Positions 1-64,000 of a stretch of 64,000 nucleotides of DNA are shown here, one piece after another. Origin of the DNA: Quadrisphaera granulorum (GTDB taxonomy: Bacteria; Actinomycetota; Actinomycetes; Actinomycetales; Quadrisphaeraceae); the NCBI RefSeq assembly GCF_003149145.1, contig NZ_QGDQ01000001.1, forward strand, positions 62,001 through 126,000, given 5' to 3'. A program made the translations under genes and the position numbers. Under the pieces are notes generated by a model. That model was not told the DNA's origin. It was given only the letters and a program-made list of their open reading frames with translations, and did not search any database. Within the stretch, counting starts at the first letter, position 1. Each line of letters begins with the position of its first letter.

Positions 1-11
1 AGACCGCAGGG

Positions 12-1304
12 GTGCACCTGCAGCCGGTCGACGAGCACCGTCCGAACCGCACCGACCTGCGCATCGTCAGCGTCTTCACGGTGCTGCTCGTGCTCACCAA
101 CCGCATCGGCGTGCCCGCGGGGGAGACGGCCATCTCCGTCGGCATCCCCCTCGCCTACATCTTCTCCGCGGTGATGATCTTCCGTGGGGTACTGCGCGTC
201 GACAGGCTCCGCGGGGAGCTCTACCTGCTGGCCGTCGGCGCCACCCTGGCCACCACGGCCTGGATCGCGGTGTCCGGGCGCGACTTCTCCATGACCTCGT
301 ACCTGCTGCTGGTGGTCGTCTACCTGCCGTGGATCCTCAGCACCGGCGGCCCGGCGGGCCGTGACGTCGTCCTGGCCGCGGGGCGCGCTTTCGTGGGCAC
401 GATGCTCGTGCTCTCCGTGGTCGGGGTGCTGCAGCTGCTCAGCCAGCTCGCCGGGGTCTGGAGCTTCCGCGACTACCTGTCCGACTGGGTGCCCACCGGC
501 TGGATCGTGCCGTTCTACAACTTCGACAACCCCCTGGGCTACGACAACCCCGTGCGCAAGGCCAACGCGTTCGTGCTGCTCGAGCCGTCGTTCCTGTCGC
601 AGTACGCCGCGCTCGCGGTGCTCGTGGGCCTGGTCATCGGGGTCCGGGCGTGGAAGCAGGCGGTGCTGCTCGCCGGCGTCGCCTCCGCGGTCTCCGGGAC
701 CGGCGTGCTGCTCCTGGCCGTCGGCGGAGTCCTCGTCGTGGCCCGCGCCCCCAAGCTCGTACGGCCCAGCCACCTGGTGGCCGGAGCCCTGGGCGTGCTC
801 ATCGTCTTCATGACACCCGTGGCGGACGTGCTGCTGAGCCGACGCGGCGAGCTGTCCGAGCCGGGATCCAGCGGGTACGCGCGCTTCGTCTCGCCGTACC
901 AGGAGGTGCTCCGGGGCCTCGCGGAGGAGACCCAGCGCAACGTGGTGGGTGCCGGTGCCGGCATGACCGAGCGCCTCCTGGCCTCCAACCGGTACGGCGG
1001 CGGCGACGACGTCCTGTACGGCGTCGTCCCCAAGCTCCTCTTCGAGTACGGGCTCGTCGCCGGCGGCCTCGTGCTGCTGTTCATCGTGCTGGCCGTCCTG
1101 GACAGGGCGCCCCTGCCGGTGGTGCCCGTCGCCATGCTCTTCATGGTCATGGTGCTCTCCGGGGCGCTGCTGCAGCCGCAGACGGCATACCTCGTGTGGC
1201 TGCTCTCCAGCATCGGCGGCGGTGACGTCGTGCGTCGCGTGGTGCTCCGGCGGCAGAAGGAGCGCGCCGCGCCACCGGAGGACGAGCTGGCAGTTCCGGC
1301 CTGA
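12..1304 (+). CDS. Wzy/O-antigen-ligase-like polysaccharide polymerase
   Basis: The 430-residue protein is almost entirely hydrophobic, with roughly ten predicted membrane spans and one larger extracytoplasmic loop (about residues 155-200), the architecture of Wzy polymerases and WaaL ligases. It would join undecaprenyl-linked repeat units on the outer membrane face. This family has little sequence identity between members, so the call rests on topology and on its neighbours: flippase, Wzz and phosphoglycosyltransferase genes lie in the next 10 kb. The GTG at position 12 is the first start visible, but the window opens 11 bases earlier, so the true start may lie upstream. The C-terminal tail after the last span is short and charged. 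The gene converges on the flippase gene across two long hairpins. Confidence 0.7.
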   Translation: MHLQPVDEHRPNRTDLRIVSVFTVLLVLTNRIGVPAGETAISVGIPLAYIFSAVMIFRGVLRVDRLRGELYLLAVGATLATTAWIAVSGRDFSMTSYLLLVVVYLPWILSTGGPAGRDVVLAAGRAFVGTMLVLSVVGVLQLLSQLAGVWSFRDYLSDWVPTGWIVPFYNFDNPLGYDNPVRKANAFVLLEPSFLSQYAALAVLVGLVIGVRAWKQAVLLAGVASAVSGTGVLLLAVGGVLVVARAPKLVRPSHLVAGALGVLIVFMTPVADVLLSRRGELSEPGSSGYARFVSPYQEVLRGLAEETQRNVVGAGAGMTERLLASNRYGGGDDVLYGVVPKLLFEYGLVAGGLVLLFIVLAVLDRAPLPVVPVAMLFMVMVLSGALLQPQTAYLVWLLSSIGGGDVVRRVVLRRQKERAAPPEDELAVPA

Positions 1305-1357
1305 GGATCTGACGCCCTGATGTCCTGAGGGGTGGGCGCCTGCGCCACCGCCCTCGC

Positions 1358-1415
1358 CGCAGATGCAGCTGACCGCGGTCACCTCCGAAGGTGACCGCGG
1401 TCAGCTGCATCTGCG
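1358..1415. repeat. Perfect 27-bp-arm hairpin between convergent genes
   Basis: The left arm 1358-1384 and right arm 1389-1415 are exact reverse complements around a 4-nt loop (ccga). The arm contains GCAGATGCAGCTGACC. It lies 54 bases past the polymerase stop, in the convergent gap with the flippase gene. It may act as a bidirectional terminator, but it is longer than most terminators in this window and lacks a T-tract. Confidence 0.85.
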
Positions 1416-1459
1416 TTCGCCCTGGACCGGCTTGCCCGAGGCCTCCGCGCGTGGGATCC

Positions 1460-1537
1460 GTCCCGCCCAGCATGCAGAAGCGCCGCCGAGCACCGTGGCT
1501 GCGGCGGCCGGCGGCACTTCTGCATGCTGGGCGGGAC
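1460..1537. repeat. Second long hairpin, 29-bp arms with one mismatch
   Basis: Arms 1460-1488 and 1509-1537 pair with a single mismatch around a 20-nt loop. The outer 21 bp are perfect (GTCCCGCCCAGCATGCAGAA and its complement). It sits 44 bases after the previous hairpin and shares no arm sequence with it. The rest of 1305-1601 shows no coding potential that I can recognise. Confidence 0.85.
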
Positions 1538-1601
1538 AGGGACAAGGACGACGACGACCGCGCAGTCTGACGCTCGCGAGAGGACGGGCTGATGGAGCGG
1601 T

Positions 1602-2888
1602 TCAGTCGAGGTCGGTGCCGGTCCCGTGCCGGCGCATCAGGCGGATCACCATGATCCACTGGATGGGTGTGACGACACACTGCGCCAGGGACAGTCCGAG
1701 CGCCGCGCCGTAGGCACCGCCCATCTGCAGACCGACGAGGCCGAACACGATGAGCGCCGGCCCGAGCACGAGGTTGGTCCAAAAGGTCTGCTTCGCGAAG
1801 CCGAGGGCCACGAGCAAGGTGCTGGCGCCAAAGCCCGCACCGATGGCGACCAGGCCCACGAGGGAGGCGCCGAGCACGCCGCGTGCACCGTCCCAGTTCT
1901 GCTTGAAGGCGAGCTCACCCCAGCTGTCGGGAATGGACAACACCACCAACCCGTAGGCGAGCTGCGCGGCCACCATCACGGCGGACAGGGCAAGGCCGAC
2001 CGCTAGCGCCTTGCGCCCGCGCAGACCTCGACGGGCAACCTCGGGCATCGCGAAAGCCGACAGCGCGTACCCGATGAGGTTGAGCGGGCCCAGGACCACC
2101 TGCGCCCCGCGTAGCTCGCCGACGATGATCGGGGAGCCGATGGCGGCGATGAGAAGGATCGTGGCCTGGTTGGCGCCCAGTACCGACAGGAAGCTGGCGA
2201 GGTAGTACTTGGTGAGGTCCTTCTGCTGAGCCATCCATGCCATCGCCGAACGCAGGCGAGGACCACCGCCGAACATGCGGCCGCCGATCACGCCGGAGAG
2301 CAGAGCGGTGAGGCCCCAGCCCAGGAGGAAGTTGGTGGCGCTGGCGTTCTGGGTGGCGATGATGACGCCCGCGACGACCAGCTGGGTCACCGCCCAGATG
2401 GCGTCGATGCTCACGGCACGAGCGGGGCGCCCCTCGGCGATGAACGTGAGGCGCCACAGGTCCTGCAGCAGGAGGCCGGGCAGCAGGAGCCCGATGACGA
2501 TCAGCGAGGGGCCCGAGGCGCCGGTGGTGAAGATCCCCACCGCAGCGGTGACGATGCCGGCGGCCGCGCCCAGGAGGATCCCGGCGCCGGCGCTCGCCCG
2601 TGCGGCTTCAAAGAACCTGTCGTCGCCCTCTCCCGTGTAGCGCACGACGAGCGGCTGGTTGATGAGCGCGCGGCTGCCGCCGATGACGAGGGAGTACACG
2701 GCGAAGGCCACCGAGAACGCTCCCCAGCCCTCCTGCGACAGGGAGCGGACCACGAGGACGCTCAGCGCCATGTTGGTCAGGCTGACCAGCACCTGGTCAC
2801 CGGTGGTCCAGCCGGCGCGGCCGAGCAGCTTGACCACCTGCTGGCGGCGCGTGGGGGGCACCACGAGCGGAGGGGTGGGAGAGGTCAC
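1602..2888 (-). CDS. Polysaccharide flippase (Wzx/MATE-like, MOP superfamily)
   Basis: The 428-residue protein has about 12 hydrophobic spans spread evenly along its length and an N-terminal cytoplasmic stretch of about 20 residues, the usual form of Wzx-type lipid-linked oligosaccharide flippases. The predicted role is moving undecaprenyl-diphosphate repeat units across the membrane for the polymerase encoded opposite. The GTG at 2888 has no Shine-Dalgarno sequence. A TACCGT hexamer ends six bases upstream, so the transcript is probably leaderless. It lies downstream of the GH26 gene on the same strand but is separated from it by a terminator-like hairpin. The substrate cannot be read from the sequence. 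Confidence 0.75.
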   Translation of the reverse strand: MTSPTPPLVVPPTRRQQVVKLLGRAGWTTGDQVLVSLTNMALSVLVVRSLSQEGWGAFSVAFAVYSLVIGGSRALINQPLVVRYTGEGDDRFFEAARASAGAGILLGAAAGIVTAAVGIFTTGASGPSLIVIGLLLPGLLLQDLWRLTFIAEGRPARAVSIDAIWAVTQLVVAGVIIATQNASATNFLLGWGLTALLSGVIGGRMFGGGPRLRSAMAWMAQQKDLTKYYLASFLSVLGANQATILLIAAIGSPIIVGELRGAQVVLGPLNLIGYALSAFAMPEVARRGLRGRKALAVGLALSAVMVAAQLAYGLVVLSIPDSWGELAFKQNWDGARGVLGASLVGLVAIGAGFGASTLLVALGFAKQTFWTNLVLGPALIVFGLVGLQMGGAYGAALGLSLAQCVVTPIQWIMVIRLMRRHGTGTDLD

Positions 2889-2894
2889 CTCAGG

Positions 2895-2900
2895 ACGGTA
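2895..2900 (-). promoter_or_regulatory. -10 hexamer of leaderless flippase transcript
   Basis: TACCGT on the minus strand, six bases before the GTG at 2888. The spacing fits a leaderless actinobacterial start. Confidence 0.45.
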
Positions 2901-2940
2901 CCTGCGGCACCAGACCGGTCGTGGACGTCGGACGACGACG

Positions 2941-2969
2941 CCCCCCGACCGGGCGCACCGGTCGGGGGG
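2941..2969 (-). terminator. Terminator hairpin after the GH26 gene
   Basis: CCCCCCGACCGG (2941-2952) pairs perfectly with 2958-2969 around a 5-nt loop. It lies 36 bases past the GH26 stop codon on the minus strand and just before the flippase promoter, so it would insulate the two genes. Confidence 0.75.
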
Positions 2970-3004
2970 TCGTGTCGATCAGCCGCTCAGCCGACCCACC
3001 AGGC

Positions 3005-5401
3005 TCAGAAGAGCTTCTGGTACATGTCCGCTGACTTGGGCATCTTGCCCTTGTAGAGCATGAACTTGCCGCCGCCCATGTCGCAGTTGAACTGGACGTC
3101 GTAGAGGATCTGCCCCGGGCCGGAGCCGGCGTTCTTGGAGAAGAACTCGTACATGCCCTGGATGAAGCCGGGGGAGTCGGCGTTCTCTGAGATGCCGGAC
3201 CACTCGTTGACCGACAGCGGCAGCCCGACGCTCTTCGCGAAGTCGGAGTGCGCCTGCAGGCCCTTCGGCGCCCCGTACCCGTCTTTGGCGCTCAGAGCGC
3301 CGCGGAAGTCCTCCACGGAGTTCGCCGTGGGGTACTGGTTGTAGTAGTCGACGCCCATGACATCGACGTACTGCTTGCCCGGGAACGACTCGGTCCAGTT
3401 GAAGCCTGAGTTCACCGACTCTCGGTTCACCGAGAAGACCAGCTTGGACTTCGGGAAGATCTCCTGCTGCAGCGCGCGGTAGCGCTTCCAGCTGGCGACG
3501 AAGGCGTCCTTGTTGCCCTTGTTGACGCTCCAGTCGTACCAGTTGCCGTTCATCTCGTGCGCGAAGCGGATGTACACCGTGCCGGGCTTGTTGCCCCACA
3601 GCGTCTTCATCTTCGTCAGCGACTGGCGCCAGCGGGCGTCGTAGGCGCCGGTGGAGGCCGCCTGCCAGGTCTCGCCGCCGCCGATGGCGCCGACGGCGAT
3701 GTCGATGTTGCCCTGCCAGGAGCCGAACTCCTGGCCCGGCTGCATGGCCCACGCCTCGACCATGGCGGAGTTGTTGTCCGACCAGGTGCCGACGATGCCG
3801 AGTTCGCTGCCACGCCACTTCGCGAAGCTGCCGTCGCTGACGCCGGTGCCGGAGGCGCCGGAGAACCACTTGCCGGTACCGGCGCCGGTGATCGTGCCGC
3901 CGCCCGCGGGGGCCGCAGGGCTCTGCGACGGGCTCGCCGAGCTCGCGGAGGGGCTGGCGCTCGCCGAGGGCGCGGCCGCGGGCCGCTTGGCCCGCACGTC
4001 GGCCGGAGCGGTGCCGGAGGCGATCTGGGCAGCGTCGTCGGCGGCGATGTCGGAGACCGCGCGCTCGCCACCGACGACGAGCACGCCGTGCACGTCGCTG
4101 GACGCCGCGTGCAGCGCGTCGGCCACCGAGTCGGGCAGCGTGCTGGCCTCGGTGAGCAGCACGGGCCGGTGGTAGGTGCCGCCGACCAGGGCGTCGGCGT
4201 AGTCGGCGCCGCTGGCGAGCACCACCGGGCCAGAGCTGGCCTCGCCGCGGACCGCGGCGGCGTACTGGGCGTCCTGCTGGCCCTGCGCTGACGCCGAGGA
4301 GGACGGTGACGCAGACGACGACGAGGGAGATGAGGACGACGACGGCGACGGCGACGCGGAGGCTTGGCCGGCGTCGGTGTCGCCGAGTTCGGAGGCGTCG
4401 CCGGCCGCGGCGTCGCGGGTCTCCTCCACACGGGTGGCGGCTGCCTGCTGCCCGCCGACCGCCAGCGCCATGAGCTTGGCGGAGGTGTCGAAGCGGTCCG
4501 TCCCGACCACCGTCTCCAGCTGCACTCCCGCGGGCAGGTCCGAGGACTCGGCAGCCTTGGCCGCGGGTCCGCCGACCGCGGTCGCGGTGCTGCCCTCGCC
4601 GGTGCAGGCGGCCAGCGCGGCGCGCGTGGCGAACGGCATGGTCTCGCCCATCGTGTAGAGCAGCGGGCGGTGTGCGGAGACGACGCCGGACGCCGCCGCA
4701 CCGTCGGGGAAGGTCTTGCCGGTCACGAGCAGCGCGTCGCACCGCTCAGTCGGGCTCTCCTCGGCCACCTGCGAGGCGATGACGGCGGCGGTGGCGTAGC
4801 GGTCCTTGCCGGCGAGGCGGACGGGCTCGCCGCCGGCGGCGGTGACGGCGTCGTCGGTGGCCGGGGCCAGGGCCTTCGGCCCACCCAGCACGTACACGGA
4901 GCCGCCGCGGGTCAGGTGCGCAGTCAGCTCCGCGGCCACGCGCGGGTCCAGGCCACCGCGACCGCTCAGCAGCAGGGGGGCGCCCACGGCGTCGGCGAGC
5001 GCCGAACCGGCCAGGGCGTCGGCGAAGTCGTCGGCACTGGCGAGCACCGCGGTGGGGTAGCCGGTGGGGAAGCGGTCCTGGGCGACGGCGAGTGCGGTGG
5101 CCACCCGGTCGTCACCGGTGACGCGCTTGACGCCGTTGTCGGAGGTGATGACCGCGACCTGCTCGGTGGCGCCCAGCCCGCCGGCGGGCAGGCCGCTGCC
5201 GGCCTCAGCCGTGAGCGCACCTGGCGCGGCGGTGGCGGGTCCGCCCGGAGCCACGCTGCCGGGAGCGATCTGACCCCCGTGCGTGATGACGGTCGTCGCG
5301 ACGGCGGCGACCAGGGTGAGCGAGACGGCGGACGCCCACGCCAGGCGGCGGTGCCTGCGCGGGCCTCGGTCTCTGTGGCCGCGGGCGCGGTGAGTCGACA
5401 T
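3005..5401 (-). CDS. Secreted cell-wall-binding-repeat 2 / GH26 endoglycanase fusion
   Basis: This 798-residue protein starts with an Arg-rich N-terminus and hydrophobic segment (about residues 21-40), consistent with secretion. Three cell-wall-binding-repeat-2 (CWB2) modules follow: about 92-190, 195-285 and 297-460. The third is split by a Ser/Ala/Pro-rich insert near 343-378. A second low-complexity linker (about 465-500) leads to a GH26-like catalytic domain (about 510-795). Its probable acid/base is Glu616 (FAHEMNGNWYDW) and its nucleophile Glu733 (SVNEWSG). GH26 enzymes cut beta-mannans and related beta-glycans; here the likely target is the EPS made by the surrounding locus or a wall glycan. 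ATG 5401 has a GGAGA element five bases upstream. CWB2 domains bind anionic wall polymers in Firmicutes; their ligand here is not known. Confidence 0.82.
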   Translation of the reverse strand: MSTHRARGHRDRGPRRHRRLAWASAVSLTLVAAVATTVITHGGQIAPGSVAPGGPATAAPGALTAEAGSGLPAGGLGATEQVAVITSDNGVKRVTGDDRVATALAVAQDRFPTGYPTAVLASADDFADALAGSALADAVGAPLLLSGRGGLDPRVAAELTAHLTRGGSVYVLGGPKALAPATDDAVTAAGGEPVRLAGKDRYATAAVIASQVAEESPTERCDALLVTGKTFPDGAAASGVVSAHRPLLYTMGETMPFATRAALAACTGEGSTATAVGGPAAKAAESSDLPAGVQLETVVGTDRFDTSAKLMALAVGGQQAAATRVEETRDAAAGDASELGDTDAGQASASPSPSSSSSPSSSSASPSSSASAQGQQDAQYAAAVRGEASSGPVVLASGADYADALVGGTYHRPVLLTEASTLPDSVADALHAASSDVHGVLVVGGERAVSDIAADDAAQIASGTAPADVRAKRPAAAPSASASPSASSASPSQSPAAPAGGGTITGAGTGKWFSGASGTGVSDGSFAKWRGSELGIVGTWSDNNSAMVEAWAMQPGQEFGSWQGNIDIAVGAIGGGETWQAASTGAYDARWRQSLTKMKTLWGNKPGTVYIRFAHEMNGNWYDWSVNKGNKDAFVASWKRYRALQQEIFPKSKLVFSVNRESVNSGFNWTESFPGKQYVDVMGVDYYNQYPTANSVEDFRGALSAKDGYGAPKGLQAHSDFAKSVGLPLSVNEWSGISENADSPGFIQGMYEFFSKNAGSGPGQILYDVQFNCDMGGGKFMLYKGKMPKSADMYQKLF

Positions 5402-5780
5402 GCACGTCTCCAGGGTCGGTGGCAGAGAGCGACCCCACGGGGCCGTTCACGGGCGCGCCGTCCGAGCTGCCCGGGCATGCATGACCTCGGCGTACCGCTG
5501 CCAGCACTGGTGCGCAGACGGCGTCGTTCACCCGGACGGAGCATCCCCACGTCGTCGCGCACCGCCATCGTGGAGGCACGGAGTGTGGTCATGTGCGAAA
5601 ACGGGCGAACGCGTCGGAAGTCGGTCACACCCACACGGCGCGCCTCCGCGCATCTGGCTTGCCCGTGCGCTACGCGGCTGGGCCGCACGAGTGCGCGGTG
5701 TGAGCCTGCGGGTGACCGGTGCAGCACTCTTGACCCCGCACCCGACGTGCACCGACTGATGCACCGACCGAGGAGGACCC
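5402..5780. other. Divergent intergenic region in the EPS locus
   Basis: These 379 bases lie between two genes transcribed away from each other and must hold both promoters. A TTGACC at 5730-5735 could be a -35 element for the glycosyltransferase gene, but I see no convincing -10 at the right spacing. I find no RNA gene, repeat or credible small ORF. Confidence 0.4.
5771..5776 (+). promoter_or_regulatory. Shine-Dalgarno AGGAGG that points to a CTG start
   Basis: A perfect AGGAGG ends four bases before CTG 5781. No ATG, GTG or TTG exists in that frame between the stop at 5757 and GTG 5949, yet the intervening codons look clearly protein-coding. Confidence 0.6.
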
Positions 5781-6935
5781 CTGCGCAGCACCGTCGTCGC
5801 CAAGTTCCTGCCGTGGCCGCCCAACAGCGGCGACAAGCGGCGCACCCTGGGCGTCTGCCGTGCCCTGGCCGAGCGCGGTCCGGTCACCGTCGTCGCCTTC
5901 AGCGGTGCCGACGAGGATGCCGAAGGCCTGCGCGCGCAGGGCTTCGAGGTGGTCACCGCCCCGCTGCGCCGCGGTCCGTTCGACCTGGCGGTCGGCCTGG
6001 CCCGCAGCGGGTCGCTCAGCTCGGCACGCTTCTACGACCGTGCGCTCGAGCGCCTCGCGCAGTCGCTGCCGAAACCCGACCTGCTCGTCGTCGAGCACGT
6101 GCAGCTGCTGCCGCTCGCCCGCTCCCTGCGCGGCGCCGTCCGGGTGCTGGACATGCACAACGTCGAGTCGGTGCTGGCCCAGCGCGTAGCCGCGACGACC
6201 CGGGGCCTGAAGAAGCTCGTCTGGACCGTGGAGGCGCGCGCCCTGCGCCGCGTGGAGGCCGGGCGCCACGCGGACATCGTTGCCGTGACGAGCACGGTCG
6301 ACGAGCGCGCGCTGTCGCAGGTCGCGCGGCACGAGCGCGTTGTCGTCGTCCCCAATGCCTGGGACGAACCGGATCCGCTGCCCCCGGCACCGGACCCGGT
6401 GGTCAGCTTCGTGGCGCTCATGAGCTGGACGCCGAATGTCGAGGCCGCTGTCTGGTTCACCCGTGAGGTGTGGCCGCTCGTGCTGCAGCGGGTCCCCGAG
6501 GCTCGTCTGCAGCTCGTGGGACGCAACCCTGCCCCCGCCGTGCAGGGGCTGGCCGGGCCGTCGGTGGTGGTCACCGGCACCGTCGACAGCCTCGAGCCCT
6601 GGTACGCCGCCACCCGAGTGGCCGTGGCGCCGCTGTTGGCGGGCGGCGGATCGCGCCTGAAGATCCTCGAGGCGCTCGCGACGGCGCGCCCGTTGGTGGC
6701 CACCGCGGTGGGTGCCGAGGGTTTGGAGGACCTCGTGGGCCGCGGCGTGGTGGTGGCCGATACCCCCGCTGACCTGGCCCGGGAGGTGGCCGACCTGCTC
6801 GTCGACCCGCAACGGGCGGAGGCCCTCGGGCGCGCCGGGGCCGACGCCGTCGGCACCGACCACAGCTGGCGCGCCGCCGTCGCACCTCTCACCGCCGCCG
6901 TCGACGCGCTGGGTTGGGTCCGCCAGCGGGAGTAG
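5781..6935 (+). CDS. Glycosyltransferase family 4-like (GT-B), probable CTG start
   Basis: The 384-residue GT-B protein begins with a typical acceptor-domain motif (KFLPWPPNSGDKRR, residues 8-21) and ends with a GT4 donor domain. The donor domain includes the sugar-nucleotide motif GGGSRLKILEALATARP near residues 287-303. It would add a sugar to the lipid-linked EPS repeat unit in the cytoplasm. The first conventional start, GTG 5949, would delete about 56 residues including the conserved N-terminal motif. I therefore place the start at CTG 5781, behind a perfect AGGAGG. The ATG at 5759 is in another frame and encodes only an Arg/Gln-rich string. It lies upstream of the Wzz gene, and the donor and acceptor sugars are unknown. 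Confidence 0.8.
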   Translation: MRSTVVAKFLPWPPNSGDKRRTLGVCRALAERGPVTVVAFSGADEDAEGLRAQGFEVVTAPLRRGPFDLAVGLARSGSLSSARFYDRALERLAQSLPKPDLLVVEHVQLLPLARSLRGAVRVLDMHNVESVLAQRVAATTRGLKKLVWTVEARALRRVEAGRHADIVAVTSTVDERALSQVARHERVVVVPNAWDEPDPLPPAPDPVVSFVALMSWTPNVEAAVWFTREVWPLVLQRVPEARLQLVGRNPAPAVQGLAGPSVVVTGTVDSLEPWYAATRVAVAPLLAGGGSRLKILEALATARPLVATAVGAEGLEDLVGRGVVVADTPADLAREVADLLVDPQRAEALGRAGADAVGTDHSWRAAVAPLTAAVDALGWVRQRE

Positions 6936-7198
6936 GCTTCTGACCGCGAGTAGCCCGACCGAGCGATCGTCACCCTCCCTCGCCGCGACCTCGTCGAGGT
7001 GTCACAGGTGGCTCCCAGCCGGTCCGGACCGTTCTCGCAGGAGGGGTCGGTCCGCTGTCCCTCGCCGCCGGATCACCGAGCGGCACTTGGGTGGCCGTGG
7101 TCTACGAGTTCACCCTGGCGGATCAATGCCGCCTGTGGTGCCGAAGGCCGTTCGGGCACCGTTCGAGCATGGCTGCGTCGTCGATGGGTAGGAGAAGC

Positions 7199-8854
7199 AT
7201 GTCGGAGCTGGAGGCCAGAGCCGGTGAGCCGGCGGGTCGATCCGTGGTCTTCTCGGCATTGCGACGCGCGTGGGTGTGGATCGCGGCCAGTGCCATCGTC
7301 GTGGGCGTCGTCGCCTACGAGGTGAGCCTGCTGACACCCAAGGAGTTCGAGGCGACCTCGACGGTGGTGTTGCGCAGCACCGTCCCGTTCAACCCCCTCG
7401 GTGAGGCCCCGGGCGGAGGCGACCCGGAGCGCTTCCTTGCCAACCAGGTGGGGCTGGTCACGTCGTCCGGTGTCCTGGAGGCCGCCTCCGCGGTTGCCGG
7501 CGTGAATGCGACCCCCGCCGACCTGGTCGACGATGTCAAGGTCACGCCCAGCGCCGCCAGCGACGCCTTCACCGTCACGGCTGTCGGCTCCACCGGCGCC
7601 GAGGCCGAGGCGCGCGCCGACGCCCTGGTGGCTGCGTACCGGGCCCAGGTCAGCGCCCAGGTCGCCGCAACCACGCAGGCTGCGATCAAGTCGTCGCAGG
7701 CTGCCACCGAGGCGGCAGCGGCCGCCGTCGTCGCCAACGCCGCCCCGACGAACGTCGAAGCGTTCAACAACGCCGGTGAGATCCGGGCGCAGGGCGCCGT
7801 CGCCACCGGTCAGATCCAGGGACGGGCCGACGCCTACGGCGACAACGTTGCGTCCGTCGACGCCGCTGTCGCTCCGACCGAGCCCACCGAGCCGAAGCCG
7901 GGTCGCAACGCCTTCATCGGCGCCGTGCTCGCCGCGCTCGTTGCCAGCGCTGTCGCCATCTGGCGCCGCGGCCGCTCGCGCGAGGACGTGGAGGGCCTCG
8001 TCCGTGGGTCGGGCGTGCCGCTGCTCGGCGTCGTCTCTGTCACCGGCCGCCGCGACCAGCCGGTCGCCGAGGCCCTCGCCCCCCTGGTCTCGCTGCGCTA
8101 CCTGTCCTCGGGTCGCCCCAAGGGCCCGGTGCTCGTCACCGGCCTGCAGAGCGGCGACGCCACGGCGGAGGTCGCCCTCGGGCTGGCCGCGGCCGCTGCC
8201 CGCGACGGGCGCTCCGTGCTCGTGCTCGCCCCCGCCGACGACGAGGCCGGTCTCGTGCATGCCAGTGGCCTGCCCGTCGCCCCGGCTCCGCTGACGGCTC
8301 GCGCGGCCTCCGGAACCCTGGCCCCGGGGTCGCTGGCCTCGGTGCCCGTGCTGGGGCACCTGCCTGGCCGTGCGTCGCTCGGCGTCCTGGAGGCAGCTCT
8401 GCTGCAGAGCGACTCCCTGGACGACGTCCTGTCCGCGCTCGGTGAGCAGCACGACCTGGTCGTCGTGGCCGCCGGGCCGCTGGCCCGCAGCCCCCGTGCC
8501 TTCGCGGTGCTCGGTGCTGCCAGCACCACCGTGGCCGTGGTTCGCGCCGACCGGCCGGCGGCGCAGCTCTCTGCCTCGTGGGACGAGCTGCAGGACCGCC
8601 TGGTGGTCGCCGGCCGCAGCCTGGACGGCGTCATCGTGACCCAGAAGGACCGCAAGGCACGCTCCCCCCGCGGCTCGTCGGGGGCAGCGACACCGTCCAG
8701 CCAGAGCCCGGCCCCCCTGGAGACGCGCCCCGCGTCCGGTGGTCCGGCTGCGGGCGGCGTCCGCCCCGCTGGCCCGCGGGTGCCTGCTGCCGGAGCCGGG
8801 CCGCTGCAGGGTGGCACCGAGGGCCTCACCCCGGCGAAGCCGCGGAAGTCCTGA
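7199..8854 (+). CDS. Wzz chain-length protein fused to a degenerate BY-kinase-like domain
   Basis: The 551-residue protein has an N-terminal membrane span (about 24-42), a periplasmic Wzz domain and a second span (about 237-255). A cytoplasmic domain with the fold pattern of the CpsD/CapB bacterial tyrosine kinases follows. Where Walker A should be (about 312-325) the sequence is VTGLQSGDATAEVA, with no GKS/T. The Walker A' position reads VLVLAPADDEAG instead of an acidic LIDAD. The C-terminus is Pro/Ala/Arg-rich and lacks a tyrosine cluster. The likely role is control of EPS chain length without ATP-dependent autophosphorylation. I chose ATG 7199 because AGGAG precedes it; the in-frame codons from 7091 encode an unlikely Arg-rich extension. 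It sits between the glycosyltransferase and phosphoglycosyltransferase genes. Confidence 0.8.
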   Translation: MSELEARAGEPAGRSVVFSALRRAWVWIAASAIVVGVVAYEVSLLTPKEFEATSTVVLRSTVPFNPLGEAPGGGDPERFLANQVGLVTSSGVLEAASAVAGVNATPADLVDDVKVTPSAASDAFTVTAVGSTGAEAEARADALVAAYRAQVSAQVAATTQAAIKSSQAATEAAAAAVVANAAPTNVEAFNNAGEIRAQGAVATGQIQGRADAYGDNVASVDAAVAPTEPTEPKPGRNAFIGAVLAALVASAVAIWRRGRSREDVEGLVRGSGVPLLGVVSVTGRRDQPVAEALAPLVSLRYLSSGRPKGPVLVTGLQSGDATAEVALGLAAAAARDGRSVLVLAPADDEAGLVHASGLPVAPAPLTARAASGTLAPGSLASVPVLGHLPGRASLGVLEAALLQSDSLDDVLSALGEQHDLVVVAAGPLARSPRAFAVLGAASTTVAVVRADRPAAQLSASWDELQDRLVVAGRSLDGVIVTQKDRKARSPRGSSGAATPSSQSPAPLETRPASGGPAAGGVRPAGPRVPAAGAGPLQGGTEGLTPAKPRKS

Positions 8855-9076
8855 GGGCTGACTGCTGGAGCTCGTGGACGTCATGACGCTCCCGGGTGGC
8901 AAGGGGCGCGGGACGCCGGTCGCGCTCCTTGAGCCATCCGGAGCAACACACCCCATTCGGGGGCATTTCGCCACACGGGTGGACGCAGGTGGTGTGCAGA
9001 GGCCACACTCAGCGGTGGCCACAGCGGTTCGGCAAGGGAGCCTGGCGCGAGACGATCATCGACCAGGGGGTCACGA

Positions 9077-10528
9077 GTGACGATCAGCGGGCGTGGAGAT
9101 GCCCTAGAACCGGCGGCCCTGACGGAAGGGGTCGTCCTCAGCGGTCACTCCGCCGGCCTCAAGCGGACTGACCTCCCGGAGCGGCGCCGAGGCTGGCAGG
9201 GCGTCTTCCTGTCGATGTCGGCCATCCTCCTGCTGGCCGACGTGGCGGCGTGGGCCGTCTCCTGGCTGATCAGCTATCACGGAGACACGCTCGAGATCGC
9301 CATGACGGCGATGGTGGCGCTGTCGCTGGCAGCCCAGCGGCTCTACCAGTCGCACCTCACCGCGTCGGTTCTCGACATGCTGCCGGGCATCCTCGTGGCC
9401 TGCTGCAGCGCCTTTGTGCTGACGCTGGTCGTGGTGAAGCTGCGCTGGCCTGACGTCTTCGCACTCGACGTCTTCCGTCGCGCTGTTGTGTTCGCGGTCT
9501 GCATCATCGTGTTCCGCGCCATCGCCGTGGCGGTGGTCCGCTACGCGCGGCGGAAGCGGATCATTGCTCACCGCACCCTCGTGCTGGGTGCGGGCACCGT
9601 GGGGGCCGCCCTGCTCGACAGGCTGCACAACCACCCCGAGGCGGGCCTGCTGCCCGTGGCGGTGCTCGACCCGTTCCCGATCCACACCGACAAGACGATG
9701 GGTGTGACGTGGCTTGGCAGCGTTGACGACCTCGCCGCGGTGATCGAGGAGCAGCGCATCAACGTCGTGGTCGTCGCGTTCTCGAGCGTCCGCGAGGCTG
9801 ACCTCGTCGACGTGCTGCGTACCTGCGACCGGCTCGAGTGCGAGTTCTTCTTCGTGCCGCGGCTCTTCGAGCTCCAGCACGTCCACGGTGACATGGAGCA
9901 GGTCCACGGCATGCCCCTGGTGCGCGTGCGCCGCGCGGCGTTCCGCACGCCTGCGTGGAAGGTCAAGCGCCTCTTCGACATCGCCTTCTCGGGCGCGCTG
10001 CTCGTCCTTGCCGCACCCGTCATGGCGGCCATCGCTCTCGCGGTGCGCCTCGAGGGCGGCCCGGGCGTGCTGTTCAAGCAGGTCAGGGTGGGCATCGACG
10101 GACGTCCGTTCACGATGCTGAAGTTCCGCTCGATGAAGCCGGTGAACGACGCCGAGCAGCAGACCCAGTGGAACATCAGCAACGACAAGCGCGTCGGGCC
10201 CGTGGGCAAGGTGCTGCGTGTCACGTCTCTCGACGAGCTGCCCCAGCTGTGGAACGTGCTGCGCGGTGACATGAGCATCGTCGGCCCGCGTCCCGAGCGG
10301 CCCCACTTCGTCGACGAGTTCTCCTCGCACATCCCGCGCTACACCGGCCGCCACCGCGTGCCGGCGGGTCTGACGGGTCTCGCGGCCGTGCACGGCCTGC
10401 GCGGTGACACCTCGATCGCCGAGCGGATCATGCTCGACAACCACTACATCGAGAACTGGTCGCTGTGGCTCGACGTGAAGATCCTGCTGCGCACGGTGGG
10501 TGCGCTCTTCCGCCACCCGGGTTCCTGA
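9077..10528 (+). CDS. Polyprenyl-phosphate sugar phosphotransferase (WbaP/WcaJ-like)
   Basis: This 483-residue membrane phosphoglycosyltransferase should start EPS synthesis by moving a hexose-1-phosphate from a nucleotide sugar to undecaprenyl phosphate. About four N-terminal spans are followed by a Rossmann-like CoA-binding-3 domain (about 165-270, with VLGAGTVGAALLDRL). The catalytic domain (about 295-483) opens with KRLFDIAFSG and carries the conserved LDELPQLWNVLRGDMSIVG and PRPE motifs. The length matches the large WbaP/WcaJ class. GTG 9077 is preceded only by a weak AGGGGG. The 222 bases before it hold no recognisable feature. A strong terminator follows, ending the EPS transcription unit. 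The sugar specificity is not evident. Confidence 0.88.
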   Translation: MTISGRGDALEPAALTEGVVLSGHSAGLKRTDLPERRRGWQGVFLSMSAILLLADVAAWAVSWLISYHGDTLEIAMTAMVALSLAAQRLYQSHLTASVLDMLPGILVACCSAFVLTLVVVKLRWPDVFALDVFRRAVVFAVCIIVFRAIAVAVVRYARRKRIIAHRTLVLGAGTVGAALLDRLHNHPEAGLLPVAVLDPFPIHTDKTMGVTWLGSVDDLAAVIEEQRINVVVVAFSSVREADLVDVLRTCDRLECEFFFVPRLFELQHVHGDMEQVHGMPLVRVRRAAFRTPAWKVKRLFDIAFSGALLVLAAPVMAAIALAVRLEGGPGVLFKQVRVGIDGRPFTMLKFRSMKPVNDAEQQTQWNISNDKRVGPVGKVLRVTSLDELPQLWNVLRGDMSIVGPRPERPHFVDEFSSHIPRYTGRHRVPAGLTGLAAVHGLRGDTSIAERIMLDNHYIENWSLWLDVKILLRTVGALFRHPGS

Positions 10529-10574
10529 GCCGCCGGGTTCCTGAGACGTCCAGTGCCGTCCTGGCACCCGGCAT

Positions 10575-10622
10575 ACAGCAGAGCGCCCCGCCACCCTCTC
10601 GGGTGGCGGGGCGCTCTGCTGT
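10575..10622. terminator. Bidirectional terminator, 22-bp perfect stem
   Basis: Arms 10575-10596 and 10601-10622 pair exactly around the loop tctc. It lies between the convergent phosphoglycosyltransferase and cupin genes and would serve both. Confidence 0.85.
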
Positions 10623-10646
10623 GCTGCGGAGTCCGCGAGGTGCTGC

Positions 10647-11039
10647 TCAGGCCTCGGGACGGGCGTAGTCGTCCTGGAGGCGCTCGATGTCGCACTCGTC
10701 GAAGCTGCCGAAGGCGACCTCGAGGATGCGGCCGGTCTCGGTGCCGGAGTTGCCCAGGCGGTGCAGGGACCCGGCGGGGCTGTAGACGATTTCACCGACC
10801 TGAGCGGTCCAGGTGCGCTCGCCGACCTGGACGTCGAGGGGGACGTCGAGGACCTGCCACAGTTCGTCGCGGTGCTCGTGCTTCTGCAGGGAGAGGCGGT
10901 GACCCGGCTCCACTGTGATGATCTTCACGGTGCACTGCTGGTTGAGGACGAACTGCTGGAACTGCCCCCAGGGGCGTTCGGCGACGAAGACGGCGCTACG
11001 GCGCTCGGTCTCCAGGGACTCTGCGGTCTCGGTGCTCAT
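10647..11039 (-). CDS. Cupin, mannose-6-phosphate isomerase type II C-terminal-like
   Basis: The 130-residue single cupin matches the C-terminal phosphomannose-isomerase half of ManC/AlgA proteins: RPWGQFQQF, then PGHRLSLQKHEHRDELWQVL with the metal-binding His and Glu residues, then VYSPAGSLHRLGN. Alone it could interconvert mannose-6-phosphate and fructose-6-phosphate, or bind sugar phosphates, and so supply GDP-mannose for EPS. No nucleotidyltransferase half is attached or nearby. I chose ATG 11039 because AGGAGG lies four bases upstream; the in-frame ATG at 11063 would place that ribosome site inside the gene. It converges on the EPS operon and diverges from eno. Confidence 0.78.
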   Translation of the reverse strand: MSTETAESLETERRSAVFVAERPWGQFQQFVLNQQCTVKIITVEPGHRLSLQKHEHRDELWQVLDVPLDVQVGERTWTAQVGEIVYSPAGSLHRLGNSGTETGRILEVAFGSFDECDIERLQDDYARPEA

Positions 11040-11177
11040 GTCGCCTCCTGCTGGGTCATCCATACCGATGCATTCTGCAGTCTGCCGGGTCGCACCCGAC
11101 CGTAGAACCCTGTGCAGCGGATCCGCCCCTATCGGCTGCGGCCGTCCCGGCTAGGGTCAGCCCGACCGGTGCGCTGA

Positions 11178-12488
<1,311 letters not shown>

Positions 12489-12505
12489 GGCACCGCCCGC
12501 ACCAC

Positions 12506-12541
12506 CCGAGGCCCTCGCAGCGACCGCTGCGGGGGCCTCGG
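12506..12541 (+). terminator. Terminator after eno
   Basis: CCGAGGCCCTCGCAGC (12506-12521) pairs with 12526-12541 with one mismatch and a 4-nt loop, 18 bases after the eno stop. Confidence 0.8.
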
Positions 12542-12587
12542 CCCGTCCTGACCCGGGCATCCCGTGCCGGCTGAGAGACTGGCGCCC

Positions 12588-13226
12588 GTGGCCCCCGCGA
12601 GACCCTCCTCCCGGGGCGAGACCACCGGCAGCCGTCCGGGCGTCCGCCTGCGCCGGCGTCCCGGCCGTGCACCGGGGGAGCCGGTGAGCAGCCGCCCTGC
12701 GCCTGCGGCACGCCCCCGCACCACCGATCCCAACTCCGGTGACCGCCGGCGAGGCCTCACCACGCGCGGCGCCGCCCTGCTCGCCGTCGGCCTCGTCGCC
12801 GCAGCCTCGCTGCTGGGCCCCGTGCGCGCGTGGGTGGAGCAGCGGGCCGAACTCGCCGCCCTCCACGAGGACATCGCCGCCCGTGAGCAGCGCGTGGCGG
12901 AGCTGACGGCCGAGTCGGCGCGCTGGGACGACCCCGCCTACGCCGCCACCCAGGCACGGGCGCGGTTCGGCTACCTGATGCCGGGTGAGACCGGCTACAC
13001 CGTGCTGGGGGCTCCCGCCTCCACGACGCCCAGCACCGCGGTGGCGGCCCCCACGGCGACGGCCACCCCGAGCCCCGCCTCGCTTCTCGACAGGGTGCGC
13101 TCCGGCTTGGGGCTCGAGGAGCAGCCGGCGTCCACGCCGTCCGTGACTCCCGCCCAGATCGCCCCGTCCACCGGCTCGGCCGCCCCGGCCACGCCGGTGC
13201 CGTCGGCCACACCGGAGGCCTCGTGA
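12588..13226 (+). CDS. FtsB/DivIC-type septum formation initiator protein
   Basis: This bitopic cell-division protein of about 212 residues has a Pro/Arg-rich cytoplasmic N-terminus, one membrane span (ALLAVGLVAAASLLG, about 61-76) and a short coiled coil (about 80-110). The conserved DPAYAATQARARFGYLMPGETGY motif of actinobacterial DivIC proteins follows. The C-terminal 80 residues are a Pro/Thr/Ala-rich extracytoplasmic tail, longer than in most homologues. FtsB proteins bridge FtsQ and FtsL in the divisome. I prefer GTG 12588, which has GAGACT seven bases upstream; GTG 12564 would add eight residues. Its stop overlaps the next start (GTGA). Confidence 0.85.
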   Translation: MAPARPSSRGETTGSRPGVRLRRRPGRAPGEPVSSRPAPAARPRTTDPNSGDRRRGLTTRGAALLAVGLVAAASLLGPVRAWVEQRAELAALHEDIAAREQRVAELTAESARWDDPAYAATQARARFGYLMPGETGYTVLGAPASTTPSTAVAAPTATATPSPASLLDRVRSGLGLEEQPASTPSVTPAQIAPSTGSAAPATPVPSATPEAS

Positions 13227-13777
13227 GCACCGTTCAGCCCAAGTCACAGCCCGAGTCGCAGCCCCATCCCGATCCTGCTGTCGGAGGGCTCGCCGAGGAT
13301 GACCGCGAGGCCGTCCGCCGCCAGCTGGGGCGCCCGCCGCGCGGAGCCGTCGGCGTCGCCCACCGTTGCCCGTGCGGGCGGCCCGACGTCGTCGCCACCG
13401 CCCCTCGGCTCGAGGACGGCACCCCGTTCCCGACCACCTTCTACCTCACCTGCCCGCGCGCGGCGTCGCTCGTGGGAACCCTCGAAGCCTCCGGCCTCAT
13501 GCGCGAGATGGCCGGCAGGCTCGAGGGCGACGACGAGCTCGCCACCTCCTACCGCGCCGCGCACACCGACTACCTCGCCCGCCGCGGTGAGCTGGAAGCG
13601 CATCTCGGTGAGGTCCCGGAGATCGCCGGAGTCTCTGCCGGGGGGATGCCGGAGCGCGTGAAGTGCCTTCACGCCCTGCTCGGGCACGCGCTCGCGGCGG
13701 GGCCGGGCACCAACCCCCTGGGCGACGAGGTCCGCGAGGCGCTCGGCCAGTGGTGGGCCGAGGGCCCCTGCGCCTGA
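13223..13777 (+). CDS. DUF501 family protein
   Basis: The 184-residue protein belongs to DUF501, a family conserved next to eno and ftsB/divIC in actinobacteria; its biochemical role is unknown. Recognisable features are RQLGRPPRGAVGVAHRCPCGRPDVV near residues 30-55 and FPTTFYLTCPRA, with paired cysteines (CPCG and TCPR) that may bind a metal. The KCLHALLGHALA segment is typical of the family. The first codon overlaps the FtsB stop as GTGA, implying translational coupling. The first 20 residues are Gln/Pro/Ser-rich and probably disordered. Confidence 0.88.
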   Translation: MSTVQPKSQPESQPHPDPAVGGLAEDDREAVRRQLGRPPRGAVGVAHRCPCGRPDVVATAPRLEDGTPFPTTFYLTCPRAASLVGTLEASGLMREMAGRLEGDDELATSYRAAHTDYLARRGELEAHLGEVPEIAGVSAGGMPERVKCLHALLGHALAAGPGTNPLGDEVREALGQWWAEGPCA

Positions 13778-13785
13778 CTCTCATC

Positions 13786-13807
13786 CGCACTTGCCGCGGA
13801 AAGTGCG
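13786..13807. repeat. 22-bp palindromic repeat, CGCACTTGCCG family, copy 1
   Basis: The element starts CGCACTTGCCGCGG and ends AAAGTGCG, with 7-bp arms around an 8-nt centre. It lies nine bases after the DUF501 stop in a convergent gap. The same 22 bases recur at 48324-48345, and a fully palindromic variant lies at 48283-48304. Confidence 0.85.
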
Positions 13808-13837
13808 GGAAGGACGGCGAGCGAGGGCGGTCAGGAT

Positions 13838-15532
13838 TCAGGGGCGGGGGAGGCGTACCCGCACGGTGAGACCGCCGCCGGGCGTCTCGTCGAGGGCGAT
13901 GTGCCCCCCGTGACGGGCGACGATGCGCTGCGCCGTCGCGAGTCCCAGACCGTGCCCGGGGGCACCTCCACGGCGGTGCGTACCGCGCTCGAAGGCGCGG
14001 AACACCGCGGTGCGCTGGTCGAGCGGCACGCCGGGACCGCGGTCGGCGACGGTGATCTCCCACTCGTCGGCGTCCTCGCGCACGGCACATGTGACGTGTG
14101 CCGGCTCTCCGGGGCGCGTGAACTTCAGGGCGTTGCCGACGAGGTTGGTGAGCAGCTGGTGCAGCTGCACCGGGTCGCCGGTCACCTCGGCCGCGCGGCT
14201 CGGCGAACTGGTGGAGGCCGGGGGAAGGACGACGACGGCGTCGCCGGGCACGGCGAGGTCGGCGAGCACCGCCTCCAGCAGGGCCCGCACCGCGACCGGT
14301 TCGCGGCGCACCTGGTCAGGGGCTCCCACGCTGGCGTACGCCAGCAGCGCCTGCAGCAGCGAGGCCATCCGGCCGGCGCTGCGCCGTGCGGTGGCGCTCC
14401 ACGCGGCGGCGCGGGCGTCGCCGCGCGCCTCGGCGTCCTCCTCGAGTACCTCGAGGTACCCGTCGACCACGGTGAGAGGCGAGCGCAGGTCGTGCGCGGC
14501 GATCCCGGCGAACGCCTCCAGCTCGGCGTTCGACCGCTCGAGCTCGGCCTGGGCCTCGCGCTCGGCGGTGACATCGGTGAGAGAGGCGACGACGCCGACG
14601 CGCGCGCCGCTCGCCGTCGTCAGTGCCCGCGTGCGGCACACGCAGGTGACCTCTGCGTCTCCACCGCTGGAGGTAGCGGAGGAGGCGGCGAAGACCACTT
14701 CCGTACGCGTCTCGGTGCCGGAGTCCAGCGTGGCCAGCAGCGGCCCTCGTACCGCGGCGAGCACGGTGCCGGCCGTGTCGGTGCACAGCGCTGTCGTCGC
14801 AGCGCGTGCCGCGGCGGTCGCGTCGAGCTCCTCGGGTAGGCCGGCCCATGCGCGCACGATGGGGTTGAGCACCGTCACGCGACCGGCGCCGTTCAGGGCG
14901 ACGACGCCGACGTCGGCGGTCTCCAGCACCGCCTCGAGCAGGTCGTGGCGATCTTCGAGGCCCGCCTGCGCCACGGCGACGCGCTGGTCCGCGGCGGCGA
15001 CCGCGGCGGCCAGACCCCCGAGTGACCGTTGCTGGCGCTCGGCGAGCAGCATCCCGGAGGCCAGGTTCGCGAGGTCGGACAGTGCCTCTTCGCGCTCCGC
15101 GTCCGCGGGGTGCGGCACCTCGTCGCGGGCCAGCAGCACACCGAGCAGCCGGCCCTGCGGGCCGAGCACCGGCACCGCGGCCACGGCCCGGGTGCGGGCG
15201 ATGCGGCCGTCGACCCACGGATTGCTCGCCAGGTGCGGCAGGGCGGCGGCGTCCGGGAGGTGCACGGCGCTGCGGCGCTCCGCGGCGGCGAAGGCCAGCG
15301 AGGTCGGCAGCAGTTGCTCGGGGAGCTCGATCGATGCCCACGGCCAGCCCGTGACGGCGCGGACGCGGCGCAGCAAGGCCGCGCGGGAGCGGCTCGTCCC
15401 CGTCGTCGCCGGCGTGGTCGCTGTCGTCGCCACAGCCGTCGTGGGCAGGGTCGTCACGACGGGGGCAGCGACCTGGCGCGGCAGCGGGAGGCCGGCGGCG
15501 GTCGCTCCCGGCTCGACCGGCCTGCTGGGCAC
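13838..15532 (-). CDS. Soluble GAF/PAS sensor histidine kinase
   Basis: This 564-residue protein has no membrane span. Its domains in order are a Pro/Thr-rich N-terminus (1-45), a GAF-like domain (about 50-165) and a PAS domain (about 180-300, VGVVALNGAGRVTVLNPI). A HisKA dimerisation domain with the phospho-accepting His near residue 347 (AAHDLRSPLTVV) follows, then a HATPase domain (NLVGNALKFT, DRGPGVP, GHGLGLA). I chose GTG 15532 because a perfect AGGAGG lies five bases upstream. Longer in-frame readings run into the divergent operon and lose that site. It is transcribed away from the stand-alone receiver gene, its obvious partner. The GAF and PAS domains suggest a small-molecule or redox signal, unknown here. 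Confidence 0.88.
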   Translation of the reverse strand: MPSRPVEPGATAAGLPLPRQVAAPVVTTLPTTAVATTATTPATTGTSRSRAALLRRVRAVTGWPWASIELPEQLLPTSLAFAAAERRSAVHLPDAAALPHLASNPWVDGRIARTRAVAAVPVLGPQGRLLGVLLARDEVPHPADAEREEALSDLANLASGMLLAERQQRSLGGLAAAVAAADQRVAVAQAGLEDRHDLLEAVLETADVGVVALNGAGRVTVLNPIVRAWAGLPEELDATAAARAATTALCTDTAGTVLAAVRGPLLATLDSGTETRTEVVFAASSATSSGGDAEVTCVCRTRALTTASGARVGVVASLTDVTAEREAQAELERSNAELEAFAGIAAHDLRSPLTVVDGYLEVLEEDAEARGDARAAAWSATARRSAGRMASLLQALLAYASVGAPDQVRREPVAVRALLEAVLADLAVPGDAVVVLPPASTSSPSRAAEVTGDPVQLHQLLTNLVGNALKFTRPGEPAHVTCAVREDADEWEITVADRGPGVPLDQRTAVFRAFERGTHRRGGAPGHGLGLATAQRIVARHGGHIALDETPGGGLTVRVRLPRP

Positions 15533-15764
15533 GCGCGCCTCCTGCTCGGGTCCAGGGCTGAGCTCCGGGTCTGAGGCCCAGGTCTGAGGTCCAGCTGCGG
15601 CCCTCAGCCGCACCGGGGTGGCCCAGTCTCTCCTGCGCGGCAGCACCGCTCGGGAAGGCGCGCCGTCACCCGTTCGGCTCAAGCTCGCAGTGATCGCTGC
15701 CGATGGGCGGGAAGACGCCACACCGGGACCCGCCAGGGCTCCCGCCGCCCAGACCGGAGGCCCC

Positions 15765-16139
15765 ATGACCACAGTCCTCGTCGCGGACGACGACCTCGAC
15801 ATCCGCGAGCTCGTCGCGTTCAAGCTCGCCCAGGCGGGCTACGAGGTGCGGTCTGCGCCCGACGGCGCAGCGGCGCTGGACCTGGCCCGCGCCGGTGGCG
15901 TGGACATCGTCGTCCTCGACCTCATGATGCCGGGCCTGTCGGGCCTCGACGTGTGCGCCGAGCTGCGCCGCCAGGAGGCCACCGCCGACCTGCCGGTCAT
16001 CATGCTCACCGCCCGCGCTCAGGACCAGGACGTTGCGAGCGGGTTCGCCGCCGGCGCCGACGACTACGTCGTCAAGCCGTTCAGCCCCCGTGAGCTCGTC
16101 AGCCGCGTCCAGGCCGTGCTGGGGCGGACTCGCCCGTGA
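15765..16139 (+). CDS. Stand-alone receiver-domain response regulator
   Basis: The 124 residues form a single REC domain with no output domain: acidic pocket ADDD (about 7-10), phospho-accepting Asp52 (VVVLDLMMPG), the Thr of MLTAR and the Lys of VVKPFSP. Such proteins act by binding a partner. The next three genes (HEAT-repeat protein, GT2, histidine kinase) overlap it and one another, so the partner is probably one of them. ATG 15765 follows GGAGG at suitable spacing. The start of a longer in-frame reading (from 15618) lacks family similarity. The 232-base gap to the divergent kinase should contain both promoters. Confidence 0.92.
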   Translation: MTTVLVADDDLDIRELVAFKLAQAGYEVRSAPDGAAALDLARAGGVDIVVLDLMMPGLSGLDVCAELRRQEATADLPVIMLTARAQDQDVASGFAAGADDYVVKPFSPRELVSRVQAVLGRTRP

Positions 16140-17374
16140 CGTTCTTCGCCGTCGTCGTCCTGGGGCTGGTGCTCGTCTCCGCCCTGGTGCTGGCGCTGGC
16201 AGTCTCCATCGCCGCGGTGCGAGGGCTGCGCGCCCGCCGCGAGGCCCACCGGCGCGCCGTCGCCGAGCCGCTGCGTCCGCTGCTGCTCGAGGTCGCCGTG
16301 GGGGAGGGGGAGGACGCCGAGGCGGCCGCCGACACCCTCGCGGCGCTGGACACCGCCGCCTGGCGGACCGTGGAGCCCGCCGTGCTCGCGGTGCTCGGCA
16401 AGGTCCGCGGTGACGGACAGCGCCTGCTCGTGGAGCTGCTCGCGGTGCGCGGGGTCATCACCCGTGAGCGCGGGCGGTTGCACGCGCGCGGCGCTGTCCG
16501 TCGCGCCGCGGCCGCGGAGCTGCTGGGGGCTGCCGCGTACGCGCCGGCGGTACCGGAGCTGGCGGCGTTGTTGCACGACGGGGATCCGGAGGTGCGGCTC
16601 GTGGCGGCTCGCGCGCTGGGTCGCGCGGGCGCCCCCGGTGCGGTGGGGATGGATGCCGGCGACGGCGTGGGACAGGCGGCGTCAGCGCTGCTCGCTGCCT
16701 TGGCGGGGCAGCAACCGGCGGCACCGCCGGACGTCGTGGCGCGTTCGTTGATGCTCCTGGGCGCTCCGGCCGCCGGGGCATTGCGGGCCGCGCTGGGCGC
16801 GCCGAGCGCCCTGGAGCGGCTCACGGCCGCTGAGGTGCTGGGACGGCTCGGAGTCGCCGCCGCCAGCCGGGACCTGGAGGAGATCGTGCTGCGTGACCCC
16901 TCGGACGTGGTGCGCGCTCGCGCCGCGACGGCGCTGGGGCGCATCGGGGCGCCGTTGGCGGTGTCCGCGCTGCGCGCTGCGACCAGCCCCACGGGCGCCG
17001 CGGCGGTGCGTCGCGCGGCGGTGGTGGCCCTCGGTGAGGTGGGTGACCCGGTGGCGCTGCGCTGCCTGTGGAGCCTGCTGGACGACGGCGACGCGCACGT
17101 GGCCGACGGTGCCGCGAGCGCGCTGCTGGCCCTCGGGGCACCCGGTGTGCGGGTACTGGCGGAGGTCGCGTCGCAGGAGCAGGACGGCTCCCCGGGGGCG
17201 GTAGCCCGCGCCCACGAGGTGGTCGCCTGCGCCGTCCTGGCCGAGGTGCTGCCGCCGTTGCTGGTGGACGAAGTGGACCGGGTGCGCCGCGCGGCGGCGA
17301 CTCGTGCGGCGGTCGTGTCTGTTCCTGGTGCCGGTCCGGCGACCGGTGCTGAGCTGCTGGGGGTGGGCGCGTGA
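16136..17374 (+). CDS. Membrane-anchored HEAT-repeat protein
   Basis: The 412-residue protein has one N-terminal membrane span (about 3-27) and a long alpha-helical cytoplasmic part. That part contains PBS-lyase-type HEAT repeats, with recurring motifs such as DPEVRLVAARALGRAG, SDVVRARAATALGRIG and AAVRRAAVVALGEVGD. HEAT solenoids are protein-binding scaffolds. Lying between a lone receiver and a GT2 synthase, it may connect the phosphorylated receiver to the glycosyltransferase; this is inference. Its GTG overlaps the receiver stop (GTGA) and its stop overlaps the GT2 start. Ala and Gly make up a very large share of its residues. Confidence 0.85.
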   Translation: MTFFAVVVLGLVLVSALVLALAVSIAAVRGLRARREAHRRAVAEPLRPLLLEVAVGEGEDAEAAADTLAALDTAAWRTVEPAVLAVLGKVRGDGQRLLVELLAVRGVITRERGRLHARGAVRRAAAAELLGAAAYAPAVPELAALLHDGDPEVRLVAARALGRAGAPGAVGMDAGDGVGQAASALLAALAGQQPAAPPDVVARSLMLLGAPAAGALRAALGAPSALERLTAAEVLGRLGVAAASRDLEEIVLRDPSDVVRARAATALGRIGAPLAVSALRAATSPTGAAAVRRAAVVALGEVGDPVALRCLWSLLDDGDAHVADGAASALLALGAPGVRVLAEVASQEQDGSPGAVARAHEVVACAVLAEVLPPLLVDEVDRVRRAAATRAAVVSVPGAGPATGAELLGVGA

Positions 17375-18972
17375 GCTGGGTGGACGTGCTGCAGCTCGAG
17401 CTGCTGGGGGGCACGGTGCGGGGGACCGTTGCGGTGCTCGTCCAGGTGCTGGCGCTGCCGGTGCTCCTCTACGTGCTGGCCATCAACTCCAGCTACCTCG
17501 TGCTTATCGGCCTGGCCGGGGTGGACATGGTGCGCTACCTGCGGCGGGAGCGGATCCGCGGGGTGGAGGACGCGAGTGCCTCCCCGCTGACGCAGTCGGT
17601 GTCCGTGGTGATGGCGGCCTACAACGAGGAGGCCGGCATCGTCGGGTCGGTCAGCGCCATGCTGGCGCTGCGGCACCCGCGCCACGAGGTCGTCGTCGTC
17701 GACGACGGCTCCACGGACGCGACGTTCGCGCTGCTGCGGGAGGCCTTCGACCTTGTCGAGGTGCCCCGTCGGCTGCCTGACGACCTTCCCGTGCGTGCCC
17801 GCATCCGCAGCGTGCACGTGCCCCGCGGTGGCCGCTCGCCGCTCGTGGTGGTCCGCAAGGACAACGGCGGTCGCGCCGACGCCACCAACGTGGGTGTCAA
17901 CGCGGCCCGTCACGACCTGGTCTGCTTTGTCGACGCGGACTCGGTGCTCGACCCCGACGCGCTGCTGACCGTTTCGCGGCCCTTCGCCGACGACCCGGTC
18001 CGCGTGGTGGCCACCGCGGGGGCCGTCCGCGCCGTCAACGGCTCCACCCTCGTCGGTGGTCGTGTCGCCGACGTGCGGATGCCGCGCGGCTGGACGGCTC
18101 GGTTCCAGGTGGTGGAGTACCTGCGGGCGTTCTGCGTCGGCCGCGCGGGCTGGTCGCGGATGCAGTCGCTGATCCTCATCTCGGGCGCGTTCGGCATGTA
18201 CCGCCGCGACGTGGTGGTCGAGGTCGGCGGCATGGACACCTCGTGCATCGGGGAGGACTTCGAGCTGACCCTGCGCCTGCACCGCCACATGCGCCGGACC
18301 CACCGCGAGTACCGCGTGGTGTTCGTGCCGGAGCCGGCCAGCTGGACCGAGGTGCCGGCGACGCGCACTGTCCTGGCCCGGCAGCGCCGCCGCTGGCAGC
18401 GGGGGCTCGCCGAGACGCTGTGGCGCCACCGCGGGATGATCGGTAACCCCCGATACGGCCGGATCGGCCTGGTGGCCCTGCCGTACTTCGTGCTCTTCGA
18501 GCTCGTGGCGCCCGTCATCGAGCTCGTCGGTGTGGTGCTGGCTCCGCTCGCGGTGGCCTTCGGTCTGGTGCCGTGGCAGGCCGCCGCAGCGCTGGCGCTG
18601 CTGTGCTTCGGGTACGCGGCCATGGTCACCGTGGCGGCGTTGCTCGTGGAGGAGGTCTCCTTCCACCGGTCCCAGCGGTGGCGCGACCTCGGTCGGGGCC
18701 TGGTGGCCGCGGTGCTGGAGAACTTCGGCCACCGCCAGCTCACGGCGCTGTGGCGCGTGCAGGGCCTGTGGTCGCTGCTGCGTGGCCAGCGGCAGGTGTG
18801 GGGCGCCATGGACCGCCAGGGCCTCGCCGCCGGTGGTGCCGCCAGCGCGGGCACTGACGTCGTGGTGCTGCCGGAGACCCGCGGCGCCCTGCGGGCCAGT
18901 CGGGCTGACGGCACCGACCGCGCCGACCGCACTGACCGCACCGACCGGCCGCTGGCCGGAGCCGGCCGGTGA
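17371..18972 (+). CDS. Processive GT2 polysaccharide synthase
   Basis: This 533-residue membrane glycosyltransferase resembles BcsA/IcaA/NodC synthases. An N-terminal span (about 20-45) precedes the GT2 domain: VVVVDDGSTD (first Asp), DADSVLD (DxD), IGEDFELTLRL (a GED variant of the TED motif) and RQRRRWQRG (QxxRW). Several C-terminal spans follow. It should polymerise and export a beta-linked polysaccharide from a nucleotide sugar. No PilZ domain is visible, so control by c-di-GMP through this protein is not supported. The C-terminus ends in a short Asp-Arg-Thr repeat (ADRTDRTDR). It overlaps both neighbours by GTGA, so four genes form one transcription unit with a receiver and a kinase. Confidence 0.88.
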   Translation: MSWVDVLQLELLGGTVRGTVAVLVQVLALPVLLYVLAINSSYLVLIGLAGVDMVRYLRRERIRGVEDASASPLTQSVSVVMAAYNEEAGIVGSVSAMLALRHPRHEVVVVDDGSTDATFALLREAFDLVEVPRRLPDDLPVRARIRSVHVPRGGRSPLVVVRKDNGGRADATNVGVNAARHDLVCFVDADSVLDPDALLTVSRPFADDPVRVVATAGAVRAVNGSTLVGGRVADVRMPRGWTARFQVVEYLRAFCVGRAGWSRMQSLILISGAFGMYRRDVVVEVGGMDTSCIGEDFELTLRLHRHMRRTHREYRVVFVPEPASWTEVPATRTVLARQRRRWQRGLAETLWRHRGMIGNPRYGRIGLVALPYFVLFELVAPVIELVGVVLAPLAVAFGLVPWQAAAALALLCFGYAAMVTVAALLVEEVSFHRSQRWRDLGRGLVAAVLENFGHRQLTALWRVQGLWSLLRGQRQVWGAMDRQGLAAGGAASAGTDVVVLPETRGALRASRADGTDRADRTDRTDRPLAGAGR

Positions 18973-21044
18973 CGGCGCTCCACCCGGGCGAAGTGCCTCC
19001 GTCCGAGGTGCGCCGGCCGGCCGTCGGGCTGGGCGGCTGGCTGGGCGGCTGGCTGGCGCTGCTCGTCGCGCTGCTCGTGCTCCTCGCAGGGGCTGGCACG
19101 ACGGCGCTGCTGCTGGGCGACGTGCACCACGAGACCGCCACCCGCCTGGACGACCTGGCGCGGACCAGCACCTCCCTGGTCGTGGCGGCCTCCGACGCCG
19201 GCGCCGGGGACGGCGCCGCCGCCCAGCGGGCCGCCGTCGCGGTGCTGGGGGCTGAGTTGCGCGACCTCGCCGGCACCGACCTCGAGCGTGACGCGGTCGA
19301 GCGGGAGGTCACCGCCGCGCAGGAGTGGCTGCGTCGCGACGCCGGGGCCGCACCCCGCGAGCTGCTCGCGGCCCACGAGGCGCTGGTGGAGCAGGTCTCC
19401 GCCGAGCAGACGCGCCAGCGGGCCGAGCAGGCGCAGCTGCGCCACGCCTCCCTCGCCGTCGTCGTCCTCATCCTCGTCGGAGCCCTCGGCCTGACGCTGC
19501 TGCTGGCGGTGCGGGTTCGCCGCGGGCTGGTCGCGCCACTGGCTGACGTCGCCGCCGTGCTGGGGGCGCTCGCCACCGGCGACCACGCCCGCCGGGCCGA
19601 CGCCGAGCGCGGCCCCGCCGAGGTGCGTGCCGTGGCGAGCTGGGTCAACGCCCTGGCCGACGAGGGGGCCCGCGTGCGTGCGGCAGGTGCGCGCTCCGCG
19701 GAGCTGCGGCGCCTGGCCAGCGAGGTCGGCAGGTTGGCCCGGGACCCCGTCGACCACGAGGCCTCCCTCGCGGAGGCCCTGCGCGTGCTCGGTGAGGGGC
19801 TGCGCGTCGACAGGATCTGGGTCCGCCTCTTCGACGCCGAGGACGCGGCCCCCTGGGGAGCCCGCACCCCGACACCCTCCGGCATGCATGACACTCCGGG
19901 CGGGAGCGCCATCAACGGTCTGCGCGGCAGCTGGGCCCGCGAAGGCGCGCCCGCGGTGGTCGAGGAGATCGGCGCCGCCGGCGAGGATTTGTCGCGCTGG
20001 CTGCAGGAGGTGTGGTCGAACGACGGGCACCTCGCCGTCCCCGACCTGCCCTCCTGCGTCGCCGACGGGAGCGCCGAGCCCGCCGCCCGTGACTTCTCCG
20101 AGCGCACCGGCGCGGCCGCCGTACTCCTCGTGCCCGTGGGCGCGGGAGAAGCAGCCCTCGGCGCCCTCACCGCGTTCACGCACGACGGACCCCGGGAATG
20201 GACGGACGAGGAGGTCACGCTCCTGCGGTCGGTGGCCTCCGACCTCGGGCGCGCAGCCGTCGTGCACCGGTTGCTGCAGGGCTCCGAGGCGCTCGTGGAG
20301 CAGCTGCGCGAGCTCGACGTCCGCAAGTCGACCTTCCTGGCCACCGTCTCGCACGAGCTGCGCACGCCGCTGACCAGCATCGCCGGGTACGTCGAGATGC
20401 TGCGCGACGGTGGTGCCGGGGAGATCGACGAGGACGTCGACAGGATGCTCGCGGTCGTCGAGCGCAACACCGTGCGCCTGCGGGTGCTCATCGAGGACCT
20501 TCTGGCGCTCTCGCACATCGAGGACGGCGCCCCGCGCGGCGTCCTGGAGGTCGTCACCATCGGTGACCTCGTGCGCGGCGTCGCCGAGGAGCACCGGCGC
20601 GCGGCTGCCGGGGCCGGGGTGGCCCTCGAGGTCGACGTCGACCTCGACGCCGAGCTCCTCGGCGCCCTCCGCGTGCACGGCGATCCCACCTCGCTGCACC
20701 GCGCGGTCTCCGGGCTGGTCTCCAACGCGGTGAAGTTCACGCCGTCCGGCGGGTCGGTGCTCGTGCGCGCAGCCCGCGACGGCGACCGCTGCGCCGTCGA
20801 GGTGGTCGACACCGGCATCGGCATCCCGCTGGCCGAGCAGGGTGGGTTGTTCACGCGGTTCTTCCGCGCGAGCAACGCCACCGCGCTCGCGGTGCCGGGC
20901 GCGGGGCTGGGGCTGACCATCGCTCGCTCCGTGGTGGAGCACCACGGCGGTCAGCTGCTCATCTCCTCCGCGGCGGGGTCCGGGACCACGGCGCGCGTGC
21001 TGCTGCCGGCGGCTGCTCTCGCGGAGGCCGTCGCAGCGGTGTGA
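18969..21044 (+). CDS. Membrane sensor histidine kinase with GAF domain
   Basis: The 691-residue kinase has two membrane spans (about 22-46 and 160-182) bracketing an extracytoplasmic helical sensor rich in Glu and Ala. A HAMP-like linker, a GAF domain (about 250-430), HisKA with His462 (FLATVSHELRTPLTS) and HATPase motifs (LVSNAVKFTPSGG, DTGIGIP, GAGLGLTIA) follow. As the last gene of the operon it is well placed to phosphorylate the receiver encoded first. A second, soluble kinase is divergent from that receiver, so two inputs may converge on one REC domain. Its GTG overlaps the GT2 stop. A palindromic repeat begins 24 bases after its stop. Confidence 0.9.
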   Translation: MTALHPGEVPPSEVRRPAVGLGGWLGGWLALLVALLVLLAGAGTTALLLGDVHHETATRLDDLARTSTSLVVAASDAGAGDGAAAQRAAVAVLGAELRDLAGTDLERDAVEREVTAAQEWLRRDAGAAPRELLAAHEALVEQVSAEQTRQRAEQAQLRHASLAVVVLILVGALGLTLLLAVRVRRGLVAPLADVAAVLGALATGDHARRADAERGPAEVRAVASWVNALADEGARVRAAGARSAELRRLASEVGRLARDPVDHEASLAEALRVLGEGLRVDRIWVRLFDAEDAAPWGARTPTPSGMHDTPGGSAINGLRGSWAREGAPAVVEEIGAAGEDLSRWLQEVWSNDGHLAVPDLPSCVADGSAEPAARDFSERTGAAAVLLVPVGAGEAALGALTAFTHDGPREWTDEEVTLLRSVASDLGRAAVVHRLLQGSEALVEQLRELDVRKSTFLATVSHELRTPLTSIAGYVEMLRDGGAGEIDEDVDRMLAVVERNTVRLRVLIEDLLALSHIEDGAPRGVLEVVTIGDLVRGVAEEHRRAAAGAGVALEVDVDLDAELLGALRVHGDPTSLHRAVSGLVSNAVKFTPSGGSVLVRAARDGDRCAVEVVDTGIGIPLAEQGGLFTRFFRASNATALAVPGAGLGLTIARSVVEHHGGQLLISSAAGSGTTARVLLPAAALAEAVAAV

Positions 21045-21067
21045 CACCTACCGCCCGGCACCTATCG

Positions 21068-21124
21068 CCGTGATCATGGGCAGTCGGCCACCTCCACGGG
21101 GTGGCCGACTGCCCATGATCACGG
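21068..21124. repeat. Palindromic repeat, GTGATCATGGGC family, copy 1
   Basis: Perfect 25-bp arms (21068-21092 and 21100-21124) flank a 7-nt loop. The left arm reads CCGTGATCATGGGCAGTCGG and continues CCACC. It lies in the convergent gap between the histidine kinase and flavoprotein genes, and its right arm includes the flavoprotein stop codon. The same arm recurs in inverted arrangement at 34943-34993. Confidence 0.9.
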
Positions 21125-22684
21125 ACGGGAGAGGGGGGCGCGGGCAGTGCGGACGAGGGCCAGCGGGTCGCGGCGGTCTCCGAACCGCTGCCGCAGCACC
21201 CGCCGCGCCGCGTGCACCCCGTTCATGCCGTGCACCGCGGGCCCCGGCGGGGTCGCCGCGCCGCACAGGTAGACGCCGTCCAGACCCGGCACCCGGTACG
21301 GGTCCCACCGCGGCAGCGGGCGCATCACCAGCTGCCAGGGCGTGACCGCCCCGGCCGCCACGTCGCCGCCGGGGATGCTCGGGTTCTCCGCGCCCAGCTC
21401 GGCGGCCGTCGTCGTCGTGCTGGCCAGCACGAGGTCGCGGAAGCCCGGCGCGAAGCGCTCGAGCTGCGCGGTGACGTCCGGCTCCAGGTCACGGCGGGAC
21501 CCGCGCGGCGCGTGCGCGTACGTCCACAGCGTGTGCTGGCCGGCGGGAGCGCGGGTCGGGTCGACCACGCCCGGCTGCACGACGATGCAGAACGGTCGGC
21601 GCGGGTGGCGCCCGGCGCGCACCTCGCGCTCCGCCGCGCGGACCTCGGCGCGGGTGCCGCCCAGGTGCAGCGTCCCGGCCTCCGCCAGCCCGGGCGCCGT
21701 CCACGGCACCGGGCCCGAGAGCGCGTAGTCGACCTTGCACACCGCGCCGCCGTAGCGGTAGCGCCGCAGCTGCGCGGCCACCGATGGCGGGAGCCGGTCA
21801 CCGGCGACGTCGAGCAGGCCGCTGGGGGCGAGGTCGAGCAGCACCGCCCGCGCCCGGGGAAGCTCACGCAGGGACCGGACCCGGTGGCCGAGCACCACGT
21901 TGCCGCCGAGCCGCTCCAGCTCGGCGACCATCGCGTCGGCCAGTGCCTGGCTGCCGCCGCGCGCCACCGGCCACCCACCGGCGTGTGCCATGGCCGCCAG
22001 GTAGAGCCCGGCGCCCGCAGAGGAGATGTCGCGCGGGTCGCCGATGTTGTGCGCCGACGCACCGGTGAGCAGTGCGGGCGCCTCGTCGCCGCGGAACCTC
22101 GCGTCCCACGCCGGGCTGCCCTGCTCCAGCGCCCGCAGCCCCAGCCGCATGGCCGTGGTGGCGGTGGCGGCGAGGCCCGTGGGGGAGCGAGGCACCGCGG
22201 GGAAGGTCCGCAGGTCGGACTGGGTCAGCGAGATGACCTTGGCGGTCCGCTCCACCAGGGGCCCCAGCAGCGAGCGCCACGCGGCGCCGTCACGGCCTAG
22301 CCCCTCCACGGTGCGCTCCAGACTCCGGTGGGCCAGGGCCGCGCGGCCACCGTCGAGCGGGTGGGCGTAGGGAACGGCCGGCTGCAACCACTCCACGCCC
22401 GAGGCGCCCAGGTCGAACGCGTCGAAGAACGGGCTCGCGGCGCCGGCGGGGTGGGCGATGGAGCAGTGGTCGTGCCGAAAGCCCGGCAGGGTGTTCTCCA
22501 CCGTCCGCGTGCCACCGCCCGGCTGCGCCGCCTGCTCGTGCACCTGCACCCGCAGGCCCGCGCTGGCCAGCACCACCGCCGCCGACAGCCCGTTCGGCCC
22601 GGCGCCGACGACGACGACGTCGAGGTCGCCGCCACCGCGGTCGCTGCCGCCAGCGCCGTCGTCCGCGGGGGTGGAGGTGCTCAC
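21119..22684 (-). CDS. Phytoene-dehydrogenase-like FAD oxidoreductase
   Basis: The 521-residue flavoprotein resembles CrtI and COG1233 proteins. An FAD-binding beta-alpha-beta motif near residues 22-50 (DVVVVGAGPNGLSAAVVLASAG) is followed by the RTVENTLPGFRHDHCSIAHP segment. A C-terminal FAD-contact motif (LDGVYLCGAATPPGPAVHGMNG) completes the pattern. Members desaturate or isomerise carotenoids and other polyprenoids, but many are uncharacterised, and no phytoene synthase or other carotenoid gene is nearby. GTG 22684 is supported by TAGCCT seven bases upstream (leaderless). Longer in-frame readings would run through the divergent ppx gene. Its stop codon is inside a palindromic repeat. Confidence 0.82.
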   Translation of the reverse strand: MSTSTPADDGAGGSDRGGGDLDVVVVGAGPNGLSAAVVLASAGLRVQVHEQAAQPGGGTRTVENTLPGFRHDHCSIAHPAGAASPFFDAFDLGASGVEWLQPAVPYAHPLDGGRAALAHRSLERTVEGLGRDGAAWRSLLGPLVERTAKVISLTQSDLRTFPAVPRSPTGLAATATTAMRLGLRALEQGSPAWDARFRGDEAPALLTGASAHNIGDPRDISSAGAGLYLAAMAHAGGWPVARGGSQALADAMVAELERLGGNVVLGHRVRSLRELPRARAVLLDLAPSGLLDVAGDRLPPSVAAQLRRYRYGGAVCKVDYALSGPVPWTAPGLAEAGTLHLGGTRAEVRAAEREVRAGRHPRRPFCIVVQPGVVDPTRAPAGQHTLWTYAHAPRGSRRDLEPDVTAQLERFAPGFRDLVLASTTTTAAELGAENPSIPGGDVAAGAVTPWQLVMRPLPRWDPYRVPGLDGVYLCGAATPPGPAVHGMNGVHAARRVLRQRFGDRRDPLALVRTARAPLSRP

Positions 22685-22691
22685 GTGCTCG

Positions 22692-22697
22692 AGGCTA
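22692..22697 (-). promoter_or_regulatory. -10 hexamer for the flavoprotein gene
   Basis: TAGCCT on the minus strand, seven bases before GTG 22684. Confidence 0.5.
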
Positions 22698-22712
22698 GGC
22701 AGGTCCGCCAGG

Positions 22713-23711
22713 ATGGCGCGCGTGGAAGAGACCCCGGTGGTGCGCGTAGCCGCGATCGACTGCGGCACCAACTCCCTTCGCCTGCTCGTGGCCGACGTCG
22801 TCCTCGACGGTGGGCAGGCCCAGCTGACCGACGTCGTGAGGACCATGGAGGTGGTGCGGCTCGGCCAGGGCGTCGACCGCACGGGGGAGTTCGCGCCCGA
22901 GGCGCTGGAACGCACGCTCGCGGAGACCGCACGGGTGCGGGACCTGCTGGTCGAGCACGGGGTGCCTCGCGACGCCGACCACGTGCGGTTCGTGGCGACC
23001 TCCGCCAGCCGCGACGCGCGCAACGCCCACCTGCTGGTCGACGGCGTGCGCGAGCTGCTGGGCGTGGAACCCGAGGTCATCACCGGGGCGGAGGAGGCGT
23101 CGCTGAGCTTCCTCGGTGCCACCGGTGAGCTGCACGGCCAACGACCGGGGCCCTACCTCGTCTGCGACCTCGGCGGCGGCTCCACCGAGCTGGTGCTGGG
23201 CGAACAGGACGTGCTGGCGGCCCGCTCCGTCGACGTTGGCTGCGTGCGCCTGCACGAGCGGCACGCGCTGTCCGACCCACCGACGCCGGATCAGGTCGAG
23301 GCGCTCGTCGCCGATGTGCGCGCCGCGCTCGACGTCGCCGAGGCTGAGGTGCCCCTGGGCAAGGCGCACACGCTTGTCGGTGTCGCCGGCACCGTGACCA
23401 CCATCGCCGCGTACGTGCAGCGGCTGCCCACCTACCTGCCCGAGCGCATCCACGGCGCGGTGCTGCCCGTGGACACCATGCTGGCCGCGTGCGACGAGCT
23501 GGTCGCCATGCCCCGCGAGCAACGGGCCGCGCTGCCCTTCATGCATCACGGCCGTGTGGACGTCATCGGAGCCGGTGCGCTGGTCTGGCGCGAGGTGGTG
23601 TCGCGCGTTGCCGATCGGACCGGCATCGTGGACGTGGTGGTCAGCGAGCACGACATCCTCGACGGCACCGCACTCGCCCTGGCCCGCCGCGCGGCGGGTA
23701 CCTCCCCGTGA
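22713..23711 (+). CDS. Ppx/GppA exopolyphosphatase family phosphatase
   Basis: The 332-residue ASKHA-fold protein carries VAAIDCGTNSLRLLVADV near its start, ATSASRDARNA, EEASLSFLGA and the DLGGGSTELVLG phosphate-binding motif. These are diagnostic of exopolyphosphatase / pppGpp phosphohydrolase. It would hydrolyse polyphosphate or pppGpp. The length matches the short actinobacterial Ppx2-like proteins. ATG 22713 gives three residues more than the alternative GTG 22722, which has CAGGAT seven bases upstream and may be the real leaderless start. In many actinobacteria ppx directly follows DUF501; here a signalling module and a flavoprotein gene have been interposed. Confidence 0.92.
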   Translation: MARVEETPVVRVAAIDCGTNSLRLLVADVVLDGGQAQLTDVVRTMEVVRLGQGVDRTGEFAPEALERTLAETARVRDLLVEHGVPRDADHVRFVATSASRDARNAHLLVDGVRELLGVEPEVITGAEEASLSFLGATGELHGQRPGPYLVCDLGGGSTELVLGEQDVLAARSVDVGCVRLHERHALSDPPTPDQVEALVADVRAALDVAEAEVPLGKAHTLVGVAGTVTTIAAYVQRLPTYLPERIHGAVLPVDTMLAACDELVAMPREQRAALPFMHHGRVDVIGAGALVWREVVSRVADRTGIVDVVVSEHDILDGTALALARRAAGTSP

Positions 23712-23724
23712 CGACAGCGACGTG

Positions 23725-24582
23725 ATGACAGCGACGACCAGGACGACGACGGCGACGACGGCCGCGCCCGACCCGGCGCGCCCCGGCGGAGCGCTGCGGC
23801 TGCTGCCGTCGGTGCTGCTCGCGGCCTCGGGCGTGCTGCTCTTCGCCTTCCAGGTGCGCCCGGAGGGCTGGGCGGTGCTCGTGGCGGGCGTCGTCGTCGC
23901 TGCTCTGGTGGGTCGGAGGGAACGGTCGTCCTACGGTCGGGACCACCTGCTCGCCGCGACCGGCCTGTGCATGATGAGCCTGGTGCCGGTCACCACCGAC
24001 ATCTCCTGGGCGCACATGACCACCATGGGCGCGGCGATGGTGGCGGCGGTCGGGGTGCCGTACGCGCTGTCGCGCTGGGCCTTCCGCGACCACGCCATCA
24101 TGTTCCCGGTGGCCACCGGACGGCGGTGGAACCGCTTCGAGTGGTGGTGGCTGGCGGCTGTCGTCGTCCTCGGGTGGACCGCCCTGCCGTTCTACCTCAT
24201 CACCAGTGGCGTCTACGAGAACTGGCCCGCGGCGCGCACACCCGACGAGCTGTTCCGACTCTTCTTGGGCACGAACGCGCTCGGCATCTGGGACGAACTC
24301 TTCTTCATCTGCACGGTCTTCACGCTGCTGCGCCGCCACCACCCGGTCTGGCTGGCCAACCTGCTGCAGGCGGTGCTGTTCACGGCGTTCCTCTACGAGC
24401 TGGGGTTCCGCGAGTGGGGGCCGCTGCTGGTGTTCCCGTTCGCGCTCATCCAGGGGCTGACGTTCGCGGTGACGCGGTCGCTGAGCTACGTGGTGGCGGT
24501 GCACCTGACCTTCGACGCGATCCTCTTCATGGTGCTCGTGCACGCCCACACGCGGGAGTGGTTCCCGCTGTTCCTCTACTGA
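23725..24582 (+). CDS. CPBP-like polytopic membrane protein
   Basis: The 285-residue protein has about seven hydrophobic spans after a Thr/Ala-rich N-terminus. The segment GIWDELFFICTVF and the later VAVHLTFDAILF sit where CPBP (CAAX/bacteriocin-processing) proteases carry EExxxR and HxxxN/D. The first Glu and the Arg are replaced (DELFFI), so peptidase activity is doubtful. CPBP proteins process prenylated proteins or act in bacteriocin self-immunity. ATG 23725, 13 bases after the ppx stop, may be translated from the ppx transcript. GTG 23722 is an alternative start. Confidence 0.6.
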   Translation: MTATTRTTTATTAAPDPARPGGALRLLPSVLLAASGVLLFAFQVRPEGWAVLVAGVVVAALVGRRERSSYGRDHLLAATGLCMMSLVPVTTDISWAHMTTMGAAMVAAVGVPYALSRWAFRDHAIMFPVATGRRWNRFEWWWLAAVVVLGWTALPFYLITSGVYENWPAARTPDELFRLFLGTNALGIWDELFFICTVFTLLRRHHPVWLANLLQAVLFTAFLYELGFREWGPLLVFPFALIQGLTFAVTRSLSYVVAVHLTFDAILFMVLVHAHTREWFPLFLY

Positions 24583-24659
24583 GCGAGCACTGACGCGGGC
24601 GGCCGGGGTGCACCGAGATCGCCGGTGTGGCGCTCTGGAAGGTAGTGCGCATCGCGCAG

Positions 24660-24665
24660 TAGTGT
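24660..24665 (+). promoter_or_regulatory. -10 hexamer of the leaderless padR transcript
   Basis: TAGTGT lies seven bases before GTG 24673. Just upstream, TGCGCATCGCGCA (24645-24657) is an imperfect dyad that would overlap the promoter and could be the PadR operator. Confidence 0.45.
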
Positions 24666-24672
24666 GCGGTGC

Positions 24673-25005
24673 GTGGACACCACGCAGCTCCTCAAGGGAG
24701 TGCTCGACGCGGCCGTGCTCGCCGTCGTCGAGGACGACGACGGCTACGGCTACGACGTCGTGCGGCGCCTACGCAGCGCCGGTCTGGAGGACGTCGGCGA
24801 CGCCTCCGTCTACGGCACGCTGCGGCGCCTCTACGCCGCCGGCGCGCTGAGCAGCTACGTGGTGCCCTCGGAGGAGGGCCCGCACCGCAAGTACTACGGC
24901 ATCAACCCTCGCGGCCGGGAGCTGCTGGAGGCGCAGCGCAAGAGCTGGCGCGCCTTCAGCGAGACCGTCGACCACCTGCTCGCGCCCGAGGGAGACCCCC
25001 GATGA
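24673..25005 (+). CDS. PadR family transcriptional regulator
   Basis: The 110-residue protein has the PadR winged helix: LLKGVLDAAVLAVVE in helix 1, DGYGYDVVRRL, ASVYGTLRRLYAAGAL (recognition helix) and the wing KYYGINPRGREL. PadR proteins repress genes in response to lipophilic or envelope stress. Here the gene overlaps a HAAS-domain membrane protein by ATGA, a pairing seen repeatedly with PadR regulators, in which the membrane protein is presumed to be part of the signalling. GTG 24673 is supported by the -10 hexamer. It probably represses its own promoter. Confidence 0.93.
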   Translation: MDTTQLLKGVLDAAVLAVVEDDDGYGYDVVRRLRSAGLEDVGDASVYGTLRRLYAAGALSSYVVPSEEGPHRKYYGINPRGRELLEAQRKSWRAFSETVDHLLAPEGDPR

Positions 25006-26177
25006 GCACCACCCTGCCCCTGCCCGCCCCCGGCCTCGATCCGGCCGCGGAGGCCCGCGAGTACGCCGCCGCCGTGCGCGCCGAGCTGGCCGACCTGCCG
25101 GCCGAGGTGATCGAGGAGCTCACCGGAGGGCTGGAGGCCGACCTCGCGGAGCTGGCCGCCGAGACGTCCACCCCGCTGCTGGACCGGCTCGGGAGCGCGC
25201 GCGCCTACGCGGAGGAGCTGCGGTCCGCCGCCGGCCTGCCGCCCCACGCGATGGCAGCCGCCCCCGAGAAGCGCTCCGGGATCTGGTCGCGCGCCACCGA
25301 GGGGGCACGCGAAGACATCGAGCACGCCGTGGCGCACCTGAGGTCTCGCACCTGGTGGCCCGGGTTCGTCGAGCGGGCCCAGCTGGTTCGGCCCGCGTGG
25401 TGGCTGGTGCGTGGCGCCCTGCTGGCCTGGCTCGTGGCGCGGTTCCTCTTCGGCCCTGGCGCGAGCCTGGGCGGCCTGTTGCTGCTCATCGCGGGAGCGG
25501 TCGTCAGTCTGGAGGTCGGCCGCCGTTACCGGCCCGTCGCCCGCTGGAAGCGGTCGCTCATCGTGGCGGCCAACGTGCTCGCCGTCATCCTGCTGCCCTT
25601 CGCCGTCGTCGCCATGACCTCGCGGGAGACCGTCTACGTCGATGCCGGGTACAGCAGCAGCGGCCCCGACACCTCGCGGGGGGTGTGGTTCGACGGGCAG
25701 GTGGTCACCAACATCTACCCCTACGACGCGCAGGGCCGGCCGCTCACCGGCGTGCAGCTCCTGGACGACTACGGCCGTCCTTTGGCGACGTCCACGGGCG
25801 ATCGTTCCGACTGGTCCACCGGCCAGCCGAACGCGCTGGTTCCCGCGGTCACGGCCGACGGCGAGGTCCGCTGGAACGCCTACCCGCTGCGCGCCCAGCT
25901 GGACGGAACAGGCGGGGCACCCAGGACGCCGAGCTTCCCGGAGCAGAGTCTCTCGCCGTTGGTCGGCATCGCGTCGGGCGTCGTGCCCTCGCCGGAGCCC
26001 ACACCGACGATGAGCGTCACCGCTGCGCCGTCGCCCACCGATGTGCCGTCGGAGGCGCCGACTGCGTCGTCGACGGCAATTCCACCGGTGGTGACGTCCA
26101 CGGAGTCGCCGTACCCGGCTCCGTCGGTGACGGCGACGATGATGCCGTCCGCGCTGCCGTCCCCGGCGACGTCGTGA
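25002..26177 (+). CDS. HAAS-domain (DUF1700-like) membrane protein
   Basis: The 391-residue protein starts with a HAAS-type helical domain (about 15-80: EYAAAVRAELADLPAEVIEELTGGL, then LLDRLGSARAYAEELRSAAG). Three hydrophobic segments follow (about 132-150, 153-170 and 190-210). A probably extracytoplasmic C-terminal region begins at about 215 and ends in a Pro/Ser/Thr-rich tail (about 325-391). HAAS domains accompany PadR regulators. The extracellular part has no recognisable fold. Translation is coupled to padR by the ATGA overlap. The function is unknown, probably envelope-stress signalling. Confidence 0.75.
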   Translation: MSTTLPLPAPGLDPAAEAREYAAAVRAELADLPAEVIEELTGGLEADLAELAAETSTPLLDRLGSARAYAEELRSAAGLPPHAMAAAPEKRSGIWSRATEGAREDIEHAVAHLRSRTWWPGFVERAQLVRPAWWLVRGALLAWLVARFLFGPGASLGGLLLLIAGAVVSLEVGRRYRPVARWKRSLIVAANVLAVILLPFAVVAMTSRETVYVDAGYSSSGPDTSRGVWFDGQVVTNIYPYDAQGRPLTGVQLLDDYGRPLATSTGDRSDWSTGQPNALVPAVTADGEVRWNAYPLRAQLDGTGGAPRTPSFPEQSLSPLVGIASGVVPSPEPTPTMSVTAAPSPTDVPSEAPTASSTAIPPVVTSTESPYPAPSVTATMMPSALPSPATS

Positions 26178-26297
26178 CGCCGTAGCCGGCGTTCGGTGCC
26201 GTGAAGCGCAGCGCCGCCGCTGTGCACGGGCTGCGCATGAGCAGGGCGAGGGGCGGCTGGCGGGCAGTGTGGGGGAGGGCTCGGCGACAGTGGGGGA

Positions 26298-27206
26298 GTG
26301 CCAGTCCCTCGTCCAGCCCTACTGCCCCATCCCGTGACGCGGCAACTGCACCGCTCCCCGGTGGAGCCCGGATCCGGCTGGCCTGAGGAACCGGCGGACG
26401 CCTCGACGCGCGTCGTGCGCACCCCGGCCGGGGTGGTGCGCGCCGCCGCGACCTCGCGGACCTTGACCCAGCTCGACGCACGGGTCTCGGTCTGCCGCGC
26501 CTGCCCGCGTTTGGTCGCGTGGCGGGAGGAGGTCGCCGCCACCGGCCGCCGCGCCTACGCCGACCAGCCCTACTGGGGTCGGCCCATCGCGGGATGGGGA
26601 GATGCTCACGCGCCGCTACTCGTCGTGGGGCTCGCGCCCGCCGCTCACGGCGGCAACCGCACCGGGCGGGTCTTCACAGGAGACCGCTCTGGCGACTGGA
26701 TCTTCGCGGCCCTGCATCGCGCCGGCCTCGCCGCACAGGAGCGCAGCGACCACGCCGGTGACGGCCAGCGCCTGGACGGCGTCCGCATCGCCGCGGCCGT
26801 GCGCTGCGCCCCGCCCGACAACCTGCCCTCCGGGCAGGAGCGCGCCGCGTGCGCACCGTGGCTCGATGCCGAGGTGCAGTTGGTGCGGCCCCGCGTGCTG
26901 TTCGCCCTCGGCGGCATCGCCTGGGACGCCTCGCTGGCGTGCGCCCGCCGCCTCGGCTGGAACGTGCCCCGCCCGGCGCCCCGCTTCGGGCACGGCGCCC
27001 ACGCCGTCCTGACCCTCCCGCAGGAGGACGACGACGACGGCGAACGCGGCCGGCGTCGCGGCGGTGCGGTGCACCTGGTGGGCAGCTACCACGTGAGCCA
27101 GCAGAACACCTCGACGGGCCGCCTCACGGCGGCGATGCTCGACGAGGCGCTCGGTCTGGCGGCCCAGCTGGCCGGCGTGAGCACCGCCGATGCGGCGTTG
27201 GGCTGA
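26298..27206 (+). CDS. Type-5 uracil-DNA glycosylase (UdgB)
   Basis: The 302-residue protein has the family-5 UDG signatures: CRACPRLVAWRE with two Fe-S ligands, GLAPAAHGGNRTGRVFTGDRSGDW as the uracil-binding motif A, RCAPPDNLPSGQERAAC and the HVSQQNTSTGRLT motif. The four cysteines should hold a 4Fe-4S cluster. It removes uracil and other deaminated bases from DNA, useful in a very GC-rich genome prone to cytosine deamination. An acidic-then-basic insert (DDDDGERGRRRGG) precedes motif B. GTG 26298 follows GGGGGA. The first 45 residues are poorly conserved and the start could be later. The 120 bases before it show no feature. Confidence 0.9.
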   Translation: MPVPRPALLPHPVTRQLHRSPVEPGSGWPEEPADASTRVVRTPAGVVRAAATSRTLTQLDARVSVCRACPRLVAWREEVAATGRRAYADQPYWGRPIAGWGDAHAPLLVVGLAPAAHGGNRTGRVFTGDRSGDWIFAALHRAGLAAQERSDHAGDGQRLDGVRIAAAVRCAPPDNLPSGQERAACAPWLDAEVQLVRPRVLFALGGIAWDASLACARRLGWNVPRPAPRFGHGAHAVLTLPQEDDDDGERGRRRGGAVHLVGSYHVSQQNTSTGRLTAAMLDEALGLAAQLAGVSTADAALG

Positions 27207-27371
27207 TCGGGTGACGGGGAGCCTGGGCCGACCGGATGACGGAGCGCCCCCTGCGGGTGCTTCGGGTCGCTCACCGCCGGACTGGAGGCGATGATCTCCT
27301 CCTCACCCCTGCGGGTGCCTCCGGACGGTGAAGTCTGGCGGCCCCGCTACACGTCGTGCCTCGGCGAACCG

Positions 27372-27377
27372 TAGATT
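27372..27377 (+). promoter_or_regulatory. -10 hexamer of the ndh transcript
   Basis: TAGATT lies six bases before ATG 27384. The gap upstream holds a short direct repeat (CCCCTGCGGGTGC at about 27247 and 27306) of unknown meaning. Confidence 0.5.
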
Positions 27378-27383
27378 TCCAAC

Positions 27384-28787
27384 ATGACCGCCCCCGCTTC
27401 CCTGGAGTCCCCCGTGCCCGCCGCGGCTGGACGCCCCCGGATCCTGCTGCTCGGCGGCGGTTTCGTGGGTCTGCTCACGGCGCGCCACCTGCTCAAGCAG
27501 CTCAAGCCTGGAGAGGCACAGGTCGTCGTCGTCGACCCGCGCCCCTACATGACCTACCAGCCGTTCCTGCCCGAGGTGGCCGGCGGCTCGATCGAGGCCC
27601 GCCACGTCGTGGTGTCGCTGCGCCAGGCGCTCAAGGGCGCTGACGTCGTGACCGGCGCCGTGGTCGGCATGGACCCCGCCCGCAAGGTCGTCTTCGTGCA
27701 GCCGCAGGAGGGCGAGCAGGTCGAGATCACCTACGACCAGGTCGTCATCGGCCTGGGCGCCGTCTCCCGCACCTTCCCGATCCCGGGTCTCATGGAGCAG
27801 GCGATCGGCTTCAAGAGCGTCGAGGAGGCCACGGCCTGCCGCGACCACATCCTCGACCGTCTCGACGCCGCCGCCGTCATGACCGACCCGGCTGCCAAGA
27901 AGCGTGCGCTGACCTTCGTCTTCGTGGGTGGCGGCTACGCCGGTATCGAGGCGATGGCCGAGCTGGAGGACCTCGTCCGCGCCTCGGTGAAGAACCACTC
28001 CGGCATCTCCCAGGACGAGATCAACTTTGTCGTGGTCGAGGCCCTCGGCCGGATCCTCCCCGAGGTCGGCCCCGAGATGGGCCTGTGGTCGCTGCACCAG
28101 CTGCGCGAGCGCGGCATCGACATCCGCCTCGACACCCAGCTGAAGTCCATCGTCGACGGCCACGCCGTGCTCTCCGACGGCACCGAGTTCGACACCGACA
28201 CCGTGGTGTGGACGGCGGGCATCAAGTCCAACCCGGTCCTCGCCAACACCGGCCTCCCGCTCGACAAGCTCGGCCGCCTCACGGTCCGCGCCGACCTGCG
28301 TGTCGCCGGCGAGGACGGCGTCGTCGAGGGTGCCTGGGGCGCCGGCGACGCGTGCGCCGTGCCCGACCTCACCAAGGAGCCGGGCCAGTTCTGCCCGCCC
28401 AACGCCCAGCACGCGGTGCGCGAGTCGAAGGTGCTGGCCGCCAACCTCGTCGCCACGCTGCGCGGCGAGGGCCTGACCGACTACCGCCACAAGTACATCG
28501 GCACCGTGGCGTCGTTCGGCATCGGCAAGGGTGTGGCCAACACCTTCGGGTTCAAGGTCAAGGGCTTCCCGGCGTGGATGATGCACCGCGCCTACCACCT
28601 GTACGCGATGCCCACCCTCGACCGGAAGCTGCGGATCGGCCTGAACTGGCTGGTCTCCGGCATGGGCTTGACCCGCGACATGGTGGCCATCGGCCGCCAG
28701 ACCCGCCCCCGCGAGGACTTCGTGGCCGCCGGCGCCAAGCCGCCGGCGCCGCGTCCCGTGGGCGACCCGGCTCCCTCCAAGAGCTGA
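27384..28787 (+). CDS. ndh: Type II NADH dehydrogenase (NDH-2)
   Basis: The 467-residue flavoprotein has two Rossmann motifs: RILLLGGGFVGLL (FAD, about 17-29) and LTFVFVGGGYAGIEA (NADH, about 175-189). It also carries the NDH-2 segment DPRPYMTYQPFLPEVAGG and the AWGAGDACAVPD FAD contact. The C-terminal part around TVASFGIGKGVANTFG and FPAWMMHRAYHLYAMP should be the amphipathic membrane attachment. It transfers electrons from NADH to menaquinone without proton pumping. The length and the C-terminal region match actinobacterial Ndh. The promoter supports a leaderless ATG start. A GC-rich terminator follows. Confidence 0.95.
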   Translation: MTAPASLESPVPAAAGRPRILLLGGGFVGLLTARHLLKQLKPGEAQVVVVDPRPYMTYQPFLPEVAGGSIEARHVVVSLRQALKGADVVTGAVVGMDPARKVVFVQPQEGEQVEITYDQVVIGLGAVSRTFPIPGLMEQAIGFKSVEEATACRDHILDRLDAAAVMTDPAAKKRALTFVFVGGGYAGIEAMAELEDLVRASVKNHSGISQDEINFVVVEALGRILPEVGPEMGLWSLHQLRERGIDIRLDTQLKSIVDGHAVLSDGTEFDTDTVVWTAGIKSNPVLANTGLPLDKLGRLTVRADLRVAGEDGVVEGAWGAGDACAVPDLTKEPGQFCPPNAQHAVRESKVLAANLVATLRGEGLTDYRHKYIGTVASFGIGKGVANTFGFKVKGFPAWMMHRAYHLYAMPTLDRKLRIGLNWLVSGMGLTRDMVAIGRQTRPREDFVAAGAKPPAPRPVGDPAPSKS

Positions 28788-28794
28788 GGCTCTG

Positions 28795-28838
28795 ACGACG
28801 GCGGGGTCGGTGCGCGCGCACCGGCCCCGCCGTCGTCG
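28795..28838 (+). terminator. Terminator after ndh
   Basis: A 21-nt arm starting GACGACGGCGGGG pairs with 28818-28838, with one G-U position and a tight GC loop. It separates ndh from the tRNA gene. Confidence 0.8.
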
Positions 28839-28865
28839 TCGCTCTCGTCCGAGGAGCACCAGCCG

Positions 28866-28942
28866 GCCCCCGTAGCCCAATCGGCAGAGGCAGGCGCCTT
28901 AAAAGCGCCTCAGTGCGGGTTCGAACCCCGCCGGGGGCACCA
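28866..28942 (+). tRNA. tRNA with anticodon TAA (Leu), short variable loop
   Basis: A 77-nt cloverleaf with encoded CCA: 7-bp acceptor (GCCCCCG / CGGGGGC), 3-bp D stem with an 11-nt D loop, and anticodon stem GGCGC / GCGCC. The anticodon loop is CTTAAAA (anticodon TAA at 28900-28902). The variable loop has only 5 nt (TCAGT), the T stem is GCGGG / CCCGC with loop TTCGAAC, and the discriminator base is A. The anticodon and discriminator fit leucine and the D arm looks class II, but leucine tRNAs normally carry a long variable arm. The charged amino acid is therefore not certain. Confidence 0.9.
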
Positions 28943-28966
28943 GATGTCGGACGTTCGACCTGGTGC

Positions 28967-30811
28967 TCAGGCCTGGGCGGCGAGCCGTACGTGGGTGGAG
29001 GCGCCGCCGTAGCCGGCGTAGCCGCCGCGGCGTTCGAGTAGCTCTACGTGGAAGCCTGTGGCCAGCACCGCTGTGTACAGGTGCAGGAGTTCGCCGCCGT
29101 TGGTGTCGCGGTCGTAGAGCAGGCCGTGGGCGCGCAGGTCGGCGAGGTCGTCGTCCGGCAGGGCGAAGCGGGCGCCGAGGTCGGTGTAGTAGTTGTCCGG
29201 TACGGGCATGAGCGGGACGCCGTTCTCGCGCAGCCGCACGGCTTGGGCGCGGACGTCGGGCACGGCGTAGGCCAGTTGGGTCACGCCGCGTCGGCGGGGG
29301 GCTCCTGCGGCGGTCTCGGGGGCGTTGAGTACCAGCCGCAGGGTGCCTGCGGCTGGGCGCAGCGCCCGCGACCGTAGCCGTCCGTGGGGTTCGAAGAACT
29401 CCTCGGTTGGTCCTGGCTCCAGGCCTAGCAGGGTGCGGTGGAAGGAGACCTCCTGCAGGAGCAGGTCTGGTGCCACCGCCACGGCCAGGTGGTCTAGACC
29501 TACCCAGCCTGCGCCGTGGGCTCCGCCGGCTTCCTGGCCTCCTGTGCCACCGGGTGGGAGGTCTTCGAAGTCGCCTCGCCAGTGGTCGGGTTCGCCGGGT
29601 CGGTCCGAGAGCAGCACGTGCAGCCCCGAGGGCGCTCCCAGACCGGGTAGCACTGCTTCGCCGTGGGCGCGTGTGGTCTGCACCGTGGGCCACAGCAGGG
29701 CTTCGGCGCGTTGGGCGACGCTGTGCACGGGAGGTGCTACCAGTCCGATGGCGGTGACCCCGCCGGTGGCTTGGGCCTGTGGTGGCGCCGGGGACAGCAC
29801 CACGTGAGCTGCGCCGTTGCGCCACAGGGTGACCGGTTTGCTGCGGTGGCGGCCGGCGGCGACGAAGCCCAGTGCCTCCAGCAGGCGCTCGACGTCGGCG
29901 CCTGGGCTGGCGGCGAGTTCGACGAAGGCGGGGTCCACCCGGGCCGGCGCTGGGGGAGCCAGCGTCACCACCTCGCGGGCGGGGCAGGTCGCCGGGAGCC
30001 GGGCGGTGAGCTGGTCTTCGAGGAAGACCAGGGAGCGTTTGGCGTCGCGCGCGGTCACGGCCGGTGCGGCCTCACGGACGAGGTCGCTGAACACCTCCAG
30101 TGACAGGGGCCCGCGGTAGCCGGCTTCCAGGACCGCCGCGACCACCCCGGCGACGTCGAGCGCGCCCTGCCCGGGGAAGCAGCGGTGGTGGCGGCTCCAC
30201 TCCAGCAGGCCCATTTCCAGCACGGGGGCGTCGGCCACCTGCAGGAAGCCGATCCGCTCTCCGGGCACCCCCGCCAGCGCCTGCGGTCCGTCGCCGCGGG
30301 AGAGCAGGTGGAAGGTGTCCACGGCCAGGGTCACCGCCGGGTGGTCGGCCCGCTGGACGAGGTCCCACGCCTGCCCGACCCGGTGCACGTGACGGCCCCA
30401 CGCCAGCGCCTCATAGGCGATGGTGATGCCCGCCTCGGCGGCCAGGTCGCCGAGGCGGTGGAGCTGCTCGGCGGATAGGTCGGCGTCGTCGACGGCGTCG
30501 GGGAGGGCGTTGGAGCAGCACAGCACCGTGGTGGCGCCGAGCTGGCCCATGACGGCCAGTTTGGCGCGGAAGCGGTGCTCCACTGCTGCGAAGCGGTCCG
30601 GGGCTACGCCCTCGACGTCGCGCACCGGCTGGAACAGGTCGATCGACAGGCCCAGGTCCGCGCATCGGGCTGCCACCTCTTGGGGGGTGAGCGCCGAGGC
30701 GATGAGGTCGTTGTCGAACAGCTCCAGCCCGTCAAAGCCCGCCGCGGCGATGGCGGGCAGCTTGTCGACGAGGCGCCCGCTCAGCGAGACGGTGGCGATG
30801 CCCTGGTGCAC
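28967..30811 (-). CDS. 3-dehydroshikimate dehydratase (QuiC type, TIM barrel + HPPD-like domain)
   Basis: The 614-residue protein fuses an AP-endonuclease-2 TIM barrel (1-280) to an HPPD-like vicinal-oxygen-chelate region (about 290-610), the layout of bacterial QuiC 3-dehydroshikimate dehydratases. It would convert 3-dehydroshikimate to protocatechuate. Metal ligands fall at Glu134 (IAYEALAWG), Asp165 and neighbouring His168 (VDTFH), Gln191 (FLQVAD) and Glu239 (LSLEVFSD). In the C-terminal part, LDHLAVAV and HVELLERRGG retain ligands, but one expected His is Gln (VTQLAYAV), so dioxygenase activity is unlikely. GTG 30811 has AAGGAG upstream, overlapping the preceding stop. It is the last gene of a three-gene catabolic operon and its stop lies 25 bases from the tRNA. 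Confidence 0.9.
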   Translation of the reverse strand: MHQGIATVSLSGRLVDKLPAIAAAGFDGLELFDNDLIASALTPQEVAARCADLGLSIDLFQPVRDVEGVAPDRFAAVEHRFRAKLAVMGQLGATTVLCCSNALPDAVDDADLSAEQLHRLGDLAAEAGITIAYEALAWGRHVHRVGQAWDLVQRADHPAVTLAVDTFHLLSRGDGPQALAGVPGERIGFLQVADAPVLEMGLLEWSRHHRCFPGQGALDVAGVVAAVLEAGYRGPLSLEVFSDLVREAAPAVTARDAKRSLVFLEDQLTARLPATCPAREVVTLAPPAPARVDPAFVELAASPGADVERLLEALGFVAAGRHRSKPVTLWRNGAAHVVLSPAPPQAQATGGVTAIGLVAPPVHSVAQRAEALLWPTVQTTRAHGEAVLPGLGAPSGLHVLLSDRPGEPDHWRGDFEDLPPGGTGGQEAGGAHGAGWVGLDHLAVAVAPDLLLQEVSFHRTLLGLEPGPTEEFFEPHGRLRSRALRPAAGTLRLVLNAPETAAGAPRRRGVTQLAYAVPDVRAQAVRLRENGVPLMPVPDNYYTDLGARFALPDDDLADLRAHGLLYDRDTNGGELLHLYTAVLATGFHVELLERRGGYAGYGGASTHVRLAAQA

Positions 30812-30821
30812 GCAGGCTCCT

Positions 30822-31781
30822 TCAGGACGCGGCGGGAGTGACGGAGGCAGTGCTGGACGCGGTGGAGGGCAGAGCGGTGGATACAGCGGGGTTCGCGGGC
30901 CGGCGGGAGCCGGTCAGCTCCAGGAAGTGCTGCTCCACCCGGCCTGCGTCGGCAGCCAGTCCGGTGAACAGCTCGAAGGCTCCCACGGCCTGGCCCACCG
31001 CCATCCCGCCGCCGGGCAGCACCCGGCACCCTCGAGCCCTGGCGTTGCTCACGAGCTCGGTCTCCAGGGGGAAGTAGACGACGTCGGAAACCCACAGCCG
31101 CTCGTGCAGCAGCTCAGCGGGCACCGAGGAACCCGGGTGGCCGTGCATACCCAGCGGGGTGGCGTTGACCACGCCGTCCGCCCCGGCCAGCGCCGCGGGC
31201 AGGTCGTCGCTGGCGCTGATGCGGTCCTGCCCGAACCGCGCGGCCAGCCGGGAGACGCACGCGGCGGCACGCTCGCGGTCGGCGTCCACGACGGCGACGT
31301 GCTCAGCGCCGGCGTGCAACAGGGCGTACCCGACCGCTGAGCCCGCACCACCGGCGCCGACGAGCACCGCGCGGTCGTGCACCGCCTCGGGCAGGGCCGC
31401 GCGGAACGCCCGGCCGTAGCCGGACCAGTCGGTGTTGGCGCCGACCGCGCGCCCGTCGCGGAAGATCACGGTGTTCACCGCGCCCAGGTCCGCGGCGTCC
31501 TGGCTCACCTCCTCCAGCAGTGCCACCACGGCCTGCTTGAACGGGTGGGTGATGTTCAGCCCCGCGTAGCCCAGGCGGCGGGCCCACAGCAGCAGCGCCG
31601 GCAGGTCGGCGGCGCTGATACCGAGCCGGTCGGCGTCCAGGAGGCCGTAGTGCAGGTCCAGGCCGTTCCAACGGCCCTCGCGCTCCTGCATCGCCGGGGT
31701 CAGGGAAGCCCCGATGCCCTGACCCACCAGGCCCAGCTGCACCACCCGCTGTGACCGCTGGCCGCTGAGGTGCCCGCTCAT
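30822..31781 (-). CDS. Shikimate/quinate 5-dehydrogenase, probably NAD-dependent
   Basis: The 319-residue protein has the AroE fold: GQGIGASLTPAMQE, the catalytic Lys in NITHPFKQAV, Asp in GANTDWSGYGRA, the dinucleotide motif GAGGAGSAVGYAL, and VNATPLGM. After the second beta strand it has an acidic residue (VVDADRERA) rather than Arg. That favours NAD over NADP and a catabolic role oxidising quinate or shikimate to the dehydro acids. Its ATG overlaps the transporter stop by ATGA, which fixes the start; an upstream in-frame extension is only the transporter tail. The C-terminal 30 residues are Ser/Thr/Ala-rich and unusual for the family. Confidence 0.92.
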   Translation of the reverse strand: MSGHLSGQRSQRVVQLGLVGQGIGASLTPAMQEREGRWNGLDLHYGLLDADRLGISAADLPALLLWARRLGYAGLNITHPFKQAVVALLEEVSQDAADLGAVNTVIFRDGRAVGANTDWSGYGRAFRAALPEAVHDRAVLVGAGGAGSAVGYALLHAGAEHVAVVDADRERAAACVSRLAARFGQDRISASDDLPAALAGADGVVNATPLGMHGHPGSSVPAELLHERLWVSDVVYFPLETELVSNARARGCRVLPGGGMAVGQAVGAFELFTGLAADAGRVEQHFLELTGSRRPANPAVSTALPSTASSTASVTPAAS

Positions 31782-33259
31782 ACCACGCTCACAGTGCTCT
31801 TGGTGGCGGTGGTGCTGCTGGCGGCGGCGCTCGCCGTCGTGCTGTGGTCGCCGGTGCCGGTGCCGGTGCCGGTGCCGTGCGTCGTGACCCGACGCTGCCC
31901 TACCTGAGCGGTTGGGACGAGGTGGGTGTCGCGCGGGCCGGTGAGGACGGCGATGCTGGAGATGGCGCAGGCGGCGACGGCGAACAGTGCCACCTTCCAC
32001 CAACCGTCGGCGCTGCCCCCGACCAAGGCCCCGGCGATGGTGGGGGTGAACCCGGCCAACGCGAACCCGAACTGCGTGCCCACCGCCATCCCCGACAGAC
32101 GCACCGAGGTGGGGAAGTACTCAGCGTAGGTAGCGGGCCAGACCGCGTTGGGCATCGAGTACACCACCCCGGCCAGCGCCACCCCGAGCACGAAGAGCAG
32201 CACCACGTTCCCGGCGGCGATCGCCGCGAGGAAGGCAGTCACGAGCACGGCGCTGCCGACCGCACCACCAACGAACACCGGCTTGCGTCCGATCCGGTCG
32301 GACAGGGTCGCCCACACCGGGATGGTGGCGATGGCCACCAGGTTGGACACGATCGCCAGCCACAGCATGGTGTTGCGCTCGATGCCGATGCCGTAGTCCT
32401 CGGAGGTGGCGAAGTTCAACGCGAACACCTGGAAGGTGGTGTTGACCATGGCGATGAAGGCGGCGAAGAAGACCCGCAGCACGGCGCCACGGTGGTCACG
32501 GAACAGTTCGGTCAGCGGGGTACGCGCCGGACGGGCCGCCTTCTCAGAAGCCTTCTCAGAGGCCTGCGCGGCGCTCTGCGCGGCGGTCTGGGCGGTGAAC
32601 TCGGGGGTCTCCTCCAGGGAGCGGCGGATCAGGAAGCCCACCACCAGCAGCACCGCGCTGAGCCAGAACGGCACCCGCCAGCCCCAGCTGAGCAGCTGCT
32701 CCTCGGGCATGAGCGCGGCCACCGGCAAGAACACGGCCGGCGCGAGGACCTGACCGGCCTGGGTGCCGCTGAGGGTGAAGCTGGTGAAGAAGCCCCGGCG
32801 GCGGTCGGGGGCGTGCTCGAAGCTCATGCTGTTCGCGCCGGCCTGCTCACCGGCAGCGGACAAGCCCTGCAGCAGGCGCAGCGTGACCAGCAGCGCCGGA
32901 GCCAGCAACCCCACCTGGCTGTAGGTGGGCAGCACACCGATCAGGAACGTGGAGACGCCCATCAGCAGCAGCGTCCCGATCAGGACGGTCTTGCGGCCCA
33001 GCCGGTCACCGATGTGGCCCATGAGGAAGGACCCGAACGGGCGGGCCACGTAGGCCACCCCGAAGGTGGCCAGTGAGGCGATGGTGGCGGCGTGCCCGTT
33101 CCCCTCCGGAAAGAAGATCTTGGGGAAGACCAGGGCGGCGGCCGTCCCGTAGATCGCGAGGTCGTAGTACTCCAAGGCGCTGCCGCTCCAGGCGGCCACC
33201 GCTGCCTTGCGCGGTGTGCGTGCCGTCGCCGTGGACGGGGTGCTGCTGGTGCTGGCCAT
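31778..33259 (-). CDS. MFS transporter, metabolite:H+ symporter type (shikimate/quinate uptake)
   Basis: The 493-residue protein has 12 predicted spans and the signatures of the metabolite:H+ symporter (ShiA-like) branch: GSALEYYDLAIYG in helix 1, GHIGDRLGRKTVL in the 2-3 loop, and RLLQGLSAAGEQAGA. A Ser/Ala/Lys-rich cytoplasmic loop sits mid-protein (about 215-245). The C-terminal tail contains a HGTGTGTGTG tract encoded by a hexamer repeat near 31853-31878. Given the next two genes, the likely substrate is shikimate, quinate or dehydroshikimate. ATG 33259 follows GGAGGAG. It is first in the operon and divergent from the damaged LacI gene; the 128-base gap should contain the operon promoter and operator. 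Confidence 0.9.
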   Translation of the reverse strand: MASTSSTPSTATARTPRKAAVAAWSGSALEYYDLAIYGTAAALVFPKIFFPEGNGHAATIASLATFGVAYVARPFGSFLMGHIGDRLGRKTVLIGTLLLMGVSTFLIGVLPTYSQVGLLAPALLVTLRLLQGLSAAGEQAGANSMSFEHAPDRRRGFFTSFTLSGTQAGQVLAPAVFLPVAALMPEEQLLSWGWRVPFWLSAVLLVVGFLIRRSLEETPEFTAQTAAQSAAQASEKASEKAARPARTPLTELFRDHRGAVLRVFFAAFIAMVNTTFQVFALNFATSEDYGIGIERNTMLWLAIVSNLVAIATIPVWATLSDRIGRKPVFVGGAVGSAVLVTAFLAAIAAGNVVLLFVLGVALAGVVYSMPNAVWPATYAEYFPTSVRLSGMAVGTQFGFALAGFTPTIAGALVGGSADGWWKVALFAVAACAISSIAVLTGPRDTHLVPTAQVGQRRVTTHGTGTGTGTGDHSTTASAAASSTTATKSTVSVV

Positions 33260-33375
33260 CGTCGGCTCCTCCAGTGGTGAGCGCCCGGGCGCTCTGCTCG
33301 TCGTCGAGGTGTGGCGACGCTAGGAGCACCGGGCAGGCCGTGACAATCGTTTGCCAAGCTTTGCCACTTCGCCTC

Positions 33376-33381
33376 TACCCT
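33376..33381 (+). promoter_or_regulatory. -10 hexamer before the LacI remnant
   Basis: TACCCT lies six bases before GTG 33388, so the promoter of the broken regulator still appears intact. Confidence 0.4.
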
Positions 33382-33387
33382 GAGCCC

Positions 33388-33606
33388 GTGCAGCGCCCGC
33401 GCCGCCCCACGATCACCGACGTCGCCGCCGAGGCCGGTGTCGCGGCCTCCACCCTCGCCGAGCGATCCGAGCAAGCCGGCGCCCTAGCGGTGGAGGCACT
33501 ACTCAAAGGCGGGACCGCCGTGGGACCGGGGCGCGCACCCCAGGTGGTGCCCACCCACCTCGTGGTAAGCCGATCCACCGGGCCAGTGCCTCCGACGGAG
33601 GGCTAA
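33388..33606 (+). pseudogene. LacI-family regulator with large internal deletion
   Basis: The 72 codons join the first two-thirds of a LacI helix-turn-helix (RPTITDVAAEAGVAASTLAE) directly to a LacI C-terminal end (AGALAVEALLKGG, then PTHLVVSRSTGP). A complete LacI protein has about 330-350 residues, so roughly 260 residues, including the hinge and nearly all of the effector domain, are missing in frame. It is divergent from the shikimate/quinate operon, the usual place for that operon's regulator. Promoter, start and stop are preserved. It is most simply a decayed gene, though a small product could be made. It cannot bind ligand as LacI proteins do. Confidence 0.8.
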
Positions 33607-33724
33607 CCGCGACGTTGAGGGACCCCCGTCTGGGTGCGTCTACTGCGCGAAAGGCTTTACCAATCGATTACTCTTGGGGGCAGAGGCCGGCGCCCGCCGG
33701 TGTCAAGTCCTCGGAGGGACGCGC

Positions 33725-34570
33725 ATGGAGAGCAACAACCCGGCGCTGCGCAACGCGCCGCAGTTCAAGCGCGGCGGCTACGCGGGCTTCGACGACGCCC
33801 CGCGCGGCGGCGCGAGCACCGCTCAGTACGGCCAGCAGTACGGCCAGCCGTCGCTGGAGGAGATGTACTCCGCGCCACCGGCGGGGCCCGCCCACACCGG
33901 TCGTCTGACCTACGACGACGTCGTGCTGCGCACCGGCATGACGCTCGGCCTCGTCGTCCTGCTCGGCGCGTTCAACTACTTCTTCTTCAGCCCGCTGCTG
34001 ATGATCGTCGGCGTTCTCGGCGGTCTGGTGCTCGGCCTGGTCAACTCGTTCAAGCGCGAGCCCAGCCCGGCGTTGATCCTGGCGTACGCCGCGCTGCAGG
34101 GCCTGTTCATCGGCGGCCTCAGCCGGGTCATCGACTCGCAGCTGGTGGCGCGCAACCTAGGGGCAGTCTCGATCCAGGCGGTCATCGCCACGGTCGCGGT
34201 GTTCGCCGTGATGCTCGTGCTGTACCGCAGCGGTGCCGTGCGGGCCACGCCGAAGTTCCGCCGCATCCTCATCGGTGCGGTGCTCGGCTACGCCGTCTTC
34301 TGCCTCGTGAACTTCGTGTTCTCGCTGTTCGGTGCAGGCCTCGGCCTGTGGTCCGGCGGCCTGGGCCTCGCGGTCGGCGCGATCGGCGCGATCCTCGCCT
34401 CGCTCTCGCTCGTGCTCGACTTCGACTTCATCGAGCAGGGCGTCAAGAACGGCATCCCGCAGCGCTACGCGTGGACGGCCGCGTTCGGCCTCACCGTGAC
34501 GCTGGTCTGGCTCTACGTCGAGCTGCTCCGCATCCTGTCGATCATCCGCTCGATGGCGGGCGGCGACTGA
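33725..34570 (+). CDS. Bax inhibitor-1 / YccA family membrane protein
   Basis: The 281-residue protein has a Tyr/Gly/Gln-rich cytoplasmic N-terminus (about 1-55), including ALRNAPQFKRGGYAGFD, then seven hydrophobic spans. Conserved YccA-type segments include PALILAYAALQGLFIGGLSR and the C-terminal DFDFIEQGVKNGIPQRYAWTAAFGL with its acidic pair. Family members are proton- or calcium-leak channels or FtsH modulators; the bacterial role is not settled. ATG 33725 follows GGAGGG with five to six bases spacing. It stands alone between the LacI remnant and a small hypothetical gene. Confidence 0.92.
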   Translation: MESNNPALRNAPQFKRGGYAGFDDAPRGGASTAQYGQQYGQPSLEEMYSAPPAGPAHTGRLTYDDVVLRTGMTLGLVVLLGAFNYFFFSPLLMIVGVLGGLVLGLVNSFKREPSPALILAYAALQGLFIGGLSRVIDSQLVARNLGAVSIQAVIATVAVFAVMLVLYRSGAVRATPKFRRILIGAVLGYAVFCLVNFVFSLFGAGLGLWSGGLGLAVGAIGAILASLSLVLDFDFIEQGVKNGIPQRYAWTAAFGLTVTLVWLYVELLRILSIIRSMAGGD

Positions 34571-34605
34571 CCGGTAGCACTCCCTACCACTGACACAGTG
34601 GAGCG

Positions 34606-34935
34606 GTGACCGACTCACCGCACGAACGGGCCGAGCGTGAGCTCGGGCGGGTCCTCACCCGCCTGGCAGCGCTCGGCCCGTCTCGTTTGTCCCGCGCTGC
34701 CGAAGGCCTGTCCCCGGCAGAGCTCGTGCGCCCCGTGCTCCAGGAGCTGGCCGACGCCGCGGCCACGGTGGAGGGGCGCCCGGCGCGCGTCGTCCCCGTC
34801 CTCGAGGACCGCGCCCTGGGAGATCAGCTGGCCGTGCTCGGCCGGGACCTCCTGGTTGCCTGTAGAGGCTCAGGTGACGACGCCCCTCTCGCTGATGCGG
34901 CCGCCCGCCTCGAAGCCCTGCGCCGCGCGCTCTGA
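34606..34935 (+). CDS. Small hypothetical protein
   Basis: The 109-residue acidic, helix-rich protein has no recognisable motif. GTG 34606 has CACAGT six bases upstream, fitting a leaderless start. The coding frame shows strong third-position GC bias, and the stop lies eight bases before a palindromic repeat. A segment resembling LSPAELVRPVLQELADAA suggests a helical bundle. I do not recognise the family. Confidence 0.6.
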   Translation: MTDSPHERAERELGRVLTRLAALGPSRLSRAAEGLSPAELVRPVLQELADAAATVEGRPARVVPVLEDRALGDQLAVLGRDLLVACRGSGDDAPLADAAARLEALRRAL

Positions 34936-34942
34936 CGCGTGG

Positions 34943-34993
34943 GAGGTGGCCGACTGCCCATGATCACCGTGATCATGGGCAGTCGGCCACCTC
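34943..34993. repeat. Palindromic repeat, GTGATCATGGGC family, copy 2 (inside-out)
   Basis: A perfect 51-bp palindrome: 25-bp arms 34943-34967 and 34969-34993 around a single C. The right arm reads GTGATCATGGGCAGTCGG and continues CCACCTC. Compared with copy 1 at 21068, the two arms are swapped, so the TGATCA end faces the centre here and the outside there. It ends 24 bases before the CBS start. Confidence 0.92.
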
Positions 34994-35017
34994 GGTGGGG
35001 GTGGGAGGATGTGGGGC

Positions 35018-36433
35018 GTGCAGTACGCCGAGAACATCGTCGACCTGATCGGCGGCACGCCGCTGGTCAAGCTGAACCGCGTCACCGAGGGGATCGCCGC
35101 CACCGTGCTGGCGAAGGTCGAGTACCTCAACCCCGGGGGCTCCGTGAAGGACCGCATCGCCGAGCGCATGATCGAGGCCGCAGAGAAGTCCGGGGAGCTC
35201 AAGCCCGGTGGCACCATCGTGGAGCCCACCAGCGGCAACACCGGTGTCGGCCTGGCCCTGGTAGCCCAGCGCAAGGGCTACCGCTGCATCTTTGTCTGCC
35301 CCGACAAGGTGGGCGTCGAGAAGCGCGACGTGCTGCGCGCCTACGGCGCCGAGGTGGTGGTCACGCCCACCGCCGTCGCCCCCGAGAGCCCCGAGAGCTA
35401 CTACTCCGTCTCCGACCGCATCGCCGCGGAGACCCCCGGCGGCTGGAAGCCCAACCAGTACGCCAACCCCGAGGGCCCGGCCAGCCACTACGCCTCCACG
35501 GGGCCGGAGATATGGAAGGACACCGACGGCCGGATCACGCACTTCGTGGCCGGCGTCGGCACCGGCGGCACCATCACCGGCACCGGCCGCTACCTCAAGG
35601 ACGCCTCCCGCGACCGCCTCGGGGACGACGGCACCGCGAAGCCCGTGCGCGTCATCGGCGTCGACCCGGAGGGCTCGGTCTACTCCGGCGGCACCGGCCG
35701 CCCCTACCTCGTCGAAGGCGTCGGGGAGGACATCTGGCCCCCCGCGTACGACCCGTCCGTGCCCGACGAGGTGGTGGCCGTCTCCGACGCCGAGGCGTTC
35801 GCTATGACCCGCCGTCTGGCCCGCGAGGAGGGCCTGCTCGTCGGCGGCTCCTGCGGCATGGCCGTGGTGGGCGCGTTGCGCATCGCGAAGACGCTGCCGG
35901 CTGACGCCGTCGTCGTCGTCCTGCTGCCCGATTCCGGCCGCGGCTACCTCGGCAAGATCTACAACGACGCGTGGATGCGCTCCTACGGCTTCGACGTCGA
36001 CGCGCCCGGCACCGCCGCGGTGGGCGGGGCCACCGCCGGTGACGTGCTGCGGGGCAAGTCCGGACGTCTGCCCGACCTCGTGCACACCCATCCCACCGAG
36101 ACCGTGCACGACGCCATCGAGATCCTCCGCGAGTACCAGGTCTCGCAGATGCCCGTCGTCGGGGCCGAGCCGCCGGTCATGGCCGGTGAGGTGGCCGGGT
36201 CGGTCACCGAGGAGGGCCTGCTCGAGGCGGTGTTCTCGGGGACGGCGTCGCTGTCTGACGCGGTAAGCAAGCACATGGACGCGCCGTTGCCGCTGGTCGG
36301 CGCAGGTGAGCCGCTCAACGACCTCCGCGAGACGCTGCGCGTCAACCGCGCTGTGCTCGTGGCCGTCGACGGCAAGCCCGCCGGCGTGGTCACCCGCGCG
36401 GACCTGCTGGCCTTCCTCGCCAGCCGCCACTGA
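35018..36433 (+). CDS. Cystathionine beta-synthase with C-terminal CBS domain pair
   Basis: The 471-residue protein begins QYAENIVDLIGGTPLVKLN and has the PLP Lys near residue 43 (NPGGSVKDRIA). The substrate loop TSGNTGVGLAL and the phosphate-binding GVGTGGTITGTGRYL follow. The C-terminus (about 345-471) carries two CBS motifs (THPTETVHDAIEILREYQVSQMPVV and LRETLRVNRAVLVAVDGKPAGVVTRADLL), as in actinobacterial CBS. It condenses serine and homocysteine to cystathionine, the first step of reverse transsulfuration; the gamma enzyme is encoded at 49792. I prefer GTG 35018, nine bases after GGGAGG, over ATG 35009, which abuts that site. It converges on the sulfonate transporter genes. Confidence 0.93.
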   Translation: MQYAENIVDLIGGTPLVKLNRVTEGIAATVLAKVEYLNPGGSVKDRIAERMIEAAEKSGELKPGGTIVEPTSGNTGVGLALVAQRKGYRCIFVCPDKVGVEKRDVLRAYGAEVVVTPTAVAPESPESYYSVSDRIAAETPGGWKPNQYANPEGPASHYASTGPEIWKDTDGRITHFVAGVGTGGTITGTGRYLKDASRDRLGDDGTAKPVRVIGVDPEGSVYSGGTGRPYLVEGVGEDIWPPAYDPSVPDEVVAVSDAEAFAMTRRLAREEGLLVGGSCGMAVVGALRIAKTLPADAVVVVLLPDSGRGYLGKIYNDAWMRSYGFDVDAPGTAAVGGATAGDVLRGKSGRLPDLVHTHPTETVHDAIEILREYQVSQMPVVGAEPPVMAGEVAGSVTEEGLLEAVFSGTASLSDAVSKHMDAPLPLVGAGEPLNDLRETLRVNRAVLVAVDGKPAGVVTRADLLAFLASRH

Positions 36434-36466
36434 CGCGTCAGTGACATGCCACTGAACCATCGCTGA

Positions 36467-36495
36467 GTTCCGGCGCTGACATCCAGCGCCGGAAC
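36467..36495. terminator. First of two tandem hairpins after cbs
   Basis: GTTCCGGCGCTG (36467-36478) pairs perfectly with 36484-36495 around a 5-nt loop, 33 bases after the cbs stop. Confidence 0.8.
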
Positions 36496-36498
36496 CCA

Positions 36499-36536
36499 CA
36501 TCGGGCGCCCACTGGATCACCAGTGGGCGCCCGATG
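36499..36536. terminator. Second tandem hairpin, bidirectional
   Basis: CATCGGGCGCCCACTGG (36499-36515) pairs perfectly with 36520-36536 around atca. It lies between convergent cbs and ssuC, so it likely ends the long minus-strand sulfur operon as well. Confidence 0.85.
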
Positions 36537-36551
36537 AGCGTCAGCCGGCTG

Positions 36552-37484
36552 TCAGCTCGCGCGCGCCAGACCGCGGCGTGCCAGCACCCCACGCTCGATC
36601 GGCGCGAAGACGCACAGCTCCACGGCGATGCCCACCGCCAGGATCGCCAGGATCGCGACCATGACCACCTGCATGTCGGACAGGTCGCGGCCCTGCTGCA
36701 GCAGCGCACCGAGGCCGAAGCCCATCTCCCCGCCGATGGCGATGATCTCCGCGGCCATGAGCGAGCGCCACGAGAACGCCCACCCCTGCCGCAGGCCGGC
36801 CAGGTAGCCGGGAAGCGCCGCCGGGAGGATGACGTGTCGCACCAGTGCCCAGCGGCTTGCCCCGAGCACCGCGCCCACGCGGGGGAACAGCGGCGGCACC
36901 TGGTCGACGCCGGACACGAGCCCGTTGATGATCGACGGGACCGCGCCCATGAGGATGACGAAGTAGGCCGTGGCGTCGGACAGGCCGAACCACAGGATCG
37001 CCGCGGGGACCCACGCCACGGACGGCAGCACCTGCAGGCCGGAGATCAGCGGCCCGACCGCGGTCCGCACCGGACGCACTCGTGCCACGAGCAACCCCAA
37101 CGGAGTGCCGATGAGCACGGCCGCGACGAAGCCGACGCCACCGCGCTCGATGCTCGTGAGCACCGCCGTCGGCAGGCTGCCGTCGGCGATCCGCTCCTTG
37201 ATCGTGTACCAGACGTCGAGCGGGCTCGGGAGCACGTACCGCGGCTGGACCCCTGCGAGGACGACGAGCTGCCACACGACCACCACGAGGACCAGCGCCA
37301 CCAGCGGCGGCAGCAGGCGCTTGCGCCACCGGGTCGAGAGACCGGGCTCGGCGACCGGCTCGGTGGACAGGACGTCGAGGCCGGCCTCCAGGCCGCCGTC
37401 GCCGATGGTCGGGCGCTTGTCGCTCGTCGCGGCCACCGCGGTGCTCCCTGCTCCCGAGGTCCCAGCTGAGGGCTCAGCGGGCAT
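36552..37484 (-). CDS. ABC sulfonate/nitrate-type permease (SsuC/TauC family)
   Basis: The 310-residue permease has an N-terminal cytoplasmic stretch, about six spans and the EAA-type coupling loop around residues 220-245 (PALPGYLAGLRQGWAFSWRSLMAAE). It belongs to the family taking up sulfonates, taurine, nitrate or thiamine precursors. Adjacency to sir-cysHDN favours sulfonate or another organosulfur compound. ATG 37484 overlaps the ATPase stop by 11 bases, fixing a coupled start; upstream in-frame codons belong to the ATPase gene in another frame. It is the last gene before the tandem terminator. Confidence 0.88.
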   Translation of the reverse strand: MPAEPSAGTSGAGSTAVAATSDKRPTIGDGGLEAGLDVLSTEPVAEPGLSTRWRKRLLPPLVALVLVVVVWQLVVLAGVQPRYVLPSPLDVWYTIKERIADGSLPTAVLTSIERGGVGFVAAVLIGTPLGLLVARVRPVRTAVGPLISGLQVLPSVAWVPAAILWFGLSDATAYFVILMGAVPSIINGLVSGVDQVPPLFPRVGAVLGASRWALVRHVILPAALPGYLAGLRQGWAFSWRSLMAAEIIAIGGEMGFGLGALLQQGRDLSDMQVVMVAILAILAVGIAVELCVFAPIERGVLARRGLARAS

Positions 37485-38313
37485 GGCGGCGGATCTCCTC
37501 TCGCAGGTGGTCGGTGATCTCGATGGACAGCGCCGCGACGGCCGCGTCTTCGATGCGACGGCTGCCGCTCGCGTCAACGGCCCACTCCCGCACGATCCGG
37601 CCGGGGCGCGAGCTCATGAGCAGCACCCGCTCCCCGAGGCGCACGGCCTCGCGCACGTTGTGGGTGACGAAGACGACGGTGGTGCCGGTCTCGCGCCAGA
37701 TCCGCTCCAGCTCGCTGTGGAGCACGTCGCGGGTGATGGCGTCGAGCGCGGCGAACGGCTCGTCCATGAGCAGCACGGACCGCTGCTGACCTAGCGCGCG
37801 TGCCAGGGCCACGCGCTGGCGCATGCCACCGGACAGCTCGTGCACCCGCTTTCCGCCTGCCCCGGTGAGGCGGACCAGGTCGAGCAGGCGCTCCACCTCC
37901 GCGGGGCGCTCGCGGCGCGGCACACCGCGCAGCTTGAGCGCCAGGTCGAGGTTGCCCGCCGCGGTCAACCACGGGAACAACGCCGACTCCTGGAACATCA
38001 GCGCGGCGCCCGAGGACGGCACCTCCACGGTGCCCACCGTGGGGCGTTCCAGGCCCGCGACGAGCGAGAGCAGCGTCGACTTGCCGCAGCCCGAGGCACC
38101 GAGGAGGCAGACGAACGAGCCGGGGGCGACGTCGAGGTCGACGGTGTCGAGCACCGCCGGGCCACGGCCGTAGGCCTTGGAGACGCCGCGCAGGCGGACG
38201 GCTCCACCCGAGACGACCTGGGGGGCGCCCCCGGAGGTCGGAGCTGGAGCAGCTGACGCCACGTGCGGAGCCCCCTCAGTGCCGGCGCTGGTGCTGGTGC
38301 GCGTCGCGGTCAC
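37474..38313 (-). CDS. ABC transporter ATPase (SsuB/TauB family)
   Basis: The 279-residue ATPase has Walker A LLGASGCGKSTLLS, Q-loop MFQESALFPW, signature HELSGGMRQRVALARAL, Walker B VLLMDEPFAALD and switch His in FVTHNVREAVRL. All residues for ATP hydrolysis are present. An Ala/Pro/Gly-rich 35-residue N-terminus precedes the conserved domain. GTG 38313 starts three bases after the binding-protein stop. It energises uptake through the SsuC-like permease. Confidence 0.93.
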   Translation of the reverse strand: MTATRTSTSAGTEGAPHVASAAPAPTSGGAPQVVSGGAVRLRGVSKAYGRGPAVLDTVDLDVAPGSFVCLLGASGCGKSTLLSLVAGLERPTVGTVEVPSSGAALMFQESALFPWLTAAGNLDLALKLRGVPRRERPAEVERLLDLVRLTGAGGKRVHELSGGMRQRVALARALGQQRSVLLMDEPFAALDAITRDVLHSELERIWRETGTTVVFVTHNVREAVRLGERVLLMSSRPGRIVREWAVDASGSRRIEDAAVAALSIEITDHLREEIRRHAR

Positions 38314-38316
38314 GGT

Positions 38317-39495
38317 TCACTCCTCACCCAGGCCGGCGGCGGAGACCTTCGGGGCGCCGGCGGCCGTGAGCACCTCGTTGAGGAGGCGCAGGTCGTAGAT
38401 GCCCTGGAGGTCCACGGTTTTGGTGGTTCCGGCGGCGACGGCGTCTTCCAGCAGCTTGGGCAGCGTGGAGGCCAGGGGATCGTCGGTGATGGTGAGGTTG
38501 CTGAAGGCGCGGGCGATGACAGCCTCGCTGAGTGCCTTGGTGGTCAACGCCTTGATCTGCTCGTTCACCGCCGCCGGTGCGCCCGGGTCACTGGCGGCCC
38601 AGTCCACGGCCTTGACATGCCCCTCCAGGAGAGCCTTCACCGTCTCCGGGTGGGCCGCGAGGAACTCCGTCGAGACGATGAGGTGCGTCGTGAGGAACTT
38701 CCCGTCGGGCCACAGCGACTTCTCATCGACGAGGACGGTCGCCCCGGCGTCGAGGACCAGCCGCGAAGCCCACGGCTCAGGCAACCACGCGCCCTCAAGG
38801 CGTCCTTGACGGAACAGGTCCAGCGTCGAGGAGTTCTCGGTCGGCGTGATCGTGACGTCGCCTCCGGTACCCGACGTCGTGGTGGCCAGGCCCTGGCCGG
38901 CGAGCCAGGTGCGCAGCGCCACGTCTTGCGTACCGCCGAGCTGGGGGCTGGCCACCTGCTTGCCCCTGAGCTGCTCAGCGCTGGTGATGCCGGGCTGCAC
39001 CACCAGCTGGGCGCCGCCGGAGCACGCGCCAGCGATGATGCGCAGGAGGGTGCCGCCGCTCTTGGAGAAGGCGTTGATGGCCGGGCTGGGCCCGATGTAG
39101 GTGGCGTCGATGGCCCCGGCGGTGAGGGCCTCGATGGCTGCCGGGCCGGCGTTGAAGGCCTGGGTGCTGAATTTCGTGGATCCGAGCGCCTCGGCGAAGT
39201 AGCCCTGGGCGATGCCGGCGAGGGCGGCTGCATGGGTGACGTTGGGGAACAGGCCCAGCCTCAGCTCCGCGGCTGCTGTGCCGCCGGTGGTGGGCGCGGC
39301 CGACGTGGCAGCTGAGGTGGATTCGACGGGGCGGGAGCCGCAGGCTGCGAGGACGGGGAGGACGGCGAATGCGCCCAGGCTCCCGAGCACGGCCCGCCGC
39401 GACAGGCGGAACTGCTGGTATGACTGCTGGTGCTGATGCGTGACCGAGCCGCTCGCCGGCGGGCCGACGGACGGGTACGAGTGCGGGTTGGGCAT
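38317..39495 (-). CDS. Sulfonate/nitrate-type substrate-binding lipoprotein (SsuA-like)
   Basis: The 392-residue protein has a twin-arginine motif at 33-34 (RLSRRAVLGSLG) and a lipobox ending at Cys52 (VLAACGS), so it is probably exported by Tat and lipid-anchored. The mature part shows the SsuA/NMT1 pattern: RLGLFPNVTHAAALAG, NAGPAAIEALTAGAIDATYIGPSPAI, and GAWLPEPWASRLV. It would capture sulfonates or similar anions outside the cell. AGAGGAGA precedes ATG 39495, and 71 bases separate it from cysN, so it may be read from the cys transcript or its own promoter. The ligand is inferred from context. Confidence 0.88.
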   Translation of the reverse strand: MPNPHSYPSVGPPASGSVTHQHQQSYQQFRLSRRAVLGSLGAFAVLPVLAACGSRPVESTSAATSAAPTTGGTAAAELRLGLFPNVTHAAALAGIAQGYFAEALGSTKFSTQAFNAGPAAIEALTAGAIDATYIGPSPAINAFSKSGGTLLRIIAGACSGGAQLVVQPGITSAEQLRGKQVASPQLGGTQDVALRTWLAGQGLATTTSGTGGDVTITPTENSSTLDLFRQGRLEGAWLPEPWASRLVLDAGATVLVDEKSLWPDGKFLTTHLIVSTEFLAAHPETVKALLEGHVKAVDWAASDPGAPAAVNEQIKALTTKALSEAVIARAFSNLTITDDPLASTLPKLLEDAVAAGTTKTVDLQGIYDLRLLNEVLTAAGAPKVSAAGLGEE

Positions 39496-39566
39496 GGTGA
39501 TCTCCTCTGGGTGACGGGGTGGGTTGGTACTGGTGGGGTGGCTGGTCTGGCGTGGCCGGGGGAGCC

Positions 39567-40904
39567 TCAGCCGGCCCGCAGACCGGGGATCGGCGCTCCC
39601 GCCATCCCGGCGCCGAGGGTGGCGCCGTCGGAGGGGTCGATGAGCAGGAAGGCGCCCGTGGGGCGCAGTTCGCGGTAGGCGTCGAGGGGGAGCGGCTCGG
39701 CGGTGCGGACCACCACCCCGCCGATCTCGTTGAGGGCGAGCTGCCCGTCCGCTCCGGTGTGCTCCAGCGACGCGACGTCGAGACGGTCGGTAACTTCCCG
39801 AACGATCGCGCGCACGGTGCGCGTGCCGTGACGCAGCAGCAGGCGGTCTCCGGTGCGCAGCGGACGCTCGTGCAGCCAGCAGACCGTGCCGGAGAACTCC
39901 TGCACCGGCTCCGGTGCCCCCGTGACGGCGGCGATGAGGTCACCGCGCGAGACGTCGACGTCGTCGGTGAGCCGCAGCGCCACCGAGCGACCGGCGCCGA
40001 CCTCCTGGAGGGGCCCGTCCGCGGTGTCGATGCCCGCGACGCGCGTCCGCTGGCCGCGGGGGAGCACCACGACCTCCTCGCCGACGGCCAGGCTGCCGCT
40101 GGTGACCAGCCCGGCGTAGGCGCGGTAGTCGGTGTCGTGGTCGCGCAGGACGTACTGCACGGGCATCCTCGCGGCGCCGCCCGCGACGTCGTCGGCCACC
40201 GGGAGCTGCTCGAGCAGCTCCAGCAGCGAGGGCCCGTCGTACCAGGGCATCCGGTCGGAGCGGTCCGCCACGTTGTCGCCGTCGAGGGCGCAGACGGGCA
40301 CCGCGGTCAGCTGGTCGGCCCGTAGCCCGAGCTGCTCCACGAGCTGCGCGGCCTCGGCGTGCAGCTGCCGGAACCGTGCCTCGTCGAAATCGACGAGGTC
40401 CATCTTGTTGACGGCGAGCACGAGGTGCGGCACACCCAGCAGCGCCGAGACCGCCGCGTGCCGCCGGGTCTGCTCGACCACACCGTGGCGGGCGTCGAGC
40501 AACAGGACGGCGACCTGCGCCGTGGAGGCACCGGTGACCATGTTGCGCGTGTACTGGACGTGACCGGGGGTGTCCGCGAGCACGAACCGGCGCCGCGGGG
40601 TGGAGAAGTAGCGGTAGGCCACGTCGATGGTGATGCCCTGCTCCCGCTCGGCACGCAGGCCGTCGGTGAGCAGCGAGAGGTCGACCCGCTCCAGGCCGCG
40701 GTCGCGGCTGGTGCGGGTGATCGCGTCGAGCTGGTCGGCCAGCACGGACTTGGTGTCGTGCAGGAGCCGCCCGACGAGGGTCGACTTGCCGTCGTCGACG
40801 GAGCCCGCCGTGGCCAGGCGCAGCAGGGGCGCCTCCTGGGGCAGCAGCTCCTCGACGTCCAGCGTCGAGGTCTCGCGGGGCAGCTGGGCTGCGGACGCGC
40901 TCAT
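39567..40904 (-). CDS. cysN: Sulfate adenylyltransferase subunit 1 (GTPase)
   Basis: The 445-residue GTPase has G1 ATAGSVDDGKSTLVGRLLHD, the translation-factor G2/G3 region DVAYRYFSTPRRRFVLADTPGH and G4 NKMD. EF-Tu-like beta-barrel domains follow. With CysD it makes adenosine 5'-phosphosulfate (APS) from sulfate and ATP, driven by GTP hydrolysis. There is no fused APS kinase (CysC), which fits direct APS reduction by the CysH encoded upstream. ATG 40904 overlaps the cysD stop (ATGA), a coupled pair typical of this enzyme. Confidence 0.95.
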   Translation of the reverse strand: MSASAAQLPRETSTLDVEELLPQEAPLLRLATAGSVDDGKSTLVGRLLHDTKSVLADQLDAITRTSRDRGLERVDLSLLTDGLRAEREQGITIDVAYRYFSTPRRRFVLADTPGHVQYTRNMVTGASTAQVAVLLLDARHGVVEQTRRHAAVSALLGVPHLVLAVNKMDLVDFDEARFRQLHAEAAQLVEQLGLRADQLTAVPVCALDGDNVADRSDRMPWYDGPSLLELLEQLPVADDVAGGAARMPVQYVLRDHDTDYRAYAGLVTSGSLAVGEEVVVLPRGQRTRVAGIDTADGPLQEVGAGRSVALRLTDDVDVSRGDLIAAVTGAPEPVQEFSGTVCWLHERPLRTGDRLLLRHGTRTVRAIVREVTDRLDVASLEHTGADGQLALNEIGGVVVRTAEPLPLDAYRELRPTGAFLLIDPSDGATLGAGMAGAPIPGLRAG

Positions 40905-41833
40905 CAGAAGTAGCCCTCTCGCTTGCGGTCCTCCATGGCTGCCTCCGACAGGCGGTCGTCGGCGCGCGTGGCGCCGCGCTCGGTGAGGCGGCTGGCTGCG
41001 ACCTCGGCGATCACCGCCGCGTAGGTGTCGGCGTCGCTGGAGACGGCACCGGTGCAGGACATGTCGCCGACGGTGCGGTAGCGCACCGTGCGCCGGGTGA
41101 CCTGCTCGTCGGCCCGGGGGCGGCTCACGGGGGTGTCCGCGATGAGCATGCCGTCGCGCTCGAACACCTCGCGCTCGTGCGCGAAGTAGATGCTCGGCAG
41201 CTCCACGCCCTCACGGGCGAGGTACTGCCAGATGTCCAGCTCGGTCCAGTTGGACAGCGGGAACGCGCGCACGTGCTCCCCGGGGGCGTGCCGGCCGTTG
41301 TAGAGGTTCCACAGCTCGGGGCGCTGGCGGCGCGGGTCCCACTGGCCGAACTCGTCGCGCAGCGACAGCACGCGCTCCTTGGCGCGGGCTTTCTCCTCGT
41401 CGCGACGCGCCCCGCCGAAGACCGCGTCGAAGCGGTGCTCCGTGATCGCGTCCAGCAGCGTGGTGGTCTGCAGCGGGTTGCGGGTGCCGTCGGGCCGCTC
41501 GCGGACCCGCCCGGCGTCGATGGAGTCCTGCACGCTGGCGACGACGAGCCGCACGCCGTACCGCTCGACCGCGGCGTCGCGGTACTCGAGGACCTCGGGG
41601 AAGTTGTGCCCGGTGTCGACGTGCATCACCGGGAACGGCACCGGCACCGGCCAGAACGCCTTGCGTGCCAGGTGCAGCACCACCACGGAGTCCTTGCCGC
41701 CGGAGAACAGCAGCACCGGCCGCTCGAACTCGGCAGCGACCTCGCGGATCACGTGGATGCCCTCGGACTCCAGGGCGTCCAGCGCCGAGAGCGCTGCCGG
41801 GGCTGCCGGGCTCGATGACGTCAGCGCGCTCAC
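40904..41833 (-). CDS. cysD: Sulfate adenylyltransferase subunit 2
   Basis: The 309-residue protein has the PP-loop motif RPVLLFSGGKDSVVVLHLA and the family segments MHVDTGHNFPEVLEYRD, GGARRDEEKARAKER and the C-terminal EAAMEDRKREGYF. It catalyses adenylation of sulfate to APS with CysN. I take GTG 41833, which forms a GTGA overlap with the cysH stop, as the start; the GTG at 41848 would add five residues. The gene lies third of the four core genes in the sulfate-reduction operon. Confidence 0.95.
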   Translation of the reverse strand: MSALTSSSPAAPAALSALDALESEGIHVIREVAAEFERPVLLFSGGKDSVVVLHLARKAFWPVPVPFPVMHVDTGHNFPEVLEYRDAAVERYGVRLVVASVQDSIDAGRVRERPDGTRNPLQTTTLLDAITEHRFDAVFGGARRDEEKARAKERVLSLRDEFGQWDPRRQRPELWNLYNGRHAPGEHVRAFPLSNWTELDIWQYLAREGVELPSIYFAHEREVFERDGMLIADTPVSRPRADEQVTRRTVRYRTVGDMSCTGAVSSDADTYAAVIAEVAASRLTERGATRADDRLSEAAMEDRKREGYF

Positions 41834-42537
41834 GTGTGGATCCCGCACTCGGTCTTGGCGGTGCCCGACCAGCGTCCGCTGCGGGGGTCCTCACCGGGCG
41901 CCACGGCCCGGGTGCACGGCGCGCAGCCGATGGAGGGGTACCCGCGCAGGGTCAGCTCGTGGCGCGGCAGCTGGTGCTCGGTGATGTAGTCCTCCACGTC
42001 CTGCAGGGTCCATCGCACCAGCGGGTTGACCTTGACGAGGTGGTGCTTCTCGTCCCAGGTCACCACCGGGGTGTTCGCGCGGGTCGGGGCTTCGTCGCGG
42101 CGCACCCCGGTCACCCAGGCGCCGCGGCCGTCGAGCGCCTCGGCCAGCGGGAACACCTTGCGCAGGGAGCAGCACAGGCCCGGGTCGCGCTCGTGCAGGC
42201 GCGGGCCGTACTCGGCGTCCTGCTGGGGCACGGTGAGGCGGGGCAGCACGTCGATGACGCGCACGGGCAGCTCGGCGGCTACCCGGTCGCGCATCACGGC
42301 CGTCTCCGGGAAGTGGTAGCCCGTCTCCAGGAAGAGCAGCTCCACCCCCGGCAGCAGCTGCGCGAACAGGTGCGGGAGCACCGCGTCCTGCATGGACGCG
42401 GCCACCACGAGGTCGTGCCCGAAGGTGTCCACCGCCCAGCGGGCCACCTCCTGGGCGCTGGCGCCCTCGAGGTCTCGGCCGGCGGCCTCCGCCAGCGCGC
42501 GCCGCTCGTCCGCCGTCGTCGTCGTTGTTCCTGTCAT
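41830..42537 (-). CDS. cysH: APS reductase, 4Fe-4S type
   Basis: The 235-residue reductase has the cluster ligands Cys122-Cys123 and Cys205/Cys208 (LCCSLRK, GCAPCTR) and the catalytic Cys231 in the C-terminal TECGIHT. The CC...CxxC pattern marks enzymes that reduce APS directly rather than PAPS. Its product is sulfite for Sir. ATG 42537 overlaps the stop of the small zinc-ribbon gene (TGATG). An in-frame GTG at 42540 is also possible, and longer readings run through the zinc-ribbon gene. Confidence 0.95.
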   Translation of the reverse strand: MTGTTTTTADERRALAEAAGRDLEGASAQEVARWAVDTFGHDLVVAASMQDAVLPHLFAQLLPGVELLFLETGYHFPETAVMRDRVAAELPVRVIDVLPRLTVPQQDAEYGPRLHERDPGLCCSLRKVFPLAEALDGRGAWVTGVRRDEAPTRANTPVVTWDEKHHLVKVNPLVRWTLQDVEDYITEHQLPRHELTLRGYPSIGCAPCTRAVAPGEDPRSGRWSGTAKTECGIHT

Positions 42538-42710
42538 CACCGTGACTCCATCCCCACGGGGTGCGGCGCCAGGCCGTGCACCCTTACCGAGAACACCCGC
42601 AGGCACTCCCCGCACCGCCACGCCGTCGCTGCCGCCTCGTCGGGCCGCAGGTCCTCACCGGCGCAGAACGGGCAGTGCAGCGGCGTGCTGCGCCCGCCCG
42701 CCTCGCTCAT
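42537..42710 (-). CDS. Small zinc-ribbon protein in the sulfite-reduction operon
   Basis: These 57 codons encode a protein with two CxxC knuckles (LHCPFCAGEDLRP and WRCGECLRVFSV), a rubredoxin-like or zinc-ribbon pattern. Its ATG overlaps the sir stop (ATGA) and its stop overlaps the cysH start (TGATG), strong evidence that it is translated. Small CxxC proteins occur at this place in other actinobacterial sulfur operons; the function is unproven. It might pass electrons or metal to Sir or CysH. Confidence 0.85.
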   Translation of the reverse strand: MSEAGGRSTPLHCPFCAGEDLRPDEAAATAWRCGECLRVFSVRVHGLAPHPVGMESR

Positions 42711-44398
42711 CGGAGCTTCTCCTCGTCGGCGCGGGCCACCCACTGGGCGAACCGCTCGCCGTCCTCGCGCTCCTCGAGCCACGCACTCGTCACGCGCTCG
42801 ACGTAGTCGGGCAGCTCGCTCGCGGTGACCTTGTGACCGCGCAGCTTGCGCCCGAACCCCGCCCCCAGGCCGGTGGCGCCGCCCAGGTGCACCTGGAAGC
42901 CCGGCACCTGCGCGCCGTCGGCATCCGTGACGATCTGCCCCTTGAGGCCGATGTCCGCGGTCTGGATGCGGGCGCACGAGTTGGGGCAGCCGTTGACGTG
43001 CACCGTCAGCGGCTCGGCCAGGGTCGGCAGACGCTGCTCCATCTCGCTGACGAGGGCCGCTGCGGTGGCCTTGGTCTCCACGATGGCGAGCTTGCAGAAC
43101 TCCAGACCGGTGCACGCCATCGCGCCGCGGCGCCACGCGCTGGGACGGGCCTGCAGCCCGATCGCCGCGGCAGCCTCGACGAAGGACTCCACCTGCTCCG
43201 GCGCGATGTCGAGCACCACGAGCTTCTGGTGGGGCGTCGTGCGTACCCGCCGGCTGCCGTGCGCCTCCGCGGCGTCGGCGAGCGCCACGAGCACCGGGCC
43301 GCTGACGCGACCGACGACGGGCGCCAGTCCCACGTAGCGCAGCCCGTCGACCTGCTCGTGCACGCCGACGTGGTCGGGCTCGGCGGTCGGCACGGGAGCC
43401 GGACCGTCGAGCAGGGGACGGTGCAGGTAGTCGCGCTCGAGTACCTCGCGGAACTTCGCCGGGCCCCAGTCGGCCATGAGGAACTTCAGGCGGGCGCGGT
43501 TGCGCAGGCGGCGGTAGCCGTGGTCGCGGAAGATCCCGACGACGCCGGCCCACACATCCGGGACGTCCTCCAGCGGAACCCAGGCGCCGAGGCGCTCGGC
43601 CAGACGGGGGTTGGTGGACAGGCCACCGCCCACCCACACGTCGAAGCCGGGCCCGTGCTCGGGGTGGACGACGCCGACGAAGGCGAGGTCGTTGCCTTCG
43701 TGGACGACGTCGCCGCGGGGCGAACCGCTGACGGCCGACTTGAACTTGCGCGGCAGGTTGGAGAACTGAGGGTCGCCGATGAAGCGCTTCTGGATCTCCA
43801 GGACGGCGGGGGTGCCGTCGACCACCTCGTCGGCGGCGATGCCCGCCAGCGGGCTGCCGAGGACGACGCGGGGGCAGTCACCGCAGGCCTCGGTGGTGGA
43901 CAGGCCCACCGCCTCGAGGCGGCGCCAGATCTCGGGGACGTCCTCCACGCGGATCCAGTGCAGCTGCACGTTCTGGCGGTCGGTGACGTCAGCGGTGCCG
44001 CGGGCGAACTCCGTGGAGATCTCGCCGATGGTCCGCAGCTGCTCGGTGGTGAGCGCCCCGCCGTCGATGCGGACGCGCATCATGAAGTACTCGTCGTCGA
44101 GCTCGGCGGGGTCGATGCTGGCCGTCCGGCCGCCGTCGATCCCCGGGCGGCGTTGGGTGTACAGGCCCCACCAGCGCATGCGGCCCCGCAGGTCTTCCGG
44201 GGCGATGCTCGCGAAGCCCTCGCGCGAGTAGACCTCCTCGATGCGCTGCCGGACGTTCAGCCCGTCGTCCGCGGCCTTGAAGACCTCGTTGGGGTTGAGG
44301 GGGGTGCGGTCGCCCGTGGCCCAGGCACCGTCGCTGCGGGCAGCGCCGTCCCTCGGGCGCGCGGCGCGCGCGGGGCGGGGGCTGGTCTCAGCCGTCAT
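42707..44398 (-). CDS. sir: Ferredoxin-dependent nitrite/sulfite reductase
   Basis: The 563-residue protein has two ferredoxin-like plus sirohaem domain repeats (QNVQLHWIRVEDVPEIWRRL, HQKLVVLDIAPEQVESF). The C-terminal cluster cysteines are near residues 428-476 (CTGLEFCKLA and GCPNSCARIQ), which bridge the 4Fe-4S centre to sirohaem. It reduces sulfite to sulfide with six electrons from ferredoxin. Operon context (cysH, cysD, cysN) makes sulfite the substrate rather than nitrite. ATG 44398 has only a weak ribosome site; translation may depend on the upstream leader region. Confidence 0.93.
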   Translation of the reverse strand: MTAETSPRPARAARPRDGAARSDGAWATGDRTPLNPNEVFKAADDGLNVRQRIEEVYSREGFASIAPEDLRGRMRWWGLYTQRRPGIDGGRTASIDPAELDDEYFMMRVRIDGGALTTEQLRTIGEISTEFARGTADVTDRQNVQLHWIRVEDVPEIWRRLEAVGLSTTEACGDCPRVVLGSPLAGIAADEVVDGTPAVLEIQKRFIGDPQFSNLPRKFKSAVSGSPRGDVVHEGNDLAFVGVVHPEHGPGFDVWVGGGLSTNPRLAERLGAWVPLEDVPDVWAGVVGIFRDHGYRRLRNRARLKFLMADWGPAKFREVLERDYLHRPLLDGPAPVPTAEPDHVGVHEQVDGLRYVGLAPVVGRVSGPVLVALADAAEAHGSRRVRTTPHQKLVVLDIAPEQVESFVEAAAAIGLQARPSAWRRGAMACTGLEFCKLAIVETKATAAALVSEMEQRLPTLAEPLTVHVNGCPNSCARIQTADIGLKGQIVTDADGAQVPGFQVHLGGATGLGAGFGRKLRGHKVTASELPDYVERVTSAWLEEREDGERFAQWVARADEEKLR

Positions 44399-44530
44399 GG
44401 GTCGTGGAGCGCCTTCCGGTGCAGGCCTGCTGGCAGGGAGAAGCGCACGCGGGGGCGCACGCCGTGGTGCTCAAGGTGGCGCCCGCGCCGTGGACCGCCA
44501 GGAAAGTGGCTGGTCAGAGCGGGAAAGCCG

Positions 44531-44617
44531 TCAGCGTGAGGCCGGACAGACCGCGACGCTGCGCTGCCGGCACAGGTCGACGTGGCGACGAGCCACGAGC
44601 AGGAGGACGGCAGGCAC
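44531..44617 (-). CDS. Sulfur-operon leader peptide (RRHVDLC type)
   Basis: A 28-codon ORF with GTG 44617 contains ARRHVDLCRQRSVAVCPASR, the hallmark of short actinobacterial leader peptides found before sulfur-metabolism genes. Two cysteine codons are separated by seven residues. The start is six bases after CAAGAT, so the transcript is probably leaderless; the in-frame GTG 44596 is the other candidate. Translation stalling at Cys codons could tell the cell that cysteinyl-tRNA is scarce and open the sir operon, as shown for polycysteine leader ORFs in mycobacteria. The 132 bases before sir contain GC-rich inverted repeats (for example GCAGGCCTGC at 44421) that could form alternative structures. 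Confidence 0.8.
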   Translation of the reverse strand: MPAVLLLVARRHVDLCRQRSVAVCPASR

Positions 44618-44623
44618 GGGGGA

Positions 44624-44629
44624 ATCTTG
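44624..44629 (-). promoter_or_regulatory. Candidate -10 of the sulfur operon
   Basis: CAAGAT on the minus strand, six bases before the leader-peptide GTG at 44617. Confidence 0.35.
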
Positions 44630-44691
44630 CCATTCCTCGCGCGGTGGCACCACGAGCGTCAGCCGTCGCCCTGCGCGGGCGGACGGGAACC

Positions 44692-46305
44692 TCAGCGACG
44701 ACGCACGCCGAACAGGCTCCGGGTGATCTCGCGGCCGAGGCTGGAGGCGGCCGACCTCGCGAAGCTGCGGAACGCCGAGGACCCGAGCACCTGCTCCACC
44801 ACAGACCGCTCCTCCGGCTCCGCCGTCCGCCGTCCTGAAGGTCGCTGAGGGGTTGAGGACGACGACGACGGCGCCGGCTCCCGCTCCGCCGAGGGCCGCG
44901 CCGGCGCGGTGGTCTTGCGGGTGAGGCGCTCGTAGGCGGAGTCCCTGTCGATGGGCGTGCCGTACTCGGCCTGCAGCGGTGACGCGGCCACGATGCGCTG
45001 CTGCTCGGCCTCCGGCGCCGGTCCCATGAGGGACTGCGGCGCCCGCAGCCGCGTCCACGCGACGGGCGTCGGCACGCCGTTCTCGGACAGCACGGTCACC
45101 ACGGCTTCGCCGGTTCCGACGCTGGTGAGGAGGGTCTCGGTGTCGTAGTGGCTGCTCCGGGGGTACGTCGAGGCGGTGGCGCGCAGCGCCTTGGCGTCGT
45201 CGGGAGTGAACGCGCGCAGGGCGTGCTGCACGCGGGAGCCGAGCTGGGCGAGCACCTCCTTGGGCAGGTCCGTCGGGCTCTGCGTGACGAACACCACGCC
45301 GACGCCCTTGGAGCGCACCAGCCGCACGGTCTGGGCGACCTGCGCGACGAAGTCCTTGCTCGCTCCGGTGAAGAGCAGGTGTGCCTCGTCGAAGAAGAAC
45401 ACGAGCTTGGGCTTGTCGAGGTCGCCCACCTCGGGCAGCTCCTCGAAGAGCTCCGCGAGCAGCCACAGCAGGAAGGTGGAGAACAGCGCCGGGCGGCCCT
45501 GCACGGCGGGCAGCTCCAGGCAGGAGACCACGCCGCGCTCGCCGTCGTCGGAGCCGTCGGCAGGCACGGTGCGCAGAAGGTCGTGGACGTCGAGCTCCGG
45601 TTCGCCGAAGAAAGCGTCGGCGCCGCCGTCGGCGAAGGCCAGCAGCTCCCGCAGCAGTACGCCCGCGGTCTGCTTGCTCAGCCCGCCCAGGCCCTCGAGG
45701 TCGGCCTTGCCCTCGGGGGAGACGAGGTGGGAGATGACGGCGCGCAGGTCCGCGAGGTCGAGCAGCGGCAGACCTGCCTTGTCCGCCCAGTGGAAGACCA
45801 GGGCTAACGACGACGACTGCACCTCCGACAGGTCGAGCACGCGGGCGAGCAGTGACGGCCCGAAGCTCGTGATGGTCGCTCGCACGGGCACCCCCGTGCC
45901 GAGGCCGCCCAGCGCCAGCAGCTCCGTCGGACAACCGGCCGGAGCCCACTGCTGGCCGACGTCGGCGGCGCGCGAGGCCACACGGTCGGACGGCTGTCCC
46001 GGCAGGGCGATGCCGGACAGGTCGCCCTTGACGTCGGTGAGGAACGTCGGCACACCGTGGGCGCTGAGCTGCTCGGCGATGAGCTGCAGCGTCTTCGTCT
46101 TGCCGGTGCCCGTGGCTCCCGCGACCAGCCCGTGGCGGTTCAGCACTGACAGCGGCAGCTGCACGGGCGCGTCGGAGTGGGCGACACCGTCGACGACGAG
46201 CGCGCCGAGTTGCACGGCGGCGCCGGACGCGGCGTAGGCCTTGCGAACCTCGGCAACGAAGGCCGCTGCGCCGTTGTCTGCGCTGCTTGTCGGTGTGCTG
46301 GTCAC
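44692..46305 (-). CDS. HerA-like ATPase (DUF853 / helicase HerA-like C-terminal family)
   Basis: The 537-residue ATPase has Walker A VAGATGTGKTKTLQLIAEQL (about 48-67), TDVKGDLSGIA, Walker B KLVFFFDEAHLLF and the sensor region VVFVTQSPTDLPKEVLAQLGSR. It belongs to the DUF853 branch of the HerA/FtsK ATPases, found in many bacteria without its NurA nuclease partner; none is visible here. A Pro/Ser-rich linker (about 465-500) and a basic C-terminal tail end the protein. Its role is probably DNA-related but unproven. GTG 46305 is preceded by TAGCGT at seven bases. The next gene downstream on its strand is the leader peptide/sir unit. Confidence 0.88.
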   Translation of the reverse strand: MTSTPTSSADNGAAAFVAEVRKAYAASGAAVQLGALVVDGVAHSDAPVQLPLSVLNRHGLVAGATGTGKTKTLQLIAEQLSAHGVPTFLTDVKGDLSGIALPGQPSDRVASRAADVGQQWAPAGCPTELLALGGLGTGVPVRATITSFGPSLLARVLDLSEVQSSSLALVFHWADKAGLPLLDLADLRAVISHLVSPEGKADLEGLGGLSKQTAGVLLRELLAFADGGADAFFGEPELDVHDLLRTVPADGSDDGERGVVSCLELPAVQGRPALFSTFLLWLLAELFEELPEVGDLDKPKLVFFFDEAHLLFTGASKDFVAQVAQTVRLVRSKGVGVVFVTQSPTDLPKEVLAQLGSRVQHALRAFTPDDAKALRATASTYPRSSHYDTETLLTSVGTGEAVVTVLSENGVPTPVAWTRLRAPQSLMGPAPEAEQQRIVAASPLQAEYGTPIDRDSAYERLTRKTTAPARPSAEREPAPSSSSSTPQRPSGRRTAEPEERSVVEQVLGSSAFRSFARSAASSLGREITRSLFGVRRR

Positions 46306-46312
46306 GGCGCGG

Positions 46313-46318
46313 ACGCTA
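46313..46318 (-). promoter_or_regulatory. -10 hexamer of the HerA-like gene
   Basis: TAGCGT on the minus strand, seven bases before GTG 46305. Confidence 0.5.
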
Positions 46319-46356
46319 ACGCCGTCGTCGTCGTCCTGCCAGTGTCCGAGCAGCTG

Positions 46357-47841
46357 TCACACCAGGTGGCGGCGTGGGGTAGAGGGAGAGCGGCCGGCGC
46401 AGGCGCTGCTCGCGGCGACCAGCAGCTCCACGGCCCGCAGCAGGTCGGGCACGGGGGCGGTGAACGGCAGGCGCAGCATGTCGTCGAAGGCATGACCGGC
46501 GCCGAAGCGCGAGCCGGTGGCCAGGCGCAGACCGAGCTGCTCGGCGGTGTCGACGAGCACCGACGACGACACCCCCGCCGGCAACCGGCACCACAGCGAC
46601 TGCCCGCCGGGAGGCACGGTGACGCCCCATTCGGGAAGGTGCTCGCCCAGCGCGGCCACGAGGGCGTCGCGCTGGGCGCGCAGCTGCACCCGGCGGCGAG
46701 CGACGACGACGTCGAGGACGTCCAGCAGTGCGCACGCGGCCAGCTGGTCGACCAGGGAGAGCGCCCCGTGGTCACGGGAGGCCGCGGCGGCGGTGCGCGC
46801 GATAACGTCGGGCTCAGCTCGCAGCCACCCGATCCGCACGCCGGCCCACACGGCCTTGCTGAGCGACCCGGCGCTCAGCACCGTGCCGGGCCTGCCGTGC
46901 GCGGCGAGCGGGGTGAGCGATTCTTGATCGTCCAGGGCCAGGTCGGCGAGGGCCTCGTCGGCGACCACCGTCACTTCCTGCTGCTGCATGGAGATGACCA
47001 GGGAACGGCGGTCGCCCTCGGACAGGGTGGCACCGGTCGGGTTGGAGAAATCGGGGACGACGTACAGCGCCCGCGCCGAGGTCTGGCGCGCGGCACGGTG
47101 CACCGCAGTGACGAAGCCGGAACCGGAGTCGAGATCGCGCGAGACCGGCACGAGGCGGGCGCGCAGTTCACGGGCGACGTCGAGGGCGTTCGGCCACACC
47201 GGGTGCTCCACCACGAGGCGGTCTCCGGCGTCGAGCACGGCGCGCAGCGCCGCACTGACCGCGCCGCCGGCGCCACAGGTCACGAGCACCTGCTCGGGTG
47301 TGGTGGGCAGGCCGCGTGCGGTGTAGCGGTCGGCGATGCGCGTGCGCAGGGCGAGAAGGCCCAGCGGGGTGTAGCCGTGACCGCCGAGGTGACGTGGCAG
47401 TTCCGTGAGGGCCTGGGCGTAGGCGTCGGCCACCTCGGGGGGGCCGGGTGGGGCGGCGTAGGACAGGTCGAGCGTGCCGTCGCGCTCCCCGCCGGGCACC
47501 CAGGCGGCGACGACGCCGCTCGTGGCGGGCAGCTGTGTCCAGGTGCCCGATCCTTGGCGGGCGTCGGCCCAGCCCGCTTCGCGCAGCCGCCCGTACGCGG
47601 CGGACACGGTGACCCGGCTGACGCCGAGAGCCGCGGCGAGCTCACGCTCGGCGGGTAGCCGCACGCCGACGCCGAGACGGCCGTCCCGGACCAGGCCCTG
47701 GATACCGCTGGCCAGGCTGGCGTACATGGGTGCGTGGAGCGTGTCCGCACCGATGAGCTCGGCGAGGCGCTCCGCTGACGTCGTCGTCGGGCCGACGGTG
47801 CCCATCGGGCCGGTGATGAGCGGTCCGCTGTTCATCGACAC
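46357..47841 (-). CDS. MocR-type regulator (GntR winged helix + aminotransferase I domain)
   Basis: The 494-residue protein has an N-terminal GntR DNA-binding domain (about 35-105: LPAERELAAALGVSRVTVSAAYGRLREAGW). A fold-type I aminotransferase domain follows, with VVPDFSNPTGATLS and the PLP-binding Lys in SAGSLSKAVWAGVRIG. MocR proteins sense PLP or an amino-acid derivative and activate or repress a neighbouring gene. The adjacent gene is the small membrane protein at 47999, read divergently, with repeated ATTGGC half-sites between. GTG 47841 and ATG 47835 are both possible starts. Regulon and effector are unknown. Confidence 0.93.
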   Translation of the reverse strand: MSMNSGPLITGPMGTVGPTTTSAERLAELIGADTLHAPMYASLASGIQGLVRDGRLGVGVRLPAERELAAALGVSRVTVSAAYGRLREAGWADARQGSGTWTQLPATSGVVAAWVPGGERDGTLDLSYAAPPGPPEVADAYAQALTELPRHLGGHGYTPLGLLALRTRIADRYTARGLPTTPEQVLVTCGAGGAVSAALRAVLDAGDRLVVEHPVWPNALDVARELRARLVPVSRDLDSGSGFVTAVHRAARQTSARALYVVPDFSNPTGATLSEGDRRSLVISMQQQEVTVVADEALADLALDDQESLTPLAAHGRPGTVLSAGSLSKAVWAGVRIGWLRAEPDVIARTAAAASRDHGALSLVDQLAACALLDVLDVVVARRRVQLRAQRDALVAALGEHLPEWGVTVPPGGQSLWCRLPAGVSSSVLVDTAEQLGLRLATGSRFGAGHAFDDMLRLPFTAPVPDLLRAVELLVAASSACAGRSPSTPRRHLV

Positions 47842-47954
47842 CAGGCCACTGTCGCAGGATTGGCATGGTTTGGGAATCCCTCGTCCCTGCTCCGTTGTAG
47901 TGATCAGCGCCCGGTTGGTGACCTGGATGGTCTAATTCAGGCCACTAGCCCCCG

Positions 47955-47979
47955 ATTGGCCTGATGTCACAATGCCAAT
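47955..47979. promoter_or_regulatory. Candidate MocR operator (ATTGGC half-sites)
   Basis: ATTGGC at 47955-47960 and GCCAAT at 47974-47979 form an inverted repeat. A third half-site, ATTGGCAT at 47859-47866, lies next to the MocR start. All three are inside the divergent region. Confidence 0.4.
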
Positions 47980-47998
47980 TGTGGTCGATGCTTGATGC

Positions 47999-48166
47999 AT
48001 GACGGTCTTCGCTCTCATCCTGGCCCTGTCCCTCCTCTCCCTGGGGGCGCTGTACGCCCTGGCGCGCGCCACCGAGGACGCCCAGGTCGGAACCCATCCC
48101 GCCCGCAGTCGTGACGGCTGGGGCACGGTGCTCCCGACCTTCCCCTCGACCCCGCTCAACCGCTGA
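47999..48166 (+). CDS. Small single-span membrane protein (55 residues)
   Basis: ATG 47999 opens a 55-codon frame: a hydrophobic helix (TVFALILALSLLSLGALYAL, residues 2-21) and then a polar tail ending TFPSTPLNR. The frame ends in TGA 42 bases before a strong terminator, and codon use is strongly GC3-biased, so it is probably a real gene. No Shine-Dalgarno site is evident. It is divergent from the MocR gene, across the candidate operator, and may be its target. I do not recognise the family; a role in envelope function is possible. Confidence 0.6.
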   Translation: MTVFALILALSLLSLGALYALARATEDAQVGTHPARSRDGWGTVLPTFPSTPLNR

Positions 48167-48207
48167 GCCCCGAGGGCGGCCGAGAGGCCGCCGACCCCGA
48201 CGCATGG

Positions 48208-48243
48208 CGAAGGCCCTGCTCCCGCTGAGGAGCAGGGCCTTCG
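48208..48243 (+). terminator. Terminator after the small membrane protein gene
   Basis: A 15-bp perfect stem (CGAAGGCCCTGCTCC and its complement) with a 6-nt loop, 42 bases after the stop at 48166. Confidence 0.8.
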
Positions 48244-48282
48244 TCGTCCTCCCGCCCTGGCCGCCGTGCCCCTCGTGCTTCT

Positions 48283-48304
48283 CGCACTTGCCGCGGCAAG
48301 TGCG
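48283..48304. repeat. 22-bp perfect palindrome, CGCACTTGCCG family, copy 2
   Basis: CGCACTTGCCG followed by its exact reverse complement. It differs from copies 1 and 3 by one base (C instead of A at position 15), which completes the symmetry. Confidence 0.88.
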
Positions 48305-48323
48305 CCATGGGGCCCCCGCTTGT

Positions 48324-48345
48324 CGCACTTGCCGCGGAAAGTGCG
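48324..48345. repeat. 22-bp palindromic repeat, CGCACTTGCCG family, copy 3
   Basis: Identical in all 22 bases to the copy at 13786-13807 and separated from copy 2 by 19 bases. It ends 12 bases before the methyltransferase stop. Confidence 0.88.
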
Positions 48346-48357
48346 GCCTGTGGAGGG

Positions 48358-48981
48358 TCAGAGGGGGTGGTCGGCCACGAGGACGGCGTCGACCTGGAGC
48401 CGGCGGACGTCGTCGTCCCAGATCACCGGGCGCTCCACCTCCGCGGCGACGCGCACCCGTAGCCCCGCGGCATGCGCCGCCTGACGCAGAGCGGTGACGT
48501 CGTGGAGCAGGCGCGGGTCGCGCGGACCCCCGACCCCGCGGGATGCGTTGGACAGGGCATGTCCGACGACGACGACGCGACCGCCCGGCACCAGCCACTG
48601 CGCTGCGCGCTCGACAAGCCGCGGCAGGGCGACGAAGGCGACCACCACCAGCTCGACCGGAGCCTCCGGCTGCCAGGTGCGGGCGTCGGCGGTCACCCAG
48701 CGGCAATGAGCGTCCAGGTCCCGCGCTGTGGCGGCGCGCGCCGCGACCTCCAGGCCGCCGGGGGAGGAGTCGACGCCGACCACGTCCCAGCTGAGGCCCG
48801 CCAGCCACCGCGCGTGGCGCCCGGTGCCGCAGGCCAGGTCGATCGCGGTGCCGGGCTGCAGCGGCAGGCACGCGGCGCGGACCGACGGGTCGACGCCGTC
48901 GTGGGCGCCGCGGTCGCGATGCTTGGCGTCCCACCAGGCGACGTCATGCCCGGGCTGGTCGGGCCGCTGCTCCGTGCTCAC
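48358..48981 (-). CDS. Class I SAM-dependent methyltransferase
   Basis: The 207-residue protein has motif I AIDLACGTGRHARWLAG, the acidic residue after beta 2 (VVGVDSSPGGLEVAAR) and motif IV-like VELVVVAFVALPRL. It resembles TehB/UbiG-type small-molecule methyltransferases. The substrate cannot be inferred. The ATG or GTG start at 48981 has AACACT seven bases upstream. It lies between two palindromic repeat families. Confidence 0.85.
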   Translation of the reverse strand: MSTEQRPDQPGHDVAWWDAKHRDRGAHDGVDPSVRAACLPLQPGTAIDLACGTGRHARWLAGLSWDVVGVDSSPGGLEVAARAATARDLDAHCRWVTADARTWQPEAPVELVVVAFVALPRLVERAAQWLVPGGRVVVVGHALSNASRGVGGPRDPRLLHDVTALRQAAHAAGLRVRVAAEVERPVIWDDDVRRLQVDAVLVADHPL

Positions 48982-48991
48982 GAGCGCCAGT

Positions 48992-49034
48992 GTTCCGGAG
49001 GCCCATGATCGCCGTGATCATGGGCCTCTGGAAC
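48992..49034. repeat. Palindromic repeat, GTGATCATGGGC family, copy 3 (diverged flank)
   Basis: 19-nt arms (48992-49010 and 49016-49034) pair with one mismatch around a 5-nt loop. The inner part, GCCCATGATC ... GTGATCATGGGC, matches copies 1 and 2; the outer part (GTTCC..GAGG) is different. It sits between msrA and the methyltransferase gene, both on the minus strand, and may be the msrA terminator. Confidence 0.82.
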
Positions 49035-49038
49035 AGGG

Positions 49039-49707
49039 TCAAGCGCCGACGACGCCGACCGGGCAGGTCACGCCCGTGCCACCCAGGCCGCAGTAGCCGT
49101 TCGGCACCTTGTGCAGGTACTGCTGGTGGTAGTCCTCGGCGAGGTAGTACGGGCCCGCGTCGGACGCGGGCCGCAGCTCCGTGGCCACCGGTCCGAAGCC
49201 CGCAGCGCGCAGCTTCGGCTCGAACGCGGCCTTGGTGCGCTCCACCGCCTCGCGCTGCTCCTCGGTGGTCCAGTAGACCGCCGAGCGGTAGGTGGTGCCG
49301 ACGTCGTTGCCCTGCCGGTTCACCTGCGACGGGTCGTGGCTCTCCCAGAACACCTTGAGCAGCGCGTCCGCGGAGGTCTGCGCCGGGTCGTAGGCCACCA
49401 TCACCGCCTCGGTGTGGCCGGTGCGCCCGGTGACGGTCTCCTCGTACCAGGGGTTCGGCGTGAAGCCGCCGGTGTAGCCGACCGAGGTGGTCACCACCCC
49501 GGGCTGGCGCCAGAACGTGCGCTCGGCGCCCCAGAAGCAGCCCATCGCCACGTACAGCACCTGGGTGCCCTCGGGCCACGGGCCCTCCAGCGGCGTGCCG
49601 AGCACGGCGTGGTGGGTCGGGACGGGGTAGGGGCGGACGTCGCGGCCGGGCAGCGCCTCCTCGCGGGTCACCATGCGGGACTTCAGCGAGCTGCCGAACA
49701 GGGCCAT
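49039..49707 (-). CDS. msrA: Peptide-methionine (S)-S-oxide reductase
   Basis: The 222-residue protein carries the MsrA active site [12 protein letters not shown] with catalytic Cys57, plus the family motifs [17 protein letters not shown] and the C-terminal [13 protein letters not shown] with resolving cysteines. It repairs methionine-S-sulfoxide using thioredoxin. The 40-residue N-terminal extension before the catalytic core is common in actinobacterial MsrA. GGAGGAAG precedes ATG 49707. It diverges from the cystathionine gamma-enzyme gene. Confidence 0.96.
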
Positions 49708-49778
49708 GCGCTTCCTCCTGAGGCTCGAATCCTGATTCCCTCAACACCTCGTCGCGCACGATCCATCCCGAGGGGTCG

Positions 49779-49784
49779 TAGCCT
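49779..49784 (+). promoter_or_regulatory. -10 hexamer of the cystathionine gamma-enzyme gene
   Basis: TAGCCT, seven bases before GTG 49792. Confidence 0.5.
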
Positions 49785-49791
49785 CGGACCC

Positions 49792-50973
49792 GTGAGCGAG
49801 CAGCACTCCTCGGACATCTGGTCCGGCAGCGGTTTCTCCACCCGGGCGATCCATGCCGGGTCCGAGCCCGACCCGCGCACGGGCGCGGTGATCCCCGCCA
49901 TCGGCGTCTCCACCACCTACAAGCAGGACGGCGTCGGCGGGCTGCGCTTGGGCTACGAGTACTCCCGCTCCGCCAACCCCACCCGCGACGCGCTCCAGGA
50001 GTGCCTGGCCTCCCTCGAGGGCGGCCGCTCCGCGTACGCCTTCGCCTCCGGTCTGGCCGCCGAGGACACGCTGCTGCGCGCCGTGCTGACGCCGGGCGAC
50101 CACGTCGTCGTCCCCGACGACGCCTACGGCGGCACCTACCGGCTCATCGCCCGCGTGCTCGGGCGCTGGGGCGTGGAGCACACCCCCGCCGACATCTCCG
50201 ACGCCGACGCTGTGGCTGCCGCCGTCAGGCCCGGCCGCACCAAGCTCGTGTGGGCCGAGACGCCCACCAACCCGCTGCTCACCGTCGGTGACATCGGCGC
50301 GCTCGCGGCCGTCGCGCACGAGGCCGGCGCGCTGCTCGCCGTCGACAACACCTTCGCCACCCCGTACCTGCAGCAGCCGCTGGCGCTCGGCGCGGACGTC
50401 GTCGTCCACTCGACCACCAAGTACTGCGGCGGTCACTCCGACGTGGTCGGCGGCGCGCTCGTCGTCGGCAAGGGAGACCACCTCGACGCCGTGGCCGAGT
50501 CCGTCGGCTTCCACCAGAACGCCATGGGCGCCGTGGCCGGGCCGTTCGATGCGTGGCTGGTGCTGCGCGGCCTCAAGACGCTCGCGGTGCGGATGGAGCG
50601 CCACTGCGACTCCGCCGAGGCCGTGGCCGCCTGGCTGACCGAGCACCCCGCCGTGACCACCGTGCTCCACCCGGGCCTGGAGGGGCACCCTGGCCACGAC
50701 GTCGCCGCGAAGCAGATGCGCCGCGGCGGCGGCATGGTCAGCTTCCGCGTCGGCTCGCGCGCCACGGCCCTGCAGGTGTGCGAGTGCACGCAGGTGTTCA
50801 CCCTGGCCGAGTCCCTCGGGGGCGTGGAGTCGCTCATCGAGCACCCGGCAGCGATGACGCACGCGTCCGTTGCGGGCTCGGCGCTGGAGGTCCCGGATGA
50901 CCTCGTGCGCCTGTCGGTGGGTCTGGAGGACGTCGATGACCTGATCGGCGACCTCGACCGCGCACTCAGCTGA
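49792..50973 (+). CDS. Cystathionine gamma-lyase/synthase
   Basis: The 393-residue PLP enzyme has the Cys/Met-metabolism signatures: TRAIHAGSEPDPRTGAVI, YEYSRSANPTRDALQ, ASGLAAEDTLLRAV, AETPTNPLL and the PLP Lys near 210 (VVVHSTTKYCGGHSD). The C-terminal SLGGVESLIEHPAAMTHASV is typical. Synthase and lyase activities are hard to separate by sequence; with CBS at 35018 it could split cystathionine to cysteine or form it from O-acylhomoserine. The start is a leaderless GTG. Confidence 0.93.
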   Translation: MSEQHSSDIWSGSGFSTRAIHAGSEPDPRTGAVIPAIGVSTTYKQDGVGGLRLGYEYSRSANPTRDALQECLASLEGGRSAYAFASGLAAEDTLLRAVLTPGDHVVVPDDAYGGTYRLIARVLGRWGVEHTPADISDADAVAAAVRPGRTKLVWAETPTNPLLTVGDIGALAAVAHEAGALLAVDNTFATPYLQQPLALGADVVVHSTTKYCGGHSDVVGGALVVGKGDHLDAVAESVGFHQNAMGAVAGPFDAWLVLRGLKTLAVRMERHCDSAEAVAAWLTEHPAVTTVLHPGLEGHPGHDVAAKQMRRGGGMVSFRVGSRATALQVCECTQVFTLAESLGGVESLIEHPAAMTHASVAGSALEVPDDLVRLSVGLEDVDDLIGDLDRALS

Positions 50974-50994
50974 CAGCCCGCCACACTGGCGGGT

Positions 50995-52269
50995 GTGCCT
51001 CCCACCCAGAGCCGCCTGACTCGTACACCGCGCCCGGAGCGCACCGCTGCTGACGCCGTGAGCTTCCCGGTGCGGGTGGCCGGTGCGTGGGCCTGGCGGA
51101 TCCTCGTCGTCGCCGTCGTCCTCTACGGCATCGGCCGGGTGCTGGCGTACTTCGCCGACCTGACCATCGCGCTGTTCGTCTCGCTGCTGTTCGTGGCGCT
51201 GCTGGTGCCCTTCGTCGACTTCCTGGACCGGCTCGGCTGGCCGCGCGTGCTCGCCACGCTGGTGAGCCTCCTGCTGGGCATCGCCCTGATCGCGGGCCTC
51301 TTCACGCTGGTGGTCACGCAGATCGCCTCGGGCTTCGACGACCTCGCCAAGCAGGCCTCCGACGGCATCACCCAGCTGCAGCTGTGGCTCTCCAACGGTC
51401 CGCTCAACCTGTCGAGCAGCCAGATCAACGCCTACATCAGCCAGGCCCGCTCGGCGCTGCAGGAGAACAGCCAGTCGCTGGTCAACGGGGCCGTGGCCGT
51501 CGGCGGCACCGCCGCGACGTTCCTCACGGGCAGCTTCCTCGTGCTGTTCTTCACGATCTTCCTCACCTGGGACGGCCGCCGCGTGTGGTCGTGGCTCGTG
51601 CGGCTGCTGCCCGCCCCGGCCGAGGCTCCCTTCGACGCGGCCATGCACCGCGGCTGGATCACCCTCACCTCGTACGTCCGCGCGACGATCATCGTGGCTG
51701 CCGTCGACGCGATCGGCATCGGCATCGGAGCGCTGGCCCTGCAGATCCCGCTGGCCGTGCCGCTGGCCGTGCTGGTGTTCCTGGGCGCGTTCGTGCCGAT
51801 CGTCGGCGCGGTGGTCACCGGCGCCGTCGCCGTCCTCGTGGGTCTGGTCGCGGTGGGCCCGATCAAGGCGTTGATCATGCTCCTCGTGGTGCTCCTCGTG
51901 CAGCAGCTCGAGAGCCACGTGCTGCAGCCGCTCCTGCTGGGCAAGGCTGTCTCCGTCCACCCGTTGGCTGTGTTCGTGGCCATCGCCGCCGGCGGCACGC
52001 TCGCCGGCATCCCGGGGGTGCTCTTCGCCGTCCCGATCATCGCGGTGGCCAACACCGTGATCGTCTACCTCGTCCGCGGGGATGCGGCGCTGCCGCCCGA
52101 CCTCGTCGAGCACTTCGAGGACGACGACGAGGAGCCCACCGCGGACGGAGAGCGGCGCGCCGCCGACGAGGCCGCTGCCCTGCAGGCACGTCACTCCGGG
52201 CAGCCGCCTGCTCCGGGCCCGGTGGGCTCCGGCGACGCCGGCGGCCCGGGGGAGGACGGCGCGCGGTGA
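50995..52269 (+). CDS. AI-2E (PerM/TqsA) family transporter
   Basis: The 424-residue protein has seven to eight spans in the PerM arrangement: two N-terminal hairpins, a long amphipathic central loop (about 110-160) and the C-terminal motif GAFVPIVGAVVTGAVAVLVGL followed by QQLESHVLQPLLLGKAVSVHP. Members export autoinducer-2, indole or ions; the substrate here is unknown. The cytoplasmic C-terminal 60 residues are acidic then Pro/Gly-rich. GTG 50995 has CACACT seven bases upstream. A 7-bp hairpin (50977-50993) overlaps that element. Its stop overlaps the ilvA start. Confidence 0.9.
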   Translation: MPPTQSRLTRTPRPERTAADAVSFPVRVAGAWAWRILVVAVVLYGIGRVLAYFADLTIALFVSLLFVALLVPFVDFLDRLGWPRVLATLVSLLLGIALIAGLFTLVVTQIASGFDDLAKQASDGITQLQLWLSNGPLNLSSSQINAYISQARSALQENSQSLVNGAVAVGGTAATFLTGSFLVLFFTIFLTWDGRRVWSWLVRLLPAPAEAPFDAAMHRGWITLTSYVRATIIVAAVDAIGIGIGALALQIPLAVPLAVLVFLGAFVPIVGAVVTGAVAVLVGLVAVGPIKALIMLLVVLLVQQLESHVLQPLLLGKAVSVHPLAVFVAIAAGGTLAGIPGVLFAVPIIAVANTVIVYLVRGDAALPPDLVEHFEDDDEEPTADGERRAADEAAALQARHSGQPPAPGPVGSGDAGGPGEDGAR

Positions 52270-53504
52270 CGCCTGCGCCCTCGCCGGTGCCAGCGGTGGG
52301 ACCGGAGGACGTGCTGGCGGCACGACCGGTCCTGGACGGCGTTGTCCGGCGTACCCCGGTGGTGCGCAGCCGCGCGCTGTCCGACCTGGTCGGCGGCCCG
52401 GTGCACCTGAAGCTCGAGAACCTCCAGCGCGGTGGCTCGTTCAAGGTCCGCGGGGCGTACGTGCGCGCGGCTCGGCTGACGAGCGACGAGCGCCGCCGCG
52501 GACTGGTCGCCGCGAGCGCCGGCAACCACGCGCAGGGCGTGGCCATCGCGGCGCGGGAGCTGGGCGCTCCCGCCACGGTCTTCATGCCGGTGGGTGCCTC
52601 CCTGCCGAAGCTCGAGGCCACCAGCCGCTATGGCGCGCGCGTCGAGCTGGCGGGCGCCACCGTCGACGAGGCGCTGGTGGCGGCGCACGAGCACGTCGAG
52701 GCCACCGGCGCGGTGCTCGTGCACCCCTTCGACCACCCCGACGTCGTCGCGGGCCAGGGCACGGTGGGCCTGGAGCTGGTCGAGCAGGTGGCCGGCCTGC
52801 GCACGGTGCTCGTCTGTCTCGGCGGCGGCGGGCTGCTGGCGGGCACGGCGGCGGCGCTCGCGGGTGCGGCGCCCGGGGTGAGAGTGGTGGGCGTGCAGGC
52901 TGCTGGGGCTGCCGCGTGGCCGGCGTCCCTGGTGGCTGGGCACCCGGTGGTGCTGGACCGGATGGCGACGATGGCCGACGGCATCGCCGTCGCCAGGCCC
53001 GGTGACGTGCCCTTCGCGACGGTGTCGTCGCTGTTGCCGCCCGCCGACGTGGTCACGGTGTCCGAGGAGGACGTCTCCCGCGCGCTGCTGCTCCTGCTCG
53101 AGCGCGCCAAGCTCGTGGTCGAGCCCGGGGGAGCGGCGGGGGTGGCGGCGCTGCTGGCCGACCCCACCGCCTACGAACCTCCCGTGGGCGTGGTGCTCTC
53201 CGGTGGCAACGTCGACCCGCTGCTGCTCATGCGCGTCATCCGGCACGGCATGGCCGCCGCGGGGCGCTTCCTCGCCCTCTCGGTGCGGCGCCTGCCGGAC
53301 CGCCCCGGATCACTCGCTGCGCTGCTCGCGCGGGTGGCGGAGGCGGGTGCTGACGTCATCGACGTGGGGCACGCTCGGACCTCGGGTCGCGTCGCCGTCG
53401 ACGAGGCCGAGGTCGACCTGCGCCTGCAGACGCAGGGACCCGCGCATGCCGAGCGCCTGGTGGAGGGGCTGCGGCGGGCAGGCTACGAGGTGCTCGTCAG
53501 CTGA
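52266..53504 (+). CDS. ilvA: Threonine ammonia-lyase with C-terminal ACT domain
   Basis: The 412-residue PLP enzyme has the active Lys near residue 60 (LENLQRGGSFKVRGAY), ASAGNHAQGVAIAARELG and the glycine loop CLGGGGLLAG. A C-terminal ACT-like domain (about 335-412, FLALSVRRLPDRPGSLAALLARVAEAGADV) is present. Its length fits the single-ACT (catabolic TdcB or actinobacterial IlvA) form that converts threonine to 2-oxobutanoate. The GTG overlaps the transporter stop (GTGA). Confidence 0.92.
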   Translation: MTPAPSPVPAVGPEDVLAARPVLDGVVRRTPVVRSRALSDLVGGPVHLKLENLQRGGSFKVRGAYVRAARLTSDERRRGLVAASAGNHAQGVAIAARELGAPATVFMPVGASLPKLEATSRYGARVELAGATVDEALVAAHEHVEATGAVLVHPFDHPDVVAGQGTVGLELVEQVAGLRTVLVCLGGGGLLAGTAAALAGAAPGVRVVGVQAAGAAAWPASLVAGHPVVLDRMATMADGIAVARPGDVPFATVSSLLPPADVVTVSEEDVSRALLLLLERAKLVVEPGGAAGVAALLADPTAYEPPVGVVLSGGNVDPLLLMRVIRHGMAAAGRFLALSVRRLPDRPGSLAALLARVAEAGADVIDVGHARTSGRVAVDEAEVDLRLQTQGPAHAERLVEGLRRAGYEVLVS

Positions 53505-53544
53505 ACTCCCGGCGTCGCGGGTCCCGGCTGTCGGTGCCTGCGCC

Positions 53545-53550
53545 TAGCGT
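53545..53550 (+). promoter_or_regulatory. -10 hexamer of the ABC exporter operon
   Basis: TAGCGT, seven bases before GTG 53558; this decides that start against GTG 53534, which lies upstream of the element. Confidence 0.5.
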
Positions 53551-53557
53551 GCGTCCC

Positions 53558-54607
53558 GTGGTGGGAAGCAGCGGCAGGGGGCTCGCGGTGCGGGCCAGGG
53601 GTCTGGTGAAGACCTACGGAACGCCGGGGCGAGGTAGCGGGGTGACTCGCGCCCTCGACGGGGTCGACCTCGACGTACCTGAGGGCACCGTGCTGGGCTT
53701 GCTCGGTCCCAACGGGGCGGGCAAGACCACCACCGTGAGGATCCTCACCACGCTGCTCGTGCCGGACGCGGGGGAGGCGCAGGTGGCCGGGGTCGACGTG
53801 CTGGCCGACCCGCAGGAGGTCCGCCGGCGGATCGGCGTCTCCGGGCAGTACGCCGCCGTCGACGAGTACCTCACCGGTTTCGAGAACCTCCGGATGATCG
53901 GCAAGCTCTACCACCTCGGCGCTGCCCGGGCGTCGGCGCGGGCGCGTGAGCTGCTGGAGCTGTTCACGCTCACCGACGCCGGTGACCGGCCCGTCAAGGG
54001 GTACTCCGGCGGCATGCGGCGCCGTCTCGACCTCGCCGGCGCGCTCGTGGCCGATCCGCCGGTGCTCTTCCTCGACGAGCCCACCACCGGCCTCGACCCG
54101 CGCAGTCGTGCCGACATGTGGGAGCTGCTGCAGGGCATGGTTCGCGGCGGCACCACCGTGGTCCTCACCACGCAGTACCTCGAAGAGGCCGATCTGCTCG
54201 CGGACGACATCGTCGTCATCGACCACGGCCACGCCATCGCCCGCGGCACGGCCGACCAGCTCAAGGCCCAGGTAGGCGGCGAGCGCCTCGAGATCGTCGC
54301 CAATGATCCGGCCCAGGTCGAGCGGGTGCGCTCCGCGCTGGCCGAGGTGGCTGTCGGTGAGGTGGAGGTCGAGCCGCACACGCGCCGCCTCATCGCCCCT
54401 GTCGACGGCGGCGCGCAGACGCTCGTGAGGGTGCTGTCCCGCCTCGACGCCGAGGGCGTGCGGCTGTCCGACGCGGGGCTGCGCCGCCCCACCATGGACG
54501 ACGTCTTCCTCACCCTCACCGGCAAGCGCACCGACGAGACCGACCCGGCCGGCGGCACTGCGGGCCCCGACACGACCGACGAGCAGAAGGCGGGGGCACC
54601 GGCATGA
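53558..54607 (+). CDS. ABC-2 exporter ATPase (DrrA-like)
   Basis: The 349-residue ATPase has Walker A GLLGPNGAGKTTTVRIL, Q-loop SGQYAAVDEYLTG, signature VKGYSGGMRRRLDLAGALV, Walker B VLFLDEPTTGLDP and switch region TTQYLEEAD. The C-terminal DUF4162-like domain ends with RRPTMDDVFLTLTGK, as in daunorubicin-type DrrA exporters. With the overlapping permease it would export a hydrophobic drug or lipid. The substrate is unknown, and no biosynthetic gene cluster adjoins it. The leaderless start GTG 53558 is preferred over GTG 53534. Confidence 0.93.
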   Translation: MVGSSGRGLAVRARGLVKTYGTPGRGSGVTRALDGVDLDVPEGTVLGLLGPNGAGKTTTVRILTTLLVPDAGEAQVAGVDVLADPQEVRRRIGVSGQYAAVDEYLTGFENLRMIGKLYHLGAARASARARELLELFTLTDAGDRPVKGYSGGMRRRLDLAGALVADPPVLFLDEPTTGLDPRSRADMWELLQGMVRGGTTVVLTTQYLEEADLLADDIVVIDHGHAIARGTADQLKAQVGGERLEIVANDPAQVERVRSALAEVAVGEVEVEPHTRRLIAPVDGGAQTLVRVLSRLDAEGVRLSDAGLRRPTMDDVFLTLTGKRTDETDPAGGTAGPDTTDEQKAGAPA

Positions 54608-55407
54608 GCGCGTTCTGGTCCGCGGTGGGAGACGGGGCGACCATCGCCCAGCGCAACCTCATCAAGGTGCGGCGCGTGCCGGACCTGCTGGTCGGCACGC
54701 TCATCTCGCCGATCATGTTCATCCTGCTGTTCGTCTACGTCTTCGGCAGCGCCATCCCGGTGCCGCCGGGCACGAACTACGCCAGCTTCCTCGTGCCCGG
54801 CATCTTCGCCCAGACGGTGATCTTCGGCGCCACGGTCACCGGCAGCGGCCTCGCCGACGACATGCAGAAGGGCGTCATCGACAGGTTCCGCTCGCTGCCC
54901 ATCGCGCCCTCAGCGGTGCTCGTGGGCAGGACGACGTCCGACGTCGTCACCAACGTGCTGGTCATCCTCATCATGACGGCCACCGGGCTCGCGGTCGGGT
55001 GGCGCATCACGACCTCCCCGCTGGAGGCGCTGGCCGGTTTCGCGCTGCTGCTGCTGTTCGCCTACGCCTGCTCGTGGGTCATGGCGTTCGTGGGGCTCAT
55101 CGTGCGCAGCCCGGAGGTGTTCAACAACGTCAGCTTCATCGTGATCTTCCCGATCACGTTCATCGCCAACACCTTCGTCCCCACGACCAACTTCCCGACC
55201 GTGCTGCGGTTCATCGCGGACTGGAACCCGGTCTCCGCGGTGACGCAGGCCAGCCGCGAGCTGTTCGGCAACCCCTCGCTCGTCGACACCGGCGCTGCCT
55301 GGCCGCTGCAGCACCCCGTGCTCTACACGCTCGTGTGGGCGTTCGTGCTCGTCGCGGTGTTCCTCCCGCTGGCCACCCGCCAGTTCAAGCGCTCCGCCGC
55401 ACGCTGA
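54604..55407 (+). CDS. ABC-2 type permease (DrrB-like)
   Basis: The 267-residue permease has six predicted spans and the ABC-2 signature around GVIDRFRSLPIAPSAVLVGR plus the C-terminal SFIVIFPITFIANTFVP motif. It forms the membrane part of the exporter with the ATPase encoded just upstream, overlapping by ATGA. A bidirectional terminator follows at 55431. Confidence 0.93.
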   Translation: MSAFWSAVGDGATIAQRNLIKVRRVPDLLVGTLISPIMFILLFVYVFGSAIPVPPGTNYASFLVPGIFAQTVIFGATVTGSGLADDMQKGVIDRFRSLPIAPSAVLVGRTTSDVVTNVLVILIMTATGLAVGWRITTSPLEALAGFALLLLFAYACSWVMAFVGLIVRSPEVFNNVSFIVIFPITFIANTFVPTTNFPTVLRFIADWNPVSAVTQASRELFGNPSLVDTGAAWPLQHPVLYTLVWAFVLVAVFLPLATRQFKRSAAR

Positions 55408-55430
55408 GATCCCTGGCGCGGTGTGACACG

Positions 55431-55470
55431 CGAGAGGCGCCCCACCCCGGTCGGGGAGGGGCGCCTCTCG
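55431..55470. terminator. Bidirectional terminator between ABC permease and greA
   Basis: CGAGAGGCGCCCC pairs with 55458-55470; a CCCC/GGGG inner stem follows one A-A mismatch, with a 4-nt loop. It lies between convergent genes. Confidence 0.85.
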
Positions 55471-55487
55471 TGCGCACGGAGGACGTG

Positions 55488-55985
55488 TCAGCCGGCGTAG
55501 GCCTCGACGTCGTCGACCACGACGGACAGCTCCTTGCCGTTCGGCGCGTGGTAGCTCGCCGAGTCGCCCTTCTTCTTGCCCAGGATCGCTGAGCCGATGG
55601 GCGACTTCTCGCTGTACACGTCGAGGTCGGTGGTGCCGGCGGCCTCACGGCTGCCCAGCAGGAAGCGCATCTTCATGCTGCCGTTCACGGTGGCCGTGAC
55701 CACGGTGCCCGGCGCGACGACGCCGCTGGCGGCAGCGGGAGCCTGGCCGACCTGAGCCTCGCGCAGCAGCTGCTCGAGCTGCCGGATGCGGGCCTCCATC
55801 TTGCCCTGCTCGTCCTTGGCGGCGTGGTACCCGCCGTTCTCCTTGAGGTCACCCTCCTGGCGCGCCGCGTCGATGCGCTTGGTGATCTCGAGCCGGCCCG
55901 GCCCGGTCAGGTGGGCGTGCTCGGCCTGGAGGCGGTCGTAGGCCTCCTGCGTCAGCCAGGTGGTGGCGGTCGTGGTGTCGGTCAC
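55488..55985 (-). CDS. greA: Transcription elongation factor GreA
   Basis: The 165-residue protein has the N-terminal GreA coiled coil (about 12-85: RIDAARQEGDLKENGGYHAAKDEQGKMEARIRQLE) with the acidic tip, and a C-terminal FKBP-like domain (SEKSPIGSAILGKKKGDSASY). It binds the RNA polymerase secondary channel and stimulates cleavage of backtracked RNA. GTG 55985 follows GAGGAGG at good spacing. The greA - DUF4307 - mca neighbourhood is characteristic of actinobacteria. Confidence 0.96.
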   Translation of the reverse strand: MTDTTTATTWLTQEAYDRLQAEHAHLTGPGRLEITKRIDAARQEGDLKENGGYHAAKDEQGKMEARIRQLEQLLREAQVGQAPAAASGVVAPGTVVTATVNGSMKMRFLLGSREAAGTTDLDVYSEKSPIGSAILGKKKGDSASYHAPNGKELSVVVDDVEAYAG

Positions 55986-56118
55986 CGGTCCTCCTCGGTC
56001 GGTCTCAGGGCTGTGCTCCGCGGCAGGACGACAACGGCCGGCGCAGAGCGCGGAAACGACGAGGCTACCAGCGCACTGCGGTCTGGCCGTCCGCGTGCTG
56101 ATCGGGGCGCCCGCGCCG

Positions 56119-56526
56119 TCAGGTGGGGCGGCAGCCGTCGACGACGCCGGTGACGGCCCGCTGCTGCGTCTTGACGGTGACGGTCTGCACGCTGGAGGCG
56201 CCCGCATCCGCGCCCACGGGCCACTGCTGCAAGCCCACCACCGCCGACGTCGAGCTGAGTGCCTGCACGGTGCAGACGACCTCCTGGTCAGCGGGCTTGG
56301 CCACGCGGAACACGACGACGACGGTGGAGTCATCGACGATCTTGTAGCCCTGCTCGTCGGCCTGGATGTGCCCGGATGCACTGCCCAGCCCCGCCCAGAC
56401 CGCCCACGCCGCGAGCGCGAGGCCGAGCGCGACGCTCACCACGAGCCGTAGGTGCCGGCGCACCGGGCCGCGGGTGCCGTAGCGGCCGGCCGGTCGCTCC
56501 GGTGCGCTGTGGTGGGCGCTGCTCAC
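56119..56526 (-). CDS. DUF4307 family membrane protein
   Basis: The 135-residue protein has a basic N-terminus ([14 protein letters not shown]), one span (about 28-48) and an extracytoplasmic domain with the DUF4307 pattern. That pattern includes [30 protein letters not shown] and a C-terminal Cys. The family occurs beside greA and mca in mycothiol-producing actinobacteria and has no known function. It diverges from mca and lies upstream of greA on the same strand. Confidence 0.88.
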
Positions 56527-56618
56527 GCGGTGGTGCTCCTCTGGTCCGGTCGGTCGGCGCTGGGTGGTGGTGGTGCGCGATGATTGTCGCCCACCCGTGC
56601 ACCCGGAGGTCCCCTCCC

Positions 56619-57572
56619 GTGAGCAGTCCCCTGCCCGGCCGCGCCAGCACCCAGGCCAGTAGTCAGCTCGGCGGCCCCGAGCCGCTGCGCCTCATGGCGG
56701 TCCACGCCCACCCCGACGACGAGTCGAGCAAGGGCGCCGCTACCTGCGCCCGCTACGTCAGCGAGGGCGTCGAGGTGCTGGTCGTCAGCTGCACGGGCGG
56801 TGAGCGCGGGTCCATCCTCAACCCCAAGCTCGCCGACGACCCGCGCGTGCTGCGCGACATCGCCCAGGTCCGCCGCGAGGAGATGGCCGCCGCCGCTGCC
56901 GCGCTCGGCGTGCAGCACGAGTGGCTGGGCTTCGTCGACTCCGGCCTGCCCGAGGGAGACCCGCTGCCGCCGCTGCCCGACGGCTGCTTCGCGCTGGAGC
57001 CCCTGCACGTGGCGGCGGAGGCGCTCGTGCGCGTGGTCCGCCGCTTCAAGCCGCACGTCATGACGACATACGACGAGAACGGCGGCTACCCCCACCCCGA
57101 CCACATCATGTGCCACAAGGTGTCGATGGCGGCCTTCGATGCTGCCGGCGATCCCGACGCCTACCCCGGCGAGGGCGAGCCCTGGACACCGCTGAAGCTC
57201 TACTACAACACCATGTCGCGGGCCCGGATCCTCGCCATCCACGAGCACCTGCTGCGCGAGAAGGGCGAGTCGCCCTTCACCGAGTGGATGGAGCGGTGGA
57301 GCGAGCGCGAGGAGCGCATCGTCACCACGCGCGTGCCGGTGGCGGAGTTCTTCCCCCAGCGCGACGCCGCCCTGCTGGCCCACGCCACACAGATCGACCC
57401 CGACGGCTTCTGGTTCGCCGCCGGGCGTGACCTCGAGGCCCGGCTGTGGCCCACGGAGGACTTCGAACTGGCACGGTCCCGTGTGGCCCTTCCGGCGCTC
57501 GCCGAGGGCGAGGTCGAGTCCGACCTGTTCGCCGGGGTCCGCGAGCACCTCGCCGCCGGCAGCGCCGCGTGA
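56619..57572 (+). CDS. mca: Mycothiol S-conjugate amidase
   Basis: The 317-residue LmbE-fold metalloenzyme has the zinc motif [15 protein letters not shown] (His31, Asp34) and the third ligand in [15 protein letters not shown]. It cleaves mycothiol conjugates of toxins into a mercapturic acid for export. Segments such as [14 protein letters not shown] and [23 protein letters not shown] mark Mca rather than the deacetylase MshB. GTG 56619 follows GGAGGT at eight bases. Its presence indicates mycothiol-based redox chemistry, another actinobacterial marker. Confidence 0.95.
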
Positions 57573-57612
57573 GCCTCTGCGGTGAGTGCCACGAGCCCTC
57601 GGTGAGCGCCTG

Positions 57613-58014
57613 GTGAGCGTGCTGCTGCTCCTGGGCCCTCTGACGGGCCTGGGTCCCTCGCCGATCCCCGGTGGGGACGACCTGCCGCGCGGCCTGCAGG
57701 ACACCGACATCACCCCCGGGGTCCAGGGCTTCCTCGCGACGGCCGTCGTCGTCGTCGTGTCGATCTTCCTCATCGTCAACCTGGTCGGCCGGATGCGCCG
57801 CATCCGGCACCGGGCGTTCCTGGAGGAGGCCGCCGAGCGAGCCCGTGAAGAGGCCGCCCGCGGGCGCGAGCTCGACGGGACTGCCAGGGGCGACGGCGGC
57901 AATGAGCCTCGTGACGAGCTGGCGGCGGGGCCCGACGTCGTCCAGGGCGAGGTCAGCCGCGAGACGACCACAGACCGGGACGAACCCGACACCCCTCGCC
58001 GCCCACCCGCTTAG
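57613..58014 (+). CDS. Small single-span membrane protein next to mca
   Basis: The protein of about 133 residues has a Gly/Pro-rich N-terminus, one span (GFLATAVVVVVSIFLIVNLVG, about 39-59) and a highly charged cytoplasmic tail (RMRRIRHRAFLEEAAERAREEAARGRE). Short proteins of this kind follow mca in several actinobacteria; the function is unknown. GTG 57613 lacks a clear ribosome site, and GTG 57586 would add nine residues. It probably shares the mca transcript. Confidence 0.7.
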   Translation: MSVLLLLGPLTGLGPSPIPGGDDLPRGLQDTDITPGVQGFLATAVVVVVSIFLIVNLVGRMRRIRHRAFLEEAAERAREEAARGRELDGTARGDGGNEPRDELAAGPDVVQGEVSRETTTDRDEPDTPRRPPA

Positions 58015-58091
58015 GGTGACGAGCGGCCGGCGCTCTGCCGGTGACCGGGCGGCCCTCGCTGCCGGTCGAGGCATCGGAGCTCGGAGGTGGC

Positions 58092-58829
58092 GTGGACGCG
58101 CGCGCGTGGCGGATCGCCGGAAGTGCCGTGGTGGCGCTGCTGGCGCTGGTCGCGCTCGTGGTCTGGCGCGCCGACGCGCTCGCAGGGGGTTGGCTGCTGG
58201 CCCTGCGCGTGACGGGCCTCGTGGCCGTGGCGGGGCTGCTGACCGTCGTCGTCCTCGCCGCCCTTGCGGCGCTACGGCCTCCGGCTCCACCCCAGGTGCT
58301 CGTGAGGGTCCCGGTCTCCGGTGCTCCCCTCACGACGACGACGCCGGGCCGCGCGGCGGCTCCGCTCGCGGCGCTGGTCGTCCTCGCGGTGGCCACGTCG
58401 GCTCCGGCGCTCGTCGTCCTCGTGCTGGCCCGCGGCAGTGCGTCTGCCGCCGCCGAGCTCGCGGCAGCCTCGCAGACTCCGTCGGAGACGACCACGCCGC
58501 CGGAGACGACGACGCCGTCGGCTCCTGCCACGTCGTCAGCGCCGCCGTCGTCGTCGTTGTCGCAGCCCTCGATCCAGCCGGCTCCGCCGCAGTCGACTGC
58601 CGTCTCGCCGTCCCAGCTGCCCCCGGCGGCCACCGCCGGAGCGGGCTGCGAGCTGGTCGTGGTACGTGGCGACTCCCTCTGGCGGCTGGCGCAGGCGCAG
58701 CTGGGGGAGAGCGCGTCCGCCGCCGACATCGACGCTCGCTGGCGCGCCCTGTACGCCGCCAACGTCGACGCGATTGGTTCCGACCCCGATGTGCTGGCCC
58801 AGGGCCTGGTGCTGCGCGGCTGCTCCTGA
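58092..58829 (+). CDS. Membrane protein with C-terminal LysM-like domain
   Basis: The 245-residue protein has three hydrophobic segments in the first 130 residues and a long Thr/Pro/Ser-rich linker (about 135-190). The C-terminal LysM-like module (about 195-245) contains CELVVVRGDSLWRLAQAQLG and ANVDAIGSDPDVLAQGLVL. LysM domains bind N-acetylglucosamine polymers, so it may tether the membrane to peptidoglycan. I chose GTG 58092 because GGAGG lies four bases upstream; GTG 58041 is possible but has no such site. Confidence 0.75.
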   Translation: MDARAWRIAGSAVVALLALVALVVWRADALAGGWLLALRVTGLVAVAGLLTVVVLAALAALRPPAPPQVLVRVPVSGAPLTTTTPGRAAAPLAALVVLAVATSAPALVVLVLARGSASAAAELAAASQTPSETTTPPETTTPSAPATSSAPPSSSLSQPSIQPAPPQSTAVSPSQLPPAATAGAGCELVVVRGDSLWRLAQAQLGESASAADIDARWRALYAANVDAIGSDPDVLAQGLVLRGCS

Positions 58830-58894
58830 CGCCCGAGGTTTCCGGGATGTCCGGTTCGGCCGTGTGATCCGGCGGGGAGGCCCACGATGGAGCC

Positions 58895-59566
58895 GTGAGC
58901 CGCTTCACCCGCCCCAGCACCACCAGACGCATCGCGAGCAACGGTCGATCCTGTACTTCCGGGCGGGTACGGCTCGGCATCGGCGCGGCGATCACGGTGT
59001 GCGCGGTGCTGCTGTCGGCCGGGTGCAGCGGAGCGTCGGAACCCACGGCACCTGCTGGCGCGTCACCCGCGAGTGCCACAGCGGGCCCGGGCGCAGCAGC
59101 CTCGGCAGATGCCGCCAGCGGCGCACCGACGGCCAGCGCCGGTGCCAGTGCTACTTCCGCGCCCTCGGGGCGCACGGTGACATCCCTGACCACCTTCATC
59201 CTGCCGGAGCGCAACATCACCTGCTCCATGGTGCCCGTCGAGGGCGCTGGCCCCTACGTCCGTTGTGACCTGGCCAGCACCCAGTGGCGCGACGAGCCCC
59301 CGCTCGACGCCGGCTGCCCGAGCACCGTGGGGAGCGGTCAGGATGGTCGGGGGAGCGTCGGCCTTGGCGACGGTCCGGCGCAGCGGCTATGCCTGATCTC
59401 CGGCGGCCCGTTGGACGGTGCCGGGGCCGAGGTGTTGCAGTACGGGCAGTCGATCACGTTCGCGCCGATCACCTGCACGAGTAGTCAGACCTTGGGTGTG
59501 ACGTGCACGAACGCGGCCACTCAACACGGGTTCACGGCGCGCAGGGCGGACCTCAAGACGTCCTGA
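58895..59566 (+). CDS. Lipoprotein with DUF6636-like domain
   Basis: The 223-residue protein has a signal peptide with lipobox VLLSAGC (Cys44), an Ala/Ser/Thr/Pro-rich linker (about 46-90) and a Cys-rich globular domain. The domain pattern is RNITCSMV, YVRCDLAS, LDAGCPS, RLCLISGG, ITCTSS, GVTCTNA and HGFTARRADLKTS, which resembles DUF6636. The six domain cysteines could form three disulfides. The function is unknown. It lies between the LysM gene and uppS. Confidence 0.75.
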   Translation: MSRFTRPSTTRRIASNGRSCTSGRVRLGIGAAITVCAVLLSAGCSGASEPTAPAGASPASATAGPGAAASADAASGAPTASAGASATSAPSGRTVTSLTTFILPERNITCSMVPVEGAGPYVRCDLASTQWRDEPPLDAGCPSTVGSGQDGRGSVGLGDGPAQRLCLISGGPLDGAGAEVLQYGQSITFAPITCTSSQTLGVTCTNAATQHGFTARRADLKTS

Positions 59567-59650
59567 GGTCCCTCTTGGTGGCGCGCGGGTGCACGCGTCG
59601 GAGTCGCGCGGCACACCCTAGGCTCATCAGCAGTCGTGGAGGAGGCGGTC

Positions 59651-60505
59651 GTGGTCGCAGCGGACGACGGGGCGCGCACGCGCGCGCTCCTTCAGGTGCA
59701 ACGCGCCAGGCGCTGGGTGGCCCCTCGCCTGAGGAGCATGCGCGCACCGCTGCGCGTCGTGCTGGAACGGGGTTACGAGCGCCGGCTGGTCACCTCCGTC
59801 GACCCGGCCCGTGCTCCGCGCCACGTCGCGGTCATCCTCGACGGGAACCGTCGTTGGGCACGTGAGGCGGGCTTCGAGCCGCGTTCCGGGCATCAGGCCG
59901 GTGCGGACAAGGTGCTCGAGCTCACGGAATGGTGCGAGCAGGTCGGCGTCGAGGTGGTGACGCTGTGGATGCTCTCCACCGACAACCTCACGCGCCCGGC
60001 CGCGGAGCTCGGCCCTCTGCTGGCCATCATCGAAGACACGGTCGACAGGTTGGCCCGCGACGGGCGGTGGCGGGTCCACCCCGTGGGTGCCCTTGACCTG
60101 CTGCCGGCGAGCACGCGCGGCGCCCTCGAAGACGCCGCCAAGCAGACGGCGTCGCACACCGGTCTGCACATCAACGTGGCCGTGGGGTACGGAGGCCGCC
60201 GCGAGATTGCCGACGCCGTCCGCTCGCTGCTGGCCGAGCACGCCGCCCGTGGAACGTCGCTGGAGGAGCTCGTGGAGGTGCTGGACGTCGAGCACATCGC
60301 CGAGCACCTCTACACCGCGGGCCAACCCGACCCGGACCTCGTCATCCGCACCTCGGGGGAGCAGCGACTGTCGGGCTTCCTGCTGTGGCAGAGCGCGCAC
60401 AGCGAGTTCTACTTCTGCGAGGCCTACTGGCCCGACTTCCGGAGGGTCGACTTCCTGCGGGCCCTGCGGTCTTATGCCGAGCGCGAGCGTCGCTACGGAG
60501 GGTGA
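59651..60505 (+). CDS. uppS: cis-prenyltransferase (UppS family)
   Basis: The 284-residue enzyme has VAVILDGNRRWAREAG with the catalytic Asp near 64 and TLWMLSTDNLTRP. NVAVGYGGRREIADAV and the C-terminal RTSGEQRLSGFLLWQSAHSEFYFCEAYWPDF are the diagnostic motifs of cis-prenyl diphosphate synthases. It makes a Z-prenyl diphosphate; short-chain (Z-FPP) and long-chain (decaprenyl) enzymes cannot be separated reliably here. I prefer GTG 59651, five bases after GGAGGAGG; GTG 59636 overlaps that site. A 50-residue N-terminal extension precedes the conserved domain, as in actinobacterial homologues. Confidence 0.92.
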   Translation: MVAADDGARTRALLQVQRARRWVAPRLRSMRAPLRVVLERGYERRLVTSVDPARAPRHVAVILDGNRRWAREAGFEPRSGHQAGADKVLELTEWCEQVGVEVVTLWMLSTDNLTRPAAELGPLLAIIEDTVDRLARDGRWRVHPVGALDLLPASTRGALEDAAKQTASHTGLHINVAVGYGGRREIADAVRSLLAEHAARGTSLEELVEVLDVEHIAEHLYTAGQPDPDLVIRTSGEQRLSGFLLWQSAHSEFYFCEAYWPDFRRVDFLRALRSYAERERRYGG

Positions 60506-60599
60506 GGGGCGGTGGCGGAGGGCTGCTCGGGTGAGCCCCCATCCGCTCGACGAGTGAGTGTTCCTGTCAGTCCTCCCACGGGACGTCGGCGTTCGGGGT

Positions 60600-60605
60600 T
60601 AGCGT
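60600..60605 (+). promoter_or_regulatory. -10 hexamer of the phoH-like gene
   Basis: TAGCGT, seven bases before GTG 60613; the hexamer and spacing are identical to those at 53545 and 46313. Confidence 0.5.
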
Positions 60606-60612
60606 CGGTCTC

Positions 60613-61953
60613 GTGAGCGACGCCTCGGCCGTTGTCCCGTCCGTCTCATCGCCGGGTTCCCCGGATGTGCGGACCTTCGTGCTCGACACTTCGGTGCTGC
60701 TCTCGGATCCGCGGGCGCTGCTGCGCTTCGCCGAACACGAAGTCGTGCTGCCGGTGGTCGTCATCACCGAGCTGGAGGCCAAGCGCCACCACGCCGAGCT
60801 GGGCTACTTCGCCCGGGCGGCCCTGCGCCTCCTGGACGATCTGCGCATCCGCCACGGCCGCCTGGACGCCCCCGTCCCGGTCGGCGAGGTGGGCGGCACG
60901 CTCGTGGTCGAGCTCAACCACACCGACCCGGCGGGCCTGCCCGATGGTTTCCACCTCGGTGACGCCGACACGCGCATCCTCGCCGTAGCGGCCAACCTGG
61001 CTCACGAGGGTCGTCGAGTCACGGTGGTCAGCAAGGACCTGCCGATGCGCGTCAAGGCCTCCGCAGTGGGCCTGGCGGCCGAGGAGTACGTGGCCACCGG
61101 CCCCGTCGACACCGGCTGGACCGGCGTCGTCGAGCTCGACGTGAGCACGGAGGAGGTGCAGGACCTCTACGACGCCGGCTCCCTCGACCTCGAGAGCGCC
61201 CGCGAGCTTCCCTGCCACACCGGCCTGGTGCTGCTGTCCAGCCGCGGCTCGGCGCTCGGCAGGGTCGGAGCTGACAAGCAGGTCCGGCTGGTCAAGGGAG
61301 ACCGCGAAGTCTTCGGCGTTCACGGTCGCAGTGCGGAGCAGCGCATCGCCGTCGACCTGCTGCTGGACCCCTCCATCGGCATCGTCTCCCTCGGGGGCCG
61401 GGCGGGCACCGGCAAGTCGGCGCTCGCCCTGTGCGCCGGGCTGGAAGCGGTCATGGAACGCCGCCAGCACCGCAAGGTCATGGTCTTCCGCCCGCTGTAC
61501 GCCGTCGGCGGTCAGGAGCTCGGCTACCTGCCGGGCTCGGAGGCCGAGAAGATGAACCCCTGGGCCCAGGCCGTCTTCGACACCCTCGGGGCGCTCGTCA
61601 GCCCCGCCGTGGTCGAAGAGGTCATGGCCCGCGGCCTGCTCGAGGTGCTGCCCCTGACGCACATCCGCGGTCGCAGCCTTCACGACGCCTTCGTCGTCGT
61701 CGACGAGGCCCAGTCCCTCGAGCGCAACGTGCTCCTCACGGTGCTGTCGCGCATCGGACAGAACTCCCGGGTGGTGCTCACGCACGACGTCGCCCAGCGT
61801 GACAACCTCCGCGTGGGCCGCCACGATGGCGTCGCTGCCGTCATCGAGGCCTTCAAGGGGCACCCGCTGTTCGCGCACGTGACGCTGACCCGCTCGGAGC
61901 GCTCGCCCGTGGCGGCGCTGGTCACCGAGATGATGGACGGCCTCGACATCTGA
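60613..61953 (+). CDS. PIN-PhoH fusion protein (PhoH2 type)
   Basis: The 446-residue protein joins a PIN ribonuclease domain (about 16-150: [45 protein letters not shown]) to a PhoH ATPase domain (about 220-446). The ATPase has Walker [17 protein letters not shown] near 262 and Walker [13 protein letters not shown]. PhoH2 proteins are ATP-dependent RNA helicase/ribonucleases studied in mycobacteria. The PIN acidic residues appear intact. The start is leaderless GTG 60613. A terminator follows at 61974. No separate antitoxin-like PhoAT gene is seen upstream. Confidence 0.92.
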
Positions 61954-61973
61954 GCAGTTCGTGAGCCGCGCTT

Positions 61974-62005
61974 GAGTCGCCCCGGGCACCGTTCCGGGGC
62001 GACTC
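61974..62005 (+). terminator. Terminator after the phoH-like gene
   Basis: GAGTCGCCCCGG (61974-61985) pairs perfectly with 61994-62005 around an 8-nt loop, 20 bases after the stop. Confidence 0.82.
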
Positions 62006-62324
62006 GGGGGCGGCTGCAGGACGCAGTACCTCCGGTCGCGAATGATCACTCACGGTGATCAAGGTCGCCCAGATGGCCCCCTTGCTCGTGACCGTTCTCA
62101 CGTTGACCTGGGCTGCGATGGTTGAACCTGGACAGACCGGACGCCGGGATGGCACTGTCGGTGACCGACAGCGCTCCGGGCCCGCCGGTGGTGCCCGCCT
62201 GCCGCGTCGCGGTGGCGCCCTCCGGGCCCACTCGCACCAGACCCGCCTTCCCCCGGGTCCTCGCGGACCACCCGGGGCTCCGTGCTGCGCGCCCACGCGG
62301 GTGCGCTGGTCTGGAAGGCCCTGA
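62006..62324 (+). promoter_or_regulatory. Long upstream region of the secreted lytic enzyme gene
   Basis: This 319-base stretch has no credible gene. It contains TGATCAC-TCACG-GTGATCA (62043-62061), a perfect 17-bp palindrome CTGTCGGTGACCGACAG (62155-62171) and several GC-rich inverted segments. Genes for wall hydrolases in actinobacteria often have regulated long leaders. I looked for the conserved blocks of the c-di-AMP (ydaO) riboswitch and do not see them. A promoter position cannot be assigned. Confidence 0.4.
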
Positions 62325-63179
62325 GTGCTCCGTCCGTCACCCCGTCGACGTCCATCCCGCGGACCGGTGCGCACCGCCACCGGCTTGCTGGCCGCAGGCG
62401 CCGTGGTGCTGACGGCATCGGGTGCGTCCCTCCTCACGCCGACGGGGACGACCTCCGAGGCGGGTCCGACCACGCATGAGCGCGTCGCCGCGGTGTGGCG
62501 CGCCGCTGGCGACGAAGCCCCTCGCGCCGCCGCCGACGCGCAGCTGCTCGGGGAGCTGGCCGGCGAGCGCGGGCAGGGCGCGAGCCGCAGCCTCGACCGT
62601 GCGGCTGCTCCGACAGCTCCTGCGGCCTCAGCCGGCGCGGACTCTGCACCCAGCGCGGCCACTGCGGACGCCGGGGCCGTCGCAGTGTCCGACGATCCCG
62701 TCGCCCAGGCGCAGCAGCGGATCCAGGACCTGCAGGACCAGAAGGTGGCCGACGAGGCCGACACCGAGCTCCACGACGAGGCATCACAGGTCTCGGCGGC
62801 TGAGGCACGCCAGGCGGTGGCCGCAGCCGAGCAGCAGCGGGCCGCCGAAGCGGAGCAGGCGGCTCTGGCGGCCGCCCAGGCCGACCCCCGGTCGGTGGCG
62901 GCCCCGCTGGTCGCCGCCCGCGGGTGGGATGCCGGCCAGTTCCAGTGCCTGGACCGCCTGTGGACCAAGGAGTCCGGGTGGAAGTGGTCCGCGGACAACC
63001 CCTCGTCGAGCGCCTACGGCATCCCGCAGGCCTTGCCCGGGAAGAAGATGGCCTCCCACGGTGAAGGGTGGGTCGACGATCCCCGCGTTCAGATCGCCTG
63101 GGGCCTGGACTACATCGCTGACGTCTACGGCACGCCGTGCCGGGCCTGGGGCCACAGCCAGGCCGTCAATTGGTACTGA
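62325..63179 (+). CDS. Secreted lytic-transglycosylase-like cell-wall enzyme
   Basis: The 284-residue protein has an Arg-rich signal peptide (about 1-38, ATGLLAAGAVVLTASGASLL) and an Ala-rich disordered region. A coiled coil (about 125-180, AQQRIQDLQDQKVADEAD) and a C-terminal lysozyme-fold domain follow. The domain motif FQCLDRLWTKESGWKWSADNPSSSAYGIPQ carries the catalytic Glu near 216. This matches actinobacterial transglycosylase-like / aggregation-promoting-factor C-terminal proteins that cut peptidoglycan. GGAAGG lies six bases before GTG 62325. It may act in growth, division or resuscitation. Confidence 0.85.
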   Translation: MLRPSPRRRPSRGPVRTATGLLAAGAVVLTASGASLLTPTGTTSEAGPTTHERVAAVWRAAGDEAPRAAADAQLLGELAGERGQGASRSLDRAAAPTAPAASAGADSAPSAATADAGAVAVSDDPVAQAQQRIQDLQDQKVADEADTELHDEASQVSAAEARQAVAAAEQQRAAEAEQAALAAAQADPRSVAAPLVAARGWDAGQFQCLDRLWTKESGWKWSADNPSSSAYGIPQALPGKKMASHGEGWVDDPRVQIAWGLDYIADVYGTPCRAWGHSQAVNWY

Positions 63180-63228
63180 TCTGTCGCTGGTGTTGACCGG
63201 TTGCCCGGCTCACACCGCCGGCTGACAC

Positions 63229-63277
63229 GAACGCCCGAGGGCCCCGCAGACCTGGTCTGCGGGGCCCTCGGGCGTTC
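63229..63277. terminator. Bidirectional terminator, 22-bp perfect stem
   Basis: Arms 63229-63250 (GAACGCCCGAGGGCCCCGCA...) and 63256-63277 pair exactly around cctgg, between the convergent lytic-enzyme and fumarase genes. Confidence 0.88.
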
Positions 63278-63293
63278 TCCTGCGCTGGTGAGG

Positions 63294-64000
63294 CTAGGCC
63301 TTTGTGGGCGGGCGGGTCATCGCCATGACGTCGAGGGCCGTGTCGAGCTGAGCCTCGGTGACCTCACCGCGCTCGACGAAGCCCAGGTCGATGACGGCCT
63401 GGCGCACCGTGACGCCCTTGGCCACGGCGTGCTTGGCCACCTTGGCGGCCGCCTCGTAGCCGATGACGCGGTTGAGCGGTGTGACGATCGAGGGCGAGGC
63501 CTCGGCGTAGTGGCGGGCCTGCTCGACGTCGGCCTCGAGCCCGTCGACCACCTTGGTGGCCAGCACCCGGGAGCCGTTGGCGAGCAGTCGCGTGCTCTCC
63601 AGCACGCCGAGCGCCATCACCGGGATCTGCACGTTGAGTTCGAAGGCGCCCGACGCGCCCGCCCAGGCGACGGTCGCGTCGTTGCCGATGACGCGGGCGC
63701 ACACCATGAGCACGGCCTCGTTGATGACCGGGTTGACCTTGCCCGGCATGATCGAGGAGCCCGGCTGGAGGTCGGGGATGCGCAGTTCGCCTAGGCCCGT
63801 GTTGGGGCCGGATCCCATCCACCGCAGGTCGTTGTTGACCTTGGTCAGGCTCACGGCAATGGTCTTCAGCTGACCCGACAGCTCCACCAGGCCGTCACGC
63901 GCGGACTGTGCCTCGAAGTGGTCGCGTGCCTCGGTGAGCGGCAGGCCGGTGTCTTCGGCGAGCAGCTCGATGACGCGCTGCGGGAACCCGGCGGGGGTGT
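63294..64000 (-). CDS. fumC: Class II fumarate hydratase, C-terminal part (runs off window)
   Basis: The frame is open from the window edge to the stop at 63294, giving about 235 C-terminal residues of a protein usually about 460-470 long. It contains the fumarase/aspartase signature [31 protein letters not shown] upstream of it, and the C-terminal [23 protein letters not shown]. It interconverts fumarate and malate in the TCA cycle. The DLRWMGSGP and TPLNRVIGY segments favour FumC over aspartase. The N-terminal half lies beyond position 64000. Confidence 0.93.

Follow-up and report, generated by a model that had tools for sequence, protein, structure and literature searches.

The closest described counterparts of the leader analyzed here come from mycobacteria, where polycysteine leaderless short ORFs act as cysteine-responsive attenuators, as reported by papers citing Canestrari et al. 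2020 (PMC8764745). Earlier, Seliverstov et al. 2005 had described leader ORFs with Cys codons before the cys operons of Mycobacterium and P. acnes and before cbs of B. longum, which lack terminators, and had proposed Rho for the mycobacterial cys leaders as a weak prediction (PMC1262725). For the uORF preceding mycobacterial nirA/Msmeg_4527, the legend of Fig. 7 in PMC4633059 describes a leaderless mRNA.

The window, that is, the whole 64,000-nucleotide stretch of Quadrisphaera granulorum DNA that was analyzed, contains a leader ORF of this general kind before a sulfite-reduction operon. As the original prediction stated, it is a 28-codon ORF that is easily overlooked and lies 132 nt before sir; the ORF, its length, and the gap to the sir ATG (44398) are all confirmed at 44617..44531 on the minus strand. 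The features of the locus are as follows.

44624..44629, minus strand: -10-like box CAAGAT, 6 nt before the GTG, read from the sequence; AAGATT, one base on (5 nt), also fits.
44531..44617, minus strand: leader ORF, GTG start, 28 codons plus a TGA stop.
44576..44590, minus strand: conserved R-R-H-V-D codons (motif R-x-H-[VI]-D), recognized from counterparts before sir.
44570..44572, minus strand: Cys7 codon TGC, an optional position (Cys7 in 6 of 104 sir leaders).
44546..44548, minus strand: Cys15 codon TGT, the proposed sensing codon (14 in most relatives), from the TGT usage of relatives.
44399..44530, minus strand: stretch from leader to sir, 132 nt, C-rich and G-poor, in which no intrinsic terminator was found.
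44412..44417, minus strand: weak Shine-Dalgarno-like GGAAGG, 13 nt before the sir ATG, read from the sequence.
42707..44398, minus strand: sir, ferredoxin-type nitrite/sulfite reductase (NF007125 and NF007126 best, both below their cut-offs).
41830..42621, minus strand: cysH, phosphoadenylyl-sulfate reductase (NF002537, 254 bits).
40904..41848, minus strand: cysD (TIGR02039, 458 bits).
39567..40904, minus strand: cysN (TIGR02034, 542 bits).
38317..39495, minus strand: SsuA-like sulfonate ABC substrate-binding protein (TIGR01728, 155.5 bits, below the cut-off of 163.5).
37474..38313, minus strand: ABC transporter ATP-binding protein, taurine/sulfonate-like (best NCBIfam models below their cut-offs).

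Translated, the leader ORF reads (V/M)PAVLLLVARRHVDLCRQRSVAVCPASR (window 44617..44531, minus strand), and we number its residues from the first R of RRHVDL, which is position 1. The mechanical ORF list conceals it within a longer open frame (44531..45949), and the preceding same-strand ORF (44692-46305, with weak HerA/TraD-type ATPase matches) ends 74 nt before its GTG. The two non-adjacent Cys codons that had been predicted are indeed present, TGC at 44572-44570 and TGT at 44548-44546. These positions, 7 and 15, are the only ones occupied by Cys, and the contiguous Cys run of polycysteine attenuators is absent. As a short ORF that precedes a sulfur gene and contains R-x-H-[VI]-D, the leader resembles the leader family as we define it here, with its TGT-encoded Cys at position 15 instead of 14, as in three other sir leaders. 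A sir match at E<=1e-20 was found in none of the five congeneric genomes searched, the window's own genome alone having one, and the sulfite-reduction operon (window 37474-44398) is, as judged from these matches, either gained here or lost in the congeners.

The original prediction had proposed a comparison of leader ORFs before sir in relatives, and such a comparison was made. We used 127 sir loci that were selected by sir, independently of leader presence: 121 hand-picked among the matches listed (227 class genomes with a match) so as to spread over genera, and six from the window's own family, including the window's genome. The same leader, defined as a short ORF containing R-x-H-[VIL]-D, occurs at 104 of the 127 loci, corresponding to 46 of 59 genera and 20 of 25 families, sequences not being independent within genus and family, while the same loose scan of the reverse strand yields two hits in 127. 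Combined with Cys at position 14 or 15, the motif occurs in a short ORF at 103 of 127 sir loci vs. none of 5080 base-shuffled upstream regions, and the leader is thus not a chance ORF; at loci with several candidate ORFs, those with Cys at positions 10-17 were preferred. The presence of R, H, and D in all 104 leaders is by construction, because these residues are required by the search motif. However, a narrower motif used first, which detected 62 of the 127 loci, turned out to be too narrow when a motif-free scan of the remaining 65, looking for leaderless short ORFs with Cys near the end, revealed leaders of the form R[RLM]H[VI]D[LYFHN] at the majority of these loci. The motif is therefore not only chosen by the search. 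As for a separate set of 80 sir loci, mostly from Streptomyces (the best 80 of 560 relatives, which may overlap the class genomes), 79 have a leader, and the 80th (L015) starts 113 nt before sir and is not judgeable.

The leader is missing at the other 23 of the 127 loci, which belong to families f1 (genus g4), f2, f4, f5, f38, f41, f45, and f47, and these include four of the six loci sampled in the window's own family. A sir operon can thus dispense with the leader, which counts against our interpretation. Two loci of family f38 (L292 and L324) exhibit polycysteine short ORFs before sir that are devoid of R-x-H-V-D (MRSATTTSPVMCCCMCCSA; ..VRCCMCCCS), which are apparently a separate solution.

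Within the 104 sir leaders, position 2 is R, L, or M, position 4 is V (97) or I (7), and position 6 is L, Y, F, H, or N, while position 8 is mostly R (91) and position 11 mostly S (88). When one leader per genus is taken and cross-family pairs are compared, codons 1-5 have a pN/pS of 0.10, as opposed to 0.86 in codons 6-13 and 1.07 in codons 15-16, which argues that the first five residues are maintained as a peptide while their codons vary. The third base of codons 1 and 2 is free to vary, an observation that speaks indirectly against a DNA operator under the motif. The ARRHVDLC signature on which the original prediction was built does identify a family of actinobacterial sulfur-gene leaders, but its last residue has to be abandoned, and RRHVDLC was rejected as a signature: Cys7 is not conserved, being present in just six of the 104 sir leaders. 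In open-licence PMC text, we found no paper for RRHVDLC, and only an unrelated virus paper for RRHVDL. What is conserved is R-x-H-[VI]-D plus one Cys at position 14, or 15 in a few leaders.

This Cys is found at position 14 in 99 of the 104 sir leaders, at position 15 in four (the window's, L091 from the same family, and two from family f33), and only at positions 10 and 12 in the last one. It is encoded by TGT in 98 of 99 leaders at position 14 and in all four at position 15 (102 of 103 together), although these genomes are GC-rich and TGC predominates in them; when a single sir leader is kept for each of the 46 genera, 42 use TGT for C14 and one uses TGC, the other three being C15 or C10/C12 leaders. 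Streptomyces-type leaders use TGT for the conserved Cys in 79 of 79 cases, while the sir genes of the 80 mostly Streptomyces loci contain TGT seven times and TGC 420 times. The corresponding numbers of TGT and TGC are 82 and 479 in long ORFs of other loci, and 2 and 22 in eight genes of the window. We also collected 44 further leaders, some of which precede sir/nirA-type genes. All 43 of those with Cys14 have TGT there, vs. 30 TGC and three TGT for their other Cys codons (Fisher p 4e-18), only the Cys14 codon being informative in this set, which was preselected by [AST]RRHVDL or RRHVDLC and by length. In the narrow-motif set with one leader per genus, the other Cys codons differ less strongly from the conserved one (24:1 vs. 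12:9, p 0.003), which counts against our interpretation. The exception among the 44 is a RRHVDLC leader before an SDF-family symporter (L009 in G001, 1501-1542), which stops at position 13 and is the sole leader without Cys14. Codon 15, which follows TGT in leaders with Cys14, is never G-initial in the sir leaders of the 46 genera (C 33, T 7, A 6), but some of the further leaders do have a G-initial codon there (Ala in L197, L199, and L212).

Counted from R1, 62 of the 104 sir leaders have one Cys codon. Several leaders of family f25 carry an extra Cys two residues before R1, and at least four Cys codons are found in seven leaders, all from family f12, such as RRHVDFKRVCTCCCLA. The suggestion that the sensing rule may differ because the Cys codons are not adjacent was thus half right: there is a constant, which is one TGT at position 14 or 15, but the non-adjacent arrangement is not peculiar to this genome, as the prevalence of single-Cys leaders illustrates. 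The genome of the window has 45 tRNA matches, with a sole tRNA-Cys whose anticodon is GCA, and UGU is therefore read by G-U wobble. Rare or wobble-read codons sharpen the sensing by leader peptides.

An A2..T6 box 5-7 nt before an in-frame ATG or GTG was found for all 61 assessable narrow-motif leaders (shuffled expectation 9.2; n=62, L091 at a contig edge being left out) and for all 79 Streptomyces-type leaders (shuffled expectation 9.1), the best of several starts and spacings being taken, likewise in the shuffles. In the window stretch, promoter calling yielded no sigma-70 consensus promoter. This, the Cys at position 15 instead of 14, and a score under the NF042934 cut-off all count against our interpretation of the window leader. 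From the -10 spacing, we infer that the transcript starts at or beside the GTG, which would result in leaderless translation. This spacing agrees with the leaderless mRNA reported before nirA/Msmeg_4527 (PMC4633059). The reannotation of S. lividans based on transcription start sites, as presented in PMC8079986, lists eight leader peptides of which none is Cys-dependent, and this counts against our interpretation. Further upstream of the leader start, repeated TGGAC/GTCCA elements are seen in L010-L022 and in the class sir loci, partly as an inverted repeat GTCCAC..GTGGAC. By eye, they lie close to where the -35 of the leader promoter would be expected in Streptomyces and f25, and they are a possible operator of a sulfur regulator.

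The leader is not restricted to sir. The window's genome has two more such leaders, with TGT at position 14, one before a rhodanese gene (L003) and one before a gene for a Cys/Met PLP enzyme (L005), both of which score below the cut-off of NF042934. Elsewhere, leaders precede genes for CysK-type enzymes, CysD, TauD, sulfatase, SAM synthetase, luciferase-like monooxygenases, flavin reductases, transporters, POR, and ROK. We identified the downstream families of 18 of the 44 further leaders and of the two loci in the window's own genome. Of these 18, eight have a direct tie to sulfur (NIR_SIR, TauD, PALP twice, PAPS_reduct, Cys_Met_Meta_PP, Sulfatase, and SAM synthetase), and among the other ten, one is without a match and nine are transporters, flavin enzymes, luciferase-like monooxygenases, POR, and ROK. 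In genus g40 (L201, L203, L211, L218, and L220), leaders lie 40-85 nt before look-alike genes, and the one of these five that was tested encodes a ROK-family protein with no obvious connection to sulfur.

Between leader and sir, the base composition is biased. In the window, C accounts for 0.45 and G for 0.29 of this stretch (C-G +0.159), and C exceeds G in 45 of 45 genera. The mean C-G is 0.126 at sir loci with a leader (n=104; 103 positive), vs. 0.058 at those without one (n=23; 13 positive; p 0.002) and 0.046 in generic upstream regions (n=141; 93 positive; p 1.5e-11), for which gene starts were crudely predicted. It reaches 0.162 after the 44 further leaders, 39 of which are positive. C-rich, G-poor stretches favor the loading of Rho, and the excess of C over G after the leader thus fits Rho-dependent control. 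However, this step is not forced, since a stalled ribosome would cover just the start of the C-rich stretch. Folded jointly, the window leader and the stretch have -103.5 kcal/mol for 248 nt, and this strong absolute folding is of no help to Rho loading. It is like that of shuffles (z +0.30), and we have discarded an unusual RNA fold of the window leader region as a candidate. The Streptomyces loci (L010-L087) display, between leader stop and sir, a conserved CUGCGCA..UGCGCAG-type inverted repeat, GUCAGAGCCG, and GUCCCGAAGGAC around the sir Shine-Dalgarno (SD); these conserved blocks exceed what the leader requires.

Taken at face value, these features suggest that the leader ORF is probably a cysteine-responsive, ribosome-mediated attenuator of sir. 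Ribosomes would load on a leaderless mRNA at the GTG, without a SD site, and translate R-R-H-V-D before encountering, ten residues past D (nine in most relatives), UGU, a disfavored Cys codon that is wobble-read by tRNA-Cys GCA. When Cys-tRNA is short, the ribosome would wait at UGU, with four sense codons left before the stop and R-R-H-V-D inside the upper exit tunnel. If codon 14 occupies the A site, the P-site tRNA carries residue 13, and we take R-x-H-V-D to be 8 to 12 residues behind, in the upper tunnel, where the peptide might prolong the pause. With ample cysteine, the ribosome would instead finish and leave, which would expose the C-rich stretch and lower sir expression, most likely by Rho-dependent termination, the least certain step. 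A motif kept at a near-fixed distance from one rare codon, before many genes, is unexpected for a plain hungry-codon attenuator, and this suggests that the peptide aids the pause at UGU. The cysteine-responsive attenuation put forward in the original prediction is thus partially strengthened: the position of the leader, its conservation, and its Cys codon fit, and a mycobacterial precedent is reported by papers citing Canestrari 2020.

The same sensor could have another output. In translational attenuation, the SD of sir would be paired with the leader RNA and would be opened by a ribosome stalling on the Cys codon, and the M. smegmatis system is termed translation attenuation in a citing paper (PMC13236596). 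For codons 7-11, pairing with the sir SD of the same locus does exceed pairing with permuted SDs (P 0.023, 27 genera), but these codons were picked after 23 segments had been tested, uncorrected, and while they beat mismatched genera (p 0.02-0.03), they do not beat synonymous leaders (p 0.08 and 0.47). Three families account for the signal, namely f25 (10 genera, mean -3.7 kcal/mol), f1, to which the window belongs (two genera, -2.7), and f11 (one genus, -4.1), whereas five of 12 families are negative and the family-level mean is -0.10; the idea that the leader generally sequesters the sir SD was rejected as unsupported, only these three families favoring it. The Streptomyces consensus fold pairs AUGUCC (codons 9-10) with GGACGU, although these leader-SD pairs show no changes on both sides, which is neither for nor against pairing. 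Accessibility of the SD in 57 loci is not clearly leader-dependent (0.403 native vs. 0.435 stalled, p 0.09; 0.391 with a synonymous leader), and the fold of the window, with its z of +0.30, also speaks against pairing. Nor does pairing with the sir SD account for TGT, since the segments spanning codons 10-14, 11-15, and 12-16 pair no better than synonymous or mismatched ones. We consider this output rather unlikely and rank a Rho-type output slightly above it, claiming neither.

Three other explanations were weighed. Peptide leaders for amino acids offer a general precedent for classical attenuation, with an intrinsic terminator and an antiterminator after the leader, and PMC8632094 describes, before cysS in Rhodobacterales, a uORF that combines Cys codons with an intrinsic terminator. 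This is very improbable here because no intrinsic terminator was called in the leader-sir stretch of the window, runs of five T before sir occur in just two of 46 genera, and the leader region has no match to an Rfam family. Alternatively, the peptide itself might be the sensor, R-x-H-V-D arresting the ribosome upon binding of a small sulfur compound inside the tunnel, as in TnaC, with the Cys codon merely marking the arrest site. Such a role would suit a motif that is kept as a peptide, at a near-constant distance from C14, before many different genes, but it leaves unexplained both the near-absolute choice of TGT over TGC and the added Cys codons of the f12 leaders, and we regard it as improbable. 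The strong conservation of five residues could also reflect a small protein that acts in trans, the ORF being no attenuator. We see hardly any chance of this: between families there is little constraint on codons 6-13 and 15-16 (pN/pS 0.86 and 1.07), the ORF stays beside sulfur-related genes in many of the cases checked, and selection bears on the codon of the conserved Cys, not on the residue alone. Cysteine-responsive attenuation by a ribosome waiting at UGU thus remains our preferred reading.

In textbook leader-peptide attenuation, hungry codons suffice and the peptide is thought irrelevant. In the leaders described here, a single TGT codon is kept together with a peptide motif, at a near-fixed distance, over 46 genera. 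Should the peptide prove necessary, arrest peptides and attenuation by hungry codons would be the two ends of one mechanism. We tentatively propose, as a possibility that we would not call probable, that a one-codon cysteine sensor governs sulfur operons across much of the class sampled. R-x-H-V-D in the tunnel together with UGU in the A site at position 14 (15 in a few lineages, such as that of the window) would confer hypersensitivity to the charging of Cys-tRNA, a single rare codon thus replacing the codon run of ordinary leader peptides, and the polycysteine leaders of family f12 (including genus g25), which we take to be mycobacterial, would be a derived embellishment. The sequence pattern also provides a rule for finding candidate cysteine-controlled genes, which is R-x-H-[VI]-D with TGT about nine codons on in a leaderless short ORF, and annotation can miss such candidates, the window leader being just under the NCBIfam cut-off.

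How does the leader compare with known systems? Against NF042934 (cis_reg_atten, "putative leader peptide"), it scores 25.9 bits in its 28-residue form, 21.9 in its 21-residue form, and 24.9 in a genome search, the cut-off being 27, and the shared motif region places residues 5-17 of the 28-residue form on profile positions 1-13 of 19. Being below the cut-off, it would probably be missed by automatic annotation, and the name of the family gives no mechanism. The scores are 16.2 bits for NF042936 (leader_Ms4527A) and 13.3 bits for NF042933 (leader_Ms5788A), both below cut-offs of 45, and no paper was found in open-licence PMC text for Ms4527A, Ms5788A, or Ms4533A. On the basis of these profile matches, the window leader is a low-Cys form of a family already modeled by NCBI (NF042934). 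This kind of leader is thus known, also from the mycobacterial nirA/Msmeg_4527 uORF, which is described as occupying the same place before sulfite reductase on a leaderless mRNA (PMC4633059). The new part is the one-codon rule, which we did not find in open-licence PMC text, although this does not show that the rule is unpublished, and Canestrari 2020 may already state part of it. The uORFC-8-2 before cysS in Rhodobacterales, as depicted in PMC8632094, is likewise a Cys-codon uORF for which ribosome-mediated attenuation is proposed, but it has tandem Cys codons, predominantly UGC, and an intrinsic terminator, unlike the window leader. The leaders of Seliverstov et al. are defined by runs of Cys codons near the stop, and the passages of PMC1262725 considered here mention neither R-x-H-V-D nor a single TGT. 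Genus g25 has the same R-R-H-V-D-F frame before sir, with Cys mostly at positions 10, 12, 13, and 14, whereas the window leader has Cys at 7 and 15 only. The short ORFs of the Canestrari type, as portrayed in citing papers, share with the window leader a leaderless-type start and Cys codons, and in their case cysteine availability controls the downstream genes. However, while their sensor is a set of contiguous Cys codons, the leader family described here has one TGT at a set distance from R-x-H-V-D, a single Cys counted from R1 being the commonest arrangement.
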